Shown here piece by piece: positions 1-64,000 of a stretch of DNA of 64,000 bases (position 1 is its first letter; every line of letters starts with the position of its first letter). This DNA comes from Wenzhouxiangella limi (lineage in GTDB: Bacteria; Pseudomonadota; Gammaproteobacteria; Xanthomonadales; Wenzhouxiangellaceae). The DNA lies in NCBI RefSeq assembly GCF_010499265.1, contig NZ_JAAGSC010000043.1, positions 7,843-71,842 on the forward strand, in the 5' to 3' direction. The notes under the pieces are model-generated. The model worked only from the letters and a program-made list of their open reading frames with translations, did no database searches and was not told the DNA's origin. The position numbers were made by a program, and so were the translations under genes.

Positions 1-524
1 CCACCCGCGACCCATAGACATCAGTGAAATGGTGGGGCATACAGTCTTTAATGCCACCGGCACCTAGCGCTTACTGCCAAGCGGCCGAGTTCCATGAGTA
101 CAGTGAGAATAGGACGTTTAACGATCCCGCCCCAACAACTTACAACTGAACGTATCCGATCGGATTTTTACGAAAAACTTTGAAATCTCGCGCTGGATTT
201 GCTAGCTTATTCCCTGTGGCGTTTTAGGGTGTGCTGGAAATCACGTTTTTTGCATGACCCTTTTCAGGCATGGTTTCCGCCCTTAAGGCAATAAGGGCGG
301 TTCGCGTTGGAAGAGCCTGCCTGACAGCAACAGTTCGTACAGGGGGACGCATGAAGAAAGCTCAGCCCACCCGGGTGATGATGATTTCTAACCGCTCGAC
401 TGATTTCAGAGCAGAGGCGCTCCGCTGCGCGTGCTTTGTCGGCGCGCCGGTGCAGGCAATGGCTCTGCATTTGGGCTGCTCTGGGGGCTGTCTTGACGAC
501 ATGTTACTCAAAGAAGGTAAGGCT
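1..524 (+). other. Gene-free leader before the delta-60 gene
   Basis: No convincing gene is seen here. The first 240 bases are AT-richer than most of the window. A weak promoter-like pair, TTGAAA at 180-185 and TAGCTT at 203-208 (17-base spacer), would give a long leader. A perfect 9-bp hairpin, CCGCCCTTA/TAAGGGCGG, lies at 277-300 with a 6-base loop, but no T-tract follows, so it is not a standard terminator. An in-frame ATG at 351 has a good AGGGGG ribosome binding site and could be an upstream start for the next gene. Confidence 0.35.
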
Positions 525-3500
525 ATGATTGCTGTGATGTTCCGTCGTCTGGTGTCTGTGATCCTGCTGTTCGGGATCTTGGCGCCCGCTTCCAGCGAGG
601 CCCAACTGCCGCTGGACCAGCCGGATCTCGATTTGCGCGCGGCAACGTCCGGGAAAGTCCTATTGGCCTTGCCGGACGGCGGCGCCATCGTCTCGCACAA
701 CGGGCGCTTCGTCGGTGGTGAGCCAGGCCATGCTTTTCTCTACCGCCTGCGACCGGACGGAACCATTGATCCGGACTGGAACGTTTCGGCCATTGGTGTT
801 TCGGATATGGCGCTCGTTGACGATGATCTTTATCTGGCCGGTTCCTTTTCTACCGTGAACGGTGTGAGTCGCCAGGGACTGGCAAGTGTGTCGCTGGCCA
901 CAGGAGCTCTGTCGAACTGGGACCCGAACAGCGGAAACTCGTCGCGGGACTTCCGCGTGCTGGAAGTGGTTGGCGACTCGGTGTATGTGGCGGGTGGCTT
1001 TACTCAGGTCGGAACTACCCCGAGCGACGGCTTTGCGAAGATTGACCGCATTACCGGGGTTGTTGATGAGGCCTTCAGCCCCGTCGTGCCCGGGTCGTTT
1101 TCGCCCATCAGGACTATGGGTAGCGATGGCGTGGCGCTGTTTATTGGCGGGAGTTTCACCGAAGTCAACGGCGATCCCCGCAGTTTTGCGGCCAAGCTCT
1201 CCTTGGACGACGGAAGCGTTGATCCGACCTGGAATCCCGATTTCAGCTCAAGCATTTCAGAACTGCACATCGATGGCGGCTGGCTCTATGCGGTTGGCTG
1301 TTTCACCCAGGTTAATGGAACGAATCGGCGGTTTGTCGCCCGTGTTGCAACGGCAGGTGCCGGCGATCTTGACGCAACGTGGGACCCTTCACCAAATCGC
1401 GGTTGCCTGCAAACTGTCTATGTGGACGACACCCACGCCTACATAAGCGGCTTCTTTGAGCAGCTCGGTGGCGTGGATGCTTTCCGGTTCGGACGCGTCG
1501 CCAAGACGGGAGCCGGGGCGATTGACGCTACCTGGGGTGTGAGTGTTGATGATCGGGTTGCGTCAATCATCACGCTACCGGGCGGTGCCGTTCTCATCGC
1601 GGGATCTTTCCATGACGTCAACGATACTTATCATCCTGGCCTCGCGCGCCTTGATCGCAATAGCGGCACACTCCTGGGGCCCGAAATTTACGTCGAAAGC
1701 AGTGGAATCGTCCAAGCTCTGGCCGCCGCGCCTGATGGCGGAGTCTACGTCGGTGGAAATTTCCACCGGCTCGTTGGAACCGGCTTGCTGCGCCGCGGTC
1801 TCCTGCGCCTGACGCCCTCGGGCGAGCTTGACGCGACCTGGGCGTCTCCGTTGGCCGGTGGCGCCAGGGTAGAGACCCTGGTCGCGGACGTCGATCACCT
1901 CTACGTCGGAGGCCGTTTTAGAACATACGATTCCACGGGCTTGAACAATCTGGTTCGCCTGTCCCATAGCGGCTTGGTCGATTCCAGTTGGACGCCTGAG
2001 CCCAACGGCACGGTGCACACCCTAGCGATCGACGAAACCAGCAATTCGCTATTTTTGGGAGGCTGGTTCGACTTCTTAGGCGGTGAAAGTAGACGCCGTC
2101 TGGCCGAGGTGGATCTGGTGACCGGTCAGCCCACAGCGTTCAATCCGGATGCCAACAGCGCCGTTTATGCGATTGCTCTAGACGGTAACGATATTTACGT
2201 CGGTGGTAGATTTACGGAAATCGGGGGCGAGCCTCGCCAGCGACTGGCCAAGTTGAGCCGCACGGGTATCGTTGACCCATCGTTTGTGGCCGACGCAGAC
2301 GATAGCGTGAGGGCTCTGCTGCCCGGGCCCGGCGGCACGCTTTACGTCGGCGGGTGGTTCTCCAATATCAGCGGCCTGGGCCGCCGGGGGCTCGTTCGTC
2401 TGCTTCGGGACTCCGGCGCGCCGGACCCGGCCTGGGACACGTTTCCAAACAGCCGTGTTTACAGTCTCAATCCTTCGACCGAAGGCTTCTACGTGGGTGG
2501 CGATTTTTTTGAAATCGGCGGCGTTGCCCGGTCGCGAGTCGCGCGCGTGTCACATCAAGGCGAGGTGGCGCCGCTTTTCGCGCCCGGTGGATTCTCTGGT
2601 CGAATTGAGGCGGCGTTAGAGCAGGGCAGCGAAGTCACCCTTGGTGGCTGGATTAACTGGTCTGAGACCGCCGCCGGCATTCGTCGCGGTCTTGCCGCGT
2701 TCCCGGTCGATGCCACGCCGGTTGCCTCGACGCTGACCATCACCTCCGCCCTGCCCGGAAACACCCAGCCCCATCAGTTCTATCGGGTGGAGGTCAACGG
2801 GGTTGGCGGGGAGGCCCCGCTTGCCAACCAGCGGGTGACGGTCGTTTGTGATTCGGGGGCTTCCTGCGCAATGACGCTGGACAGCCAGGGCAACGGCGCC
2901 TGCGAGATCGCCAGCCGCACCCCGGGCACGCGCACGCTGACCGCCAGCTACGCCGGCTCGCCATTTTTCTCCTCGGCGACCGCCACCCGGCCGCACAACG
3001 TAGCCACCATCGTTGCGACGCCGCCGGCCAACCCGGCGTTCGACCTGCGCTCGCCGGGCTTTGTCTCTGGCATGGTTCGCACCTCCGACGATAAGCTGGT
3101 GGTGGCCGGCGGCTTCAACCGCATCGGCGATCAGGCGCGCCGCGGTCTGGCGCGGCTGTTGCCGGATGGCACGGCCGATCCCGCCTTCCGCGCCGACGCG
3201 CTGGGTGGCTCGGTTCGGGCAGTGGCGCGCGATGCCTCAGACCATGTTTTTGCGGTTGGTTTCTTTGACCTTATCAACGGCGTCTTCCGGCCGCGTCTGG
3301 CCAAGCTGGATACCGAGGGCAATGTGGTGCCCGACTGGATACCAGCCCGGACAGATGTCAATAGGGACGTCGCTTACGTTGATCCCGATGGAGATCTGAT
3401 CGTCAGGGGGTTCACGTTCTTTAGCGGAGGTGTAGGGGTCACGCGGTTGCTCAAGCTCTCCGGCGCTGACGGCGAGGAGCGCGCCGGTTTTGACGTCACA

Positions 3501-5192
3501 GTGACGAGTTCAGGTTCTTTGAACGTACAAGTCGCAGGTGACGACACCCACCTCTACGTGTATGGGGTCTTTGAAGAGGTCAACGGCGTGCCCAGACGCA
3601 ACCTGGCGCGACTCAGCCTGAGCGGCGAGGTTGATCTGGACTGGAATCCGTCGCCGGATAGTTTCGTGGGGGACGTGGTGCCTGATGCTGCCGGCGGTAT
3701 TTACGTGGCCGGACAGTTCGATGAAATCGCTGGTCAGACCACGCTGAGCCGGCTCGTGCGCCTGAGTTCAAGCGGGACGCTGGTTACAGCCTTCAACCCG
3801 GCGCCGGATGGTACGGTAGACAATCTGTTCCTCGAGGGGTCCTCGCTTTATGTTGGCGGGTTCTTCGACCAGATCGGGGGACTGACGCGTGACAATGCGG
3901 CGAAGATTAATGCCACCACCGGCATCGCCGACCCGGCATTCCAAAATCCAAGTTTGGCTTTCGGTCTGTTCGAGCGTCTGGGTGATGCGCTCTGGAGTTC
4001 CAACTTCGGATTTGAAATGGGCGCGTCGGATGTGCTTTGGATGGGTGCTGTGCGCAGAGACCCAGGTACCGGCGAGTTGCTGCCCACCGCGCCGATCACC
4101 CGGCCGGCGCAAATTTATGCGCTGGCGCGGCAGCCGGATGGCGCGACGTTGATCGGCGGGTCTTTTGCCCGCTTCGGCAGCAGCCAGCGCAACCTGGTGA
4201 GGGTTTCGGCAGAAGGTCAGTACGACACGGCTTTCTCGCCTGCGCTTGATGAGGATAATTCGGTTCGAGCGCTTGCCGTGCGCGGAAATGGCGATATCTA
4301 CGCAGGTGGCCTTGGGGGTCTGAGCAAGGTGGGGGTGGACGGCAGTATAGATTCAGCCTTCATCAGTCCGAATGACTGGGTGCTGGCCTTGGCCGATGCC
4401 GGCGATGGACTGATCGCGGGCGGATGGTTCACGGAAGTCGGTCCATCCGCAACTCCGCGCAACCGCATCGCCAAGCTGGACTACGACACAGGTGCAGCGA
4501 TTGCCGGATGGGATCCTGATTCGAACGGAACGGTGGAGGCGATAGCCATCGGACCCGATGACGCGGTGTACCTGGGCGGCAGTTTTACGGAGATCGGCGG
4601 TGAATCTCGTCAACGCCTGGCCAAGCTGAGCGTTGATGGCAGCCTGAATGGTAATTGGCAGCCCCAGGCCAGTTCGACTGTTCGCGCCCTGCTGGTTGAC
4701 GGCCCCGACGTTTACGTTGGCGGCTTTTTCTTCAGAATCGACGGTATCATCCGGCGCGGGATCGCCAGACTCGCTGCAGCCGATGGTGCCCTGGCCGATT
4801 GGGCGCCGGGCGATCCCAACTCCTTTGCATCGGTCTACGCGCTGACCCGGGCCCAAGACGGCGATATTCTGGTCGGCGGTTCCTTCCGAAGAATGGGCGG
4901 GGCCTTCCGCAGCAACGCGGCTAAGATCGATCCCGTATCCGGCATCGCCGACCCGCTCTGGAACCCCAGTCTGGATGGTCCTGTATTCGCCATTCTCGCC
5001 GGCTACGGCAACACGCCGGCTTCGTTCCGTCAGGAACAGATCGAGCAGAACATCGCCATCGGCGGCTCATTCGAGTTCCAGGGGGCGGCGCCAATGCCGG
5101 GCTTCGTCGCGGTGCCGAGGGAGGGCAGGCCGACAACCGACGGCATATTCTGCGACCGCTTTGAGGCCACGGCCTGCGTGCCGGTGCCCTGA
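525..5192 (+). CDS. Secreted delta-60 repeat (beta-propeller-like) protein
   Basis: About 1,555 residues, exported by a Sec signal peptide (hydrophobic LVSVILLFGILAPAS, cleavage near SSEAQ). Two blocks of delta-60-type repeats follow, roughly residues 64-725 and 840-1530. Each repeat has a YVGG.F..I.G..R..LA.L core followed by a DP.W/F turn. A bacterial Ig-like domain lies between the blocks at about 735-828. The copies near nt 2190-2270 and 4560-4640 are almost the same, which suggests internal duplication. The C-terminus carries IFCDRFE (1541-1547), like the IFQDSFK end of the next protein. I chose ATG 525 because it directly precedes the signal peptide and has AAGAAGG upstream. ATG 351 with a stronger Shine-Dalgarno would add 58 residues before the signal peptide. 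Family assignment is firm; the biological role (surface or extracellular binding?) is unknown. Confidence 0.85.
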   Translation: MIAVMFRRLVSVILLFGILAPASSEAQLPLDQPDLDLRAATSGKVLLALPDGGAIVSHNGRFVGGEPGHAFLYRLRPDGTIDPDWNVSAIGVSDMALVDDDLYLAGSFSTVNGVSRQGLASVSLATGALSNWDPNSGNSSRDFRVLEVVGDSVYVAGGFTQVGTTPSDGFAKIDRITGVVDEAFSPVVPGSFSPIRTMGSDGVALFIGGSFTEVNGDPRSFAAKLSLDDGSVDPTWNPDFSSSISELHIDGGWLYAVGCFTQVNGTNRRFVARVATAGAGDLDATWDPSPNRGCLQTVYVDDTHAYISGFFEQLGGVDAFRFGRVAKTGAGAIDATWGVSVDDRVASIITLPGGAVLIAGSFHDVNDTYHPGLARLDRNSGTLLGPEIYVESSGIVQALAAAPDGGVYVGGNFHRLVGTGLLRRGLLRLTPSGELDATWASPLAGGARVETLVADVDHLYVGGRFRTYDSTGLNNLVRLSHSGLVDSSWTPEPNGTVHTLAIDETSNSLFLGGWFDFLGGESRRRLAEVDLVTGQPTAFNPDANSAVYAIALDGNDIYVGGRFTEIGGEPRQRLAKLSRTGIVDPSFVADADDSVRALLPGPGGTLYVGGWFSNISGLGRRGLVRLLRDSGAPDPAWDTFPNSRVYSLNPSTEGFYVGGDFFEIGGVARSRVARVSHQGEVAPLFAPGGFSGRIEAALEQGSEVTLGGWINWSETAAGIRRGLAAFPVDATPVASTLTITSALPGNTQPHQFYRVEVNGVGGEAPLANQRVTVVCDSGASCAMTLDSQGNGACEIASRTPGTRTLTASYAGSPFFSSATATRPHNVATIVATPPANPAFDLRSPGFVSGMVRTSDDKLVVAGGFNRIGDQARRGLARLLPDGTADPAFRADALGGSVRAVARDASDHVFAVGFFDLINGVFRPRLAKLDTEGNVVPDWIPARTDVNRDVAYVDPDGDLIVRGFTFFSGGVGVTRLLKLSGADGEERAGFDVTVTSSGSLNVQVAGDDTHLYVYGVFEEVNGVPRRNLARLSLSGEVDLDWNPSPDSFVGDVVPDAAGGIYVAGQFDEIAGQTTLSRLVRLSSSGTLVTAFNPAPDGTVDNLFLEGSSLYVGGFFDQIGGLTRDNAAKINATTGIADPAFQNPSLAFGLFERLGDALWSSNFGFEMGASDVLWMGAVRRDPGTGELLPTAPITRPAQIYALARQPDGATLIGGSFARFGSSQRNLVRVSAEGQYDTAFSPALDEDNSVRALAVRGNGDIYAGGLGGLSKVGVDGSIDSAFISPNDWVLALADAGDGLIAGGWFTEVGPSATPRNRIAKLDYDTGAAIAGWDPDSNGTVEAIAIGPDDAVYLGGSFTEIGGESRQRLAKLSVDGSLNGNWQPQASSTVRALLVDGPDVYVGGFFFRIDGIIRRGIARLAAADGALADWAPGDPNSFASVYALTRAQDGDILVGGSFRRMGGAFRSNAAKIDPVSGIADPLWNPSLDGPVFAILAGYGNTPASFRQEQIEQNIAIGGSFEFQGAAPMPGFVAVPREGRPTTDGIFCDRFEATACVPVP

Positions 5193-5277
5193 GCGTATTG
5201 AGTTTTTGATCCTGAACCGGCAAGCGGGCTCTGGAGCGCTCGCCAACAGCTACAGTTCGATAGGAAATGAGGTCCTC

Positions 5278-8200
5278 ATGCGAAAGAAGAATGAAGCGCT
5301 CTCGTGTGTGATTGGCAGGATTGTTCTTGGCCTTTTGCTATGTGTCTTTGCGTTGCCTGCTGCTGCCAGCGATTTAAGCGACGGGCGGCAAGGAATCGAA
5401 TCCGGTGGTGCATTGCTGATTCACATCGAGAGGACACCGGAAGGGCAGTTCTTGATAAAAGACGCCACCGAGGTTTCAAGGTATGTCAACCGACATCGAT
5501 CCGGCGCTCCGTCTGAATGGCAAGTCATCATTGATGATGCCGAAGGTAAAGTTCTATGGAGCTCACCGATCGCATCACCGCTATTGCCCCATGTGCCGCG
5601 CAGCGAAGCAGGGACAAGGGAGTTTGCTCTTCTGATCCCCCAGCGCTATAAATTCGGCAATGTCCGACTATTAGATGAATATGACCGTGTTGTTTTCGAG
5701 TTTCCTATCACTGAAACTCTCGTCAACTTGGCGAAGTTGTCGGGAAATGCTTTGAGGGCTGAAGTGCAGACGATGCGAAACGCACCCCGATCGATGGAGA
5801 TTAGGGATCAAAAGACAGAAAGCCAGAGTCGATCAACTATTTCTGCCCAGATTGGCTACGAGTTAGGAGAGCTTCGCACCACTCATGAGGTGGGGAGTAA
5901 ACCGACCAACCCTGGATTGTGGCAAGGTACGGGTGAGCTGCCGCATGACTGGTTGGAGCGGAGCGTCAATCCGGAGTTAGCGGCTGGAGATTTCCGGCAC
6001 GATATTCACCATCAGGATATCGATACCTCGAAGTCTGTCCTGAAGTATTTCGGGGAGTCTCGCATTTCTTACACGGATTTAAATGAAATCGAGCTCAGCC
6101 GCAATCTCGAACTTCAAAGACTACGTCGGGGCGGGCAAGGTGGATTGGAAGAAAAAGATCAAACCGATGTGTCAGTCGGCCGACCGCTCAAAGATCCGAT
6201 GTCCTCAACACAACAGTCGAAAACAGCATTATTAACGGGCGATATTGAGTTGTCCGATAATGGTGACTTAAGCACTGGCTTCTGGATCAGGGTAAGGGAT
6301 GGTAATGGCACTTTTGACCATGTCTGGGTTGATATCGATGGTGGTTTTCAGGTAGAGCTTCCAATCAATCGACAGTTTGAGTTGGTGGTCACGCCACCGG
6401 TGCCTTACCTTCATGCAACCTTCCCGATAAAGATCAGCGAAAACGTCACACGGACTTACACACTGGACGCTGGAAAGGTGCTATCGGGGTCAGTCAGCAC
6501 TGCCAGCGGAGAGGCGTTTACTGAGGATTTCTGGGTTTATTTATATCTCGATGATCGGTTCCTTTCGTCTCATCGGGTACAGTCAAGCCAGTTTGAAATA
6601 GCGCTTGAATCGGGAGTTGAGTATCGGCTTGATTTTCTTCCTCCCGTGCCGTACCTGCCTTCGTCGGAGTCTTTATCCATATCACAAAATACAGCACGAA
6701 GCTTCGAGGTTGAACGAGGCGTTGTTTTGGATGGAAAAATAATAACCAGTGATGGGGCCAACTTCGAAGATGGGTTCTGGATTACCGTGTATCGAGGGTC
6801 AGGCTATGATTTTTACACCTCTGCTCGCGCTGATATTGACGGAAACTTCAGTATCGCTCTAGAGGCCGCAACGATTTATCGCTTAGCTATTAGACCTCCA
6901 GTGCCCTATCTTGAGATGTCAAAGCAGGTCCGAATTGACAGTGATACGTCTCTCGTTTTCGAAGCCTTGCGTGCGGTAGTCGCCAGCGTCGGTGTATTCA
7001 ATGAGTCCGGTCAGCCAATACAAGCGAAGGAGATTCGTGTTTCTCAAGAAGATCGTTCAGAACGTTTCCTTCCCGAGGATGTCGGGCGATTCCCTGTCTT
7101 GCTTGAACCACAGTTGGCTTCCACGATTTCAGTCTCACCTTTTGATGGCCAGAGTTTAATGGTCCGGAACATTGCGCTGGAGCCTAAAGTGTCAGATTTT
7201 GATCTCGATATCTCTCTTGCGCAGGGCGGGCGCCTTTCCGGTGTTGTTCGCGACATAGACGGCGAACCAATCGGGGTCGCGGAAGTGCTGCTGAAAAAAG
7301 ACGGGGAATTTTTCAAATCAACTGAGACTCTTCGCGATGGCAGTTACGAGTTATTGCTGCCCTACGGCGAGTACGAAATTAGTGCCTCCATTTCTGCGGA
7401 GCGAAGTTATTCGCCGGACCGGCCGGCGGCTATAGGTAGGATTGACCCCAAAAGTATTTTGATTGATTCCCCCGAGCAGGTTTCCGACCTCAGTTTAAGA
7501 GGGCCTATGCATCAACTCACCCTTGAGCGATTCAGGCCAGGTACTGAGTTCATGCGTGCTCGGTTGAGCTTGCGCCAAGATGGTGAGCGAGAAGGTCATC
7601 TCTATTCTTGGTCGGGAGAAGAGATCAGCGTAATGGAAGGGCGATATGACTTGACGCTAGATTACCCGGGCTTTCAAAGTGTGACGCTAAAAGACGTCTT
7701 GATTTCTGGAGACCAATCCCTTGATTTTGCCGACTACTTCGTAGGTCCCCAAACTCTGTGGAGAGGCATACTCCGAGACGCCGACGGCCGTCCACTACCT
7801 GATGTAGAAATTACGGTATATGACAAAGCCCAGTGGATAAGAGCATACATCCAGACGGATACGTCGGGCGCATTCGCTCTTCCGCTGGGGGCAGGGCTAT
7901 TTGCAGAGGTTTCTGGCGGACCTGGATTTCCCTTCGAAGGCAACGTCATTAAGAAACTTGTTGATTTGGACGGTCTTGTCGCGCGAACAGGTGATATTTA
8001 CCTTGATTCGGTGGAGTTCGCTGGGGAGGTGCTCTCCCAGGGAGAACCTGCGCGTGTCTTCGGCACACGCAGGATCGAAAATGGGTTCAATATTCTTTTT
8101 CTGGGTGATGGCTATACCACCGTACGCGAGACATTTACAGACCTCAACGACAATGGCATTTGGGACGGGGTTCTTTTCGTTGACACCAACAGTAACGGTG

Positions 8201-9072
8201 TTTGGGATCGTGGTGAGCCAGTTGCCGTTTACGGTGAAGCTGGCTTTGACTGGGAGTCAGATGAGGGGACGGACTTGTCAGCGCGCAACGAACCTTTTGA
8301 TGATCTGAATGGAGATGGGTTTCCGAACTTCAATGATCAGCAAGTGTTCGTCGTTAACATACAGAATTTTATGCGAGCACTTCTCGGATCCCATGTATGG
8401 AGTGAGAACCCAGAAATTTTCAACGCTTTTGGTCTTTTCACGCCGTCGTTGGAATCTGGTACTGGGATCATTGATGATAGTGGTCAGCAGGTGATTAGCA
8501 GGGACACCTATTTTTCATCAAACATGACGTTTCCGCGGCGAACACTGAGTATAGATTATACAAAAGCACGAGCCTTGGCGACTGAGGTGCTTCCGGAGTA
8601 TGATCTCATTGTGGTTTTGCTTAACCAGCCAGTTCCAATGGGGCGTGCCAATTCGTTTATCGTATATTACGGTGGAATGAAGGCAGGTAGCCCGGTTTCA
8701 CGGGTTCCACACCATGAGATGGGTCATGCATTTTCATTTCTTGCAGATGAGTATCAGGAGTTTCCTCGCTCCTATGAGGGCGCCGAGCCTCAAGCTTTGA
8801 ATGTCACGACCTTCTCTTCAAGTACTGCGATTCCCTGGGCAAGTTTTCTTGATGATGATATTGTCTTGCCGACTCCTAGAAAATCTAAGGGTATGGGGCT
8901 CTTTACAGGAGGCCTTTACCATCAGGGCGGTGTTTTTCGCCCTTCTGAGCAATCCACGATGAGAAACAATACACCAAAGTTCAATTCAATTTCTGAGAAG
9001 GCGACGAGAGATATATTGAGGGAAAACTTGGGCATTCTTGAGGATGAGATATTCCAGGACAGCTTTAAGTAG
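5278..9072 (+). CDS. Secreted M64-type metallopeptidase with repeat domains
   Basis: About 1,264 residues with a signal peptide (IVLGLLLCVFALPAAAS). Residues 321-565 hold three tandem repeats of 82-85 residues, each containing PPVPYL (starting 373, 455 and 540). Two carboxypeptidase-regulatory-like beta-sandwich segments begin near 652 and 827. The C-terminal third resembles the IgA-peptidase M64 family: NILFLGDGYT at 938-947 and the zinc motif HEMGH at 1146-1150, followed by LADEY. Three Asp/Asn-rich loops of DxNxDG type (near 955, 969 and 1009) are inserted between these motifs and could bind calcium. The protein ends in IFQDSFK. The ATG has GAGG upstream, and the gene follows the delta-60 gene by 85 bases. 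Its codons are noticeably AT-richer than those of its neighbours, which hints at transfer. Peptidase activity is inferred; the substrate is unknown. Confidence 0.85.
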   Translation: MRKKNEALSCVIGRIVLGLLLCVFALPAAASDLSDGRQGIESGGALLIHIERTPEGQFLIKDATEVSRYVNRHRSGAPSEWQVIIDDAEGKVLWSSPIASPLLPHVPRSEAGTREFALLIPQRYKFGNVRLLDEYDRVVFEFPITETLVNLAKLSGNALRAEVQTMRNAPRSMEIRDQKTESQSRSTISAQIGYELGELRTTHEVGSKPTNPGLWQGTGELPHDWLERSVNPELAAGDFRHDIHHQDIDTSKSVLKYFGESRISYTDLNEIELSRNLELQRLRRGGQGGLEEKDQTDVSVGRPLKDPMSSTQQSKTALLTGDIELSDNGDLSTGFWIRVRDGNGTFDHVWVDIDGGFQVELPINRQFELVVTPPVPYLHATFPIKISENVTRTYTLDAGKVLSGSVSTASGEAFTEDFWVYLYLDDRFLSSHRVQSSQFEIALESGVEYRLDFLPPVPYLPSSESLSISQNTARSFEVERGVVLDGKIITSDGANFEDGFWITVYRGSGYDFYTSARADIDGNFSIALEAATIYRLAIRPPVPYLEMSKQVRIDSDTSLVFEALRAVVASVGVFNESGQPIQAKEIRVSQEDRSERFLPEDVGRFPVLLEPQLASTISVSPFDGQSLMVRNIALEPKVSDFDLDISLAQGGRLSGVVRDIDGEPIGVAEVLLKKDGEFFKSTETLRDGSYELLLPYGEYEISASISAERSYSPDRPAAIGRIDPKSILIDSPEQVSDLSLRGPMHQLTLERFRPGTEFMRARLSLRQDGEREGHLYSWSGEEISVMEGRYDLTLDYPGFQSVTLKDVLISGDQSLDFADYFVGPQTLWRGILRDADGRPLPDVEITVYDKAQWIRAYIQTDTSGAFALPLGAGLFAEVSGGPGFPFEGNVIKKLVDLDGLVARTGDIYLDSVEFAGEVLSQGEPARVFGTRRIENGFNILFLGDGYTTVRETFTDLNDNGIWDGVLFVDTNSNGVWDRGEPVAVYGEAGFDWESDEGTDLSARNEPFDDLNGDGFPNFNDQQVFVVNIQNFMRALLGSHVWSENPEIFNAFGLFTPSLESGTGIIDDSGQQVISRDTYFSSNMTFPRRTLSIDYTKARALATEVLPEYDLIVVLLNQPVPMGRANSFIVYYGGMKAGSPVSRVPHHEMGHAFSFLADEYQEFPRSYEGAEPQALNVTTFSSSTAIPWASFLDDDIVLPTPRKSKGMGLFTGGLYHQGGVFRPSEQSTMRNNTPKFNSISEKATRDILRENLGILEDEIFQDSFK

Positions 9073-9097
9073 TGTTTTTCAAGGCGGTATCAGCTGT

Positions 9098-11716
9098 CTA
9101 AATGCCGGTAGCGTTACCCCCGCTTGCCATGGTCAGCTCCTCGGCCGGTTCGCGCAGGTTGTAGCGCGAGGCCATGGCGGCGCCGTAGGCACCGGTATTG
9201 GCGATCAGCACCACATCGCCCTCGCGGCAGTCGGGGAGCAGCCGGTCCAGGCCGAGGATGTCGCCGGTCTCGCAGATCGGGCCGACCACGTTGTAGACGT
9301 GTTCGCCCGGCTCGTCTAAGCGGGTCAGGTTGACGATTTCGTGCCAGGCCCCGTACAGGGCCGGGCGAATCAGCGAGTTCATGCCGGTGGCGATGCCGAC
9401 GTAGCGAACCTCGCCCTTGCCCTTGGTCTGGTTGATCCGGGCCAGCAGGACGCCGGCCTCGCTGACCAGATAGCGACCCGGCTCCAGCCAGACCTGGACC
9501 GGGCGGATCAGATCGTGCTTGAGCTGCTGCAGGCCGGCGTCCAGCGCGGCCAGATCCAGCGGTTGCTGGTCGGCGCGGTCGGGAACGCCCAGGCCACCGC
9601 CGAGGTTGATGACCCTGACCTCATCGAGTTCGCGCGCTGCCTCGCCCAGGGTCTGCAAAGTACGCTGCCAGTTGTCGGGATGCAGGATGCCGGAGCCGGT
9701 ATGGGCGTGCAGACCGGTGATGCGGATGTCGTGGGCTTCGGCCAGCCGCTGCGCGCGCTCGAGTTCGTACAGCGGGATACCGAATTTCGCGTGACTGCCG
9801 GCCGTTCGAACCATCTTGTGATGACCCAGCCCCGATCCGGGGTCCAGGCGCAGGAAGATCTCGCGCCCGGCCAGGTCGTGGCCCCAGTGCTCCAGGATGT
9901 AGAGGTTGTCGACGGTGGTCTGCAGACCCATGGCCAGGGCCTGGCGGAACTCTTCGCGGCCGGCAAAGTTGGTGGTCAGCAGCAGGTCGTCGGTTCGCAG
10001 TCCAGGTGCGCAGGCCAGGGCGTGGCGCGCTTCGTTGACCGACACGCACTCGATGCCCAGGCCCTGGTCGACCAGGGTGGCGAGGATGGCCGGGTGGGGA
10101 TTGGCCTTCATCGAATACAGCACCCGGTCGACCGAGCGCAGCGCCAGCAGTCGCGAGGCAGCGCGGCGAACCTCGGTCAGGTTGTAGACGTAGGCGCACT
10201 CGCGCTGGCCGAGCAGTTCAATCAGATCGCCGGCGTGTCTTCGCCACCAGGCTGGCCGGGCGCGTACCGGGTCGTCCTCGCGAAACAGTTGTTCCCAGGT
10301 CGGGCCGAAGACCGAATCGCCGCCCACACCGCCGGGGATGACCTGCTGGTGCAGCTGCTGGACGAGGCGATCGGCGTGGCGCGACTCGACCACGAAGGTC
10401 AGGTTGAGATCGTTGGCGGCCTGGCTGACCTGGAAGATGCGGCGCTGCTCGAAGACTTCCAGCGCCGGCCCGAGCCGATGCAGGATGGTGCGGATGCCCA
10501 GCCCCACCAGGCTGACGGTGGCGCAATCGGTCAGGATTTCGACCTTGCAGTGCTTTTCCAGACGGCGGCTGAGCTCGCGCAAGGCTGCCTGGTCGGTGAG
10601 GTTGGCGCCTGGATCCAGGGTGACGGTGACGTTGGATTCAGAGGTCGAGACCTGGTCGACCGAGAGTCCCAGCGCTTTGAATTCGGCAAAGATATCGGCG
10701 AGGAAACCGACCTGCTGCCACATGCCCAGACCCTCCAGCGCGATCAGGGTCATGCCCTTGCGCTGGACGATGGCCTTGACCTGGGCCCCGTGATCGCGCG
10801 CATCCGGCGTGATGCGGGTGCCGGTGATGTCGGGCCGGTCGACCTGACACAGCCACAGCGGGATGCGGTCGCGCGCCACCGGGATCAGCGAACGCGGATG
10901 CAGGGCCTTGGCCCCCATGGCGGCCAGCTCCTGGGCCTCGCGGTAGCTGACCAGCTTGAGCAGGCGGGCGGCCGGAATCCGGCGCGGATCGGCGCTGAAC
11001 AGGCCGGGCACGTCGGAATGGATCTCGACCCGCTCGGCCTCAAGCAGGGCGGCGGTGCAGGTGGCCGAGGTGTCCGAGCCGCCGCGCCCGAGCAGCACGG
11101 TTTCGCCGCGCGCGTTGGCGGCCAGAAAACCCGGCATGATGTGGAAACGGCCGCGAGCAGCCAGCTGCGCCTGCAGTCTTCGATCCGGCTCGGCCGGGCA
11201 GTGTGCCGAGAGGTATTCGCTGGTCGCTGTGCGGCCGGCGTCGCCGGGGCAGGTCAGCACGTGCCTGGCATCAAGCCACCCGCCGTCGATTCCCTGCGCC
11301 GCGAGGATGGCGACGGCCAGGCGGCTGCTGAGCTGCTCGCCCTGGGCCAGAAGCTCGGCCTGGACAGCGGGGCTGTCGCCAAGCTCGGGGTGTTCGAGCA
11401 GCGAGCGAAGGTGCTCAAGGTCCTCGGCCAGGTTCGGTTCCGGCACCGCCAGTGCGCGCGCAAGCGCGAGGTGTCGGTCTTTGATCTGGTCGATCAGCTC
11501 TTCGACCGGCTGGGCCGTTTCCGACCGGGTTTGTGCCTGCAACAGGTCGGTCATGCCACGCAATGCGGACACCACAATGACCAGATGCGCACCCTCTGCC
11601 AGCGCGTTTCGTGCGCATTGCGCGATGAGCGGCCAGTGCTCTGACCGCGCCACGGCGCTGCCGCCGAATTTCAGGACACGCCAGCGGACCGCGCGGTTTG
11701 AATCAGAGTTTTGCAT
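9098..11716 (-). CDS. lysAC: Bifunctional aspartate kinase / diaminopimelate decarboxylase
   Basis: A fusion of the first and last enzymes of lysine synthesis, about 872 residues. The N-terminal aspartokinase opens with KFGGSAVA and phosphorylates aspartate. Two ACT-like regions (about 310-460) are the usual site of feedback control. The C-terminal half is a PLP-dependent decarboxylase of fold-type III: YSMKAN holds the PLP lysine (Lys537), GGGLGVP binds phosphate, EPGRYLV contributes to substrate binding and CETGD supplies the cross-subunit cysteine. It makes lysine from meso-diaminopimelate. ATG 11714-11716 is preferred; a TTG at 11735-11737 would add seven residues. This fusion is typical of Xanthomonadales relatives. 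The gene converges on the M64 gene and diverges from the phosphatase gene. Confidence 0.93.
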   Translation of the reverse strand: MQNSDSNRAVRWRVLKFGGSAVARSEHWPLIAQCARNALAEGAHLVIVVSALRGMTDLLQAQTRSETAQPVEELIDQIKDRHLALARALAVPEPNLAEDLEHLRSLLEHPELGDSPAVQAELLAQGEQLSSRLAVAILAAQGIDGGWLDARHVLTCPGDAGRTATSEYLSAHCPAEPDRRLQAQLAARGRFHIMPGFLAANARGETVLLGRGGSDTSATCTAALLEAERVEIHSDVPGLFSADPRRIPAARLLKLVSYREAQELAAMGAKALHPRSLIPVARDRIPLWLCQVDRPDITGTRITPDARDHGAQVKAIVQRKGMTLIALEGLGMWQQVGFLADIFAEFKALGLSVDQVSTSESNVTVTLDPGANLTDQAALRELSRRLEKHCKVEILTDCATVSLVGLGIRTILHRLGPALEVFEQRRIFQVSQAANDLNLTFVVESRHADRLVQQLHQQVIPGGVGGDSVFGPTWEQLFREDDPVRARPAWWRRHAGDLIELLGQRECAYVYNLTEVRRAASRLLALRSVDRVLYSMKANPHPAILATLVDQGLGIECVSVNEARHALACAPGLRTDDLLLTTNFAGREEFRQALAMGLQTTVDNLYILEHWGHDLAGREIFLRLDPGSGLGHHKMVRTAGSHAKFGIPLYELERAQRLAEAHDIRITGLHAHTGSGILHPDNWQRTLQTLGEAARELDEVRVINLGGGLGVPDRADQQPLDLAALDAGLQQLKHDLIRPVQVWLEPGRYLVSEAGVLLARINQTKGKGEVRYVGIATGMNSLIRPALYGAWHEIVNLTRLDEPGEHVYNVVGPICETGDILGLDRLLPDCREGDVVLIANTGAYGAAMASRYNLREPAEELTMASGGNATGI

Positions 11717-11840
11717 GCTGTTTTCGCAGTTTGTCAAAAAAGGTCAGAGTAGAAGGGAGCCGGTAATCGCTCGTGTAACAATGTCGGGGGGCCAAACGAA
11801 CTCGCTGACCTGTTCGGACAGCATTTTACGCTGGTATGAA

Positions 11841-12629
11841 ATGATGATTTCTGATCCGCCGATCCATTCGCGCTCCTTCGGCCAGACCGAGACCGGTCAG
11901 GTCCGCGCCAACAACCAGGATGCCATCCTGGTCGATGAAGCGGCGGGCCTGTGGCTGGTGGCCGACGGCATGGGTGGGCACGCCGGCGGTGCCGAAGCCA
12001 GTCACCTGGCCCGAACGACGGTCCGTGCGGCCCTGAACCAGGGATCGTCGCTACGCTCGGCCATTCTCGCCGCCCATGCCGCGATTCGGGCCGAACAGGC
12101 GCTCCGCCCGGAACTGACCGACATGGGAACCACGATCGTGGCCGCGCTTGAGCAGGACGACCATTACGAGATCGGCTGGGTCGGAGACAGCCGCGCCTAT
12201 TTATTCGACCTCTCCACGCAACAACTCTGCCTGCTGACCCGGGACCATAATCTGGCCGGACTGATGGTCGAGGCCGGCGCGATCAGCGCGTCCGAAGCCG
12301 CTCACCATCCCAAGCGCCACGTGTTGACCGATTGCCTGGGGCTGCATTCGGACGGTGAGCCCCGGGTCGATATGGTCAAAGAACGGTGGCAGGCCAACCA
12401 AATCCTGCTGCTGTGTTCAGATGGCCTGAGCGGAGAGCTGAGCGATCAGACCATGGCGACGATGCTGGCGCTGGATCAGTCGCTGGCCGCTCTCGGAGAG
12501 CGCTTGATGTCCGCGGCCCTGGAAGCCGGGGCGAAGGACAATGTTTCGCTGATTCTGGTGCGTTCGCCCCTGGATGGAAAACCGGCCGGATCTTCCGGCG
12601 CACGGCGGCGCTGGCTCGGCCGCGCCTGA
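11841..12629 (+). CDS. PP2C-family serine/threonine protein phosphatase
   Basis: About 262 residues, a complete single-domain PPM/PP2C phosphatase of the bacterial Stp/PrpC/PppA type, presumably cytosolic. Metal-binding signatures are all present: NNQDA near 24-28, VADGMGGHAGG near 40-50, VGDSRAY, CSDGLSGELSD and AKDNVSL. These acidic residues hold the two Mn/Mg ions that activate water for dephosphorylating Ser/Thr. No partner kinase or FHA protein is nearby, so its target cannot be inferred from context. The start is uncertain. ATG 11841 and ATG 11844 are adjacent and lack a clear Shine-Dalgarno; ATG 11781 would add 20 residues unlike the family. Confidence 0.88.
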   Translation: MMISDPPIHSRSFGQTETGQVRANNQDAILVDEAAGLWLVADGMGGHAGGAEASHLARTTVRAALNQGSSLRSAILAAHAAIRAEQALRPELTDMGTTIVAALEQDDHYEIGWVGDSRAYLFDLSTQQLCLLTRDHNLAGLMVEAGAISASEAAHHPKRHVLTDCLGLHSDGEPRVDMVKERWQANQILLLCSDGLSGELSDQTMATMLALDQSLAALGERLMSAALEAGAKDNVSLILVRSPLDGKPAGSSGARRRWLGRA

Positions 12630-12650
12630 TCCATTGCGCGGCGCGGAAGG

Positions 12651-13325
12651 TCAGCTGATCGCGGCACCCTTGTATTTGCCGAGGACGACGACCGTCTTGC
12701 CGGAAGCCTTCAGCATGCCGTCTTCTTCCAGCGCTTTCATCACCCGGCCGGCCATTTCCCGCGAGCAGCCCACGATGCGGCTGAGCTCCTGACGGGTGAT
12801 ACGGATCATGGTGCCTTCGGGGTGGGAAACCGCGTCGGGCTCGTCACAAAGGTCGATCAAGGCCTTGGCGACCCGTCCCTGGGTATCGAGAAAGGCCAGC
12901 TGCAAGACCTTGCGCCGGGCCTGAAGCAGGCGCTGCGAGAGCTTGGACCCGATCGCGGTCATGATTTCGACCGCGCAGTCCGACAGTTCTTTATCGAGCG
13001 CCTCGCGCAGTCGATCATAGGAAATTTCGGCCAGCTGGCAGATCGATCGCGTCCGCACCATGACCTCGCGCTCGCGGGGTTTCATGAACAGACCCAGTTC
13101 GCCGAGGAAATCGCCGGGGTTGAGGTAGCTCAGGATGAGTTCGCGTCCGTCTTCACCCTCGGTAGAAACCGACAGTGAGCCATCAATCACGTACAGCAGG
13201 CTGTGGCCCTCTTCGCCCGGACGCATGACGACCTGCTTGGGCTCGAAATGCAGGCGCTCGCAGATCGAGAGCAGGCGACCGATCGCTTCCCGGTCTATCG
13301 GATAGAACTGTGGTTCATTAAGCAT
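12651..13325 (-). CDS. clp: CRP/FNR-family regulator, Clp/Vfr-like
   Basis: 224 residues, close to the full length of E. coli CRP. The N-terminal cyclic-nucleotide-binding barrel shows LNPGDFLGELGLF, then the long dimerisation helix. The C-terminal winged helix-turn-helix has ITRQELSRIVGCSRE, nearly the CRP recognition helix. After the barrel the phosphate-binding region reads REREVMVRTRS: the arginine that contacts cyclic nucleotide in CRP is kept, but the next Ser is Glu. That resembles Xanthomonas Clp, which responds to c-di-GMP rather than cAMP. The ligand therefore cannot be settled from sequence. It diverges from speD, as in xanthomonads. Confidence 0.9.
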   Translation of the reverse strand: MLNEPQFYPIDREAIGRLLSICERLHFEPKQVVMRPGEEGHSLLYVIDGSLSVSTEGEDGRELILSYLNPGDFLGELGLFMKPREREVMVRTRSICQLAEISYDRLREALDKELSDCAVEIMTAIGSKLSQRLLQARRKVLQLAFLDTQGRVAKALIDLCDEPDAVSHPEGTMIRITRQELSRIVGCSREMAGRVMKALEEDGMLKASGKTVVVLGKYKGAAIS

Positions 13326-13359
13326 TTTTGTTTTCAGGCCAAGACCCCTTTCTCAACAG

Positions 13360-13391
13360 TTTATATTGCCTGTTCGGGCGTCGGGAGTCAA
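13360..13391 (-). promoter_or_regulatory. Candidate promoter for the clp gene
   Basis: On the minus strand TTGACT (13391-13386) is followed by TATAAA (13365-13360). The hexamers are good but the 20-base spacer is longer than ideal. The position, about 35 bases upstream of the clp ATG, fits a sigma-70 promoter. Confidence 0.3.
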
Positions 13392-13516
13392 CCTGTTGGC
13401 GAGTCCCTGGCCGGCCGGGCAAGCGGGTTCAATCCGATCAAAAGTGGAACGACTGGCTCTGAATGACCGATAATGAAAGGTTACGTTCGGCCATCCATGA
13501 TCCGGAGGAATGCGCC

Positions 13517-14308
13517 ATGTCCTCGAGCAGAATCAAGCTTCACGGCTTCAATAATCTGACCAAGGCCTTGAGCTTCAATATCTATGACCTTTGCTATGCC
13601 ACCAGCGAGGCGCAGCGCAAGGAATATATCGCCTATATCGATGAAGCCTACAACGCCGAGCGGCTCACCCAGATACTGACCGACGTGTCCAACATCATCG
13701 GCGCCAACGTGCTCAACGTGGCCCGTCAGGACTACGAGCCCCAGGGCGCCAGCGTGACCATGCTGATCGCCGAAGAGCCCGTCGTCAGCGATGAAGATGT
13801 CGGCTCGGCCGCACCGGGCCCGCTGCCGGAAGCGGTCGTCGCCCATCTCGACAAAAGCCACATTACGGTGCATACCTATCCCGAAAGCCACCCGCACGAC
13901 GGCATCTGCACGTTCCGCGCCGACATCGACGTGGCTACCTGCGGCGTCATCTCGCCGCTCAAGGCGCTCAATTACCTGCTTCACAGCTTCGAGTCGGACA
14001 TCGTGACGGTGGACTACCGGGTGCGCGGTTTTACCCGCGACGTGCGTGGGCGCAAACATTACATCGACCACAAGATCAATTCGATCCAGAACTTTTTCAG
14101 CCGTGACACCAAGAACGCCTACGAAATGATCGACGTCAACGTCTACCAGGAAAACCTGTTCCACACCAAGATGCGGCTGAAAGATTTCGATCTCGACAAC
14201 TACCTGTTCGGCATCAATGCCGCCGACCTGGAAAAGCGCGAGCGCGCGCGTATCGAGCGTCGTCTGCGCACCGAGATCCAGGAGCTGTTCTACGGTCGCA
14301 ACCTGTAG
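13517..14308 (+). CDS. speD: S-adenosylmethionine decarboxylase proenzyme
   Basis: 263 residues, colinear with E. coli SpeD from [10 protein letters not shown] to the YYGRN-like end (here FYGRN). It decarboxylates S-adenosylmethionine to supply the aminopropyl group for spermidine. The proenzyme self-cleaves within [16 protein letters not shown]. Ser114 should become the pyruvoyl cofactor of the alpha chain, and the small beta chain ends at Lys113. [10 protein letters not shown]-like (here [10 protein letters not shown]) and FTRDVRG segments are conserved. ATG 13517 is strongly supported by GGAGGA eight bases upstream, although the frame stays open further 5'. Confidence 0.96.
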
Positions 14309-14327
14309 GCTGATCCGGGCGGGCTGT

Positions 14328-17300
14328 TCAGCTCCTCGGCGCCAGCGGGTCGACGATCGCGTCGTTCAGCCAGTGCTTCAAGGTCTCGGCCGCGTCCGGC
14401 GCCAGATCGCCGGCGATGGCGATTTCGGCGCCGGTCAGCGTCTCGCCGGGGTCGGCGTCGGGTAGATAGCCGTGCTGGTCCAGCCAGCCCTGAAGCTGCT
14501 CCAGGGTGTCGTTGCGAAACCGCGAGACCTTGCCCTCCCGAAGCGATTCAATCAATTCGACCGGGTCGCCCGCCAGCTGTTCGGCCAGGCTGGCCACCCG
14601 CGGCAGAAAGCGATCGCTGAGCAGGCCCGTCTGCGCCAGCGTGGCGTGATCGACCGGTCGCGCGTGCGTCGAGCGCCAGTGCTTCAGGATCAGCCGGGCG
14701 GCACGAATCCGGCCGCGCAGCATCCGCGACTGGTGCTCGTCAAGCCAGTCCGGCGACGAGTCGGAGGACTGGTCCACGAGATCCAGAAATCGTGCCAGTG
14801 GTCCCAGGCTGAACAGGCCGGCGCGCATCAGGGCGGCGGCCATCGAGAGATCATCGCGCAGCACGTGGAATACGCTGATCCGTCCCGGATCCTGCCAGGG
14901 ATCGATGGCCTCGACGCCAGCGGCACGGGCCCACTCTTCGGCCGATTGGCCGGCCGGGTCCGGAATTGCCGGCCCGCTGGCCGCCACCTCCGGCATGCGG
15001 AACTCAAGCTGCCGGACCTGATTCTGGCGGAGCTCGGCCATGCTGATTTCGTGCGGTGAAAAATCCCGGCCCAGCCATTCGCGCCAGGCTTCGGCGTCAT
15101 CGCTTTGGGCGGTCAGGTAGAACACCTGGCGGCCGGCGGCGATGAGCTCGCCTGCCGCCTGGACAATGGAGCGATAGCGGTCCGGATCACTGGTGGTCAG
15201 GGCTTCGTCCATGAACAGCGGCAGCGGCTCGAAACTGGCCTCGAGCTGCTCGATCCAGGCCAGGCGCACGGCCAGCATGAGTTGGGCGCGGGTACCAGTC
15301 GAAAGGCGGGTTGCCGGCTGCGGCTGTCCGCTTCGCGTATCCAGCGCCAGGAACTCACCGGCGCTGAACTCGAGCCGGTAGCGATGGCCGGTGAAGCGAT
15401 TGAGCCATCGATCGGCGATGGCCAGCAGCGCCGGTTCCTGCTCGGCCCGGTGGGTGGCTGCGACGTCGTCGATCAGAAAGCGGCCGGCGGCGGCCAGCAG
15501 GTGACGTTCGAGCTCGGTCTGCAGCGCGTCTTTTCCGCCCTCCAGCTCGACTCCCAGCTGTTCGAGTTCGCGCCGTTGCAGGGCGTCGGCATGGCGAGTC
15601 TGGATCTCGGCGATTTGACGGTTGAGGTGATCGCGCTGCCCGGCGCGTTCGGTCAGTTCTTCGTGCAGCGCCATCAGTTCCTGGTGGCCCTGCTTGCGGG
15701 CCAGTGCGAGCAGTTCCGGTGCCTCGGCCAGGCGCTGCTCCAGGCGCGTGATTTCGCGCCCGAGATCGATTCGCTCGCCCTCCAGCTTCTGCCACAAGGG
15801 GAACTGCTCGGCTTTGTGGCGCAGCGTAGCCAGTTCGTCCGGGCGCACGCCGGCGGTTTCGAAGATGCCGAGGATGCGCTGGCGCAGCTGGCTGATGTCG
15901 GCATGCAGTTCGCCGATGCGGCGGTTGCGCGCCTGGACCGAGTTGTACAGCTCGGCGTGGCGTCGAATTCTCGGGATCAGCTGGTTGACCAGGCTGGCCA
16001 GCGTCTGCGACGAGACCTGGTCGAGCGACAGTGCGTGTCGTTCGAGCAGGGCGGCAGCCTGTGCGCGTTCGGGCTGATAGCGTTCGTTCAGTTGCCGCAG
16101 GCGATGTCGGTGGTGATCGCAGCGCTGCTGGCCCAGCTGCCAGTCCTGGAGATGGCGTGACCACATCAGGAAGGTGGTTTCCAGGCGCTGTTCGGCCGAC
16201 AGACCCAGGCCCGAGGCCAGTTCCGACAGCTGCTGGCGGGCCCGGTCGAGGGCGCCGCGCTGGCTGTTGAGCTCGGCGCGCAGATCGCTTGCGCGAAGCT
16301 GGCTGATCTCGTGCTGGGTGGCGGCCTCAAGCTCGAGTTCCAGGCGCTTGAGTCGCGCCCGGACTTCGGGTTCGTTCCAGCCCAGAGGCGGCTCTATGGC
16401 GCTGGCCTCGAAATCTTTTCGCGCCTGGCTGCGGTCACGCAGGCGCAGCGCGAAGCGCCCGAGCATGGCGCCGGGCAGTCCCGCCGACAGGGCGACCAGC
16501 AGCAGCAACTCGGGTTGGCCGGACAGCCCCGGGTCGACCAGCAGCCGGGCTCCGCCCACCAGGGCGGCGATAAACAGTGTGCCCCAAAGCCATCCTTCCA
16601 GCGGGCTCAGGCGGGCCAGCGCAAGCCAGTCCTGCAGCGCTGAACGCGCCGTTCGCAGATCGTCGCGCGGACGTCCGGTCAGGTTGCGCGATGCCTGGGC
16701 CAGCCCCAGCTGGCCGCTGAGCGCGCGAATGCGCTCGCGCAGGCCGAGGACCTTGTCGACCTGCTTTTCCAGCCGTTCGAGCGCGTCCTGGTCCAGTTTC
16801 TGGACTTCGTCGGGGACGTTTCCGCCAAGCCGGGCCGCGGCTTCGGCCACCGCGTGCTCGGCCTCACTGAGCCGGTCGGTTTCGGCTTCGATTCGCTGCT
16901 CGCTGACAGCCAGCCGGTCGCGTGTATCGGCCAGTTCGGCCTGCAGGCTTTCCAGGGCTTCCGGATCTTCGACGCCGGTTTCGGCCAGCCGCGACTGCTC
17001 TTTCTTCAGCGCGGTATGCTCCAGAACAATGGCCTGCTGCTTGCGTTCCAGCTGTTGCTGTGTCTCGTCGATGCGTTCGAGCTCATCACCGCGCAGCCGG
17101 TCCATGCCGCCCGGGAACTCTTCGATCAGGGTGGACTCCAGTGCGGTGCGCCGTGCCGCGGCCTCGGCCAGTGCCTGCGCATCCTCGACTGCCCCGATTC
17201 GCGCGGCCGCCTCGGTCGCAGCACGCAGCCTGTCTTCCAGCTCGTTGAGCCGGTCGATATCTTCGTGCAGGCGGGCGTATTCACGCTCCTTGTCATCGAT

Positions 17301-17786
17301 GGCGCGGTGGCATCGATCGATCTCGCGGGCCAGTTTCTGGGGACGCGGGGGCGCAAGCAGCGGAGGCTTTGCGAGCAGGGCATCAAGATCGTAGCCCCCC
17401 GTGAGCAGGGTCTTCAGTTCGGCCGCGATATGGGCATCGGTGCGGCCGGGCGCGCTGAGGTCTTCGGTGCTGACCAAGAAAGCGTCGATGGATTCGGCCC
17501 CGGGCAGGTTCGGGGGAGCCATTTTCCGACCGTCACGGGTCCAGCTCACCCGGGCGCCGAGGCGGTGCGCGACCAGCGTGCCCTGGCCGTCCTGCCAGCG
17601 CGCCAGGATCTCGCAGTATTCCCCGTTCGGGTCGGGATAGAGCACGGCGCGAACCGCGCGCACCAGGCTGGATTTGCCTGATCCGTTCGGCCCGGTGACC
17701 AGGTTTACGGTCTCCGGCTCGAGGTTGACGGAGAACGGCGCGTCAATCCCCGGCAGATGGCGAATGTCGAGCGTGAGCAGTTTCAT
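14328..17786 (-). CDS. YhaN/SbcC-like AAA ATPase of a DNA repair nuclease
   Basis: 1,152 residues, the ATPase half of an SbcCD/YhaNO-type complex that processes DNA ends. Walker A is GPNGSGKSS (32-40). Long Glu/Arg-rich coiled coils follow on both sides of the centre. The ABC-like signature LSTGTRAQ and Walker B PLFMDEALT (about 858) close the head domain. Two features are unusual. About 50 hydrophobic residues at 397-445 look like a membrane hairpin in the middle of the coiled coil, as known in YhaN-type rather than canonical SbcC proteins. In addition, an extra domain of about 200 residues, rich in helices, follows the head. The start overlaps the nuclease gene by four bases (ATGA), which indicates translational coupling. 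Confidence 0.85.
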   Translation of the reverse strand: MKLLTLDIRHLPGIDAPFSVNLEPETVNLVTGPNGSGKSSLVRAVRAVLYPDPNGEYCEILARWQDGQGTLVAHRLGARVSWTRDGRKMAPPNLPGAESIDAFLVSTEDLSAPGRTDAHIAAELKTLLTGGYDLDALLAKPPLLAPPRPQKLAREIDRCHRAIDDKEREYARLHEDIDRLNELEDRLRAATEAAARIGAVEDAQALAEAAARRTALESTLIEEFPGGMDRLRGDELERIDETQQQLERKQQAIVLEHTALKKEQSRLAETGVEDPEALESLQAELADTRDRLAVSEQRIEAETDRLSEAEHAVAEAAARLGGNVPDEVQKLDQDALERLEKQVDKVLGLRERIRALSGQLGLAQASRNLTGRPRDDLRTARSALQDWLALARLSPLEGWLWGTLFIAALVGGARLLVDPGLSGQPELLLLVALSAGLPGAMLGRFALRLRDRSQARKDFEASAIEPPLGWNEPEVRARLKRLELELEAATQHEISQLRASDLRAELNSQRGALDRARQQLSELASGLGLSAEQRLETTFLMWSRHLQDWQLGQQRCDHHRHRLRQLNERYQPERAQAAALLERHALSLDQVSSQTLASLVNQLIPRIRRHAELYNSVQARNRRIGELHADISQLRQRILGIFETAGVRPDELATLRHKAEQFPLWQKLEGERIDLGREITRLEQRLAEAPELLALARKQGHQELMALHEELTERAGQRDHLNRQIAEIQTRHADALQRRELEQLGVELEGGKDALQTELERHLLAAAGRFLIDDVAATHRAEQEPALLAIADRWLNRFTGHRYRLEFSAGEFLALDTRSGQPQPATRLSTGTRAQLMLAVRLAWIEQLEASFEPLPLFMDEALTTSDPDRYRSIVQAAGELIAAGRQVFYLTAQSDDAEAWREWLGRDFSPHEISMAELRQNQVRQLEFRMPEVAASGPAIPDPAGQSAEEWARAAGVEAIDPWQDPGRISVFHVLRDDLSMAAALMRAGLFSLGPLARFLDLVDQSSDSSPDWLDEHQSRMLRGRIRAARLILKHWRSTHARPVDHATLAQTGLLSDRFLPRVASLAEQLAGDPVELIESLREGKVSRFRNDTLEQLQGWLDQHGYLPDADPGETLTGAEIAIAGDLAPDAAETLKHWLNDAIVDPLAPRS

Positions 17787-19039
17787 GGCGCGCCCGGTTT
17801 TTGCGCCAGGAGATCATTCAGCGTTGTCCGCGCAGCCTGCAGCAGCCAGTAGCGTACGCCTTCATCATCAAGGTCTGCCGCAAGTTCTCGGAATTCTTTC
17901 TGGCCGGCCGCTTCGGCCAGATGAGGCCGGGCGCGTGCAATGAGGTCTTGGTGTTCCGGGTGGGCGCTGTCTTGAAGCACAAGAATGCGCCGGGCAAGAA
18001 GACCGCAGGGGTCTTCCTGGCGCGCCAGGCGCTCGAGATCGGCCGCCGCGCCGGTCGCAACCACCACTTTTTGCACAAACAGCCGGATGGAGCCCTCTTT
18101 CCAGGGTCGGGACCCGGCGATCAGGTCGTCGGCGGCCTGGGTGAGGGCGGACTCGAATCGGCAGCGTCCGGTCAGCGTCAGACGCAGGCCGATGACGTCG
18201 GGTACAAAGCGCTCGTTTTGGAGCGTTTCGATATGCGCCCGCCCGGCGGCCAGGGTGGCTTCGGCCAGATCTTCGGGCGCCTCCAGTGGGCTGACGTCGA
18301 TCTGGACGGTGTCGAAGCGCAGCGGCGCCAGCGGCAGCTGGGTCGCGGCAAGCTGGCCGTCGTTAAACTCGATCAGCCACGGCCCCCGTGGGCCGGTGTC
18401 GGACGCCCTGAGCGCGGTGGCTGAGCCCAGGTAGCCGATCGGGCGTTCCCCGTCGAGGCGATCGGGCTGATGGATATGGCCGAGCAGCCAGGCGGCCGTG
18501 CCGGCCGCTTCGAGATCCTGGCTGGTGACGGGGGCATAGGGGCTGTCGCTCTGGTCCCGGTCGCAGTGCAGCAGACCGATGACGCGCTCGGGCCGTTCGA
18601 TACGCGGCAGCTCGTGGAGCGGATTGTGGCGGACGTGCGGGCGCGGGAAAGACCAGCCGAGGACGCTCAGTTTGCCGAGGCTTTTTTTCTGCCAGCGACC
18701 GCCAGCGCCGAGCAGGTGCAGGGCATCGATTTCGGCCGCCAGCCGCGGTAGTACCAGGGTATCGTGATTGCCGGCTACGGCCAGGACCGGGATGCCGGCT
18801 GCGGCCAGTTGGTCGATGCCCTGTTTCAGGTCGCCGTAAGCGACCAGCAGGTCGCGGCTGCGCTCGACCACGTCACCGGCCAGCAGGACCCCGTCGACGC
18901 CGCGCTCCAGGGCTTCGTTGACGCAGCGTCTCCAGGCCGCCTCCGGACCCAGCCCGGGGCGCTGTGTCTGAAGATCCGGATGCAGAGCGGCCGGACTTCG
19001 GCCCAGGTGGATGTCGCCGATGGCGAGCAGGGTGGTCAT
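17783..19039 (-). CDS. YhaO/SbcD-like metallophosphoesterase (DNA repair exonuclease)
   Basis: 418 residues with the calcineurin-like phosphoesterase motifs of Mre11/SbcD: GDIHLG near residue 8, LAGDVVE, AGNHD, LLHCDRD and GHIHQPD. These coordinate two Mn ions in the nuclease site. The C-terminal portion (about 280-418) is the family's capping region and is poorly conserved. It is transcribed just before, and overlaps by four bases, the coiled-coil ATPase, so the two should form one complex. YhaO is a better match than SbcD because the partner has a central membrane-like segment. The physiological DNA substrate is inferred only. Confidence 0.87.
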   Translation of the reverse strand: MTTLLAIGDIHLGRSPAALHPDLQTQRPGLGPEAAWRRCVNEALERGVDGVLLAGDVVERSRDLLVAYGDLKQGIDQLAAAGIPVLAVAGNHDTLVLPRLAAEIDALHLLGAGGRWQKKSLGKLSVLGWSFPRPHVRHNPLHELPRIERPERVIGLLHCDRDQSDSPYAPVTSQDLEAAGTAAWLLGHIHQPDRLDGERPIGYLGSATALRASDTGPRGPWLIEFNDGQLAATQLPLAPLRFDTVQIDVSPLEAPEDLAEATLAAGRAHIETLQNERFVPDVIGLRLTLTGRCRFESALTQAADDLIAGSRPWKEGSIRLFVQKVVVATGAAADLERLARQEDPCGLLARRILVLQDSAHPEHQDLIARARPHLAEAAGQKEFRELAADLDDEGVRYWLLQAARTTLNDLLAQKPGAP

Positions 19040-19164
19040 GCCGAAGTGTTCGTCATCGTGGGCTTGAGATCATGCGGCCGGATCCGATCGCCTTTGGCAG
19101 TCAGCCCGTGACGATAGCCGATTGACTGCGGGGCGGCAAGGCGCCGTCGCCGGATACGGCCGGG

Positions 19165-21057
<1,893 letters not shown>

Positions 21058-21090
21058 GCGAATGCATAATGGTAGCTCAACCCGCCTGAT

Positions 21091-21843
21091 TTGCCTCCTC
21101 GATCTGTGTCTGACGACGTCTCTGCGGCCATCGATACGTCCTACCGCGTTCGGGTGCACCCGCGTGCCCGGCACGTTCGGCTGCGCATGGATCCGCGCGA
21201 CGGGCTGGTCGTGACCGTGCCCGCCCGCTTTGATCGCCGGCGACTCCCGGCGCTGCTCGAGCAGCGGGCCGAATGGATTCATCAAGCGCGCCGGCGCCAG
21301 GCTTCGGCCCGGGCCGAACTCGAGCCGGGGCTGTTGGGTCGGCGACCGCAGAGGGTTGAACTGGCAGCCGTGGCTCGAAGCTGGCAGGTGGTTTACGAAC
21401 CCGGATCAAGGGCCCGTCTCGGGTTTCGGGAAGAACCTGATCGACTGATCCTCCAGCTGCCCGCGCTGGATCCAGAACAGATCGACGAGCGCGTGGCCAG
21501 CCGCCTGCGGCGCTGGCTGATGGAGCGCGCGCGCAGCTACCTGCCCGAGAAAGTCGCCGAGCTTGCGGCCGAGCACGGCTTTCGCTATCGCAACGTTCAG
21601 ATCCGCAACCAGCACGCGCGCTGGGGCAGCTGCTCGTCGCGCGGTAACCTGTCGCTCAACGCGCGGCTATTGTTCTGCTCACCGGCGGCCTGCGATTACG
21701 TGCTGCTGCACGAGCTGGTGCACACGGTGCATCCTGATCACTCACCGGCATTCTGGGGTCGGGTGGCCGAGCTGATGCCCGACTATCGGCGTCAGCAGGA
21801 TAGCCTCAAGGAGGTCTGGCTGCGCCTGCCGGACTGGATTTGA
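21091..21843 (+). CDS. YgjP-like (DUF45) zinc metallopeptidase
   Basis: About 250 residues. The N-terminal part is a beta-rich segment (YRVRVHPRARHVRLR) typical of DUF45, then a linker with RNQHARWGSCS, the conserved family signature. The catalytic motif is HELVHTVHPDHSPAFW, giving HExxH plus the third ligand His. SprT/YgjP proteins are zinc-dependent and cytosolic. The substrate is not known. The start is uncertain: TTG 21091 and GTG 21106 are both in frame and neither has a clear ribosome binding site. The gene could be expressed from the short divergent region shared with yheS. Confidence 0.85.
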   Translation: MPPRSVSDDVSAAIDTSYRVRVHPRARHVRLRMDPRDGLVVTVPARFDRRRLPALLEQRAEWIHQARRRQASARAELEPGLLGRRPQRVELAAVARSWQVVYEPGSRARLGFREEPDRLILQLPALDPEQIDERVASRLRRWLMERARSYLPEKVAELAAEHGFRYRNVQIRNQHARWGSCSSRGNLSLNARLLFCSPAACDYVLLHELVHTVHPDHSPAFWGRVAELMPDYRRQQDSLKEVWLRLPDWI

Positions 21844-21874
21844 ATAATCTCCAACATAAAAAGAGGGAACAGGC

Positions 21875-23047
21875 ATGAAATTGATTGTCAAGCTGATCTC
21901 CGGCATCGTGCTCGGCATCCTGGTCGGGCTGTTCGCGCCGGAGTGGGTCACCCGGGTTTTGCTGACCTTCAAGGGCTTGTTCGGCCAGCTGCTGTTTTTC
22001 ACCATCCCGCTGCTGATCCTGTTCTACATCACCAGCGGCATCGCCGGCCTGCCGCGCGATTCGGGACGCTTGCTCGGGACCACGCTGGGGCTGGCCTATG
22101 GCTCGACCCTGGTTGCCGGCGTGCTGGCCTTTCTGGCGGCCACGGCGCTGGTGCCGCTGCTGACCGGCGGCGCGCTGTCGGCGGCAGAGGCCGAGGGCAC
22201 GGCGCCGGCGGCGTTTATCAGCGTGGAGATTCCGCCCTTGTTCGGGATCATGAGCGCGTTGGCCGCGGCCTTCATCTTCGGCCTGGGTATCGCCGCCAGC
22301 CGCGCGGAAAATCTCAGACGGCTGTTCGATGAAGGCCGCGACGTCATCCGCGCGCTGCTGGTCGGTGTCATCATTCCGCTGCTGCCGTTCTACATCGCCG
22401 GCGTGTTCGCCGAACTGGCCGCTGCCGGCACGGTTTTCGCGACCCTGCGCACCTTCGGCGTCGTGCTGGCCATGTCGATTGCCCTGCACTGGGTCTGGAT
22501 CGTGGTCCTGTTCGTCATCGCCGGCCTGCGCGCCGGCGCCTCTCCGTTCAAGCTGATCGGCGGGATGCTGCCGGCCTACTTTACCGCCCTGGGCACGATG
22601 TCGAGTGCCGCGACCATTCCGGTGACCCTGCAGGCGGCCCGGTCCAACGGCGTGCGCGAATCGGTGGCGGCGTTTACCGTGCCGCTGTGCGCGACCACCC
22701 ACCTGGCCGGCTCGACCATCACCATCGTCTCCTGCGCGGTGGCGGTGATGGTGCTGCAGGACGGGCTCGCGGTGCCGTCGCTGCTGAGCATGATTCCGTT
22801 CATCCTGACCCTGGGCGTGGTGATGCTGGCCGCCCCCGGGGTGCCGGGCGGGGCGGTGATGGCGGCGGTGGGGCTGCTGGGCTCGATGCTCGGTTTCGGC
22901 GAGACAGCGATTGCCCTGATGATTGCGCTGTACATGGCCCAGGACAGCTTCGGCACGGCCTGCAACGTGACCGGCGATGGCGCGATTGCGCTGATGGTCG
23001 ATTCGGTAGCGCCGGCCGACAGCGCTGCGAGCCAAGGTCCTTCCTGA
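21875..23047 (+). CDS. Dicarboxylate/amino acid:cation symporter (DAACS family)
   Basis: 390 residues, an inner membrane secondary transporter with about eight membrane helices and two re-entrant loops. Recognisable parts are the N-terminal amphipathic start (MKLIVKLISGIVLGILVGL), the Ser-rich hairpin GTMSSAATIPVTLQAAR and PLCATTHLAGSTIT before the last helices. The family imports C4-dicarboxylates, glutamate/aspartate, serine or similar substrates with Na+ or H+. The substrate cannot be fixed here: the usual NMDGT of glutamate carriers is replaced by LAGST. AGAGGGAAC places a good Shine-Dalgarno before ATG 21875. It lies 31 bases after the YgjP-like gene and ends in a strong terminator. Confidence 0.88.
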   Translation: MKLIVKLISGIVLGILVGLFAPEWVTRVLLTFKGLFGQLLFFTIPLLILFYITSGIAGLPRDSGRLLGTTLGLAYGSTLVAGVLAFLAATALVPLLTGGALSAAEAEGTAPAAFISVEIPPLFGIMSALAAAFIFGLGIAASRAENLRRLFDEGRDVIRALLVGVIIPLLPFYIAGVFAELAAAGTVFATLRTFGVVLAMSIALHWVWIVVLFVIAGLRAGASPFKLIGGMLPAYFTALGTMSSAATIPVTLQAARSNGVRESVAAFTVPLCATTHLAGSTITIVSCAVAVMVLQDGLAVPSLLSMIPFILTLGVVMLAAPGVPGGAVMAAVGLLGSMLGFGETAIALMIALYMAQDSFGTACNVTGDGAIALMVDSVAPADSAASQGPS

Positions 23048-23071
23048 ACCCGGGTTTTTCTTTGGCTGAAA

Positions 23072-23105
23072 CGAAAAACGCGGCCACTGAGGGCCGCGTT
23101 TTTCG
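23072..23105. terminator. Bidirectional intrinsic terminator
   Basis: A perfect 14-bp inverted repeat, CGAAAAACGCGGCC and its complement, flanks a 6-base loop (23086-23091). The A-run on one arm and T-run on the other make it usable in both directions. It sits between the convergent symporter and pyrophosphatase genes. Confidence 0.9.
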
Positions 23106-23126
23106 TGGTGCTTTGGTTTATCGGGG

Positions 23127-25148
23127 TTACTGACCCAGCAGCGGCGCAATCACCAGGCTGACGATGGCCATGACGTTGATGAGGATGTTCATCGACGGGC
23201 CCGAGGTGTCCTTGAGCGGGTCGCCCACGGTGTCGCCGACCACGTTGGCCTTGTGGGCTTCCGAGCCCTTGCCGCCGAAGTTGCCTTTCTCGACGTGCTT
23301 TTTGGCGTTGTCCCAGGCACCGCCGGCGTTGGCCATGGTCAGGGCCAGCAGCACGCAGCCGAGCAGGGCGCCGCCGAGCATACCGCCCAGCGCCTCGGCG
23401 CCCATGCCGAAGCCGACCACGACCGGGCCGAGCACGGCCAGCGAGGCCGGCAGCATCATGCGCTTGATCGCCGAGGTGGTGGCGATATCGACGCAGCGCG
23501 CGGCATCGGGTTCGGCCGTGCCTTCGAGCAGACCGGGGATTTCGCGGAACTGGCGCCGGATTTCCTGAATCATTTCGAACGCGGCGTTACCGACCGCGGT
23601 CATGGTGATAGCGGCCACCAGGAACGGGAACACCCCGCCGATGAACATGCCGATCAGTACGTTCGGGTCCGAGATTTCCAGGGTAAAATCGGGAATGCGA
23701 TGGGCAACTTCGGCGATGTAGGCCGAGATGATGGTCAGGGCGGCCAGTGCGGCAGCACCGATCGCAAAGCCCTTGCCGATCGCGGCGGTGGTGTTGCCCA
23801 GCTCGTCGAGCGAGTCGGTGATCTTGCGGGTGTCTTCGCCCAGGCCGGCCATTTCGGCAATGCCGCCGGCGTTGTCGGCGACCGGGCCATAGGCGTCGAT
23901 GGCCATGGTCATGCCAACCGTGGCGAGCATGGACACCGCCGCGATACCGACCCCGTAGAGCTCGGCGTTGGCGTTGGCGATGAAGATCATGGTGCAGATG
24001 GTCAGGATCGGGATGACCACCGACTGCATGCCGGTGGCCAGGCCGGCGATGATGACCGTGGCCGAGCCGGTCTCGCCGGCGCGGGCGATCTCGCGCACCG
24101 GCTTGCCGGCGGTGTAGTACTCGGTCGACAGTCCGATGATGACGCCGCCGACGGCGCCGGCCAGGGCGGCAAACCAGACCCCGGTGTCCACACCGACGAA
24201 GCGGATCAGGAAGAAGGCCAGGATGACGAAGCCGATGGCGGCCGACATGGTGCCCAGGCGCAGTGCCACTTCCGGGCTCTTGCTCGACGAGGAGCGCACC
24301 ACCAGGATGGCGAGGATGGAGCACACCAGGCCCAGCGAAGACAGCAGCAGGGGCAGGCTCATCAGCGCCGAGCCTTCGCCCAGGCCTTCGACGAAACCGG
24401 TGGCCGACTGCTGGACCATGACGGTGGCCAGCGCGACCGTCGCGATCATCGCGCCGCAGTACGACTCGAAAATGTCCGAGCCCATGCCGGCGACGTCGCC
24501 GACGTTGTCACCGACGTTGTCGGCGATCACGCCGGGGTTGCGCGGGTCGTCTTCCGGGATGCCGGCCTCGACCTTGCCGACCAGGTCGGCGCCGACGTCG
24601 GCGGCCTTGGTGAAGATGCCGCCGCCGACACGGTAGAACAGGGCGACCACGCCGGCGCCCATGCCGAAGCCGTGGATGTTGTGCGCGGTCTCCGGGTCGG
24701 TGCCGAAGATCAGGTAGAGCGATCCCAGCCCGACCAGCCCCAGCGAGGCCAGCACCATGCCCATGACCGAGCCGCCGTAGAAGGCGACTGTAAGCGCCTT
24801 GGCCTGGCCGAACTCATGCGCTGCCGAGGTGGTGCGCACGTTGGCGCGGGTCGCGGCGATCATGCCCAGGAACCCGGCCAGGGCCGAAGCGATCGCGCCG
24901 ACCAGGAAGGAGATACCCGTCTGGATGCCCAGCCCGGAAAACGACAGGGCGACGAAGATGACGGCGACGGAAAGTCCGATCAGGATCAGCTCGCGCCGCA
25001 TGAAGGCCAGGGCGCCCTGCTGAATCAGCTTGGCGATCTTGGCCGGCTTGCCCTCCATGACCGGGTAGCTCATGACGATGCGATAGAGGATGAAGGCGAC
25101 GATCAGGCCGACAACCCCGAGGATGGGGGGGATCATTAACTGATTCAT
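23127..25148 (-). CDS. hppA: Membrane-bound ion-pumping pyrophosphatase
   Basis: 673 residues with about 16 membrane helices; couples hydrolysis of pyrophosphate to H+ or Na+ export across the inner membrane. The catalytic acidic loop [19 protein letters not shown] and [15 protein letters not shown] hold the Mg-PPi site. A second acidic loop, [15 protein letters not shown], completes it. The segment [10 protein letters not shown] has Ala where K+-independent enzymes carry Lys, so this should be the K+-stimulated type. Sequence alone does not tell H+ from Na+ pumping. GGGAG lies before ATG 25148. It is downstream of rsmE-prmA on the same strand, with a 139-base gap that may hold its own promoter. 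Confidence 0.95.
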
Positions 25149-25287
25149 TTTTTCTCCCAGAAATCAGGCAGGTAGTTGGATTGTGTGGTGGAACCCCGGG
25201 CGGCTGTCTCGGTTCGAGGGCCGCATAGCCGCCCAATTGTAGAAACATTGCGAGCCGAGGGCAAATCGGCTTTTTGAGCGGTCGGCC

Positions 25288-26223
25288 TCAAACCGTCCGC
25301 GGATGGGGCCGGCTGTATGCCCGGCAAACGATCCGGACCCAGCCGTCGCGCTGGGTGATCGTGGGCTGCGGATCCAGCGAACGGTAGGCCTCGGCCACCG
25401 CCTCGGCCTGCTCGGGGAGGATGCCCGACAGGACCAGCGCGCCGCCGGGCTCAACCCGGTGGGCCAGCGTGGGTGCCAGGTCGATTAAAGGACGGGCGAG
25501 GATGTTGGCTACAACCAGCTGCGCGGTCTCGCCGCGAGCCATGCGATCGTTCAGAGCCAGCGGAGCGATCGCCGTGATCCGGTCGGCCACAGCGTTGCGG
25601 CGGGCGTTTTCCAGGGTGGCGCTCAAGGCCTGCGGGTCGTGATCGATCGCGATCACCTCGCGCGCGCCCTTTAGCGCCGCGGCGATCGCCAGCACGCCCG
25701 AGCCGCAGCCGAAGTCGATCACCCGCTCGATGTCTGGTTCCAGCGCGGCGATCCACTCCAGGCACAGCGCGGTGGTCGGATGGGTGCCGCTGCCGAAGGC
25801 CAGGCCGGGGTCGAGCTTGATCACCAGCGGCCATGCGGGGTCGGGATCGACGTGGCTGGGGCAGATCCACAGGCCGTGACCAAACTGCATCGGCCGGTAG
25901 CGGTCCATCCACGCCCGGGTCCAGTCGCGATCAACCAGATCGGACCACGCCAGCGCGGTAGCGGCATCGATCAGGCCGGTTTTCAGCAAAGCATCGGTGA
26001 CCAAGGCCCGCGAAACCGAGCCCGGCAGCAGGGCCTGGACCACAACCTTTGGCCAGACCGGCATTTCGCCCGGCCCCGGCTCGTGCAGCGGGTGGTCGGC
26101 GGCATCCAGCAGGCTGATCGACACCGCGCCCAGATCGAACAGCGTCTGTTCGGCCTCATCGATTTCCTCGGCACCGACAGTGACCTGGAGGTTCAGCCAG
26201 CTTTGCGATGGCTCTTCCGTCAT
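25288..26223 (-). CDS. prmA: Ribosomal protein L11 methyltransferase
   Basis: 311 residues. The N-terminal ferredoxin-like L11-binding domain is followed by a class I SAM methyltransferase: VIDFGCGSGVLAIAA is motif I, IAIDHDP motif II and VVANILARPL the PrmA-specific NxxxxPL loop (here NILARPL). GLAFGSGTHPTT is the typical substrate entry motif. It trimethylates L11 at Lys and the N-terminus. ATG overlaps the rsmE stop by four bases, so the two RNA/ribosome methyltransferases are co-translated, a common arrangement in proteobacteria. Confidence 0.95.
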   Translation of the reverse strand: MTEEPSQSWLNLQVTVGAEEIDEAEQTLFDLGAVSISLLDAADHPLHEPGPGEMPVWPKVVVQALLPGSVSRALVTDALLKTGLIDAATALAWSDLVDRDWTRAWMDRYRPMQFGHGLWICPSHVDPDPAWPLVIKLDPGLAFGSGTHPTTALCLEWIAALEPDIERVIDFGCGSGVLAIAAALKGAREVIAIDHDPQALSATLENARRNAVADRITAIAPLALNDRMARGETAQLVVANILARPLIDLAPTLAHRVEPGGALVLSGILPEQAEAVAEAYRSLDPQPTITQRDGWVRIVCRAYSRPHPRTV

Positions 26224-26951
26224 GACCAGTCCCCGAAGCGCGTCTGCAGCAGGGCGAGAATGGCCGGGCCGGCGGTCTCGGTGCGCAGAATGCGCGCGCC
26301 CAGGCGAAGCCTTTTGTATCCGCGCTGCTCGAGGCCGCGCAGTTCGTCTGCGCTCAGCCCACCCTCCGGCCCGATGACGACGCTGAAGCTTGGCGATGGC
26401 GGCGCGAGGAGGTCGGCTGGGCTATGCGATCCCTGTGGATCCAGCACCAGGTTCAGGCCGGGCGCGTTAGAGATGTCTTGCAGCGAGACCGGCGCATCGA
26501 TGCGCGGAATACGGACCCGCCCGCTCTGCTCGGCCGCCGAAACCGCGACCTGTTGCCAGTGCGCCTGCCGGCGCTCGGCGCGCTGGCCGTCGAGTCGGAC
26601 CTCGGTGCGTTCGGAAAAGACCGGCTGTATGCGGGCGACGCCCAGCTCGGTCGATTTCTGAATGCACCAGTCCATGCGCTCGCCGCGGCCGATGGCCTGA
26701 ACCAGGGTGACCTCGATCGCAGACTCCACGTCTGGTCGCTCGGCCTGGTCGAGGCGAATCCGGCAGTGCTGGCGCGTGCCCGTGTCGACGATCTCGGCCG
26801 GGAACTCGCGCCCGTCTCCGTTGAAGACCTGGATTCGGGCGCCGGCGCGCAGCCGCAGGACGCGAGTCAGGTGGCGTGCGGCGGCCGCCGGCAAGGTTAT
26901 TTCCGTCTCTTCGGCGAGCGACTGATCGAGATGGACGCGGATGGTTCGCAT
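26220..26951 (-). CDS. rsmE: 16S rRNA (uridine1498-N3)-methyltransferase
   Basis: 243 residues of the SPOUT class. An N-terminal PUA-like domain (RTIRVHLDQ, HLTRVLRLRAG, VFNGDG) leads to the trefoil-knot domain with VIGPEGGLS and LRLGARILRTETA, the SAM-binding signatures of RsmE. It methylates U1498 of 16S rRNA. ATG 26951 was chosen because RTIRVHLD is the family N-terminus; upstream in-frame sequence to 27050 has no similarity and overlaps the gsp promoter region. It leads the rsmE-prmA pair and diverges from gspG. Confidence 0.94.
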   Translation of the reverse strand: MRTIRVHLDQSLAEETEITLPAAAARHLTRVLRLRAGARIQVFNGDGREFPAEIVDTGTRQHCRIRLDQAERPDVESAIEVTLVQAIGRGERMDWCIQKSTELGVARIQPVFSERTEVRLDGQRAERRQAHWQQVAVSAAEQSGRVRIPRIDAPVSLQDISNAPGLNLVLDPQGSHSPADLLAPPSPSFSVVIGPEGGLSADELRGLEQRGYKRLRLGARILRTETAGPAILALLQTRFGDWS

Positions 26952-26975
26952 CAGCGCGGCCGTGTCTGGCGGCGA

Positions 26976-27003
26976 TTGCCCGGATTCTTCATGCGCGTAT
27001 GAT
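26976..27003 (+). promoter_or_regulatory. Candidate promoter of the gsp operon
   Basis: TTGCCC (26976-26981) and TATGAT (26998-27003) are separated by 16 bases, a sigma-70-like pair about 47 bases upstream of gspG. A perfect 10-bp palindrome GAACGCGTTC at 27021-27030 falls in the predicted 5' leader and could be an operator. Confidence 0.4.
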
Positions 27004-27049
27004 GTAGAGCCTGTCTGAATGAACGCGTTCGAGCCCGGAGTGTACGTCA

Positions 27050-27502
27050 ATGCAGTCTGAGTCCGCAGTCCGCAGTCCGGCCCCGGTGCGGGGCTTTTCC
27101 CTGATCGAAATCCTGGTGGTGGTGGTCATCATCGGCATCCTCGCCGCCGTCGTGGTCCCGCGGGTGATGGACGAGCCGGATCGGGCCCGGGTGACCAAGG
27201 CCAAGCAGGATATCCAGGCGCTGGTGACCGCACTGAACATGTACCGCCTCGACAACTTCGTCTATCCGTCGACCGAGCAGGGTCTGGAGGCGCTGGTCCG
27301 CCAGCCGGCCGGCCAGCCGGAAGCGCCCAACTGGCGCCCCGGCGGCTACCTCGACCGGGTACCGCGCGATCCCTGGGGTCGCGACTACCAGTACCTGTAT
27401 CCGGGCGTGCGCGGCGAGTTCGACGTCTGGACCTTCGGCGCCAACGGCATGTCGGGCGGCGACGGCATCAACGCGGAGATCGGTAACTGGGGCGATGAAT
27501 GA
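27050..27502 (+). CDS. gspG: Type II secretion major pseudopilin GspG
   Basis: 150 residues. The prepilin leader ends at Gly15 in PVRG/FSLIEILVV, with Glu5 of the mature protein present; GspO peptidase would cut and N-methylate Phe16. A hydrophobic helix follows, then the GspG globular region: YRLDNFVYPSTEQGLEAL, WRPGGYLDRVPRDPWG and a C-terminal GGDG loop where calcium binds in homologues. It builds the periplasmic pseudopilus that pushes folded exoproteins through the outer-membrane secretin. It is the first gene of a tight gspGHIJKLMN run. Confidence 0.97.
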   Translation: MQSESAVRSPAPVRGFSLIEILVVVVIIGILAAVVVPRVMDEPDRARVTKAKQDIQALVTALNMYRLDNFVYPSTEQGLEALVRQPAGQPEAPNWRPGGYLDRVPRDPWGRDYQYLYPGVRGEFDVWTFGANGMSGGDGINAEIGNWGDE

Positions 27503-27984
27503 AAGCGGGGATCCGGGGATTTACCCTGATCGAATTGCTGGTGGTGGTCACCATCGGCGCGGTCCTGGCCAGCCTGGTGGTGCTGGGCCTGGGGCGCTGG
27601 TCTTCGCCGGATGATCCCGAGCGGCAGCTGGCCCGCATGGCGGCGCTGCTGGAACTGCAGTGCGAGCAGGCCCTGTTTCAATCGCGCCCGCGCGGCATCC
27701 GGGTGACCCCGTCCGGCTTCGATTTCTGGCAGGCCGGATCGGCCGGCTGGGTCGAGTTGTCGTCGTCGGGGATTAACCGGCAGCGCGCCTGGCACGGCGA
27801 GGTCGAGCCCAGGTTGTTCGTCGAAGGCCGGCGCCGGGCGCTGGAAGACGCGATCGATCTGCCCCAGATCCTGTGCCAGCCCCTGGGCGAGGTGACGCCG
27901 TTTGAGCTGGAGCTGCGTTCGGGCCAGGAACGGGCCCGGCTGACGGTTTCCGGCCGCGGACAACAGCAGCTGCGAACTGGCTGA
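27499..27984 (+). CDS. gspH: Type II secretion minor pseudopilin GspH
   Basis: 161 residues. Prepilin motif IRG/FTLIELLVVVTIG with mature Glu5, then a region with LARMAALLELQCEQALFQ, the conserved helix of GspH/XcpU proteins, and a beta-rich C-terminus (FDFWQ). Minor pseudopilins sit at or near the pseudopilus tip. ATG overlaps the gspG stop by four bases. Confidence 0.93.
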   Translation: MKAGIRGFTLIELLVVVTIGAVLASLVVLGLGRWSSPDDPERQLARMAALLELQCEQALFQSRPRGIRVTPSGFDFWQAGSAGWVELSSSGINRQRAWHGEVEPRLFVEGRRRALEDAIDLPQILCQPLGEVTPFELELRSGQERARLTVSGRGQQQLRTG

Positions 27985-27992
27985 GTTCGCGC

Positions 27993-28385
27993 GTGTCTGT
28001 CTTCCGTGCAATCCGCGGCCGCAAGCAGCCCTTTTGCAGCGGTTTCACCCTGCTGGAGGTGCTGGTGGCGCTGGTGATCGTGGCCGTGGCGCTGGCGGCC
28101 CTGGCGCGCGCCGGCTCCCAGGCGCTTACGGCCCAGGCCAGCCTCGAACAACGCACCCTTGCGCTTTGGGTGGCCGACAACGTGCTGGCCGAGATTCGCC
28201 TGGAAGGGGTGAGCACGGCGGGGCGGCGCCAGGGCCAGCGCCGCATGGGCGAGCGGGACTGGAGCTGGCAGGCGCTGATTCAGCCCGCGCCCGGTGACGA
28301 ACTCATGCGCGTTGACGTTGCGGTGTATCGCGAATCGAACCGATCGACGCCCATCCTGACCCACACCGGGTTTGTGCCGCGATGA
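27993..28385 (+). CDS. gspI: Type II secretion minor pseudopilin GspI
   Basis: 130 residues. Prepilin cleavage at FCSG/FTLLEVLVAL, mature Glu5 present, followed by the GspI-typical TLALWVADNVLAEIRLE. The basic leader of 17 residues is long for this family but keeps the pattern. In studied systems GspI nucleates the GspI-J-K tip complex. The start is GTG, 8 bases after gspH. Confidence 0.92.
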   Translation: MSVFRAIRGRKQPFCSGFTLLEVLVALVIVAVALAALARAGSQALTAQASLEQRTLALWVADNVLAEIRLEGVSTAGRRQGQRRMGERDWSWQALIQPAPGDELMRVDVAVYRESNRSTPILTHTGFVPR

Positions 28386-28966
28386 CACCTTCCTCGCTTC
28401 CTCGCGGTTACACGCTGATTGAGGTGCTGATCGCGGTCAGCGTGTTCGCCGTTCTCGCCGGCAGCGTCTACCTGGCGCTGTCCGCGCTATCGGAGGCTGC
28501 GTTCGTGCAGCGCGAGCGTAGCCAGGAGCTGGCGGCACTGCAGTTGTCCGTGACGCGCCTGGAAGCCGATCTGCGCCAGCTGGTCAGCCGACCGGTGCGC
28601 CGGTTCGACGAAGGGCTGGCCCCGGCCTTGGACGGGCAGCGCGACCGCTTCGAAGCCACGCGCGCCGGCTGGGCCAATCTTGGCGACCAGCGCCGCAGCC
28701 AGCTGCAGCGATTCGGATGGCAGCGGCAGGGTGAAGGGCTGGTACGACAGTTCCACCCGGTCACCGACCCGGCCGGCGCCGGCGCCCGGCAGACCGAGAC
28801 GGTGCTGGACGCGGTCGACGGCTTCGAGCTGGAATACCGCAGCGAGGACGATCGCTGGCTGGATCAGTGGCCGCCTGAGGCAGCCCTGGAAGCACTGCCG
28901 TCGGCGGTTCGATATCGCCTCCGCACGGCACGCTTCGGGGTCATCGAGCGGATCGTGGTGTTGTGA
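28382..28966 (+). CDS. gspJ: Type II secretion minor pseudopilin GspJ
   Basis: 194 residues. Prepilin motif PRG/YTLIEVLIAVSVFAVL and GspJ signatures: LEADLRQLVSRPVR and a C-terminal segment with LPSAVRYRL. GspJ is the scaffold of the pseudopilus tip complex with GspI and GspK. The gene overlaps gspI by four bases and its TGA overlaps the ATG of gspK. Confidence 0.93.
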   Translation: MTPSSLPRGYTLIEVLIAVSVFAVLAGSVYLALSALSEAAFVQRERSQELAALQLSVTRLEADLRQLVSRPVRRFDEGLAPALDGQRDRFEATRAGWANLGDQRRSQLQRFGWQRQGEGLVRQFHPVTDPAGAGARQTETVLDAVDGFELEYRSEDDRWLDQWPPEAALEALPSAVRYRLRTARFGVIERIVVL

Positions 28967-29886
28967 TGGTTCAGCGGTTTCGGCAGCGCGGCAGCGCTTT
29001 GCTCATCGCCCTGGTGGCGGTGGCGCTGGCCACCGTGCTGGCGGTGGGGCTGCTCGAGCGCGCCCAGCGCGCGATGGCGCGGACCGAGGCGCTGATCAGC
29101 GGCGAGCGCTCATACCAGTACGCGCTGGCGATGGAAGCGCTGGTGGCGCGGATGATGACCCGCGCTCGCGCCGAGGGCCTGGATGCCGCGCTGGCCGACG
29201 GGGCCTGGACACCGCCGTACGACGTCCCCGGCGGGCAGGTCCGGGGCCGTTTGCTGGACCAGCAGGGGCGCTTCAATCTCAATGCCCTGGCCAGCCCGGA
29301 TGGCGCCCTGGCCAGGCGCGCCGAGCGCCGGCTGGAGCGTCTGCTCGAGGTGCTTGGCCAGCCGCCGGCCGTGGCTGCCGAGCTGGCCGACTGGATCGAG
29401 GGGGATGCCGCGATCCGCTCCGGCAGCGTCGGCGATTTCTGGTATGCCGCCCAGCAGCCAGCCTACCGGATGTCCGGGCTGCCGCTGGCCCATGTCAGCG
29501 AGCTGCGCTGGCTGCGCAGCGTCGATTCAGGCGTCTATGAGGTCCTCTTGCCGCACGTGACGGCCTTGCCCGACCCCCGGCTGCGGGTCAACGTCAATAG
29601 CACTTCAGCAGAAGTGTTGTCGGTTCTGGTCGAGGGCCTGGACGTCGAGTCGGCGCGGCGCGTGCTGGCCGACGGCCCTTTTACCGATCCGGCCCAGTTG
29701 AGCGCGCATCCGCTTCTGGCCGGATTGCTGACGCCGGACGTCGAGCGCGAGCTGCTCGTCTCCAGCGAGTGGTACCTTGCCCAGGCGCGGGTGGTGCTGG
29801 AGGAGATCGAGCGCGATTTCTTCCGGCTGATGACGCTGGACGGCGCGGGTTATGATTTCCGCTACGCCAGTCAGGGGCTGCTCTGA
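28966..29886 (+). CDS. gspK: Type II secretion minor pseudopilin GspK
   Basis: About 306 residues, the large pseudopilin that caps the pseudopilus. The leader ends in QRG/SALLIALVAV, and the mature position 5 is not Glu, as expected for GspK. Inserted alpha-domain motifs include GRFNLNAL, ADWIEGD and INVNT-like VNVNSTSAEVL. I chose ATG 28966, which overlaps the gspJ stop as TGATG; GTG 28963 would add one residue. Confidence 0.94.
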   Translation: MVQRFRQRGSALLIALVAVALATVLAVGLLERAQRAMARTEALISGERSYQYALAMEALVARMMTRARAEGLDAALADGAWTPPYDVPGGQVRGRLLDQQGRFNLNALASPDGALARRAERRLERLLEVLGQPPAVAAELADWIEGDAAIRSGSVGDFWYAAQQPAYRMSGLPLAHVSELRWLRSVDSGVYEVLLPHVTALPDPRLRVNVNSTSAEVLSVLVEGLDVESARRVLADGPFTDPAQLSAHPLLAGLLTPDVERELLVSSEWYLAQARVVLEEIERDFFRLMTLDGAGYDFRYASQGLL

Positions 29887-29921
29887 CTGGCGATTCATTC
29901 GACCTTCAACGGGGTAGGCGC

Positions 29922-31094
29922 ATGGCCGGTAGCGGTCAATCCAGGTTGCTCATCCACGCTGCCGGCGAGCGCTGGCGCTGGGCGGTGGCGGATGCGTCCG
30001 CCGGCCTGACGTCCAGCGGAGTCTGTGCGCCGGACCAACCGGACTGGCCGGCGGGGCTGCCGGTGCACGTGCTGTGCGATGCCGGCCGCTGTACCGCCCT
30101 GGCGCTGGATCTGCCCGAGATGTCGGCGACCCGGCTGCAGCAGGCGCTGCGCTGGGCGGCCGAAGAGCATCTGGCCGGATCGGCAGAGGAAGAGCACGTG
30201 GTGGCTGCCGGCCGCGATGCCGAGGGTCGTTTGCGCTGCGTGGTCATCTCGCATGCAGATATGGAATCGGTGCTGCAGCCGCTGTCCGGTCAGGCCGTCG
30301 AACAGCTCTGCCCTGACGCGCTCTGCCTGCCCTGGACGCCGGGACAGGTCAGCCTGGCGGGCCAGGATGAGCAGGTGATGGCCCGCTGGGGCGAATGGGC
30401 GTTCGGGCGGCTGGATGCCGGCCTGGCAGCGGATCTGCTCGAACCGGTGGCCGAGCCGGATGCCGAGTGGCGGTGGTACGGCGGCGAAATTCCGGGCGTT
30501 CTGGCCGATAGAGTGCGTGCCGCACCTGAAATTGACCACGGTTTGATGGCGGTTCTTGCCGACGGGCTGCGGGCGGCGCCGGTCAATCTGCTGGCCGGAC
30601 GCTGGACGCCGAGCTCGAGCCGAACAGCCAGCCGTCACTGGCGCACCGCCGCCGCGCTGGCCGGCGGGGTCGTGGTTCTTGCCCTGGCGGCGCTGGGCCT
30701 GGAAAACCAATTGCTCGAAGCACGCAGCACGCAACTGCAAGGGGCGATCGAGGAACGCTTTGCCGAGGCTTTTCCGGGCGTGCGCGCGGCCGGCCGTCAT
30801 CGCGAGCTGGCCGAACGCGAACTGGCCCGACTGCGCTTCGGTCAGTCCGCCGGGTTGCTGGAGCTGATGTATCGCGTCGGTCCGGTGCTGTCCGGCCAGT
30901 CCGGGGTTTCGCTGCGCGGTCTGAGCTATCGGGATGACCGCCTGGAGCTCGACGTGCGGGCGCCCGACGTGGCGGCGCTGGATGAGTTCGAGCAACGATT
31001 GCGGGCGCTTGACCTGGTCGCCAGCGTGCAATCAGCCAGTCTCGACGACGACGGCGCCAGCGGCCGCATCCGCGTTGCAGGTGCTGGCCGATGA
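29922..31094 (+). CDS. gspL: Type II secretion inner-membrane platform protein GspL
   Basis: 390 residues. A cytoplasmic actin-like domain (about 1-235) that recruits the GspE ATPase in homologues, including LQQALRWAAEEHLAG, a GspL hallmark. One membrane helix (AALAGGVVVLALAALGL, about 245-262) is followed by a periplasmic ferredoxin-like domain that pairs with GspM. It starts 35 bases after gspK, the largest gap of the run, and overlaps gspM. Confidence 0.92.
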   Translation: MAGSGQSRLLIHAAGERWRWAVADASAGLTSSGVCAPDQPDWPAGLPVHVLCDAGRCTALALDLPEMSATRLQQALRWAAEEHLAGSAEEEHVVAAGRDAEGRLRCVVISHADMESVLQPLSGQAVEQLCPDALCLPWTPGQVSLAGQDEQVMARWGEWAFGRLDAGLAADLLEPVAEPDAEWRWYGGEIPGVLADRVRAAPEIDHGLMAVLADGLRAAPVNLLAGRWTPSSSRTASRHWRTAAALAGGVVVLALAALGLENQLLEARSTQLQGAIEERFAEAFPGVRAAGRHRELAERELARLRFGQSAGLLELMYRVGPVLSGQSGVSLRGLSYRDDRLELDVRAPDVAALDEFEQRLRALDLVASVQSASLDDDGASGRIRVAGAGR

Positions 31095-31576
31095 GGGAAT
31101 CCTGGGATCGTCTCAATGCCCGTCAGCGGGGGCTGATACTGCTGGCCGTAGCAACCCTGGTCGCGGCGCTGCTGTTCGTCGGCCTGTGGGAGCCGCTGGC
31201 CGAGGCGCGTGAACAGCGGCGCGATCGCGTCGCCGCCCAGCAGGCGCTTTTGAGCTGGCTGGATGCGGTCGCGCCCATGGCCGCCGAGCTTCGCCGCCGC
31301 GCCGACCGTGGCCGTGAGGAATCGCCGCGCTCGCTGCTCGGCCTGGCCGATGAAACCGCGCGCGCGGCCGGGCTGGCCGGCTCGCTGTCGCGAATCGAGC
31401 CGGCCGGAGATGACCGGGTCAGGGTCTGGCTGGATGGCGCCGAGTTTCTGGCGACCATGCAGTGGCTGGAACAGCTTGCGGCCGGGCATCCGGTCGTGGT
31501 CGATCAACTGGATCTCGAGCGCGGGAGCGGCGCCGGCCAGGTCAACGTTCGGGCCACCCTGGCTGCAGATGGGTAA
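31091..31576 (+). CDS. gspM: Type II secretion protein GspM
   Basis: 161 residues. A short cytoplasmic start (SWDRLNARQRG) precedes a single membrane helix at about 13-36 (LILLAVATLVAALLFVGLW), then a periplasmic ferredoxin-like domain with coiled coil. GspM anchors and stabilises GspL in the inner-membrane platform. It overlaps gspL by four bases and gspN by eight. Confidence 0.9.
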   Translation: MRESWDRLNARQRGLILLAVATLVAALLFVGLWEPLAEAREQRRDRVAAQQALLSWLDAVAPMAAELRRRADRGREESPRSLLGLADETARAAGLAGSLSRIEPAGDDRVRVWLDGAEFLATMQWLEQLAAGHPVVVDQLDLERGSGAGQVNVRATLAADG

Positions 31577-32285
31577 ACGCATCTGGCTGCTGCTGCCGGG
31601 ATTTCTGGTCCTTCTGGTGCTGGTGGCCGTGACCCTGCCGGCCGCACTGCTGGCGCCACGGCTGGACCTGCCGCCCGGATTGACGCAGATACGGGGCACG
31701 GTCTGGTCGGGCACCGCCCAGTGGCGACAGACCGGCCGGCAGCCGCTGGCGCTGAAATGGCGCTGGCGCGGCGGCCGCCACTGGCACTGGCAGGCCAGCG
31801 GGGGTCAAACGGCGCTGGAGGGTCGCTGGCAGCCGGGATCAAAAGCGCGCCTGCCGGAGATTCATGGTCGTCTGGATCTGGATCGACTGGACCTGATCCA
31901 CTGGCTGCAGATTGCCCGGCCGGTCGGCTGGCTGGACCTGGCGCTGACCGACGCGGTGCTTGCCGCAGGCCGCGCACCGCAGGCCGCGGGAAAAGTCGTG
32001 TGGCGTCAGGCCGGCCTGGCCGGCTCGATCCAGGAACCCCTGGGTGAGATCGAGATCCTGGCCGAAAACGTTGACGAGGCGTTGCGGCTTGAGATCCGTT
32101 CGCTTCAGCCGGCCTCGGTGCAGGTTCGCGGCTCGATCAGCTTTCAGGCCTCCCGCTACGATGCGGACCTGTGGTTGCGCGCGGCCGCTGGCCGGCCCGA
32201 GCTGACGGCGGCGCTGGCCGATATCGGTGAGCTCCAGCCCGATGGCCAGGTCCGCCTGCGCATCGGCGGTCGCACCGGACTGTAG
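31569..32285 (+). CDS. gspN: Type II secretion protein GspN
   Basis: 238 residues with an N-terminal membrane anchor (WLLLPGFLVLLVLVAVTLPA), then a beta-rich periplasmic part with IRGTVWSG and ALKWRWR, features of GspN. GspN is present in only part of T2SS systems and its role is not settled. ATG 31569 lies inside the end of gspM. It closes the gsp set; gspC, D, E and F are absent from the window. Confidence 0.88.
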   Translation: MGKRIWLLLPGFLVLLVLVAVTLPAALLAPRLDLPPGLTQIRGTVWSGTAQWRQTGRQPLALKWRWRGGRHWHWQASGGQTALEGRWQPGSKARLPEIHGRLDLDRLDLIHWLQIARPVGWLDLALTDAVLAAGRAPQAAGKVVWRQAGLAGSIQEPLGEIEILAENVDEALRLEIRSLQPASVQVRGSISFQASRYDADLWLRAAAGRPELTAALADIGELQPDGQVRLRIGGRTGL

Positions 32286-32326
32286 TTCAACCCGCGTTGT
32301 TGTGGCCATCCGTTAAACTGAACCCA

Positions 32327-33121
32327 ATGTCCGAGACGCCGACCCAGATGGTTGACCTGGAACGTGCCCTGAGCGTGGCGCGGCAGGCCGCAGCCCGCGC
32401 CGACGGCATCGCCATGAGTTATTTCCAGACCGCCAACCTGGCGGTCGAGCGCAAGTCCGATGCCAGCCCGGTCACGGTCGCGGATCGTCACTGCGAAGAG
32501 GCCATCCGGGAGACCCTGCGGCAAGCCTTTCCCGAGCATGCCGTGTTCGGCGAGGAGTACGGCCACGAAGGCGAAAGCCGTTGCCTTTGGCTGGTCGATC
32601 CGATCGACGGTACGCGCAGCTTCATTCGCGGTCTGCCGTTCTGGTCGGTGCAAATTGGCCTCATGATCGATGGCGAACTGATGCTCGGCGTTTCTTCCGC
32701 ACCGGCCTTCGGCGAGACGGCCTGGGCGCTGTCGGGCGGTGCGGCATTCGTCAATGACCGACCCGCCCGGGTTCGGGAGGTGGCGCGCATCGAGGAAGCC
32801 GATCTGTCTTTCGGCAACCTGCGCAGCCTGGCCGGCGGCGAGGGCTGGGGCGTGGCCGGACAACTGGTGGCCCGGGCTGCCCGCAGCCGGGGCTACGGCG
32901 ATTTCTATTCCTATCATCGTCTCGCTGACGGCGGCCAGGACGCGGTCATCGAAAGCGACGTCAACATCCTCGACATTGCCGCGCTGACCGTGATCTGCCG
33001 CGAGGCCGGGGCGCGGGTCACGGATCTGAAGGGTCGGTCGATTGATCTGGCGACCACCTCGATCCTGGCGGCCGGCCCGAACCTGCATGACCAGCTGCTA
33101 TCCTTGTTTCATGACGCTTGA
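32327..33121 (+). CDS. Inositol monophosphatase-family phosphatase (HisN/CysQ-like)
   Basis: 264 residues of the Mg-dependent, Li-sensitive phosphatase fold. Metal ligands appear in FGEEYG, WLVDPIDGTRSF and the C-terminal DVNILDIAAL. The middle (GLPFWSVQIGLMIDG, GGAAFVNDRPARVR, GDFYSYHRLADG) looks more like histidinol-phosphatases of the HisN type than like CysQ, although in other gammaproteobacteria the slot between gspN and nudE is held by cysQ. The substrate could therefore be histidinol phosphate, 3'-phosphoadenosine 5'-phosphate or an inositol phosphate. ATG 32327 fits the family start; the stop overlaps nudE. Confidence 0.85.
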   Translation: MSETPTQMVDLERALSVARQAAARADGIAMSYFQTANLAVERKSDASPVTVADRHCEEAIRETLRQAFPEHAVFGEEYGHEGESRCLWLVDPIDGTRSFIRGLPFWSVQIGLMIDGELMLGVSSAPAFGETAWALSGGAAFVNDRPARVREVARIEEADLSFGNLRSLAGGEGWGVAGQLVARAARSRGYGDFYSYHRLADGGQDAVIESDVNILDIAALTVICREAGARVTDLKGRSIDLATTSILAAGPNLHDQLLSLFHDA

Positions 33122-33677
33122 ACCCGATCGTCCGTTGCCGGTCATTCACGCTCGGCGCGAGCGCCGGCCGGCCAAGTTGTTCAAGGTTGAGCAGCTCGAC
33201 CTGGAGTTTTCCAACGGTGAGTGCCGCACCTACGAGCGCCTGGTCAGCCGGGGCCTCGGCGGCGTCATCGTGGTGGCTATGCCGGATCCGGCGAACGTGC
33301 TCCTGATTCGGGAGTACGCCTGCGGATTCCATCGCTTCGAGCTGTGCCTGCCCAAGGGACGACTGGAAGCCGGAGAAAGCGCTGTCGAAGGCGCCAACCG
33401 CGAACTGCAGGAAGAATGCGGTTTCGGCGCGCGCGAACTCGTCAGCCTCGGCGAGCTGACCATGGCCCCGGGCTATATGACCCACGCGACCCAGGTTGTG
33501 CTGGCGCGTGATTTATATCCCTCACGTCTGCCCGGCGACGAACCCGAGGAGCTGCAGGTGCTGACCTGGCCCATGGATGACCTGGTGACCCTCATCCAGC
33601 GCGAGGACTGCAGCGAGGGGCGCAGCATTGCGGCGCTGTACATGGCGCGTGACCTGATCGAGCGCGACCGGATTTGA
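33111..33677 (+). CDS. nudE: ADP compounds hydrolase NudE
   Basis: 188 residues with a perfect Nudix box, GRLEAGE, seven residues, then RELQEECGF, for Mg-dependent pyrophosphate cleavage. Colinear with E. coli NudE: LFKVEQLDLEFSNGE, LLIREYACG, MAPGYMTHATQVVLA and DLYPSRLPGDEPE. NudE cleaves ADP-ribose, NADH and Ap3A-like compounds. ATG 33111 lies 11 bases inside the preceding phosphatase gene, so the pair is translationally coupled. Confidence 0.94.
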   Translation: MTLEPDRPLPVIHARRERRPAKLFKVEQLDLEFSNGECRTYERLVSRGLGGVIVVAMPDPANVLLIREYACGFHRFELCLPKGRLEAGESAVEGANRELQEECGFGARELVSLGELTMAPGYMTHATQVVLARDLYPSRLPGDEPEELQVLTWPMDDLVTLIQREDCSEGRSIAALYMARDLIERDRI

Positions 33678-33704
33678 AGCCGGCCGGGGCTGCGCCTCGT
33701 TTGC

Positions 33705-33736
33705 GCGCGCTTATTTGGAATAACCAAACTGCGCGC
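33705..33736. terminator. Inverted repeat between convergent nudE and hemJ
   Basis: Two nested arms, GCGCGC/GCGCGC (33705-33710, 33731-33736) and TTTGG/CCAAA (33714-33718, 33724-33728), close a 5-base loop with a small internal bulge. No T-tract follows, so termination is only a guess from position; the rest of the 126-base gap shows nothing. Confidence 0.3.
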
Positions 33737-33803
33737 ACCCAAGCCGAGCCGGAGGCTCCCGCAAAGGCGCCGTCGCGCCCTCGTAGACTTGTTCAGAGGT
33801 TCC

Positions 33804-34223
33804 CTAGAACGGTTTGACCACTACAAGGATGACAACCAGCACAAGGAACAGCGCGGGTACTTCGTTGAACAGGCGATACCAGTGCGAACTGTGCGGGTTG
33901 GCGTCGCGCACAAAAACCCCGACCAGGCGCCAGCACCACAGGTGGTAAGCGACCAGGCCGGCAACCAGGGCCAGCTTTACGTGCATCCAGCCGCCGGACG
34001 CCAGGTGCCAGGGCTGGGCAATCAGCAGACTCAGCCCGAGAATGACGGCGAGCGCCCCGCCGATGTGAGTGATCATGAGCAGCCGCCGCTGCATGATCTT
34101 GAGCAGATCGATGGTCGGCGGACGCGGATTTTCGGCGGCATAGACGAACAGCCGCGGAAGATAAAACAGGCCGGCAAACCAGGTCACGACGAAGATGATA
34201 TGGAACGCTTCAAGCCAGCGCAT
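33804..34223 (-). CDS. hemJ: Protoporphyrinogen IX oxidase HemJ
   Basis: 139 residues, an integral membrane protein with four helices. N-terminal WLEAFHIIFVVTWFAGLFYLP, then VKLALVAGLVAYHLWC and the C-terminal FNEVPALFLVLVVILVVVKPF-like end are diagnostic for the HemJ/UPF0093 family. HemJ oxidises protoporphyrinogen IX to protoporphyrin IX in heme synthesis in bacteria lacking HemG/HemY. Conserved His near residue 8 and a Lys in the third helix are heme-related in homologues. GGGAG precedes the ATG. Confidence 0.93.
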   Translation of the reverse strand: MRWLEAFHIIFVVTWFAGLFYLPRLFVYAAENPRPPTIDLLKIMQRRLLMITHIGGALAVILGLSLLIAQPWHLASGGWMHVKLALVAGLVAYHLWCWRLVGVFVRDANPHSSHWYRLFNEVPALFLVLVVILVVVKPF

Positions 34224-34293
34224 GGCAGCTCCCTTGGATCGACAGGTTCATTGTCAGGCCGGCATTCTCCGGCAAGCGCGAGGGGAATACAAC

Positions 34294-34323
34294 TTGACGA
34301 TCGCGGATCCGGCGCGGTATAAC
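34294..34323 (+). promoter_or_regulatory. Candidate sigma-70 promoter upstream of erpA
   Basis: TTGACG (34294-34299) and TATAAC (34318-34323) are spaced by 18 bases. This is one of the best promoter matches in the window and sits 187 bases before erpA, pointing at the terminator at 34420-34448. Confidence 0.6.
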
Positions 34324-34329
34324 AGACTC

Positions 34330-34448
34330 GCACGTTACAAAAAATTCATGAAAATCCAACATCACGGATTGCTCATATTCACAAGTGCGCGACTCATCCG
34401 GTTTGGGGCATCACGATTGAAGCGGCCAGTAAGCGGCCGCTTTTTTTT
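34330..34448 (+). ncRNA. Candidate small RNA or attenuated erpA leader
   Basis: A promoter with predicted start near 34330 and an intrinsic terminator ending at 34448 bracket about 119 bases with no supported gene. Reading through would give a long 5' leader for erpA, so it could be an attenuator or a free-standing small RNA. Two partial copies of CATCACG(G)ATT lie inside (near 34370 and 34409). A 48-codon frame from ATG 34348 crosses the terminator but lacks a ribosome binding site. I do not recognise an RNA family. Confidence 0.45.
34420..34448 (+). terminator. Intrinsic terminator upstream of erpA
   Basis: An 8-bp stem AAGCGGCC/GGCCGCTT with a 7-base loop, followed by a run of eight T (34441-34448). 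It points toward erpA with no protein gene before it on this strand. Confidence 0.8.
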
Positions 34449-34509
34449 GATGGGTCCGCGATGGTATATTGAGGACGAATTCGGTACTCAATAGGCACCC
34501 ATCATCAGC

Positions 34510-34854
34510 ATGAACTCCGAAGCACCACCGCTTGTGTTCACCGAGGCCGCTGCGACCAAGGTCCGCGAACTGATTCTCGAAGAAGCCAATCCGGCGCTCA
34601 AGCTTCGGGTCTACATCACCGGGGGCGGCTGCTCCGGCTTCCAGTACGGCTTCAGCTTCGATGAAGCCGTCGATGAAGGCGACGTGTCGGTCACCCGTAA
34701 CGATGTCACGCTGGTTGTCGATCCACTCAGCTTCCAATACCTGGAAGGGGCTGAAATCGACTACAGCGAAAGTCTCCAGGGCGCGCGCTTTGTCATTCGC
34801 AATCCGAATGCGGCGACCACCTGCGGCTGCGGTTCTTCTTTCGGGATCGCCTGA
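34510..34854 (+). CDS. erpA: Iron-sulfur cluster insertion protein ErpA
   Basis: 114 residues, an A-type Fe-S carrier almost colinear with E. coli Erp[30 protein letters not shown] and TCGCGSSF. The three cluster cysteines are Cys41, Cys105 and Cys107. It delivers clusters to targets such as the isoprenoid enzymes IspG/H. A TATATT at 34465-34470 could form a second promoter after the upstream terminator, but no well-spaced -35 is visible. Confidence 0.96.
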
Positions 34855-34914
34855 TCCCATGCGCGGCCGGCGCTGGATGCCGCCATTTCCACCGGCGGCG
34901 TCAAAGTCCGCTCC

Positions 34915-35727
34915 GTGACCATCCTGATCGTTCTGCTGGGCATGCTGCTCAGCCATCTGGTTTATCCGATCGCCCGCTGGCGCAGCTTCGACTGGTTCAC
35001 CGGCTTGATGGGCCCGATCCGGAGCCGGCCGGGTGGGCGCGAGTGGGAACCCGCGCTTGCCGTCATCGTGCTTTCACTGGGCCTGTCGCTCGGGGCAGGT
35101 GCCCTGGCCGTCGCGTTACTGGGATCGCCGGGCTGGTTCCTGCTGGCCCTTTGCGTGTTCGTCTACACCCTCGGGCCGCGCGATCTGGACCGCGACGTCC
35201 AGTCGCTGTTGGCCGCCAGGAGCGATCCGCGCCATCTCAAGGCCCGCCGGCTGATGCGAATTCAGCCTGAAGCCGGTCCCCGGGAGGCGGCAGCCGGTGT
35301 CTTCCACGCGGCCCAGGCACGGTGGTTCGGGACCCTGTTGTGGTTCGTTGTACTCGGCATCGCCGGGGCCTTGCTGTATCGGCTGACACGGCTCAGCCTG
35401 AATCTGCCGGGTTTGTCCCCCGGGCAGGCCTCCTGGCTGCTGCGCCTGCGGGCAATCCTGGATTGGCCGGTACTGGCCCTGATGCTGATCAGCGCCGGCC
35501 TGGGCGGCGATCTCGATCGGGTCCGCCAGGCCTGGCGGATGCATGTCAGCGGGCGTTCTGCCTGGTCGCTCCAGGACGGTGTGCTTGATGAGGTCGCTGC
35601 GGTCATGATCGACCCGGCGGCATCTTTCGAGGACGGTGTCACCGCTGGTCACCACCTGGTCTGGCGCATGCTGCTGATCTGGCTGGTGGTGCTGAGCCTG
35701 CTGCTGATTGCCGGCTGGCTATCATGA
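34915..35727 (+). CDS. ampE: AmpE-like inner membrane protein
   Basis: 270 residues with about four to five membrane helices. The family features are an N-terminal helix with SHLVYPI, VYTLGPRDLDRDV after helix 2, and FHAAQARWFGTLLWF leading into GIAGALLYRL, shared by AmpE and CobD-related proteins. In enterics AmpE accompanies AmpD in beta-lactamase regulation through an unknown mechanism; no ampD or ampR lies here, so the link to that pathway is weak. GTG 34915 is the likely start, 60 bases after erpA; the first ATG would remove half of helix 1. Confidence 0.72.
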   Translation: MTILIVLLGMLLSHLVYPIARWRSFDWFTGLMGPIRSRPGGREWEPALAVIVLSLGLSLGAGALAVALLGSPGWFLLALCVFVYTLGPRDLDRDVQSLLAARSDPRHLKARRLMRIQPEAGPREAAAGVFHAAQARWFGTLLWFVVLGIAGALLYRLTRLSLNLPGLSPGQASWLLRLRAILDWPVLALMLISAGLGGDLDRVRQAWRMHVSGRSAWSLQDGVLDEVAAVMIDPAASFEDGVTAGHHLVWRMLLIWLVVLSLLLIAGWLS

Positions 35728-35776
35728 TGCGCTAAGCTTTTGTCCCCTGATTCGTTGTTGATCGAAGGAACGTCTG

Positions 35777-37063
35777 ATGCTGAAGAAACTGGTGATGCTC
35801 GCGATGATCATCGTGCCGGCCGGCCCGGTGCTGGCCGACCAGACCTGGCTGCGCTGCGGGGCGCTGGTCGATGTCGACGAGGGTCGAACGCTGGGCGCTC
35901 ACACCATTGTGGTGGAGGACGGCAAGATCGAGTCGGTCCGGACCGGCTCGCCGGAAGCTCCGAACGACGCCGAGGTCCTGGATCTGTCGGTGCTGACTTG
36001 TTTGCCGGGCTTGATGGACATGCATACCCACATCACCAGCCAGTCCTCGCCCGACAGCTATCTTCGCCGCTTTACCGCCAACGAGGCCGACGTCGCCCTG
36101 CGCGGGGCGCACTACGCGAAGCTCACGCTGGAGGCCGGATTCACCACCATCCGCGACCTGGGCGATGCCTACAACGCCAGCATCGCCCTGCGCGACGCCA
36201 TCGATGAAGGGATGGTGCCGGGGCCGCGCATCGTGACGGCGGCCAAGTCACTGGCGACCACCGGCGGCCATGCCGATCCGACCAACGGCCACCGCCGCGA
36301 CCTGATGGGCGATCCCGGCCCGCGCGAAGGCGTGGTCAACGGCGCGGCCGACGCGCGCAAGGCCGTGCGCCAGCGCTACAAGGACGGCGCCGACCTGATC
36401 AAGATCACCGCCACCGGCGGGGTCTTGAGCGTTGCCCGCAGCGGCCAGAACCCGCAGTTCACCGAAGCCGAAGTGGCCGAGATCGTCCGGATTGCCGCCG
36501 ACTACGAGATGCACGTGGCCGCCCACGCCCACGGCACCGAGGGCATGCAGCGCGCCATTCGCGGCGGCGTGCATTCCATCGAGCACGGCACCTACATGGA
36601 CGATGAGACCATTGATCTGATGATCGAGCACCAGACCTGGTACGTGCCCACCGTCTCGGCCGGTCGCTTCGTGGCCAACATGGCGGTCGTGGACGGCTAT
36701 TTCCCGCCGGTGGTGGCGGCCAAGGCGGCCGAGATCGGCCCCCTGATCCAGGAAACCTTCGGCCGGGCCCACGCCGCTGGCGTGCGCATCGCCTTTGGCA
36801 CCGACTGCGGCGTGTGCCCGCACGGCGACAACGCGCTGGAGTTTCAGTACATGGTCGAGGCCGGCATGTCGCCGGCCGATGCGCTGCGCTCGGCCACGCT
36901 GCGGGCCGCCGAGTTGCTGGGCCGGACCGACGATCTGGGACGTTTGCGCCCCGGCTACCTGGCCGACGTGATTGCCGTGCCCAGTGACCCGCTGGCCGAC
37001 GTCGCGGCGCTGATGGACGTTCGTTTCGTCATGCGCGAGGGCGGCGTCTACAAGACCCCATAA
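35777..37063 (+). CDS. Exported metal-dependent amidohydrolase
   Basis: 428 residues with a signal peptide (LVMLAMIIVPAGPVLA), so it should act in the periplasm. It belongs to the imidazolonepropionase-like branch of amidohydrolases. Metal ligands are visible: HTH (His83, His85), the Lys in DLIKITATGG that is carbamylated in the family, HAHG, SIEHGTYMD and the catalytic Asp in FGTDCG. Members include prolidases and enzymes that hydrolyse N-acyl or carboxyl-terminal peptides; the substrate here is unknown. The C-terminus (LRPGYLADVIAV) is the usual beta-sandwich closure. ATG follows GAAGGA. Confidence 0.9.
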   Translation: MLKKLVMLAMIIVPAGPVLADQTWLRCGALVDVDEGRTLGAHTIVVEDGKIESVRTGSPEAPNDAEVLDLSVLTCLPGLMDMHTHITSQSSPDSYLRRFTANEADVALRGAHYAKLTLEAGFTTIRDLGDAYNASIALRDAIDEGMVPGPRIVTAAKSLATTGGHADPTNGHRRDLMGDPGPREGVVNGAADARKAVRQRYKDGADLIKITATGGVLSVARSGQNPQFTEAEVAEIVRIAADYEMHVAAHAHGTEGMQRAIRGGVHSIEHGTYMDDETIDLMIEHQTWYVPTVSAGRFVANMAVVDGYFPPVVAAKAAEIGPLIQETFGRAHAAGVRIAFGTDCGVCPHGDNALEFQYMVEAGMSPADALRSATLRAAELLGRTDDLGRLRPGYLADVIAVPSDPLADVAALMDVRFVMREGGVYKTP

Positions 37064-37103
37064 CGCTCTGTTAGGCTTCGCGCGGCCGGGGACGGTGGTT
37101 TTT

Positions 37104-38225
37104 TCAGCCCTCGCCGTAGCCGCTGAGCTCCAGGTAGCCGCGGCCGATGGCCTCGCCGCTGCCCTGGTCGTGGATGTCGATCATGCCTTCCCAGTAGTCG
37201 ACCGACTGCTGCCAGTGCTGATCGTCGAACACGGCGCGGGTGCGGATGTTCAGGCCGGCTGAGGGAATCTCGATGCGCCACTCCACCGGCCAGCGGTTGC
37301 CGTTGGCGTCACGCCAGCGACGCTCAACAACGGCTCGGTAGTCTTCGGCGTTCAAATACCGGCTGCGGCCATCGGGCTCGACCAGCAGGCCGTAGGACCA
37401 CTCGGAGTCGCTGCCGTCCTCGTTGCGCAGCCGGGCCAGCATCAGGTCACGGCCGTCATCGAGCTGGATCGCGAACCAGTCCCAGCCCGCCTGACCCTCG
37501 GCCAGCTGGCTGGAGCCCCATTCGCGATCGAGCCAGGACAGGCCCTCGACCGACAGGACTTCGTCGCCGATCCTGACCTCGCCGCCCGTCGCCAGCCGGG
37601 TGATCGAGTAGTAGCGCGAGGCGTTGCCCGGGTCGGGTCCCTTGCGGCTGTAGCCGGCATCGCCCTGCAGCACCAGCGGGCGCTGCGGGGTGAGCTCCAG
37701 CTCCAGGGCGAAATCATCGGCCTCGGCGACCAGCCGCCAGGCCGGGTCGTCCAGCCGGACTTCCCAGTCGCGCAACCACCAGCGCTGCTCGTCGGCGCCG
37801 GCCAGGCCCATGGCGCCGCGGGCAAAGCGCTCGGCCTGGTAGAAGCGCTCGCTGCGGCCGTCGCTTAAGGCCAGATGCGCCATCCACATGGCCTCGGTGG
37901 CCCAGGCGGAATCCAGACCCTCTCCCGGCGGCAGGGCGAAGCGGAACAGGGTGAACTGGTAGCCCAGGCGCTCACCCTCGGCGGTTTCCAGGTTGCCGGT
38001 GAAATACCACCATTCGTTCTGGTAGTCCGGATGCTGGGCGTGGTCTTCGGGGAAAGACAGCGGTTCCGGCCCGGTGACGCGGCGGAAGTCCTCGCTCTCC
38101 CCGCTCATCAGGTTCTGGACCCGCAGGCGCTCGGTCGCGGGCGGCTCCGGCGGGCGCGTCTGCCAGGCCAGCCAGCTGCCGGTCAGCAGCACGAGTACCA
38201 GGACGATGACGGTATCCAGACGCAT
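37104..38225 (-). CDS. Lipocalin-like AttH/CrtC-family exported protein
   Basis: 373 residues with an N-terminal membrane anchor or uncleaved signal (VIVLVLVLLTGSWLAW). The body has two lipocalin-like barrels of the AttH/hydroxyneurosporene-synthase family: DHAQHPDYQNEWWYFTGNL, LGYQFTLFRFAL and LDREWGSSQLA. It is the last gene of the ATPase-permease run, and its ATG overlaps the permease stop (TGATG). In AttEFGH-like systems this component works with an FtsX-type transporter, possibly on a hydrophobic substrate. The cargo is unknown. Confidence 0.85.
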   Translation of the reverse strand: MRLDTVIVLVLVLLTGSWLAWQTRPPEPPATERLRVQNLMSGESEDFRRVTGPEPLSFPEDHAQHPDYQNEWWYFTGNLETAEGERLGYQFTLFRFALPPGEGLDSAWATEAMWMAHLALSDGRSERFYQAERFARGAMGLAGADEQRWWLRDWEVRLDDPAWRLVAEADDFALELELTPQRPLVLQGDAGYSRKGPDPGNASRYYSITRLATGGEVRIGDEVLSVEGLSWLDREWGSSQLAEGQAGWDWFAIQLDDGRDLMLARLRNEDGSDSEWSYGLLVEPDGRSRYLNAEDYRAVVERRWRDANGNRWPVEWRIEIPSAGLNIRTRAVFDDQHWQQSVDYWEGMIDIHDQGSGEAIGRGYLELSGYGEG

Positions 38226-40657
38226 CAGCTTGCTCTCAGTAACGGGGCGGGATCACGGCTGGCAATCTTCCAGGCCGGGTAGGCCCCGGCGGCCGTGCCC
38301 AGCAGCAGGGCCAGCGGGATGATCACGGCCAGCGGCTGCCACGGCCAGGTCAGGGCCAGGCTCCAGCCGAAAGCCCGCGGCTGCACGGCCAGCGACAGCA
38401 CGGCGTGGATGAGCATGCTGAACGGGACCGCCATCACCACGGCGATGGCCGCCAGGCTGGTGGTCTGGGTCAGCACCACGCCGGCCAGCCCGCGCCGCGG
38501 CAGGCCCAGGGCGCGCAGCGTGGCGTATTCGCGGCCGCGCTCCAGCCCCAGCGCCAGCAGGGCGCTGATCAGGGCGATGGCGGCGATCATGCCGACCAGA
38601 ATGGCCAGCGCCCAGGAGATCCTGAACGTGCGGTCGAAAACGGCCAGGGTCTGCTCGCGCACCTGCTCGCGCGTGGTCAGGTTGCCGGCCGGATAGGCGT
38701 CCGCGATCTTGCTCTCGAGTTCCTCCAGACCGGTTCCGGCCTGCAGGTACAGGCCGATGCTGTCGCGCTGTTCGTCCTGCCACAGCTCGCGGAAGCGCCA
38801 GCCGATCAAACCGACCAGGCCGCGGTCGTTGCTGAAATCGCGGTAGACGGCGGCGACGTCGAAGCTGGCGGCCCCGGACGGCGTGGCCAGCTCGATCCGG
38901 TCTCCGGGCTCAAGCCCCTTGCGCCGGGCCATGGGCTCGGTCAGCAGGACGGCGGTTCCGGCCTCGACCGCCGGCTGCGCGCTTTCGCGGTCGCCGCTGA
39001 CCCATTCGAAGGCCGCCCAGGCTTTCCGGTTGAGGTCGTATCCAACCACCATACTGCCGTCATCCATCCGGATCTGGCGCGAGCTGGTCAGCATTTCGAT
39101 CTCCGGCCAGGCACGCAGGTCCTCGACGTCTTGCGAGTCGAGCTGCCCCTGGCTGACGGTGAGATAGACGTCGGCACTGATCAGGCGGCTGACCCAGTCG
39201 TCCACGGTGGCGCGGAACCCCAGCACCATCATGCCGACTCCGGCGCTCAGCGCCAGCGCCAGGCTAAGCGCCGAGACCGCAGGCGCCAGGCGCTGACGCG
39301 AACTCATCAGCATCTTGATCGCGCGCGGCATCAGGCCGCTGCCGCGGACGCTGAACAGCCGCAGCAGCTGCATTCCGATCGCCGGCGCCAGCAGGGCACA
39401 GCCCGACAGCATCAGGAACAGTCCGGCCATGACCGGCGGCAGGCCGCGGGTGGTCACGATCAGCGCTGCGCCCGACACCAGCAGCAGGCCGGGCAGCCAG
39501 CGCGACAACTGTAGTCCAGCGGGGCGGGTCTCGTGGACGGTTCGGGCAAGCTGCCCCGGCGGAATGCGCTGGGCCTCGCGCAACACGCCGTACACGCTGG
39601 CCAGCGCCATGATCACGGCCATGACCCAGACGGTTGCGTACAGCCCCAGGCTGGGCCGAATGCCGGCCGAAGCGACCATCCGGTACAACTCGGCCACCGG
39701 CTGACGAACCAGGTCCAGCAATGCGCTCGCCATCAGGGTGCCCAGGGCGAGTCCGGCCAGCGCTCCGAGTCCGGCCAGGATCACGGTCTCCAGGGCCAGC
39801 AGCGCCTGGATGCGACCCTGGGTGACGCCGACGGCGCGCAGCATGCCGATGGTGCGGCGGCGCTGAACCAGCAGGAAGGCGAGCACGCTGTAGATCACGA
39901 ACAGTCCCACCGCCAGGCTGAGCAGGCTCATCGCCGTCAGGTTGGCGCGCATGCCGGCGGTCAGCGCGGCGGCCGATTCGCGCCGCTGTTGGGCGTCGAC
40001 CAGTTCCAGGCCCTCGGGCAGATGCTCGATTAGCCAGTCGCGGTGCTGCGACGAGGTTTCGATGAAGCTCAGCTCCCCCCGGCGCCCGGTCAGGTGCTGG
40101 GCCGCGGCCAGGTCCATGATGACCCGATCGTCCAGCTCGCGTCGGGCGCTGACGGTGGCAACGATTTCGAGCTTCAGCGTTTCGCCCGAATGGCTGACCT
40201 CAAGCACGCCTTCCGGGCCTAGGCCGAGGCGCTGCAGCGTGGTTTCGCTGACCACGGCCGCATTGGCCTGCGTGAGCAGCTGGCCGGTGGCCGAACCGGT
40301 CGGGCGAACGGCGCTGTCGCGGTCCAGCGACAGCGGATCGACGGCCAGCAGTTCCAGCATCCGGTCCCCGTACCGAAGCCGCGAACTCAAGACCGGCAGC
40401 AGCGCCGGGGCGCCGGGCGTGGTGGCCAGTTGGCGGTACAGACTCTCATCCAGCGGACCGCGCGGATCGGTGATGCGTATGGTCTCGCTGCCGCTCAGGG
40501 ATTCGGTCGCGCTGTCGAGCGCGTCGATGAGAACATCGCGCATCAGCGCCACGCCGGTCACGACCGCGACGCCGGCGGCGATGCCGATCAGGGCCAGCAG
40601 CAACTGCCCGGGGTGGCGGTAAAAAAACCGCCGCGAGGACTCCAGCAGCAGCCGCAT
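38225..40657 (-). CDS. Fused FtsX/MacB-type ABC permease (AttFG-like)
   Basis: About 810 residues with two FtsX domains in one chain. Helix 1 (LLLALIGIAAGVAVVTGVAL) is followed by a first periplasmic domain, a three-helix FtsX unit (about 230-370), a central pair of helices, a second periplasmic domain (about 490-650) and a final FtsX unit (670-800). This gives about ten helices, the layout of AttF and AttG joined, or of YbbP-like proteins. The start at [12 protein letters not shown] overlaps the ATPase stop as TGATG. It probably moves lipids or lipoproteins outward using periplasmic conformational change rather than classic import. Confidence 0.87.
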   Translation of the reverse strand: MRLLLESSRRFFYRHPGQLLLALIGIAAGVAVVTGVALMRDVLIDALDSATESLSGSETIRITDPRGPLDESLYRQLATTPGAPALLPVLSSRLRYGDRMLELLAVDPLSLDRDSAVRPTGSATGQLLTQANAAVVSETTLQRLGLGPEGVLEVSHSGETLKLEIVATVSARRELDDRVIMDLAAAQHLTGRRGELSFIETSSQHRDWLIEHLPEGLELVDAQQRRESAAALTAGMRANLTAMSLLSLAVGLFVIYSVLAFLLVQRRRTIGMLRAVGVTQGRIQALLALETVILAGLGALAGLALGTLMASALLDLVRQPVAELYRMVASAGIRPSLGLYATVWVMAVIMALASVYGVLREAQRIPPGQLARTVHETRPAGLQLSRWLPGLLLVSGAALIVTTRGLPPVMAGLFLMLSGCALLAPAIGMQLLRLFSVRGSGLMPRAIKMLMSSRQRLAPAVSALSLALALSAGVGMMVLGFRATVDDWVSRLISADVYLTVSQGQLDSQDVEDLRAWPEIEMLTSSRQIRMDDGSMVVGYDLNRKAWAAFEWVSGDRESAQPAVEAGTAVLLTEPMARRKGLEPGDRIELATPSGAASFDVAAVYRDFSNDRGLVGLIGWRFRELWQDEQRDSIGLYLQAGTGLEELESKIADAYPAGNLTTREQVREQTLAVFDRTFRISWALAILVGMIAAIALISALLALGLERGREYATLRALGLPRRGLAGVVLTQTTSLAAIAVVMAVPFSMLIHAVLSLAVQPRAFGWSLALTWPWQPLAVIIPLALLLGTAAGAYPAWKIASRDPAPLLRAS

Positions 40658-41328
40658 CAGTCCTGGCTCAGGCGACCGTGGCGCAGCTGAAGCACCCGGT
40701 CGCACAACGCGGCCGCATCGTCGTTGTGGGTCACCATGAGCAAGGTGACGCCATGCTCCCGCGTGACCCGGTCAAACAGCGCCAGCACCCCTTCTGCGGT
40801 GGTCTGATCAAGACTGCCGGTGGGCTCGTCGGCGAGCAGGAGGGCGGGCCGGTGGACCAGGGCCCGGGCAATCGCCACGCGCTGCTTTTCGCCGCCGGAG
40901 AGTTTTTCCGGCAGTCGTTCCAGCAGGTCCGCGATGCCCAGCTCCTCGGCCAGTTCGGTGATGCGCTGACGCTGATCCAGCCGGTTGTTCAGCCACAGCG
41001 GCAGCTCGATGTTTTCGCGCACGGTCAGACTGTCGATCAGGTTGAAGTCCTGGAACACCAGGCCGATGTAGCGCGCTCGGAAGCGGGTGCGCTCGGGCTC
41101 GGCCAGTCTGGAGAGGCGGTGGCCGCCGACCCTTACCTCGCCGGCGTCGGGCGTGTCCATGCCGGCAGCCAGGTGGAGCAGCGTGGTCTTGCCCGAGCCG
41201 GATGAGCCCATGACCGCAACGCGTTCGCCCGCGCTCAGCTCCAGGGTCAGATCATCGAGCACCTGCACCGGTCCGCTCGTCCCGAAGCGGCGCTGCAGAC
41301 CCTGAATGAGCAGGACTGGTTCACCCAC
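40657..41328 (-). CDS. ABC transporter ATP-binding protein (LolD/MacB type)
   Basis: About 223 residues, one complete ATPase domain: GSSGSGKTT (Walker A), [11 protein letters not shown] (Q-loop), [15 protein letters not shown] (signature) and [11 protein letters not shown] (Walker B), with the H-loop in VTHN. Strong match to the ATPases that pair with FtsX-type permeases. GTG 41328 is chosen because it overlaps the upstream stop (GTGGGTGA) and has GGAG before it; longer readings add a tail without similarity. Confidence 0.92.
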
Positions 41329-41755
41329 TGAAACCGACTCCGATGAGGCCGCCGATGACCAGCAGCGCAATCGCCACGGCGCTCACCGCAAGCCGCAGGC
41401 GGCGATACCAGCCCGGCATGCGGTAGCCTTTCCAGGGTTCGTCAAGCAGCAAATGGATGCCGAACAGCGCCGCCAACCACAGGCTGGCCCAGGCGATCGG
41501 CATCAGCAAGGCCGGCCAGGCCAGAAGCACGAGCGCGTTGCTGGCGACCAGCAACCGGGGGCGGGTTCGCTCCCCGAGCAGGTGCCGGGCCCACAGTGTT
41601 CCGGCCAGAAACGACAGAATCAGCGTGGCGTAGCCAACCAGCAGCAACTCCAGCCAGGGCGGGGTTTCGATCATGCTGACCAGCGCCAGGGCGGCAAAGG
41701 GAATGACGCCACTCCAGGTCAGCGTTCGAGTGGTCGTGACAGTGACGGAATCCAC
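41321..41755 (-). CDS. DUF3429 membrane protein
   Basis: About 144 residues with four membrane helices and a short basic loop (PWKGYRMPGWYRRLR). The segment YATLILSFLAGTLWA is the DUF3429 signature. The function is unknown. GTG 41755 has an AAGGG site; TTG 41791 would add 12 polar residues. It overlaps the ABC ATPase gene by eight bases, so it is the first cistron of the four-gene ABC operon. Confidence 0.8.
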   Translation of the reverse strand: MDSVTVTTTRTLTWSGVIPFAALALVSMIETPPWLELLLVGYATLILSFLAGTLWARHLLGERTRPRLLVASNALVLLAWPALLMPIAWASLWLAALFGIHLLLDEPWKGYRMPGWYRRLRLAVSAVAIALLVIGGLIGVGFSG

Positions 41756-41820
41756 GGGTGACAGGCCCTTTTCGTGACAAGTCGTAGTCAAAGTGTAGCG
41801 CCCACCTTTCCACGGCGGGT

Positions 41821-41859
41821 AAAAGAAGACCCCGACCGGGAGCCGTGGTCGGGGTCTTC
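41821..41859 (-). terminator. Intrinsic terminator on the minus strand, upstream of DUF3429
   Basis: A perfect 13-bp stem, GAAGACCCCGACC (41825-41837) with its complement at 41847-41859, closes a 9-base loop. Only the minus strand has T's after it (41824-41821), so it stops leftward transcription before the DUF3429 gene. No protein gene lies upstream on that strand, which suggests an attenuator or the end of a small minus-strand RNA. Confidence 0.7.
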
Positions 41860-42033
41860 AACGTGCATTCGGAACGGAGGGAGGGAGTCAGGGCCTTGGA
41901 GGGACCGCTCCGAACACGAGTGAAGCTTGGCCCGGCGGCGGTGAAATCACCGTGAACACCGGATTCGGGAACTTTGACCGCCGCGAAAGATCCCAAAAAT
42001 GCGCGTGTTCCCGCCCCTTGCCGAAAGTTTCAC
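41860..42033. other. Gene-free stretch between the minus-strand terminator and the plus-strand RNA promoter
   Basis: Together with its flanking signals this belongs to a 509-base gap (41756-42264) without a protein gene. It contains CGGTG/CACCG hairpin arms, a longer GCGGCGGT...ACCGCCGC inverted pair and several GGA trinucleotides (41871-41905). I see no coding frame and no convincing promoter on the minus strand. Confidence 0.4.
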
Positions 42034-42063
42034 TTGGCTTGAGGCTCGGCAATGTGGTAGGAT
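42034..42063 (+). promoter_or_regulatory. Candidate promoter of the pgi-leader RNA
   Basis: TTGGCT (42034-42039) and TAGGAT (42058-42063) with an 18-base spacer. It would start transcription near 42070, just before a stem-loop and a strong terminator. Confidence 0.4.
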
Positions 42064-42069
42064 TGAGAC

Positions 42070-42173
42070 CAACCTTGGCAAAACCACAACGGTTGGGCAA
42101 GGTTGCAGGGCGCGAAGCGAGGTACATCACTCCGATATTGTTTGCCCCTCCCGTCACCGGGAGGGGTTTTTTT
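42070..42173 (+). ncRNA. Candidate structured small RNA upstream of pgi
   Basis: About 104 bases from the predicted start to the end of a strong terminator. The 5' half folds into a stem-loop with a 7-bp outer stem AACCTTG/CAAGGTT (42071-42077, 42098-42104) and an inner AACC/GGTT pair. A GC-rich single-stranded stretch (CAGGGCGCGAAGCGAGG) links it to the terminator. No Shine-Dalgarno or plausible frame is inside. It could be a free small RNA or a leader that controls pgi, 92 bases further on. It lacks the SRP RNA and 6S signatures and I cannot name a family. Confidence 0.5.
42145..42173 (+). terminator. Strong intrinsic terminator upstream of pgi
   Basis: A perfect 9-bp stem CCCCTCCCG/CGGGAGGGG with a TCAC tetraloop, followed by seven T (42167-42173). 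Orientation is plus, towards pgi. Confidence 0.9.
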
Positions 42174-42250
42174 GTCCGTCGACACGGTGTGTGACGTTTC
42201 AGGCGGGCACGCTAGAATGGCGCTGTTGTCCGCGGCAAGGGACGATTACA

Positions 42251-42257
42251 AGGAGGT
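42251..42257 (+). promoter_or_regulatory. Shine-Dalgarno that fixes the pgi start
   Basis: AGGAGGT is a complete anti-16S match and lies seven bases before GTG 42265. The upstream in-frame ATG at 42217 has no such site. Confidence 0.85.
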
Positions 42258-42264
42258 CTGTCGA

Positions 42265-43707
42265 GTGTTGCGAGAAAACAACAGCCCGCCCGAAGTAGCG
42301 GATCTTTTCCGGCGTGACCCGGATCGAGGCGCAGCATTCTCGGTCCTGCAGCAAGGCTGGATGCTCGATTATTCGCGAATACCACTGGATCGACCCCAGC
42401 GAGACCTGTTGCTGGACCTGCCTCGGCGGGTTCAGCTGCGCCCGGCGGTCGACCGCTTGTTTGATGGCGCCATTGTCAACCCGTCCGAAGCGCAGCCCGC
42501 GCTGCACATGCAGCTGCGTGGCCAGGACGCCAGCCCCGAGCGTCTGGCGGAGCGCCGGCAAATGCTGGCGCTGGCTGATCGACTGCATTCCGGCCGGGCG
42601 GGTCTCACCGATCTGGTCCACATCGGGATCGGTGGATCGGATCTCGGTCCGCGATTGGTGGCTGATGCCCTGGACGAAGACGACAGCGCCGTGCGCGTCC
42701 ATTGGTTGTCGACCCTGGATGGGCGCCGGTTCGAGCGTCTGCTGCGCCAGCTCGACCCTGCCCGAACCGGCGTCGTCATTGCTTCGAAATCTTTTTCGAC
42801 CGAAGAGACCATGACCCAGGCCGAGGCCATGCGGGTCTGGATGGGAAAAGACTTTGAGGCCGGCTCGTGGGCCAGCACAGCCAATGTCGATCGCGCCGTC
42901 GCCTTCGGCATACGGCCGGAGCACGTTTTGCCGTTTCCGGTCTGGACCGGCGGACGCTATTCACTGTGGTCCTCGGTGGGTGTCAGCGCGGGCGCGCAGA
43001 TCGGGTCGAGTCGATTCGAGGAGCTGCTGGCTGGAGCCGCGGTGGCCGATCAGGCAATGCAGCGCGCGCCGGATGCTTCCAGCCTGGCGGTGATGCTGGG
43101 GTTGATGATTCACTATTTTCGGCGCGAGCTGGCGCTGCCGACCCTGGGTGTGGTGGCATACGAGCCGCGATTGGCGCTGCTCGGCGATTACCTGCAGCAG
43201 CTGGTCATGGAAAGCCTCGGCAAGGGCGTGGATCTGACTGACCAGCCGCTCGCTCAGCCGAGCGTGCCACTGGTTTACGGCGGACGGGGAACGGATCTGC
43301 AGCATTCGATCTTTCAGGCCCTTCACCAGGGCACGGATACCCACCCGTTATTGCTGGTCGGCAGCCTGGCCGACAGTCATGGTCATGTTGAATGGCAGCA
43401 GGCGCAGCTGGCGCATCTGCTGGCGCAGGCAGCGGCTTTTGCGCGCGGACGCCACGATGGCGCGCCGCATCGTCGCCTGCCCGGCAATCGACCGGTCGGT
43501 GTGCTGCTGGCCGAGCGCCTCACGCCAGAGGCGCTGGGTTTTCTTCTGGCAAGCTTCGAGCACGCGGTTTACGTGTTATCCGTGCTGTGGCAGATCAACG
43601 CGTATGATCAATGGGGCGTCGAGGAAGGCAAGCGGCTGGCGGCCGGGATTCGGCAGAGGCTTGCGAACGACGCGCTCAGCCTGGAAAAACTGGCCGGCTT
43701 TTTCTGA
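42265..43707 (+). CDS. pgi: Glucose-6-phosphate isomerase, short form
   Basis: 480 residues; interconverts glucose-6-phosphate and fructose-6-phosphate in the cytosol. Family motifs: HIGIGGSDLGPRL, SKSFSTEETMTQ (phosphate loop), LVMESLGKG (catalytic Glu), GTDLQHSIFQALHQG (catalytic His) and WGVEEGKRLA (catalytic Lys). It is about 70 residues shorter than the E. coli enzyme, and the loss is spread through the N-terminal region and surface loops rather than a broken frame. GTG 42265 with a perfect Shine-Dalgarno is preferred to ATG 42217, which would lengthen it by 16 residues. Confidence 0.93.
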   Translation: MLRENNSPPEVADLFRRDPDRGAAFSVLQQGWMLDYSRIPLDRPQRDLLLDLPRRVQLRPAVDRLFDGAIVNPSEAQPALHMQLRGQDASPERLAERRQMLALADRLHSGRAGLTDLVHIGIGGSDLGPRLVADALDEDDSAVRVHWLSTLDGRRFERLLRQLDPARTGVVIASKSFSTEETMTQAEAMRVWMGKDFEAGSWASTANVDRAVAFGIRPEHVLPFPVWTGGRYSLWSSVGVSAGAQIGSSRFEELLAGAAVADQAMQRAPDASSLAVMLGLMIHYFRRELALPTLGVVAYEPRLALLGDYLQQLVMESLGKGVDLTDQPLAQPSVPLVYGGRGTDLQHSIFQALHQGTDTHPLLLVGSLADSHGHVEWQQAQLAHLLAQAAAFARGRHDGAPHRRLPGNRPVGVLLAERLTPEALGFLLASFEHAVYVLSVLWQINAYDQWGVEEGKRLAAGIRQRLANDALSLEKLAGFF

Positions 43708-43855
43708 TAGCGTAGGAAGGACTGCAAGTTGCCAATTATGAAAGCAACCGATCGTCTGGTCGGTCCACTTCAGCAAGCGGGCATAAAGAGACCTGCCAAT
43801 AGTCCCTGATAGGGGCCAGCAATGCCACGTAAACGACACATTTGGAGAAATGATT

Positions 43856-44164
43856 ATGAGTGACAAGAAAATTCTGACTTCCGCAATCGGTACACTGTCG
43901 GCCCTGTCGTTCTCGCTGGGCGCCATTGCCGCCGAGCCATCGACCGACAACCTGTTCGAGGCCGAATCCCTGGAACGTGGCTTCATGTCGCAGCAGGCCG
44001 GTTTCGAAGAAGGATCCTGCGGCGAAGGTCGGTGCGGTGAAGGTCAGTGTGGCGAAGGCGCGTGCGGTGAAGACGAAGACGAGGACAAGGACGAAGACGA
44101 CAAGGACGAAGAAGGTTCCTGCGGCGAAGGCAGCTGCGGCGAAGGCAGTTGCGGCGAAGCCTGA
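43856..44164 (+). CDS. hvfA: HvfA-like secreted Cys-rich RiPP precursor (EGxCG repeats)
   Basis: 102 residues. A Sec-type signal peptide (ILTSAIGTLSALSFSLGAIAA, cut near Ala26) leads to a short spacer, then four EGxCG pentapeptides (Cys55, 60, 65, 70), an Asp/Glu/Lys run (72-85) and three more (Cys89, 94, 99). In Haemophilus HvfA the cysteines of EGKCG units are turned into thiooxazole/oxazolone-thioamide groups that bind Cu(I); here the third residue is S, R, Q or A instead of K. I start at ATG 43856 because GGAG is eight bases upstream; ATG 43850 is too close to it. Modification and metal are inferred from the adjacent MNIO and DUF2063 genes. Confidence 0.85.
   Translation: MSDKKILTSAIGTLSALSFSLGAIAAEPSTDNLFEAESLERGFMSQQAGFEEGSCGEGRCGEGQCGEGACGEDEDEDKDEDDKDEEGSCGEGSCGEGSCGEA
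44009..44155 (+). repeat. Seven EGxCG pentapeptide units in the hvfA core
   Basis: Fifteen-base coding repeats GAAGGx-xxxTGCGG-type, four in the first block and three in the second, split by a GAC/GAA-rich segment at 44069-44110. The last three copies are nearly identical at DNA level, which suggests recent duplication. Confidence 0.85.
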
Positions 44165-44182
44165 GGCCTTTGGGCTTTGATC

Positions 44183-45034
44183 ATGTCTTCGAATGATCGT
44201 CCGGTGCACGGCGCCGGGCTCGGACTGCGGCGGGCCCTGCTGGGTCCGCTGCAGGACGCGGATCTGGAGAAAGTGGGATTCCTGGAGCTCGCGCCGGAAA
44301 ACTGGATCGGCGTCGGTGGGCGTCTCCGCCGCCAGCTGGCCTGGTATACGGAGCGCTTTCCGCTGGTCTGCCACGGCCTGTCGCTTTCCATCGGCGCGCC
44401 GGAACCGCTCGATTCGTCCTATCTCAAGCGCCTGAGATCGTTTCTGGACGAACACGAAGTGCGCTGTTTTTCCGAGCATCTGAGTTACTGCTCCGAGCAT
44501 GGACACCTGTACGACCTGATGCCGCTGCCCTTCCTGCCCGAAACGGTGGCGTGGGTGGCCGACCGCATTGCCCAGGTACAGGATGCACTCGGCCGGCAAA
44601 TTGCCGTGGAGAATATTTCCTATTACGCGCCGGTAGCGACCGAAATGTCAGAGCTGGAATTCATCAACGAAGTCTGCACCCGGGCCGACTGCCTGTTGCT
44701 GCTGGACGTTAACAACGTGCACGTCAACAGCGTCAACCACGGTTACGACCCCGACGACTTCCTGGCCGGGCTGCCGCATGATCGGGTGGCCTACCTGCAC
44801 GTGGCCGGCCATCATCATGAGGCCGACGATCTGATTGTCGATACCCACGGCGCTCCCGTGGCCGACCCGGTGTGGGGATTGTTGCGTCACGCCTACGGCA
44901 TTCTTGGCGCTGCGCCCACTGTGCTGGAAAGAGATTTCAATTTTCCGCCGGTGCCGGACCTGCTGGCGGAAGTGGCTACCATCGCTCGCCTTCAGCATGA
45001 CCAAGACTCGAAACGCGGCCAGCACGCCGCCTGA
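44183..45034 (+). CDS. hvfB: DUF692 multinuclear non-heme iron enzyme (HvfB/MbnB/BufB-like)
   Basis: 283 residues, a TIM-barrel MNIO enzyme that oxidises cysteines in ribosomal peptides. Likely iron ligands: His64 in VCHGLSLSIG, Glu98/His99 in FSEHLSYC, Glu143 in VENISYY, Asp175, His180 and His186 in LLDVNNVHVNSVNHG, His206 and His210 in YLHVAGHH, Asp220/His222 in DTHGAP and Glu249 in LERDFN. It follows the precursor by 18 bases and overlaps the partner gene, the usual A-B-C order. ATG 44183 is preferred to TTG 44177; no strong Shine-Dalgarno is seen, so coupling to hvfA translation is possible. Confidence 0.93.
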   Translation: MSSNDRPVHGAGLGLRRALLGPLQDADLEKVGFLELAPENWIGVGGRLRRQLAWYTERFPLVCHGLSLSIGAPEPLDSSYLKRLRSFLDEHEVRCFSEHLSYCSEHGHLYDLMPLPFLPETVAWVADRIAQVQDALGRQIAVENISYYAPVATEMSELEFINEVCTRADCLLLLDVNNVHVNSVNHGYDPDDFLAGLPHDRVAYLHVAGHHHEADDLIVDTHGAPVADPVWGLLRHAYGILGAAPTVLERDFNFPPVPDLLAEVATIARLQHDQDSKRGQHAA

Positions 45035-45788
45035 GCGCCAGCTTCGGCTCCAGGCCGAGTTTGCCGCGCACCTGCGTGACCCCGAGCACAATCCGCCGCC
45101 GGCCGGTATCGAGGACCGGCGCCTGGCCATTTACCGGCGGCTGTTTTTCGGCAACCTGCGCAACCTCATGGCGAAAAACTTTCCCGTGCTTCGGCGCATG
45201 CTCGATGATGCCGAGTGGGATCGCCTGATCCGAGAACTGATGGTCGAGCATCGCGCCACCACCCCGCTGTTCCCCGAAATCGGCAGCGAAATGCTCGAAT
45301 TCATTGACGGTCCGGGCCAACACTGGCTGTCGGATCGGCCCTGGATGGCTGAACTGATTCAGTGGGAGTATCTGGAAACCCTGGCCCGGCTGCACGAAGC
45401 CGATGTGCCCGAACAAACGGTGGTGGTGTCGGCCGATCCCGGCCACGATGAGGTGACGCTTAACCCGACCGTGCAGATGGGGCGCTTCGCCTGGCCGGTC
45501 CACCGGATACGCCCCGAGTTCGTTCCCAGCGAGGCTCTGGAACAGCCGATCAATCTGCTGGTTTACCGCCGTCACGATGATCGGGTCGCCTTTGAGCGCG
45601 TCAACGATTTCACGCTGCGATTTCTTCTGTTGGCGCAATCCAATGCCGGCTCGACCGGTCTGGTTTTACTGCAAGCGCTGGCCGAGGAATCGGGCATCAG
45701 CCCGCCGGATCCGGTGATCGAAGCCGGGCGCGGGATGCTGAAGCAGCTCGGCGATCGAGAAGTGATCATATTGACAAGCCCTGGCTGA
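44997..45788 (+). CDS. hvfC: DUF2063 partner protein (HvfC/BufC-like)
   Basis: 263 residues. The N-terminal DUF2063 domain (LQAEFAAHLRDPE, IYRRLFFGNLRNLMAKNFPVL, about 12-110) is the recognised partner of MNIO enzymes and binds the precursor leader in studied systems. The C-terminal half (PEFVPSEALEQPINLLVYR, VNDFTLRFLLL) is a winged-helix-like extension. It overlaps hvfB by 38 bases, so both are translated together. Catalysis is expected to lie in HvfB; HvfC should deliver the peptide. Confidence 0.9.
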   Translation: MTKTRNAASTPPERQLRLQAEFAAHLRDPEHNPPPAGIEDRRLAIYRRLFFGNLRNLMAKNFPVLRRMLDDAEWDRLIRELMVEHRATTPLFPEIGSEMLEFIDGPGQHWLSDRPWMAELIQWEYLETLARLHEADVPEQTVVVSADPGHDEVTLNPTVQMGRFAWPVHRIRPEFVPSEALEQPINLLVYRRHDDRVAFERVNDFTLRFLLLAQSNAGSTGLVLLQALAEESGISPPDPVIEAGRGMLKQLGDREVIILTSPG

Positions 45789-45789
45789 A

Positions 45790-45865
45790 TCACTCCTTTC
45801 GTCCGTCGGCCTTGCAGCGCAGATGCATGGACTGACTGGACGTACCGAACGACTGAAAGGAGTGA
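45790..45865 (+). promoter_or_regulatory. Inverted repeat overlapping the ribosome binding site of the DoxX gene
   Basis: TCACTCCTTTC (45790-45800) is the exact reverse complement of GAAAGGAGTGA (45855-45865). The right arm contains AAAGGAG, the Shine-Dalgarno of the DoxX-family gene starting at 45871. Inner TCGG/CCGA could extend the stem. In RNA the hairpin would hide the ribosome binding site; as DNA it could also be an operator. Confidence 0.6.
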
Positions 45866-45870
45866 GCCTT

Positions 45871-46557
45871 ATGATTGTGAACTTTTACGACGCCCTGACC
45901 CGGCGCCTGCGCGCCAGCGGCGACTGGGTTGCCCCCCTGGGCCTGCGGTTGCTGCTGGCCTACGAATTCTGGACTGCCGGCTACGGCAAATTCAAAGTCG
46001 GCACCGAAGCCCCCACCTGGTTTGCCAACCAGGACTTCGTGTTTCCGTTCGGTCTGCTGTCGGCGAACATGAACTGGGTGATGGTGACCTGGGGTGAAAT
46101 GCTGGCCGCACTGGCCGTGCTGCTGGGCCTGTTTACCCGGTTTTTCGCCTTTTCGCTGCTGGTGATTACCGTGGTGGCCATCGCGGCCATGCACTGGCCT
46201 GCTTCCTGGGACAGCCTCGGCCAGCTCTGGGAAGGCTATTCGGTCTCGCGGGTGATGGACGACGGCGAGTTTCGCGGCAATTTCCGCATTCCCTTCCTCT
46301 TTCTGGCCATGATCCTGCCGCTGGTGTTCTGGGGTGCTGGCAAGCTCAGCCTCGATCATCTGCTGGTCTCGCTTTCGGGACGCCAGGGCCAGTTTCTTGA
46401 ACGCGAGCCGGATCGGGTGGCCTTCGGGCTGGCGACGCTGATTTTTGGTTTGATGGCCATTTTCCTGATCCCGGCCTGGGGTATCGTGCTGCTGTTGCTC
46501 AGCGCCGGACTGCTGGGGTATACCGGATATGGCTGGTATGCCGCGCAGAGGGCCTGA
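45871..46557 (+). CDS. DoxX-family membrane protein of the hvf cluster
   Basis: 228 residues, with six or seven hydrophobic helices. The first part has the DoxX core: LGLRLLLAYEFWTAGYGKF, TWGEMLAALAVLLGLFTRF and VVAIAAMHWPASW, with a GKFK loop. It is longer than typical DoxX (about 150) because two extra helices follow a charged cytoplasmic loop. DoxX proteins occur in quinone-linked or thiol-redox complexes, and one is normally encoded next to HvfA-C or bufferin genes. AAGGAG precedes ATG 45871 by eight bases, embedded in the inverted repeat. Confidence 0.88.
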   Translation: MIVNFYDALTRRLRASGDWVAPLGLRLLLAYEFWTAGYGKFKVGTEAPTWFANQDFVFPFGLLSANMNWVMVTWGEMLAALAVLLGLFTRFFAFSLLVITVVAIAAMHWPASWDSLGQLWEGYSVSRVMDDGEFRGNFRIPFLFLAMILPLVFWGAGKLSLDHLLVSLSGRQGQFLEREPDRVAFGLATLIFGLMAIFLIPAWGIVLLLLSAGLLGYTGYGWYAAQRA

Positions 46558-46638
46558 GCCGTGATGAGGGAGTCCGCCAGTAGCGGCACCGTCCCGGCCT
46601 GTTTGCTGGGGTCGGATCGCCGTAGAGGAGAGCAGGTC

Positions 46639-47274
46639 ATGTCCAGCGAATCCGCCAGAGCCCGGATCTGGGTCGTTGACGACGACCACGCGGTGCGCGA
46701 GGCGATCGGTTTCATGCTCGACAGTCACCAGATCGACTACCGGTTGTTCGATTCGGCCGAAGCCATGCTTGCAGCACTCAAGCCCGCCGATCGGGGTTGT
46801 CTGCTGCTGGACGTGAAAATGCCCGGCATGGACGGACTGGCGCTGCAGACGCGCCTGCACGAAGCGGGTATCACGATGCCGGTGGTGTTCATTTCCGGGC
46901 ACGGAGATATCCGAACCGCCGTGCGCGCCGTTCAGGCCGGGGCACTGGACTTTCTTGAAAAACCGTTCGATGCCGAACTGCTGCTTGAAAAGCTTGACAA
47001 CGCCCTGGAGATCGATCGCGCCGGGCAGGCCGAGCTGGCGGCGCTTGCCGACGTCGAGCAGCGCCTGGCCAGACTGACACCGCGCGAGCGGGAAGTCATG
47101 GAAGGCATGCTGGAAGGCAAGCTCAATAAGCTGATCGCGGCGGATCTCGATATCAGCGTGCGCACCGTGGAGATCCATCGCGCCAACGTGCTCGACAAGC
47201 TGGAGGCCCGCAACGGATCAGACCTGGTGCGCGTGGTACTTTCCAGCCAAAGCTACCGCGACTGGTTGCTCTGA
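46639..47274 (+). CDS. FixJ/NarL-type response regulator
   Basis: 211 residues. Receiver domain 8-125 with acidic pocket DDD (14-16), phospho-acceptor Asp58 in LLLDVKMPG, switch Ser in FISGH and Lys in LEKPF. The LuxR-type helix-turn-helix (about 140-205) has LTPREREVMEGMLEG and ISVRTVEIHRANVLDKL. The linker and receiver resemble the FixJ/TodT group. No sensor kinase is adjacent. GAGGAG lies before ATG 46639. It follows the DoxX gene on the same strand by 81 bases and may regulate or be co-transcribed with the hvf genes. Confidence 0.9.
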   Translation: MSSESARARIWVVDDDHAVREAIGFMLDSHQIDYRLFDSAEAMLAALKPADRGCLLLDVKMPGMDGLALQTRLHEAGITMPVVFISGHGDIRTAVRAVQAGALDFLEKPFDAELLLEKLDNALEIDRAGQAELAALADVEQRLARLTPREREVMEGMLEGKLNKLIAADLDISVRTVEIHRANVLDKLEARNGSDLVRVVLSSQSYRDWLL

Positions 47275-47296
47275 GGTCGTCCGACGCCTTGCTCGC

Positions 47297-47881
47297 TTAC
47301 GGTAGCGTGCTCAACGGGATGGTGATAATGGGCAGCCCAAGCGCGTCGGTTCGCCGGCGCGCGCGCAGGGTCTCGTCGGCGCGGACCCGGTCCAGGTAGT
47401 AGTACAGCTCGGCCACGCCGTGGAACTGCTCGAGCGTGACCAGGTTGAGCCGGGTCGCCTCGTCCAGGCCGGGAACGAAGCCCAGCGGGAGGAAAAAGCC
47501 CCGGTGGCCCTGGTCGGTCCCCAGCGAGGTGTAAAACACCGTCAGCACATGATCGGCTGGCACGAGCGCCGGAACCACTTCAATGTCGAAACGCGCGCGA
47601 AGTTCCATGGCCAGACGCTGATCGGCGTAGCTTTGCAGTTCCTCATCGCCGAGGAAATGCGAGTCGATCCGCAAACGCTTTCCGGACAGTGGGGTGAAGT
47701 CGCTTGTCGGCAGGGCGCCGGCCAGATCGTCGACGGCATAGCTGACCAGGCGCTGGGCGGTGGAGCCGACCAGAGAGTCCTGCGCCTGGCGTGATCCACA
47801 GCCGGCCAGCAGCGCGAGGGCCAGCAGCAGCAACAGAATCCGCGCCAGCGTGACGGGCAGAGGTTCAGGCTTGAAGGTCAT
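47297..47881 (-). CDS. Hypothetical lipoprotein
   Basis: 194 residues. A lipobox LLAGC at Cys28 after a long hydrophobic stretch marks an exported lipoprotein, with Gly-Ser after the cysteine. The mature part has no domain I recognise; it contains SGKRLRIDSHFLGDEELQ and a Leu-rich C-terminus. I start at ATG 47881; an in-frame extension to 47932 adds 17 residues ahead of the signal peptide. It diverges from leuS with 80 bases between. Confidence 0.7.
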   Translation of the reverse strand: MTFKPEPLPVTLARILLLLLALALLAGCGSRQAQDSLVGSTAQRLVSYAVDDLAGALPTSDFTPLSGKRLRIDSHFLGDEELQSYADQRLAMELRARFDIEVVPALVPADHVLTVFYTSLGTDQGHRGFFLPLGFVPGLDEATRLNLVTLEQFHGVAELYYYLDRVRADETLRARRRTDALGLPIITIPLSTLP

Positions 47882-47895
47882 GCCCGGCATGCTAG

Positions 47896-50564
<2,669 letters not shown>

Positions 50565-50565
<1 letters not shown>

Positions 50566-51068
50566 TGCGCAGGGCTGCATTCGCCTGGAGTTCGGCCGGT
50601 CTGGCGATCCTGCTGCTGGCAGGATGCGGCTTTCAGCTGCGCGGAGAGGCTCGCCTGCCCGAGGCCATGGCCCGCACCTGGCTTGTCGTGCCCGACGCCA
50701 ACAGCGCGTTCGCGCGCGAGCTGGCGCTGCGCCTGCAGGCAGATGGCGTGGAATTGAGCGAGGGACAGGACAGCGCCAGCGCGGTTCTGCGTATTCATTC
50801 GGAGCGAATGCGCAGCGAACCACTGACGATTTCCGGCCAGGCCCGGGTGCGCGAGTTCCTGCTGGTTTTCGAGCTTGACTTCGAGTTGCGCAACGCCGAC
50901 GACGAACCGCTGATCGGGCGCGAGACCCTGCGCCTGAGCCGCGAATACAGCTTCGATGAGCAGGCCATCCTGGCCGCCTCGCGCGAGGAAGAGTTTTTGC
51001 GCGCCGATCTGCGCCGGTCCATGGCCGCGCAGGTGATCCGCCGCCTGGAAGCTGTGCCCGCGCCATGA
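50565..51068 (+). CDS. lptE: LPS-assembly lipoprotein LptE
   Basis: 167 residues. Lipobox LLAGC (Cys21) after a short signal. GFQLRGEARLPEAMA is the conserved LptE start and REFLLVFELDFELR the core strand. LptE plugs the LptD barrel in the outer membrane to insert LPS. ATG overlaps the leuS stop (TGATG), and the stop overlaps holA. leuS-lptE-holA is a conserved gammaproteobacterial order. Confidence 0.9.
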
Positions 51069-52087
51069 AGCTCTTCCCCGATCGTCTGCCTGATCGCCTG
51101 ACACGGGGGCTGGATCGGGTCTACCTGATTGCCGGGCCCGAACACCTTTTGGTCGAAGAGGCCTGCGATGCCGTGCGGGCCGCTGCCCGTGTCGCCGGTA
51201 TCGACGAGCGAGTGGTTCTCGAAGCCGATGCGCGCTTTGACTGGGGACGCTTGAGTGCCGCCACCGAGACCCTGTCTCTGTTTGCCAGCCGGCGTCTGGT
51301 CGAGGTGCGCTTAGCCTCCGGCAAGCCGGGCCGCGAGGGTGGCGCGGCTTTGCGGGAATGGATCGGGCAGGACGGCGACGATGTGTTGCTGGTCAAGTGC
51401 AACGCCTGGGACATGAGTCAGGAGAGGAGTGCCTGGGCGAAGGCGCTGGAAGGTGCCGGGGTTTACCTCCCGTGCTGGGCGGTCAAGGCCGGCCAGTTAC
51501 CGGACTGGATCAGCCGTCGGCTGGCTTCGCGCGGCCTGCGCGCCGACCGCGCGGCCTGCCGCTTTCTGGCCGAGCGTCTGGAAGGCAACCTGCTCGCCGC
51601 GGCCCAGGAAATCGAGCGCCTGGCGCTGCTCTACGGTGAGGGTAGCCACCTGGGTCTGGACGAGCTGCGCGCAGCGGTCGCCGACAGCGCGCGCTTCGAC
51701 AGCTTTCGCCTGGTCGAGCTGGTGCTGACCGGGCAGGCCGGGTCAGCGGTTCGCTGCGTGCGCGGCCTGCGTGAAACCGACACACCGATGCCGATGATTC
51801 TGTCTGCGCTGGCGCGCGAACTGCAAAATCTGGCCGCCTTTCAGCAGCGTCGCCCGGCGATAGGCGAGGCCGCCGCGTTCAAAGAGCTGGAGGTCTGGCG
51901 CGCCCGGCAGGCGCCGATGGCCGCGGCGGCGCGCCGGCTGGATCCGGCTGCGGTTCGCTCAGCGGTCGCCCGGCTGTCGGATCTGGACCGGATGGCCAAG
52001 TCCAACGAGAGCCACGCTTTCTGGGTTGCCCTGGAAAGGCTGTGCGTGGAAGTGGCCGGCACGGAGCCAGGACGGCATGCCGCCTAG
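51065..52087 (+). CDS. holA: DNA polymerase III subunit delta
   Basis: 340 residues. Clamp-loader subunit that opens the beta clamp. RVYLIAGPEHLLVEEACDAV is the N-terminal signature, and the helical domain has RDWGR-like FDWGRL, FASRRLVEVRLASGKPG and GNLLAAAQEIERLAL. Overlaps lptE by four bases and nadD by eleven. Confidence 0.92.
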   Translation: MKLFPDRLPDRLTRGLDRVYLIAGPEHLLVEEACDAVRAAARVAGIDERVVLEADARFDWGRLSAATETLSLFASRRLVEVRLASGKPGREGGAALREWIGQDGDDVLLVKCNAWDMSQERSAWAKALEGAGVYLPCWAVKAGQLPDWISRRLASRGLRADRAACRFLAERLEGNLLAAAQEIERLALLYGEGSHLGLDELRAAVADSARFDSFRLVELVLTGQAGSAVRCVRGLRETDTPMPMILSALARELQNLAAFQQRRPAIGEAAAFKELEVWRARQAPMAAAARRLDPAAVRSAVARLSDLDRMAKSNESHAFWVALERLCVEVAGTEPGRHAA

Positions 52088-52757
52088 CCGAAAGCGCATA
52101 CGCAACCGCGCGGTCGCCATTTTCGGCGGTACCTTCGACCCCGTTCACTACGGACACCTGCGCGCGGCCGCCGAGATTTCCGAGCGACTCAAGGTCAGCG
52201 ATTTCCGCCTGGTGCCGGCCGGTCGTCCGCCGCATCGTGAGGGCACCTGGGCCGAAGCTTTCCATCGACTGGCCATGCTGGAACTGGCGGTCGCGTCCTA
52301 CCCAGACCTGCATGTCGACGCCCGCGAGGTGCTGCGCACCGGGCCGTCGTTCATGGTCGATACGCTGGCCAGCGTGCGTACGGAAGTCCCCGATGTGCCG
52401 CTTCTGCTGTGCGTCGGCCAGGACGCGGCCAATCATCTCGACCGCTGGGATCGCTGGCAGCGCCTGCTCGATCTGGCCCATCTGGTGGTCATGACCCGTC
52501 CCCGCAGCGAACCGGCCTATCCCGACCAACTGGCCGAACTGCTCGAGCAGCGCCGGGTGGGTCGGGCGCGCGACCTGATGGACTCGCCATGCGGGCTGGT
52601 CTGTCACGTCGAGGTAACCCAGCTGGCAATCTCGTCGACCGATATCCGCAACCAGCTCAGGCATGGCTGGAATCCGCGCTTCCTGCTGCCGGCGACCGTG
52701 CTGTCCTACATCCGCAAGCACGAACTCTACGGGGCCGGTCCGGCGGGCGGTGGATGA
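52077..52757 (+). CDS. nadD: Nicotinate-mononucleotide adenylyltransferase
   Basis: 226 residues. The nucleotidyltransferase motif GGTFDPVHYGH (17-27) and the C-terminal ISSTDIR make the ATP site. It joins AMP to nicotinate mononucleotide in NAD synthesis. The gene starts inside the end of holA, and its stop overlaps the next ATG, so it is tightly coupled. RPPHRE and LCVGQDAAN also match the family. Confidence 0.93.
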   Translation: MPPSRKRIRNRAVAIFGGTFDPVHYGHLRAAAEISERLKVSDFRLVPAGRPPHREGTWAEAFHRLAMLELAVASYPDLHVDAREVLRTGPSFMVDTLASVRTEVPDVPLLLCVGQDAANHLDRWDRWQRLLDLAHLVVMTRPRSEPAYPDQLAELLEQRRVGRARDLMDSPCGLVCHVEVTQLAISSTDIRNQLRHGWNPRFLLPATVLSYIRKHELYGAGPAGGG

Positions 52758-53188
52758 AACGTTGCTCGCAACGGGGTAAACTGAGACTTCAACTCAACCA
52801 CTACCGATCATCCTCCTTGAAGTCACATCCCGTTTCGGACTCCCGTCAGCTTTGCGACCTGGCCGTCGCTTCCCTGGAAGACAGCAAGGCTGAAGCCATT
52901 CAGGTCATCGACCTGACCGATCGCTCCACCTTCGCCGACTACATGATTGTTGCCAGCGGCAGCTCCACCCGCCAGGTCAAGGCGATGGCCGACCGGCTCG
53001 TCCAGCGCGCCAAGGCCGCAGACCAGGCCCCGCTCGGGGTCGAAGGCGACCGCGAGGCCGAGTGGGTGCTGGTGGACCTGGCCGATGTCGTGGTTCACCT
53101 GATGCTGCCGCAGACCCGCGCGTTCTACAATCTCGAGAAGCTTTGGTCTACGGCGCTGCCGGCGCACTCGTCTTCCGCTCAGGCCTGA
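52754..53188 (+). CDS. rsfS: Ribosomal silencing factor RsfS
   Basis: About 144 residues, the RsfS/Iojap domain: EAIQVIDLTDRSTFADYMIVASG, STRQVKAMADRL, GVEGDREAEWVLVDLADVVVHLM and a C-terminal YNLEKLW. It binds uL14 to block 70S formation in starvation. The start is uncertain. ATG 52754 overlaps nadD but gives about 20 extra residues; TTG 52817 is nearer the usual length. It sits between nadD and rlmH, the standard order. Confidence 0.9.
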   Translation: MKRCSQRGKLRLQLNHYRSSSLKSHPVSDSRQLCDLAVASLEDSKAEAIQVIDLTDRSTFADYMIVASGSSTRQVKAMADRLVQRAKAADQAPLGVEGDREAEWVLVDLADVVVHLMLPQTRAFYNLEKLWSTALPAHSSSAQA

Positions 53189-53207
53189 TGAAGCCTGGGC
53201 GGTCGCC

Positions 53208-53669
53208 ATGAAGCTGGTGGTGGCAGCCGTCGGCCAGCGCATGCCGGACTGGATCAAGGCCGGATGGAACGAATACGCTCGGCGATTCCCGCCGCATCTG
53301 GCGCTGGAACTGGTTGAAGTGCCGGCAGCCGGCCGTGCCGGGGCCGGGCGCGCGCGCGAGCTGGAATCCGAAAGGCTCGGGGCCCGGGTGCCGGCACAGG
53401 CCGCGCGGGTGGCGCTCCACGGGTCACGTCAGGGCTGGTCGACCGAGGAACTGGCCGAGCGCCTGGCCGGCTGGCTGCAGGAAGGTGATCCGGTCTGGTT
53501 TTTTATCGGCGGCGCAGAAGGGCTGGCGCCGGACTTGCGCAGCACCTGTCGCGTTCGCTGGTCGCTGGGCCCGGCGGTCTATCCGCACATGCTGGTGCGG
53601 GTCATCGTGGCCGAGCAACTGTACCGGGCCAATAGCCTGCTCAGCGGTCATCCCTACCACCGTGGTTGA
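53208..53669 (+). CDS. rlmH: 23S rRNA (pseudouridine1915-N3)-methyltransferase RlmH
   Basis: 153 residues, SPOUT methyltransferase: KLVVAAVGQRMPDWI start, FFIGGAEGL (SAM loop of the knot), SLGPAVYPHMLVRVIVAEQLYRA near the end. It methylates pseudouridine 1915 of helix 69. The stop overlaps the start of maf, and the gene follows rsfS by 19 bases. Confidence 0.95.
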   Translation: MKLVVAAVGQRMPDWIKAGWNEYARRFPPHLALELVEVPAAGRAGAGRARELESERLGARVPAQAARVALHGSRQGWSTEELAERLAGWLQEGDPVWFFIGGAEGLAPDLRSTCRVRWSLGPAVYPHMLVRVIVAEQLYRANSLLSGHPYHRG

Positions 53670-54240
53670 GCGTTCTCTGATTCTGGCCTCGGCTTCGCCC
53701 CGTCGGCGCGAGTTGCTCGATCGCTGCGGCGTGCCTTTCACGGTGGTGGCGTCGGCAATCGATGAGAGCGTGGAGGGCGATGAAGCGCCTGCCGATTATG
53801 TGCTTCGTGTGGCCCGTGCCAAGGCGGTTGCCGTGCATCGCCGGCATGCCGGCAGTTTCGTGCTTGGCGCGGACACCAGCGTGGTGGCGGCGGGCCGGAT
53901 CCTCGGCAAGCCTGCCGACGCCGACCAGGCGCGGGACATGCTGCGCCAGCTTTCCGGGCGATGCCACGAGGTGATTTCGGCGGTGGTGCTGCTGAGTCCC
54001 GACGGCCGCAAAACGGAGCGGCTGAGCATCACGCAGGTCGAGTTCGGTCTTGTGCACGAGGCCTGGATTGATGCTTATGTGGCGACCGGCGACTGCATGG
54101 ACAAGGCGGGCGCCTACGGCATTCAGAATCAGGCCGGACTGTGGATTCGTCGGCTGACGGGCAGCTATACCGGCGTCGTGGGGTTGCCGCTGTTCGAAAC
54201 CGCGCAACTGCTGCGCGAGGCCGGTCTGGTGGAGTTCTGA
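53662..54240 (+). CDS. maf: Maf-family nucleotide pyrophosphatase (YhdE-type)
   Basis: 192 residues. Maf motifs SASPRRRELL, FVLGADTSVV (metal site), and a DKAGAYGIQ-SYTGVVGLPLFET end typical of the dTTP/UTP-specific YhdE branch rather than YceF. It hydrolyses non-canonical or excess nucleoside triphosphates. GTG 53662 overlaps rlmH by eight bases. Here it precedes rng, as is common. Confidence 0.92.
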   Translation: MVERSLILASASPRRRELLDRCGVPFTVVASAIDESVEGDEAPADYVLRVARAKAVAVHRRHAGSFVLGADTSVVAAGRILGKPADADQARDMLRQLSGRCHEVISAVVLLSPDGRKTERLSITQVEFGLVHEAWIDAYVATGDCMDKAGAYGIQNQAGLWIRRLTGSYTGVVGLPLFETAQLLREAGLVEF

Positions 54241-54339
54241 AAGCGATGAGCGTGCGCGTTCCCTCGCCCGCCCCGGTGCTATGCTTCGACCTGCCCAGCA
54301 TGAGGAAAGGCGGTTGGACAGCGGCCGCCGAACAAGCCA

Positions 54340-55812
54340 GTGAGCGATGAAATCCTGATCAACGTTACCCCGACCGAAAGCCGGGTCGCGGTGGTGGAAA
54401 ATGGCCTGCTCCAGGAGCTCTACCTGGAGCGTTGCGGCGACGGCGGCTACGTCGGCAACATCTACATGGGTCGAATCGAGCGGGTGTTGCCCGGCATGCA
54501 GGCGGCTTTCGTCAATATCGGTCTGGAACGCACCGCGTTTCTGCACGCCAACGACATCATGCCGCGCCAGCCCGAGCTGACCGAAGCCGGTGAGCCCGTG
54601 GAGATCCCGCCGATTACAGACCTGATTCGCCAGGGCGAGAACGTGCTGGTCCAGGTCATCAAGGATCCGCTGGGCAGCAAGGGCGCCCGGCTGACCACCC
54701 AGTTAAGCATTCCCTCGCGCTACCTCGTCCTGCTGCCGGGGGTGGACAATATTGGCGTGTCGGTGCGCATCGAGGCCGAGGCCGAGCGCGAGCGTCTGCG
54801 CGGGCTCGTTCGCAAGCTGGTCGGCGAGGACAGCAAAGCCGGCTTCATCCTGCGGACCAACGCCGAAGACGTCGACGAGGGGTCTTTGGCGCGCGACCTG
54901 GAGTATCTGCGCCGGCTGTGGAAGCGGATCGACGCCGGCATGCAGGGCGCCGAAGCCGGCCAGTGCGTTTACGAGGATCTTTCCCTGCCGTTTCGGTCGC
55001 TGCGCGATCTGATGCATGCCGGCGTGGAGAAGGTGCGCATCGACGTTGCCGCCAGCGTGCGCGAGGCGCAGACGTTTGCCGGCGAGTTCTTCCCCGACTG
55101 GGTCGATCGAATCGAACTGTACGAGGGGGAGGGGCCGCTGTTCGATCTGTACGGCGTCGAAGACGAGATCGAGCGTGCCTTGAGCCGCACCGTGCCGCTG
55201 AAATCGGGTGGCCACCTGACCATCGACCAGACCGAGGCAATGACGACCGTCGACGTCAACACGGGCGGCTATGTCGGCTTCCGCAACCTCGAAGACACAA
55301 TCTACAAGACTAACCTCGAGGCGGCCCAGGCGATCGCTCGGCAGCTGCGTTTGCGCAACCTCGGCGGCATCATCATCATCGACTTCATCGACATGGAAGA
55401 AGATGACCACCGGCGGCAGGTTCTGCGCACCCTGCAGCGGGCGTTGGAGCGCGATCATGCGCGCACTTCCGTTTCCGAGATCTCCGCGCTCGGTCTGGTG
55501 GAAATGACCCGAAAGCGCACCACAGAAAGTCTCGAACACCGTCTGTGCCAGCCTTGTCCAGCCTGCGGGGGATTGGGCCGGGTCAAGAGCGTTGACACCG
55601 TTTGCTCGGAAATTTTCCGCGAGATTCTCCGGGCGGTGCGCCAGTTCGAGACTGGTGAGCTGCGCGTCATGGCCAGCCCGTCGGTGGTGGAGCGGATCAT
55701 GGAAGACCAGCACCGCACCATCGCCGAGTTGACCGAGCAGCTGCGCACCACCATCTGTTTTCAGCCTGAAGAACAGTACGGCCAGGAACAGTTCGACGTC
55801 GTTTTGCTTTGA
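54340..55812 (+). CDS. rng: Ribonuclease G
   Basis: 490 residues, the RNase E/G core. An S1-like domain (about 35-125) leads into the catalytic region with TVDVNTGGYVG and IIIIDFIDMEEDDHR (Mg-binding Asp residues) and the zinc-link CQPCPACGG. It processes the 5' end of 16S rRNA and decays mRNA. GTG 54340 has no nearby Shine-Dalgarno. The 99-base gap after maf could hold a promoter (TATGCT near 54281). Confidence 0.95.
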   Translation: MSDEILINVTPTESRVAVVENGLLQELYLERCGDGGYVGNIYMGRIERVLPGMQAAFVNIGLERTAFLHANDIMPRQPELTEAGEPVEIPPITDLIRQGENVLVQVIKDPLGSKGARLTTQLSIPSRYLVLLPGVDNIGVSVRIEAEAERERLRGLVRKLVGEDSKAGFILRTNAEDVDEGSLARDLEYLRRLWKRIDAGMQGAEAGQCVYEDLSLPFRSLRDLMHAGVEKVRIDVAASVREAQTFAGEFFPDWVDRIELYEGEGPLFDLYGVEDEIERALSRTVPLKSGGHLTIDQTEAMTTVDVNTGGYVGFRNLEDTIYKTNLEAAQAIARQLRLRNLGGIIIIDFIDMEEDDHRRQVLRTLQRALERDHARTSVSEISALGLVEMTRKRTTESLEHRLCQPCPACGGLGRVKSVDTVCSEIFREILRAVRQFETGELRVMASPSVVERIMEDQHRTIAELTEQLRTTICFQPEEQYGQEQFDVVLL

Positions 55813-58800
55813 CTGAAAGCTCGTCGCCATCTCGCCTTGCGCGCCTGGCAAGACGCCTTCGCGCCCTGGGGCTGACCACGCTGGCCGTCATCATCATTGC
55901 GACGGCGGTGCTGGTCGGCATCGGCCGGACCCTGCTTCCCCATGCCGATCAGCTGCGGCCGTGGCTGGAGCGACAGTTGAGTGAGCGCTTCGGCCAGACC
56001 GTAGAGCTGGAGCAGGTGCAGGCCCAGTGGCCGCGACTGACGCCCAGCCTGACGCTAATCGGTTTGCAGGTCGGCGCCGACCAGGCACAGGGCCTGGGGA
56101 TCGACGCTGCGCGGCTGGAATTCCATCTGCCCAACCTGTTCGATCCCGGGGCCAACCTGATGCGTCTGGTGGTGCTGGGACCGGAGGTGCTTTTCGCGCA
56201 GGACGCAGACGGGCAATGGGGGCTTGAGCTTGCCACCGGCGTGATGATGCGCGGCGGAATGAGCGAGCCCGGCCTGCCCGGCCTGGACGTTCTCCTCCGC
56301 GATGCCCGGCTTCGTGCCAGGCCCCGGATCGGGCCGGAGTTTGCGCTGCTCGTACCCGAGGGGGGGATTCGACGCGACGGGGAGCAGACTCTGCTCTACG
56401 GCAGTTTGCAGGCCGGTCCGGATCGGAGTCGGCGCGATGGCATCCGGTTGCGGCTGCACCATCCGGACGGCCAGTGGCGGGCGGCCGATGGCTGGCTGGG
56501 CATTGAGGGTCTGGCCCTGGCTGACTGGTTGCCGGGGATCGATGCCGGATCGGAGCTGGCGTCGGTCCGCGTGGATCTGGAGAGCTGGCTGCACTGGTCG
56601 GCGGCCGACGATGAACTCCGGGTGGACCTGGACTTCGACCTGCGTCCTGGCGAAGATGCGGCCCCGCTCGCCGGTCAGGCGATGGTGGTGCGAAACGGTC
56701 AGGTTCTGCAGGCGCAAATCGATCGCCTGACGCGGTCCGGCGAGCCGGTTGCCGAAGGGTTGGCGCTGGCTCGCGATCAGCGCCGTTGGGCGCTGGCGGC
56801 CGATGCGCTGGATCTGGGCGGGCTGTACGAGGTTCTGGATCCCTGGCTCGGGTTCCTCGATGGCTGGCCTGAAGCCGTGGACGGTCGAGTTCATGATCTG
56901 ATCTTGGGTCTGGATAGTCCATGGAGCCTGCATGCGGCACAGGGACGGATTGATCAGCTGTCGTTTGCCCTTCCGGATCCGTTTCCCAGTGTCGATTCGG
57001 TCGACCTGCGCTTCGATCGGCTCGGTGATCGGCTGGTCGTCGCACCTTCCGGACAGCCGGTCATCCGCTGGCCCCATCTTCTCCGCGGCGAGGTTGCGCT
57101 CGACGATATTGCCGGACGCGTCGTGCTGGGTCGCGACAGCGTCGAACTGCGCGGTCTGAGCCTCGACAGCGCGGTCGCGGCTGCATCGGCCGACGGCTGG
57201 ATCTACCTCGAGCAGCCACGACCGTTTCTGGACCTGTTCATCCGCGCCGATCGCGTCGGTCCCGTGGACCCGCGCCCCTATCTGCCCCACCGCATCATCC
57301 CGCCACCGGCCATGCGCTGGCTGGACCAGGCGCTGGTCGGGGTCGGAGATGCCCACGGTCACGTCAACCTGCATTTGCGCGCCGGTACCCGCACGCGCGC
57401 TTTGCACCCGGGCTCTTACCAGGCGCATATCGACTTTCGCGATGTTGATCTCGATTACTGGCCTGACTGGCCAAATGCGCGCAAGCTGGGCGGGCAGGTC
57501 GACTTTGTTGGCAGGCGCTTGTCGGGGCGGGTCGAGCAGGGCCGCCTGGGAGAGATTGATGTGGCAGCCCGCGAGGTCCAGATTGCCGATCTGGTGGCAC
57601 CTGAACTGAGTCTGCAACTGACCTCGAACCAGACCGATGCCGGTGATCTTGCGACGACGCTGTCCGAGATTCCTGTCACCGGCTGGCAGGCCGTGCTTGA
57701 GCCCATGCGCTGGTCCGGACCGATGGATCTGGAGGTGGCGCTCAACTTGCCTTTCCGGCGCATGCGTGACTGGACGATCGCCGGCTCGGCCCGACTGGAC
57801 GATGCCAACCTGGAGCTGCCCGTGATCGACGCTCGGCTGGACTCGATCGCGGCAGCCATCGACTTCGACCAGGCCGGGATCGATCCGGTCCGGCTCGAGG
57901 CCGAGCTGGCCGGGCAGCGGCAGGAACTGAACTTGTCGGCCGGTTTCGAGGCGCCGGCCTGGCTGGCGCTGTCGGGCTCGCTCAATCCTGCCGGTCTGAT
58001 GCCGCGAACCGGTTTGCCGGGCGCCCTTGCACAACGCATGACGGGGGCAAGCGATTGGCGATACCGGCTCGAGGGCAATGACGGTGGAGGTCTCCGGATG
58101 ACCCTCGCCGGCGACCTGGACGGTCTCGCCCTGGACTGGCCTGCGCCCTTTGCCAAACCGGCGTCGGTCGCCTGGCCGCTCGAGGCCGAACTGATGGTCG
58201 CGGGTGATGCGCTTGATCTGGGCTTCCGGCTGGATGATCTCGTCTCGGGTCAGGTGGCCGTGGGCGAGAACCACTGGTCGACGGCGCTGGCGTTTGGAGG
58301 ACAGACTGCAACGCTGCCCGCGCCGCCCGGACTGACGGTGTCGGGGCAGGTCGATGCGCTGGCGCTGGATGACTGGTTCGCCTTGCTGGAAGTCCCGGCA
58401 GAAGGCGCGCGACTGGTCGGGCCGTCGCGGCTGGAGGTCGACCTGGCGGCTGAACGGGTCGGTCTGGCCGGCATCAGGACAGGGCCAGCGCGGCTGTCGA
58501 TGAGCCGGGCGGACGACCTCCTGACCATGGCGATGGAAAGTCCCGAGCTGGCTGGCACCCTGAGCGTGCCGATTCGAGCGGCGGCCGGTCGGGCCATCGT
58601 CGCCGACCTGGCTTGGATGCACCTGCCGCCGGGCGTTGATCAGAGGCTTGCGCGGAACTGGGAGGCGCAGTTGCCGGCCGGGCAGACCAGCCGCTTCAGC
58701 CCGGTGGGCCTGCCACCGTTTTCGGTGGTGGTCGAGGAGTTGCGTCGGGGAGATCTTGAGCTCGGCCGCCTGCGTCTCGAAGCCCACCCGGTCGCGGATG

Positions 58801-59555
58801 GGCTTGAAGTGGAACTGCTGGATATCAGCGGGCCGGACCTGCGGCTGCAGGGAACCGGGCGCTGGCTGGATACCGGTGCCGGTCCAGACTCGCAGTTCGC
58901 GGGCCGGATCAGTACCCCGAGCCTCAGCGCGCTGTTGACTGCCGCCGGCTACGATCCCGGCATTCAGGCCAGCCGGGCCCAGGTCGATCTGGATGTGCGG
59001 TGGCCGGGCGCGCCCAGTGATTTCTCCATGAGCCGGCTGCTCGGAAGCTTGGCGTTGTGGATCGACGACGGGCAGATTCCGGAAGCCCGCCCCGGTGCCG
59101 GCCGTCTGCTGGGCCTGGTCAGTTTCAACGCCATTCCGCGGCGCCTGATGCTGGATTTTCGCGACGTGTTCAGCCCCGGGATGCGCTTCGATGAGATTGA
59201 GGGATCCTTCGATCTGGCCGGCGGGAAAGCCCGGACGGACGGCCTCGTGCTTCGCTCCACCGCCGCGGTGATGACCATCATCGGTCAGACTGACATGGTT
59301 GCGCGCGAGTACGATCAGACCCTGCGCGTCGAGCCGGGCCTGGGTGCATCGCTGCCGGTGATCGGCGGGCTGGCCGGCGGGCCGGTCGGCGCTGCCGCCG
59401 GCCTGGTCCTGCGCCAGTTGTTCGACGGCCCGCTGCGAGATGTTGCCGAGGTCCGCTACCGCATCACCGGTTCCTGGGATTCGCCCCAGATCGAACTGGT
59501 CGATGCCCGGGTCATCGAACACGACCAAACCGATCCATCCGCCGCTCAGGATTGA
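55809..59555 (+). CDS. yhdP: YhdP-family AsmA-like protein
   Basis: 1,248 residues. One membrane helix (about 20-42, [17 protein letters not shown]) and a very long periplasmic beta-structured part with AsmA/TamB-like repeats (DUF3971), ending [10 protein letters not shown]. YhdP carries phospholipids to the outer membrane with TamB and YdbH in E. coli. TTG 55809 overlaps the rng stop by four bases; no better start precedes the helix. rng-yhdP-tldD order is conserved in gammaproteobacteria. Confidence 0.9.
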
Positions 59556-59610
59556 ATCCCCAGCCCGGCGACCGGATATAGTCGGGTCCACCTTCCACTT
59601 GGAAACGTTC

Positions 59611-61041
59611 ATGTACGAACAAGTCCGCGATCAGCTCCTCGCACCGGCCGGGCTCGGCCATTCCGAAATCGATCTGGCGCTGGGGCGTTTGCTGGCGCGC
59701 GGCATCGACTTCGGTGAGCTGTATTTCCAGCGCCGGGTCCGTGAGGGCTGGGTGCTCGAGGACGGCAGCGTCAAGAACGGCAGCTGGGACGTGGACCAGG
59801 GAGTGGGCGTGCGCGCCGTCGCCGGCACCGGTACCGGCTTTGCCTACGCCGACAGCCTGGCCCTGCCGGCGCTGCTGGATGCCGCCGACAGCGCCCGCGC
59901 GATCAGCCGGAAGGCCGGCGACGGTCGGGTCCGGGCGATCAGGGTCCAGAACGGTCCGGCCCGCTACCTGGCAGCCGATCCGACCGCCGAAGGCAACTCG
60001 GCCGAGCGGGTCGAACTGCTGCGCACCATTGATGCCTATGTGCGCTCACTCGACAGCCGCGTCAGCCAGGCGACGGTCTCGCTGTCGGCCAGCCAGGACC
60101 AGATCGTGGTGGCCGCCACCGACGGCACGCTGGCCGGCGACCAGCGCCCGCTGGTGCGGCTTGATATCCGGGTGCTGATGGAACAGGGCGACCGGCGCGA
60201 GCAGGGCTTCAGCGGCGGCGGCGGGCGCTACGGTCTGGCGGATCTGACCGATCCCGAAGTTTGGCAGGAATACGCCCGCGAAGCGGTGCGGCAGGCCACG
60301 ATCAACCTGGGCGCCGAACCGGCCCCGGCCGGCCACATGACGGTGGTGCTGGGTGCCGGCTGGCCGGGCGTGCTGCTGCACGAGGCGGTCGGCCATGGTC
60401 TGGAGGGTGATTTCAACCGCAAGGGCATCTCGGCCTTCAGCGGCCGCATGGGCGAACAGGTGGCGACATCGGAATGCACGGTGGTCGATGACGGCACCCT
60501 GGACAGCCGGCGCGGTTCGCTGAGCATCGATGATGAAGGCACGCCCAGCGGCTGCACCACGCTGATCGAGAAGGGCCGACTGGTCGGCTACATGCAAGAC
60601 AAGCTCAATGCCCGGTTGATGGGCGTTGAATCCACCGGCAATGGTCGCCGCGAATCCTTTGCCCACCTGCCGATGCCGCGCATGACCAATACCTACATGC
60701 TGCCCGGGCAGCACGATCCGGGCGAGATCATCGCTTCGGTCGACGACGGTATCTACGCGGTCAACTTCAACGGTGGCCAGGTCGACATCACTTCGGGCAA
60801 GTTCGTTTTTGCCGCTTCCGAGGCCTACCGCATCCGCAACGGCAAGGTCGGCCCGGCGATCAAGGGCGCGACCCTGATCGGCAATGGCCCCGACGTTCTG
60901 ACCCGGGTCGGCATGGTCGGCAACGACCTGGCGCTGGACACCGGGGTCGGCGTGTGCGGCAAGGAGGGCCAGAGTCTGCCGGTCGGCGTTGGTCAGCCCA
61001 CCCTGCGGGTCGACGGCCTGACGGTGGGGGGCACTTCGTGA
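59611..61041 (+). CDS. tldD: Metalloprotease TldD
   Basis: 476 residues. Zinc motif [11 protein letters not shown] (HExxxH, 257-262). TldD and TldE form the heterodimer that digests unfolded peptides, including the CcdA antitoxin and modified peptides such as microcin B17. ATG 59611 follows yhdP by 55 bases, and the stop overlaps pmbA. The N-terminal half has the expected repeats ([11 protein letters not shown]) and the C-terminus [17 protein letters not shown]. Confidence 0.96.
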
Positions 61042-62423
61042 GCCGCGTTGACCTGCTCGCCGAAGGTGGCGTGACCGGGCTGCTGGACGATCCTGAGCGA
61101 GAAAATGAGCTGTTGACCGGCATTGCCCGCCGAATGCTGGATCGCGCCGCCCGGCGGGGCGCCGACCAGGCCGAGGTCGGGGTCAGTTCCGGTCTCAACC
61201 GCGAAGCCGGCGTGCGGCTCGGTGAGGTCGAGGTGCTTGAAGAGGCGCGCGATCGCGGCGTGCGGGTAACCGTGTACCGCGACGGCTGCTCGGGCTCTGC
61301 CAGCACCGGTGATCTGCGCCCGGAGATTCTTGACCAGACCGTGGACCGCGCGCTTGCGATCGCGCGCCATACCCAGCTTGATCCGGCCTCCGGCCTGGCC
61401 GAGGCCGAACTCATGGCCACTTCGCTGCCGGACCTGGATCTCTGGCATCCCCTGGATGTCAGCATGGACACGCTCATCCGGCGGGCCCAGGAGATCGAGC
61501 AGGCAGGCCGCGGGGGTGATAAGCGGATTTCCAACTCCGAGGGTGCCAGCGTGTCGGCCGAGGCCGCACTGAGCGTGTACGCCAACAGCCATGGCTTTCT
61601 TGGCAGCCAGCGCGGAACCCGCTACTCGCAGCACTGCATCCTGATCGCCGCCGACGATTCCGGGATGCAGCGTGACTACGACTGGGACGCCCGTCGGCGC
61701 TTCGACCAGCTGGCCGATCCGGCTACGACCGGGCGCGAGGCCGCGCGCCGGACGGCGGCCCGCCTGGGCGTGCGGCGCATGCCGACCGGACGCTTTCCGG
61801 TGCTGTTCGTGCCCGAGGTGGCGCGCGGCTTGATCGGGCACCTGGTGGGCGCGGTTTCCGGCGGTCAGCTTTATCGCCGCGCCAGCTTTCTGCTCGATTC
61901 GCTGGGCTCACGGGTGCTGCCCGAATGGGCGTCGCTGATCGAGTCGCCCCGTCTTCCGGGCGGGCCGGCGTCATCGGCTTTCGACGGCGACGGTGTGGCC
62001 ACGAAGGACTCGGCGCTGGTCGCTCAGGGCATCCTCGAGCGCTACGTGCTCGGCAGCTATTCGGCCCGTCGTCTGGGCCTGACCACCACGGCCAACGCCG
62101 GGGGCGTGCGCAACCTGCGCTTTTCCGGCGGCGGGCACTCATACGATGATCTGGTGGCCGAATTGGGGCGCGGTCTGATCGTGACCGAGGTCATGGGCCA
62201 GGGGGTCAACCTGGTCACCGGCGACTACTCGCGCGGCGCGGCCGGTTTCTGGGTCGAAAACGGCGAGATCGCCTGGCCGGTCGAGGAAATCACCATTGCC
62301 GGCCACCTGCGCGAGATGCTGACCGGCCTGCGCGCGGCCGGAATCGATCACGACGAGCGCCGGAGTATCCAGGTGCCGTCGCTGCTGGTCGATGAAATGA
62401 CCGTCGCCGGGCAGGACGCCTGA
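61038..62423 (+). CDS. pmbA: TldD partner PmbA (TldE)
   Basis: 461 residues, same fold as TldD but without the HExxxH zinc site; it completes the protease. Conserved pieces are [40 protein letters not shown] and the C-terminal [20 protein letters not shown] overlaps the tldD stop. Given the peptide-modifying hvf genes 14 kb upstream, TldDE could also help to trim modified peptides, but nothing in the sequence links them. Confidence 0.94.
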
Positions 62424-62429
62424 GGGTTC

Positions 62430-63821
62430 TTACAGAGCCTCGGACGCGAAATCGGCCAGGCGCGAGCGCTCACCGCGCCGGAGCGTGACGTGTCCGGCGT
62501 GCGGCCAGTGCTTGAACCGGTCGACGGCAAATGTCAGCCCGGATGTGGTCTCGGTCAGGTAGGGCGTGTCGATCTGCTCGACGTTGCCCAGGCAGATGAT
62601 TTTGGTTCCGGGACCGGCGCGGGTGACCAGGGTCTTCATCTGCTTGGGGGTGATGTTCTGGGCCTCGTCGATGATCAGATAGCGGTTGAGGAAGGTCCGT
62701 CCGCGCATGAAGTTCAGCGAGCGGATCTTGATGCGTGAGGCCAGCAGGTCGTTGGTCGCGGCCCGGCCCCATTCACCGCCGTGGCCGTCGGCCTCGGTCA
62801 GCACCTCCAGGTTGTCGGTCAGCGCGCCCATCCACGGCGTCATCTTTTCTTCTTCGGTACCGGGCAGGTAGCCGATTTCATCACCGACCGAAACCGTCGC
62901 CCGGGTCATGATGATCTCGCGATAGTGCTTGTCGTCCAGCGTCTGGGCCAGTCCAGCGGCCAGGGCCAGCAGGGTTTTGCCGGTGCCGGCAGTGCCAAGC
63001 AGGGTGACGAAATCGATTTGCGGATCCATCAGCAGGTTGAGGGCGAAGTTCTGCTCGGGGTTGCGTGCCCGGATGCCCCAGACATCGTGCTGACTGCGGC
63101 GGTAATCGCGCGCTACTTCCAGGATGACCTGGTGTTCCTCGACCCGACGAACCAGCGCCTCGATACCGCTGTCGCCGGCCAGGCGCAGGCACTGGTTGGG
63201 GTGCCAGTCCTCCTCGTCACCGCGCCGGATGCGGTAGAAGGTGCGACCGTCCTCGGTCCAGGAATGTTCGGGTTGGTGAAGATCCCAGAAACTGTGGTCG
63301 AGCTCGCGCATGCCGGTATACAGCAGACTCAGGTCATCGAGCGCGCGATCGTTGTGATAGTCCTCGGCCAGCAGGCCGTGGATGGCGGCCTTGATGCGCA
63401 GGTTAATGTCCTTGGAGACCAGCACAACCTGCTTTTCCGGGTGCCTGCGGGTCAGACTCAGCGCGGCCAGAAGAATCTTGTTGTCGGCCACCGACTGGTC
63501 ACCGACCAGCTCGTCGACGCTGCCGAGCTGGTCGGTCTGGAAGAACAGTCGGCCCGTGCCGACCTTGAGCTTCAGCCCGTCCGGCTCGGTCAGGGCGAGG
63601 CCCTGTTCAAGGTCGGCGCCTTCCCCCATGAGGTGGCCGATAAAACGACTGGCCTGGCGGACGTTTCTGGCGACCTCGGACAAGCCCTTCTTGGCCCGGT
63701 CCAGTTCCTCGAGCACGATCATCGGCAAAAACACGTCGTGTTCGGCGAACCGGAACAGGGCGGTCGGATCGTGCATCAGGACATTGGTGTCGAGCAGGTA
63801 CAGACGCCGACATTCGCTCAT
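62430..63821 (-). CDS. PhoH-family PIN-ATPase
   Basis: 463 residues. A PIN nuclease domain (about 8-150: LYLLDTNVLMHDP, VVLVSKDINLRIKA) is joined to a PhoH-type P-loop ATPase (GTAGTGKTLLALAAG near 276; DEAQNITPKQMKTL). This is the PhoH2/YlaK layout, which unwinds and cleaves RNA. The gene converges on pmbA and follows bcp on the minus strand by 28 bases. Confidence 0.94.
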   Translation of the reverse strand: MSECRRLYLLDTNVLMHDPTALFRFAEHDVFLPMIVLEELDRAKKGLSEVARNVRQASRFIGHLMGEGADLEQGLALTEPDGLKLKVGTGRLFFQTDQLGSVDELVGDQSVADNKILLAALSLTRRHPEKQVVLVSKDINLRIKAAIHGLLAEDYHNDRALDDLSLLYTGMRELDHSFWDLHQPEHSWTEDGRTFYRIRRGDEEDWHPNQCLRLAGDSGIEALVRRVEEHQVILEVARDYRRSQHDVWGIRARNPEQNFALNLLMDPQIDFVTLLGTAGTGKTLLALAAGLAQTLDDKHYREIIMTRATVSVGDEIGYLPGTEEEKMTPWMGALTDNLEVLTEADGHGGEWGRAATNDLLASRIKIRSLNFMRGRTFLNRYLIIDEAQNITPKQMKTLVTRAGPGTKIICLGNVEQIDTPYLTETTSGLTFAVDRFKHWPHAGHVTLRRGERSRLADFASEAL

Positions 63822-63849
63822 GGTCGTTGCAGCTCCATCTTAAAAAGGG

Positions 63850-64000
63850 TCAGCCCAGCTTTTGCACTTCCGCCAGCACGGCCTCGACGTGGCCTGGCAC
63901 CTTGACCTTTCGCCATTCGGTGACCAGCTTCCCGTCGGCGTCGAACAGGAAGCTGCTGCGCTCGATCCCCATGACTTTCTTGCCGTACATGTTCTTTTCC
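63850..64000 (-). CDS. bcp: Thiol peroxidase Bcp, C-terminal part (cut by window)
   Basis: Only the last 49 residues are here: KNMYGKKVMGIERSSFLFD, KVKVPGHVEAVL and the C-terminal KLG before TGA. This is the conserved end of Bcp/PrxQ peroxiredoxins, which reduce hydroperoxides using thioredoxin. The catalytic Cys lies outside the window. It is not broken, only truncated by the window edge. Confidence 0.8.
   Translation of the reverse strand, partial: EKNMYGKKVMGIERSSFLFDADGKLVTEWRKVKVPGHVEAVLAEVQKLG

Follow-up and report, generated by a model that had tools for sequence, protein, structure and literature searches.

In the 64,000-nucleotide stretch of Wenzhouxiangella limi DNA analyzed here (the window), we found a gene cluster that, judged from its sequence, belongs to the published HvfABCX/EGKCG class of copper-binding, 5-thiooxazole-containing peptides ("captophorins"). 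The new element seems to be its control layer. We tentatively propose, as a reading on which our opinion is close to evenly balanced, that, in some members of a single gammaproteobacterial genus, the captophorin operon has been rewired, such that an ECF sigma factor lacking a DUF3379 partner is switched by a FixL/FixJ-like pair, and that the sequence dyad described below is the hvfA promoter across much of the order. According to this proposal, a FixL-like histidine kinase would phosphorylate the response regulator R, R~P would act at a CGTA-N6-CGTATRG box to activate the ECF sigma gene, and the sigma factor would read TGMAAK-N17-GGTC upstream of hvfA and thereby activate hvfABCX-R. Since the operon ends with the gene for R, such a circuit would feed forward onto itself. 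We infer every regulatory arrow from the kinase to R, to the ECF sigma factor and to hvfABCX-R from sequence. If true, the linked kinase, regulator and sigma factor would give a common class of copper-binding peptides an input-output circuit open to testing, with the promoter motif found across an order as a concrete component. They would also illustrate how a two-component system may have taken over the control of a sigma factor from an anti-sigma protein.

Table 1. Positions of the genes and sequence features of the hvf locus in the window.
Feature	Position	Strand	Description	Profile
Candidate ECF-type promoter, TGAAAG-N17-GGTC	43739..43765	+	Starts 117 bases before hvfA ATG	
hvfA-like precursor	43856..44164	+	102 aa, signal peptide, seven EGxCG units	NF050137
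hvfB, DUF692/MNIO enzyme (MbnB_TglH_ChrH)	44183..45034	+	283 aa	
hvfC, DUF2063 + RRE partner (PME type 1)	44997..45788	+	263 aa	
hvfX, DoxX-family membrane protein	45871..46557	+	228 aa	
R, FixJ-type response regulator (receiver + LuxR/GerE HTH)	46639..47274	+	211 aa	
Junction after R	47275..47296	.	Site of ECF and kinase genes in relative G005	

The hvf genes and their products

The gene order described in the first-pass annotation (precursor, DUF692 enzyme, DUF2063 protein, DoxX protein, FixJ-type regulator) was recovered with all five open reading frames (Table 1), and hvfB and hvfC overlap by the 38 bases that it reported (44997-45034), provided that hvfC starts at the ATG at 44997. This arrangement is not due to chance, since 44 of 48 related loci, all picked for the presence of hvfC, have an EGxCG precursor grouped with B and C in the same order. 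The profile search that the annotation had suggested placed the products of all four genes preceding R above NCBIfam cut-offs: the precursor with 29.9 bits against NF050137 (HvfA-repeat; cut-off 19.5), hvfB with 410.5 bits against NF003818 (HvfB; cut-off 360), hvfC with 237.1 bits against NF050145 (HvfC; cut-off 142), and the DoxX membrane protein, also as annotated, with 113.9 bits against NF050144 (HvfX; cut-off 80). The DUF692, DUF2063 and DoxX Pfam domains were likewise matched (PF05114 in hvfB, its sole match in the genome; PF09836 and PF22106 in hvfC; PF07681 in HvfX), and the closest PDB matches were 3BWW for hvfB and 3DEE for hvfC. The earlier label "HvfABCD/bufferin-like" stands as to the HvfA/EGKCG type, but the locus is not a bufferin locus proper, as hvfB scored 269.5 bits on the BufB profile NF050167 (cut-off 310), and "HvfD" is better named HvfX. 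A Pfam search of the precursor gave no match, hence no DUF2282.

An alignment of 45 hvfB homologues, made after setting aside four loci that gave no hvfB match, showed that R16, R17, H64, H99, E143, N177, N178, H206, D220, H222, D251 and F252 are at least 97% conserved. The key residues R15, R16, D249 and F250 of FonB (PMC13097082) correspond to R16, R17, D251 and F252, and the site-3 residues N175, D242 and H244 of HvfB, as given in an excerpt of PMC13419390, correspond to N177 or N178, D220 and H222; both sets, which comprise iron-site, catalytic and specificity residues, were paired by motif, not by structure. MNIO metal ligands had already been noticed from the sequence, and the possibility, raised at the time, that the DUF692 protein lacks the iron ligands is at odds with this alignment. 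Curated profiles, PDB matches and active-site residues together support the family assignment.

The precursor begins with a K-rich segment and a hydrophobic stretch ending in AIA-A, a signal peptide by inspection only, and carries seven EGxCG units, in agreement with the first-pass annotation. The units are split 4+3 by an acidic linker and contain all seven cysteines of the protein. Their third positions read S, R, Q, A, S, S and S, so that the consensus Lys is absent from all seven. Lys before Cys (EGKCG) is described as the most frequent motif of the class, typical rather than obligatory, and Lys-free units also predominate in most of 22 relatives inspected. The precursor is the single NF050137-type match in the genome; on the stricter HvfA equivalog NF050188 it scored 21.9 bits against a cut-off of 95.

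Proposed chemistry and role of the peptide

We consider it very probable, from sequence, that these genes form a copper-associated RiPP operon belonging to the HvfABCX/EGKCG (captophorin) class, for which over 24,000 loci are reported (PMC13097082). By analogy with characterized members (PMC13097082), the peptide of the window would undergo cysteine oxidation and handle copper. The precursor would be synthesized with a Sec signal peptide, and HvfC, the RRE partner, would present it in the cytoplasm to the diiron MNIO HvfB. This enzyme would turn each EGxCG cysteine into a 5-thiooxazole with loss of 4 H, or about 28 Da for all seven; fontiphorin likewise loses 4 H from every repeat, and it binds Cu (PMC13097082). 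The modified peptide would then be exported and chelate Cu(I) in the envelope, with HvfX as a membrane accessory of the pathway. Responses to chromium, gold and oxidants are described for related loci (PMC13097082 and excerpts of PMC3511200 and PMC2893595), and Neisseria sigmaE also controls msrA/msrB according to the same excerpt of PMC2893595. These responses would fit a peptide acting mainly on another metal or in oxidative stress (e.g. gold, or thiol chemistry with DoxX) rather than as a copper buffer. We regard such a role as improbable, because 5-thiooxazole products are stated to bind Cu generally (PMC13097082) and the EGKCG product of Microbulbifer is a copper chelator (PMC12538549, in part).

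The response regulator and a FixL-like kinase

R consists of receiver and GerE domains (PF00072 and PF00196), scored 228.9 bits against FixJ NF006900 (cut-off 255), and has D14, D15, D58 and K108 invariant among five orthologues. R and the FixL-like kinase were found in an identical set of 10 of 61 related genomes (Fisher 1e-11, relatedness uncorrected), with hvfX directly 5' of R in all 10 and the kinase on the opposite strand, facing R, in eight. An ECF sigma gene accompanies the kinase at the junction after R in G005 and, across a contig break, in G013. In the genome of the window, the ECF gene (G000:C35:258682-259203, + strand) and the kinase gene (259165-260493, - strand) are about 204 kb from R. 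The kinase core scored 197 bits against FixL, below the curated cut-off of 850, and its N-terminus matched GAF_2 below threshold at best and did not match PAS. A search for the kinase as a HisKA_3 protein had returned three matches, none of them on the contig of R; the kinase identified later has HisKA.

The distribution of R bears on an alternative explanation, namely that it is a hitch-hiker belonging to a FixJ/FixL-type pair for another target, which has simply settled behind hvfX. Consistent with this, R is missing from 11 of the 21 hvfC-positive genomes of the genus, hvfX-R-kinase is separate from hvfABC in G011, G017 and G024, and hvfA of the window has no good CGTA box upstream. The invariant position of R behind hvfX argues against it, as does the restriction of R within the genus to genomes with hvfC (10 of 21 hvfC-positive versus 0 of 9 hvfC-negative genomes, several genomes being incomplete) and the presence of a CGTA box at the ECF gene adjoining R and the kinase. 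Altogether, we view the hitch-hiker explanation as rather unlikely, though deserving of consideration. The link between the operon and a response regulator, as first annotated, holds up, but the searches made here found it only in part of one genus, and R was linked more tightly to hvfX than to hvfABC. Across GTDB, R relatives were found in at least 592 stretches, of which at least 535 were confirmed and the best 80 retained; no hvfB or hvfX match (E 1e-6) lay near these 80, many of whose slices are short.

The ECF sigma gene and the CGTA box

Returning to the proposed circuit, an ECF sigma gene, scored as a homologue at E 1e-25 from a fixed list, was present in six of the 10 R-positive genomes. 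A repeated CGTA box lies upstream of all six R-linked ECF genes, the motif having been both derived from and counted in these sequences. Exact CGTAGAANTCCGTATGG occurs a single time in the genome of the window, upstream of the ECF gene. The ECF gene of relatives adjoins a DUF3379 protein, perhaps an anti-sigma; on the proposed reading, the ECF gene of the rewired operon would have lost this partner and would be switched through the FixJ-like box upstream of it. A genome-wide search for further CGTA-box targets gave 14 sites with three mismatches versus 12 in a backward control, and none is claimed. The L101 locus (Wenzhouxiangellaceae), on a contig that starts 403 bases before R, was rejected as support: it keeps R, ECF and kinase, but its CGTA box has two mismatches, equaled by 35 of 500 shuffles.

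Since no ECF homologue reaches this threshold in four of the 10 R-positive genomes, R must act otherwise in these. This favors a second alternative, in which R is itself the direct activator of the hvf operon, with the ECF sigma factor as a side branch, as does an imperfect CGTA-like repeat with three mismatches before hvfA in L052 and L207, both from this group of four. However, the best match before hvfA of the window also has three mismatches, and action of R on this gene through the box seen at the ECF gene is not supported in this genome. R-negative genomes reach two to three mismatches as well, so that CGTA-like matches at hvfA mean little. These matches and the unique position of CGTAGAANTCCGTATGG make direct activation, in our opinion, quite unlikely.

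A candidate promoter dyad upstream of hvfA

For the last step of the proposed kinase-R-ECF circuit, the dyad TGMAAK-N17-GGTC was found within 300 bases 5' of hvfA in 21 of 46 loci, which came from 45 genomes (G057 contributed two); outside this set were G015, whose contig starts inside hvfA, and G014 and G026, with no hvfA in the slice. It was present in 19 of 24 loci from ECF-positive genomes versus 2 of 22 otherwise. The ECF gene thus tracks the hvfA promoter dyad, a further point against R as a hitch-hiker. Other spacers from 12 to 23 gave 0-2 of 46 loci, and shuffled upstream sets gave a mean of 0.05 and a maximum of 1 of 46. The dyad in Table 1 is the sole exact match on either strand of the window; GGTC is followed by C there versus T in 16 of the 21 loci. 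Five loci in ECF-positive genomes do not contain the dyad, and the hvfA loci of G006 and G022 and the stand-alone hvfC of G014 have it in genomes where no ECF homologue was found at E 1e-25. Three of four stand-alone hvfC genes have it, two of these copies ending 9-10 bases before the first ATG, which is close for a promoter.

Genome-wide, the dyad with a trailing NNG, a form that excludes the window's own site, gave seven matches versus nine in a backward control; two of them were inspected and had no clear target, and no regulon is claimed. A possible self-activation of the relatives' ECF genes was also considered: the dyad is present at three of six, but only 0-3 bases separate its end from the likely start codon, too close for an ordinary promoter.

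Comparison with known systems

In the literature found, some of it in excerpt, operons of this kind are described as controlled by ECF sigma factors with anti-sigma partners only. Within the open-access literature, supplementary files aside, we found no mention of DUF3379; no related paper on a Wenzhouxiangella RiPP was found by title, and none among the matches listed linked an MNIO with an ECF sigma, an anti-sigma and a promoter.

The Haemophilus influenzae hvfABC and HvfX system (oxazolin) shares with the window an MNIO, an RRE partner, a DoxX-type protein and an EGxCG precursor with a signal peptide. The window differs from it by the lack of Lys before Cys, the acidic linker, the appended FixJ-type regulator and a precursor that falls short of the HvfA equivalog. 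With fonABC of Fontimonas thermophila (fontiphorin; PMC13097082) it shares the RR and DF residues of FonB, and the seven modified sites of fontiphorin compare with seven predicted here; only the MNIO, PME1 and precursor are described for fon, to which the window adds hvfX and R. The mmr (bulbicupramide) locus of Microbulbifer likewise has EGKCG-type repeats and an MNIO/DUF2063 pair, and its product chelates copper; the main text of that paper (PMC12538549) does not contain the terms regulator, sigma, histidine kinase or DoxX.

With respect to control, R and the kinase core resemble FixJ and FixL, respectively, both scoring under the curated cut-offs and the kinase being without a PAS match. 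The Neisseria NMB2140-2145 sigmaE operon is an operon of such kind controlled by an ECF sigma factor. In contrast to the circuit proposed here, its ECF gene is inside the operon and the sigma factor is held by a ZAS-type anti-sigma, the promoter is GTMAGBWTT with a spacer of 12-13 and CGTCTAAH, and no two-component pair is described in the excerpt (PMC2893595). Caulobacter sigmaF, as portrayed in parts of PMC3511200 and PMC12452194, provides ECF control of a precursor-MNIO-DUF2063-DoxX operon, as we propose for the window, whereas its precursor is of the DUF2282 (bufferin) type, its promoter is GTAACC-N16-CGAA, and a negative regulator, CC3252 (DUF1109), adjoins sigF.

Biosynthetic genes of the window locus

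The biosynthetic locus itself is ordinary. At E ≤ 0.001, hvfC was detected in 49 of the 61 related genomes compared and in 21 of 30 from the genus of the window. The first-pass annotation had proposed an HvfABCD/bufferin-like copper RiPP locus with a linked regulator, and its positions for the five genes were confirmed, together with the 38-base overlap of hvfB and hvfC and the seven EGxCG units of the precursor, within which all seven of its cysteines fall. The profile search that it had suggested put HvfA, HvfB, HvfC and HvfX above the curated thresholds of, respectively, the HvfA-repeat, HvfB, HvfC and HvfX families. HvfA and HvfB are the sole matches to the HvfA-repeat and PF05114, respectively, in their 3.35 Mb genome; PDB matches were 3BWW for HvfB (240 bits) and 3DEE for HvfC. 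The product of the fifth gene, R, had been described as a FixJ-type regulator; it is FixJ-like, combining a receiver with a LuxR-type HTH domain, but it does not reach the FixJ equivalog score.

In an alignment of 45 homologues, residues R16, R17, H64, H99, E143, N177, N178, H206, D220, H222, D251 and F252 of HvfB were conserved in at least 97% of the sequences. The window enzyme has residues matching, by motif rather than by a structure, those reported for characterised HvfB, in which N175, D242 and H244 are required for activity (PMC13419390), and for FonB of Fontimonas thermophila, in which R15, R16, D249 and F250 are described as specificity and catalytic residues (PMC13097082).

Features by position in the window and in sequence slices (L) from relatives
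Sequence	Positions	Feature
Window	43856-47274	hvfA, hvfB, hvfC, hvfX and R
Window	43856-44164	hvfA; as in L033-L061 (precursors of the genus), Lys before Cys scarce and repeat blocks separated by D/E/K-rich linkers, which differs from the EGKCG consensus
Window	47297-47932	Small lipoprotein-like gene by eye; no NCBIfam or Pfam match
L051	4047-4814	Lone hvfC; upstream resembles endonuclease III by eye
L053	4127-4882	Lone hvfC; upstream resembles endonuclease III by eye
L055	4281-5039	Lone hvfC; upstream resembles endonuclease III by eye
L058	4407-5144	Lone hvfC
L199	8785-9738	Resembles an IS transposase by eye; between kinase and R in G024
L229	1477-2728	ECF gene paired with a DUF3379 protein
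L233	750-1995	ECF gene paired with a DUF3379 protein

R is linked to hvfX and co-occurs with a histidine kinase

Orthologues of R (at least 62% identity; next best match 51%) were found in 10 of the 61 genomes, and hvfX immediately precedes R in all ten, showing that R is linked to hvfX. A complete hvfABC adjoins hvfX-R in five of them (the window's own genome, G000, with G005, G013, G015 and G028), the order is A-B-X-R with hvfC at another place in G025 and G027, and hvfX-R is separated from A-B-C in G011, G017 and G024. In the HvfB tree, G003 and G010 nest among the R-positive genomes, and G006 and G022 lie beside G028. The R-positive genomes do not form one clade, and therefore the module was lost or moved. 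Slices from G025, G014, G027 and G026 contain hvfC without hvfA or hvfB; the endonuclease III-like sequence upstream of three lone copies also precedes hvfA in several relatives.

Kinase orthologues (at least 59% identity; next best 38%) occur in exactly the ten R-positive genomes. In eight, the kinase gene lies on the opposite strand and faces R, as in G028, with an ECF gene between them in three of the eight (G005, G015 and G025). An apparent IS lies between kinase and R in G024, and a contig break separates R from ECF-kinase in G013, each at a contig end. In the window's own genome the kinase is ~204 kb from R on the same contig. G005 has the order PGI, hvfABCX, R, ECF, kinase, a homologue of the small lipoprotein-like gene, leuS; the window has the same gene frame without ECF and kinase. 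That homologue also sits between kinase and leuS in G013. HisKA and HATPase_c domains were identified in the own kinase, whose core is FixL-like (197 bits; cut-off 850), and the sole match of its N-terminus is GAF_2 at 24.6 bits, below the cut-off of 28.6; one of three kinases scanned had no GAF match.

Candidate control motifs before the ECF and hvfA genes

Six of the ten R-positive genomes, among them the window's own, have an ECF gene adjoining that for the kinase. The own copy scored 189.1 against NF009170 (cut-off 197) and is 58-80% identical to the other R-linked copies. The box CGTA-N6-CGTATRG precedes all six R-linked ECF genes by 75-108 bases from the start used, a count that is not independent because the motif was read from these same sequences, and four of the six genomes are close relatives in the HvfB tree. 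For each gene, 0 of 500 shuffles was equally good, and the exact 17-mer occurs once in the own genome.

A second motif, the candidate promoter dyad TG[CA]AA[GT]-N17-GGTC, was initially recognised by eye in sequences upstream of hvfA within the genus. At 21 of 46 loci it lies no more than 300 bases ahead of hvfA. Other spacers of 12-23 gave 0-2 loci, the opposite strand 0-1, and shuffled sets a mean of 0.05 and a maximum of 1. The dyad was present at 19/24 loci with an ECF homologue (E ≤ 1e-25) versus 2/22 without (Fisher 1.4e-6). Splitting by genus, which deals with relatedness only in part, gave 5/5 versus 2/13 inside the window's genus (p 0.002) and, counted by genus by hand, 12/15 versus 0/5 outside it (p 0.004). 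The dyad occurs without an ECF homologue in G006 and G022, which both group with ECF-positive G028 in the HvfB tree, so the ECF gene may have been lost recently or may fall in a gap of the assembly. Among the four stand-alone hvfC genes, those of G025, G014 and G026 have the dyad, which in G025 and G014 ends 9-10 bases ahead of the first ATG, and that of G027 has none. An ECF homologue is absent in G027, but also in G014 (genome 73% complete), a result that is against the rule that the dyad accompanies an ECF homologue.

DUF3379 and a possible change of control

DUF3379 occurs in 23 of the 61 genomes, all within the 28 with an ECF homologue, and adjoins an ECF gene in 19 of the 23 by coordinates. 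The other five ECF-positive genomes (G000, G005, G013, G015 and G028) lack it; in G025, which has both an R-linked ECF gene and DUF3379, the latter adjoins a second ECF gene. Its anti-sigma role is putative because the resemblance is weak (20.5 bits; cut-off 100). The hvfA-type dyad directly precedes the gene in three of six DUF3379-type ECF loci looked at and in none of the six R-linked ones. In L229, L231 and L234 it ends 0-3 bases before the likely ECF start codon, a regular placing that makes it doubtful that the dyad drives these genes; such self-activation of relatives' ECF genes is not a step of the proposed circuit. Together with the CGTA box, the distribution of DUF3379 suggests that anti-sigma control of the ECF gene may have been replaced by the kinase-R pair. 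That kinase, R and ECF form one circuit has, in our estimate, slightly under an even chance.

Comparison with known systems

Fontiphorin of F. thermophila is reported to bind Cu and to carry a 5-thiooxazole in every repeat, formed by the loss of 4 H (PMC13097082); a Microbulbifer EGKCG product is described as a copper chelator (PMC12538549). FonB has a preference for a small residue following Cys, a feature that the EGxCG units of the window precursor retain. Position 3 of these units is S, R, Q, A, S, S and S, with Lys in none; relatives' precursors are similar, with EGACG and EGSCG common, acidic D/E/K linkers, and EGKCG in a few. By analogy, the window locus may carry out cysteine chemistry and bind copper; its seven units would together account for a mass loss of ~28 Da.

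The main text of PMC13097082 states, with no detail, that "transcriptional regulators" frequently co-occur with such loci, and the words "response regulator" are absent from that of PMC12452194. Searches of an open-access library, supplementary files aside, found no two-component pair in control of such operons and no paper that names DUF3379. In Haemophilus, RpoE2 controls msrAB, in passages that make no mention of hvf (PMC7907618). ECF control of such operons is reported in Neisseria (PMC2893595) and Caulobacter (PMC3511200). The control layer of the hvf locus appears new, and it is testable.
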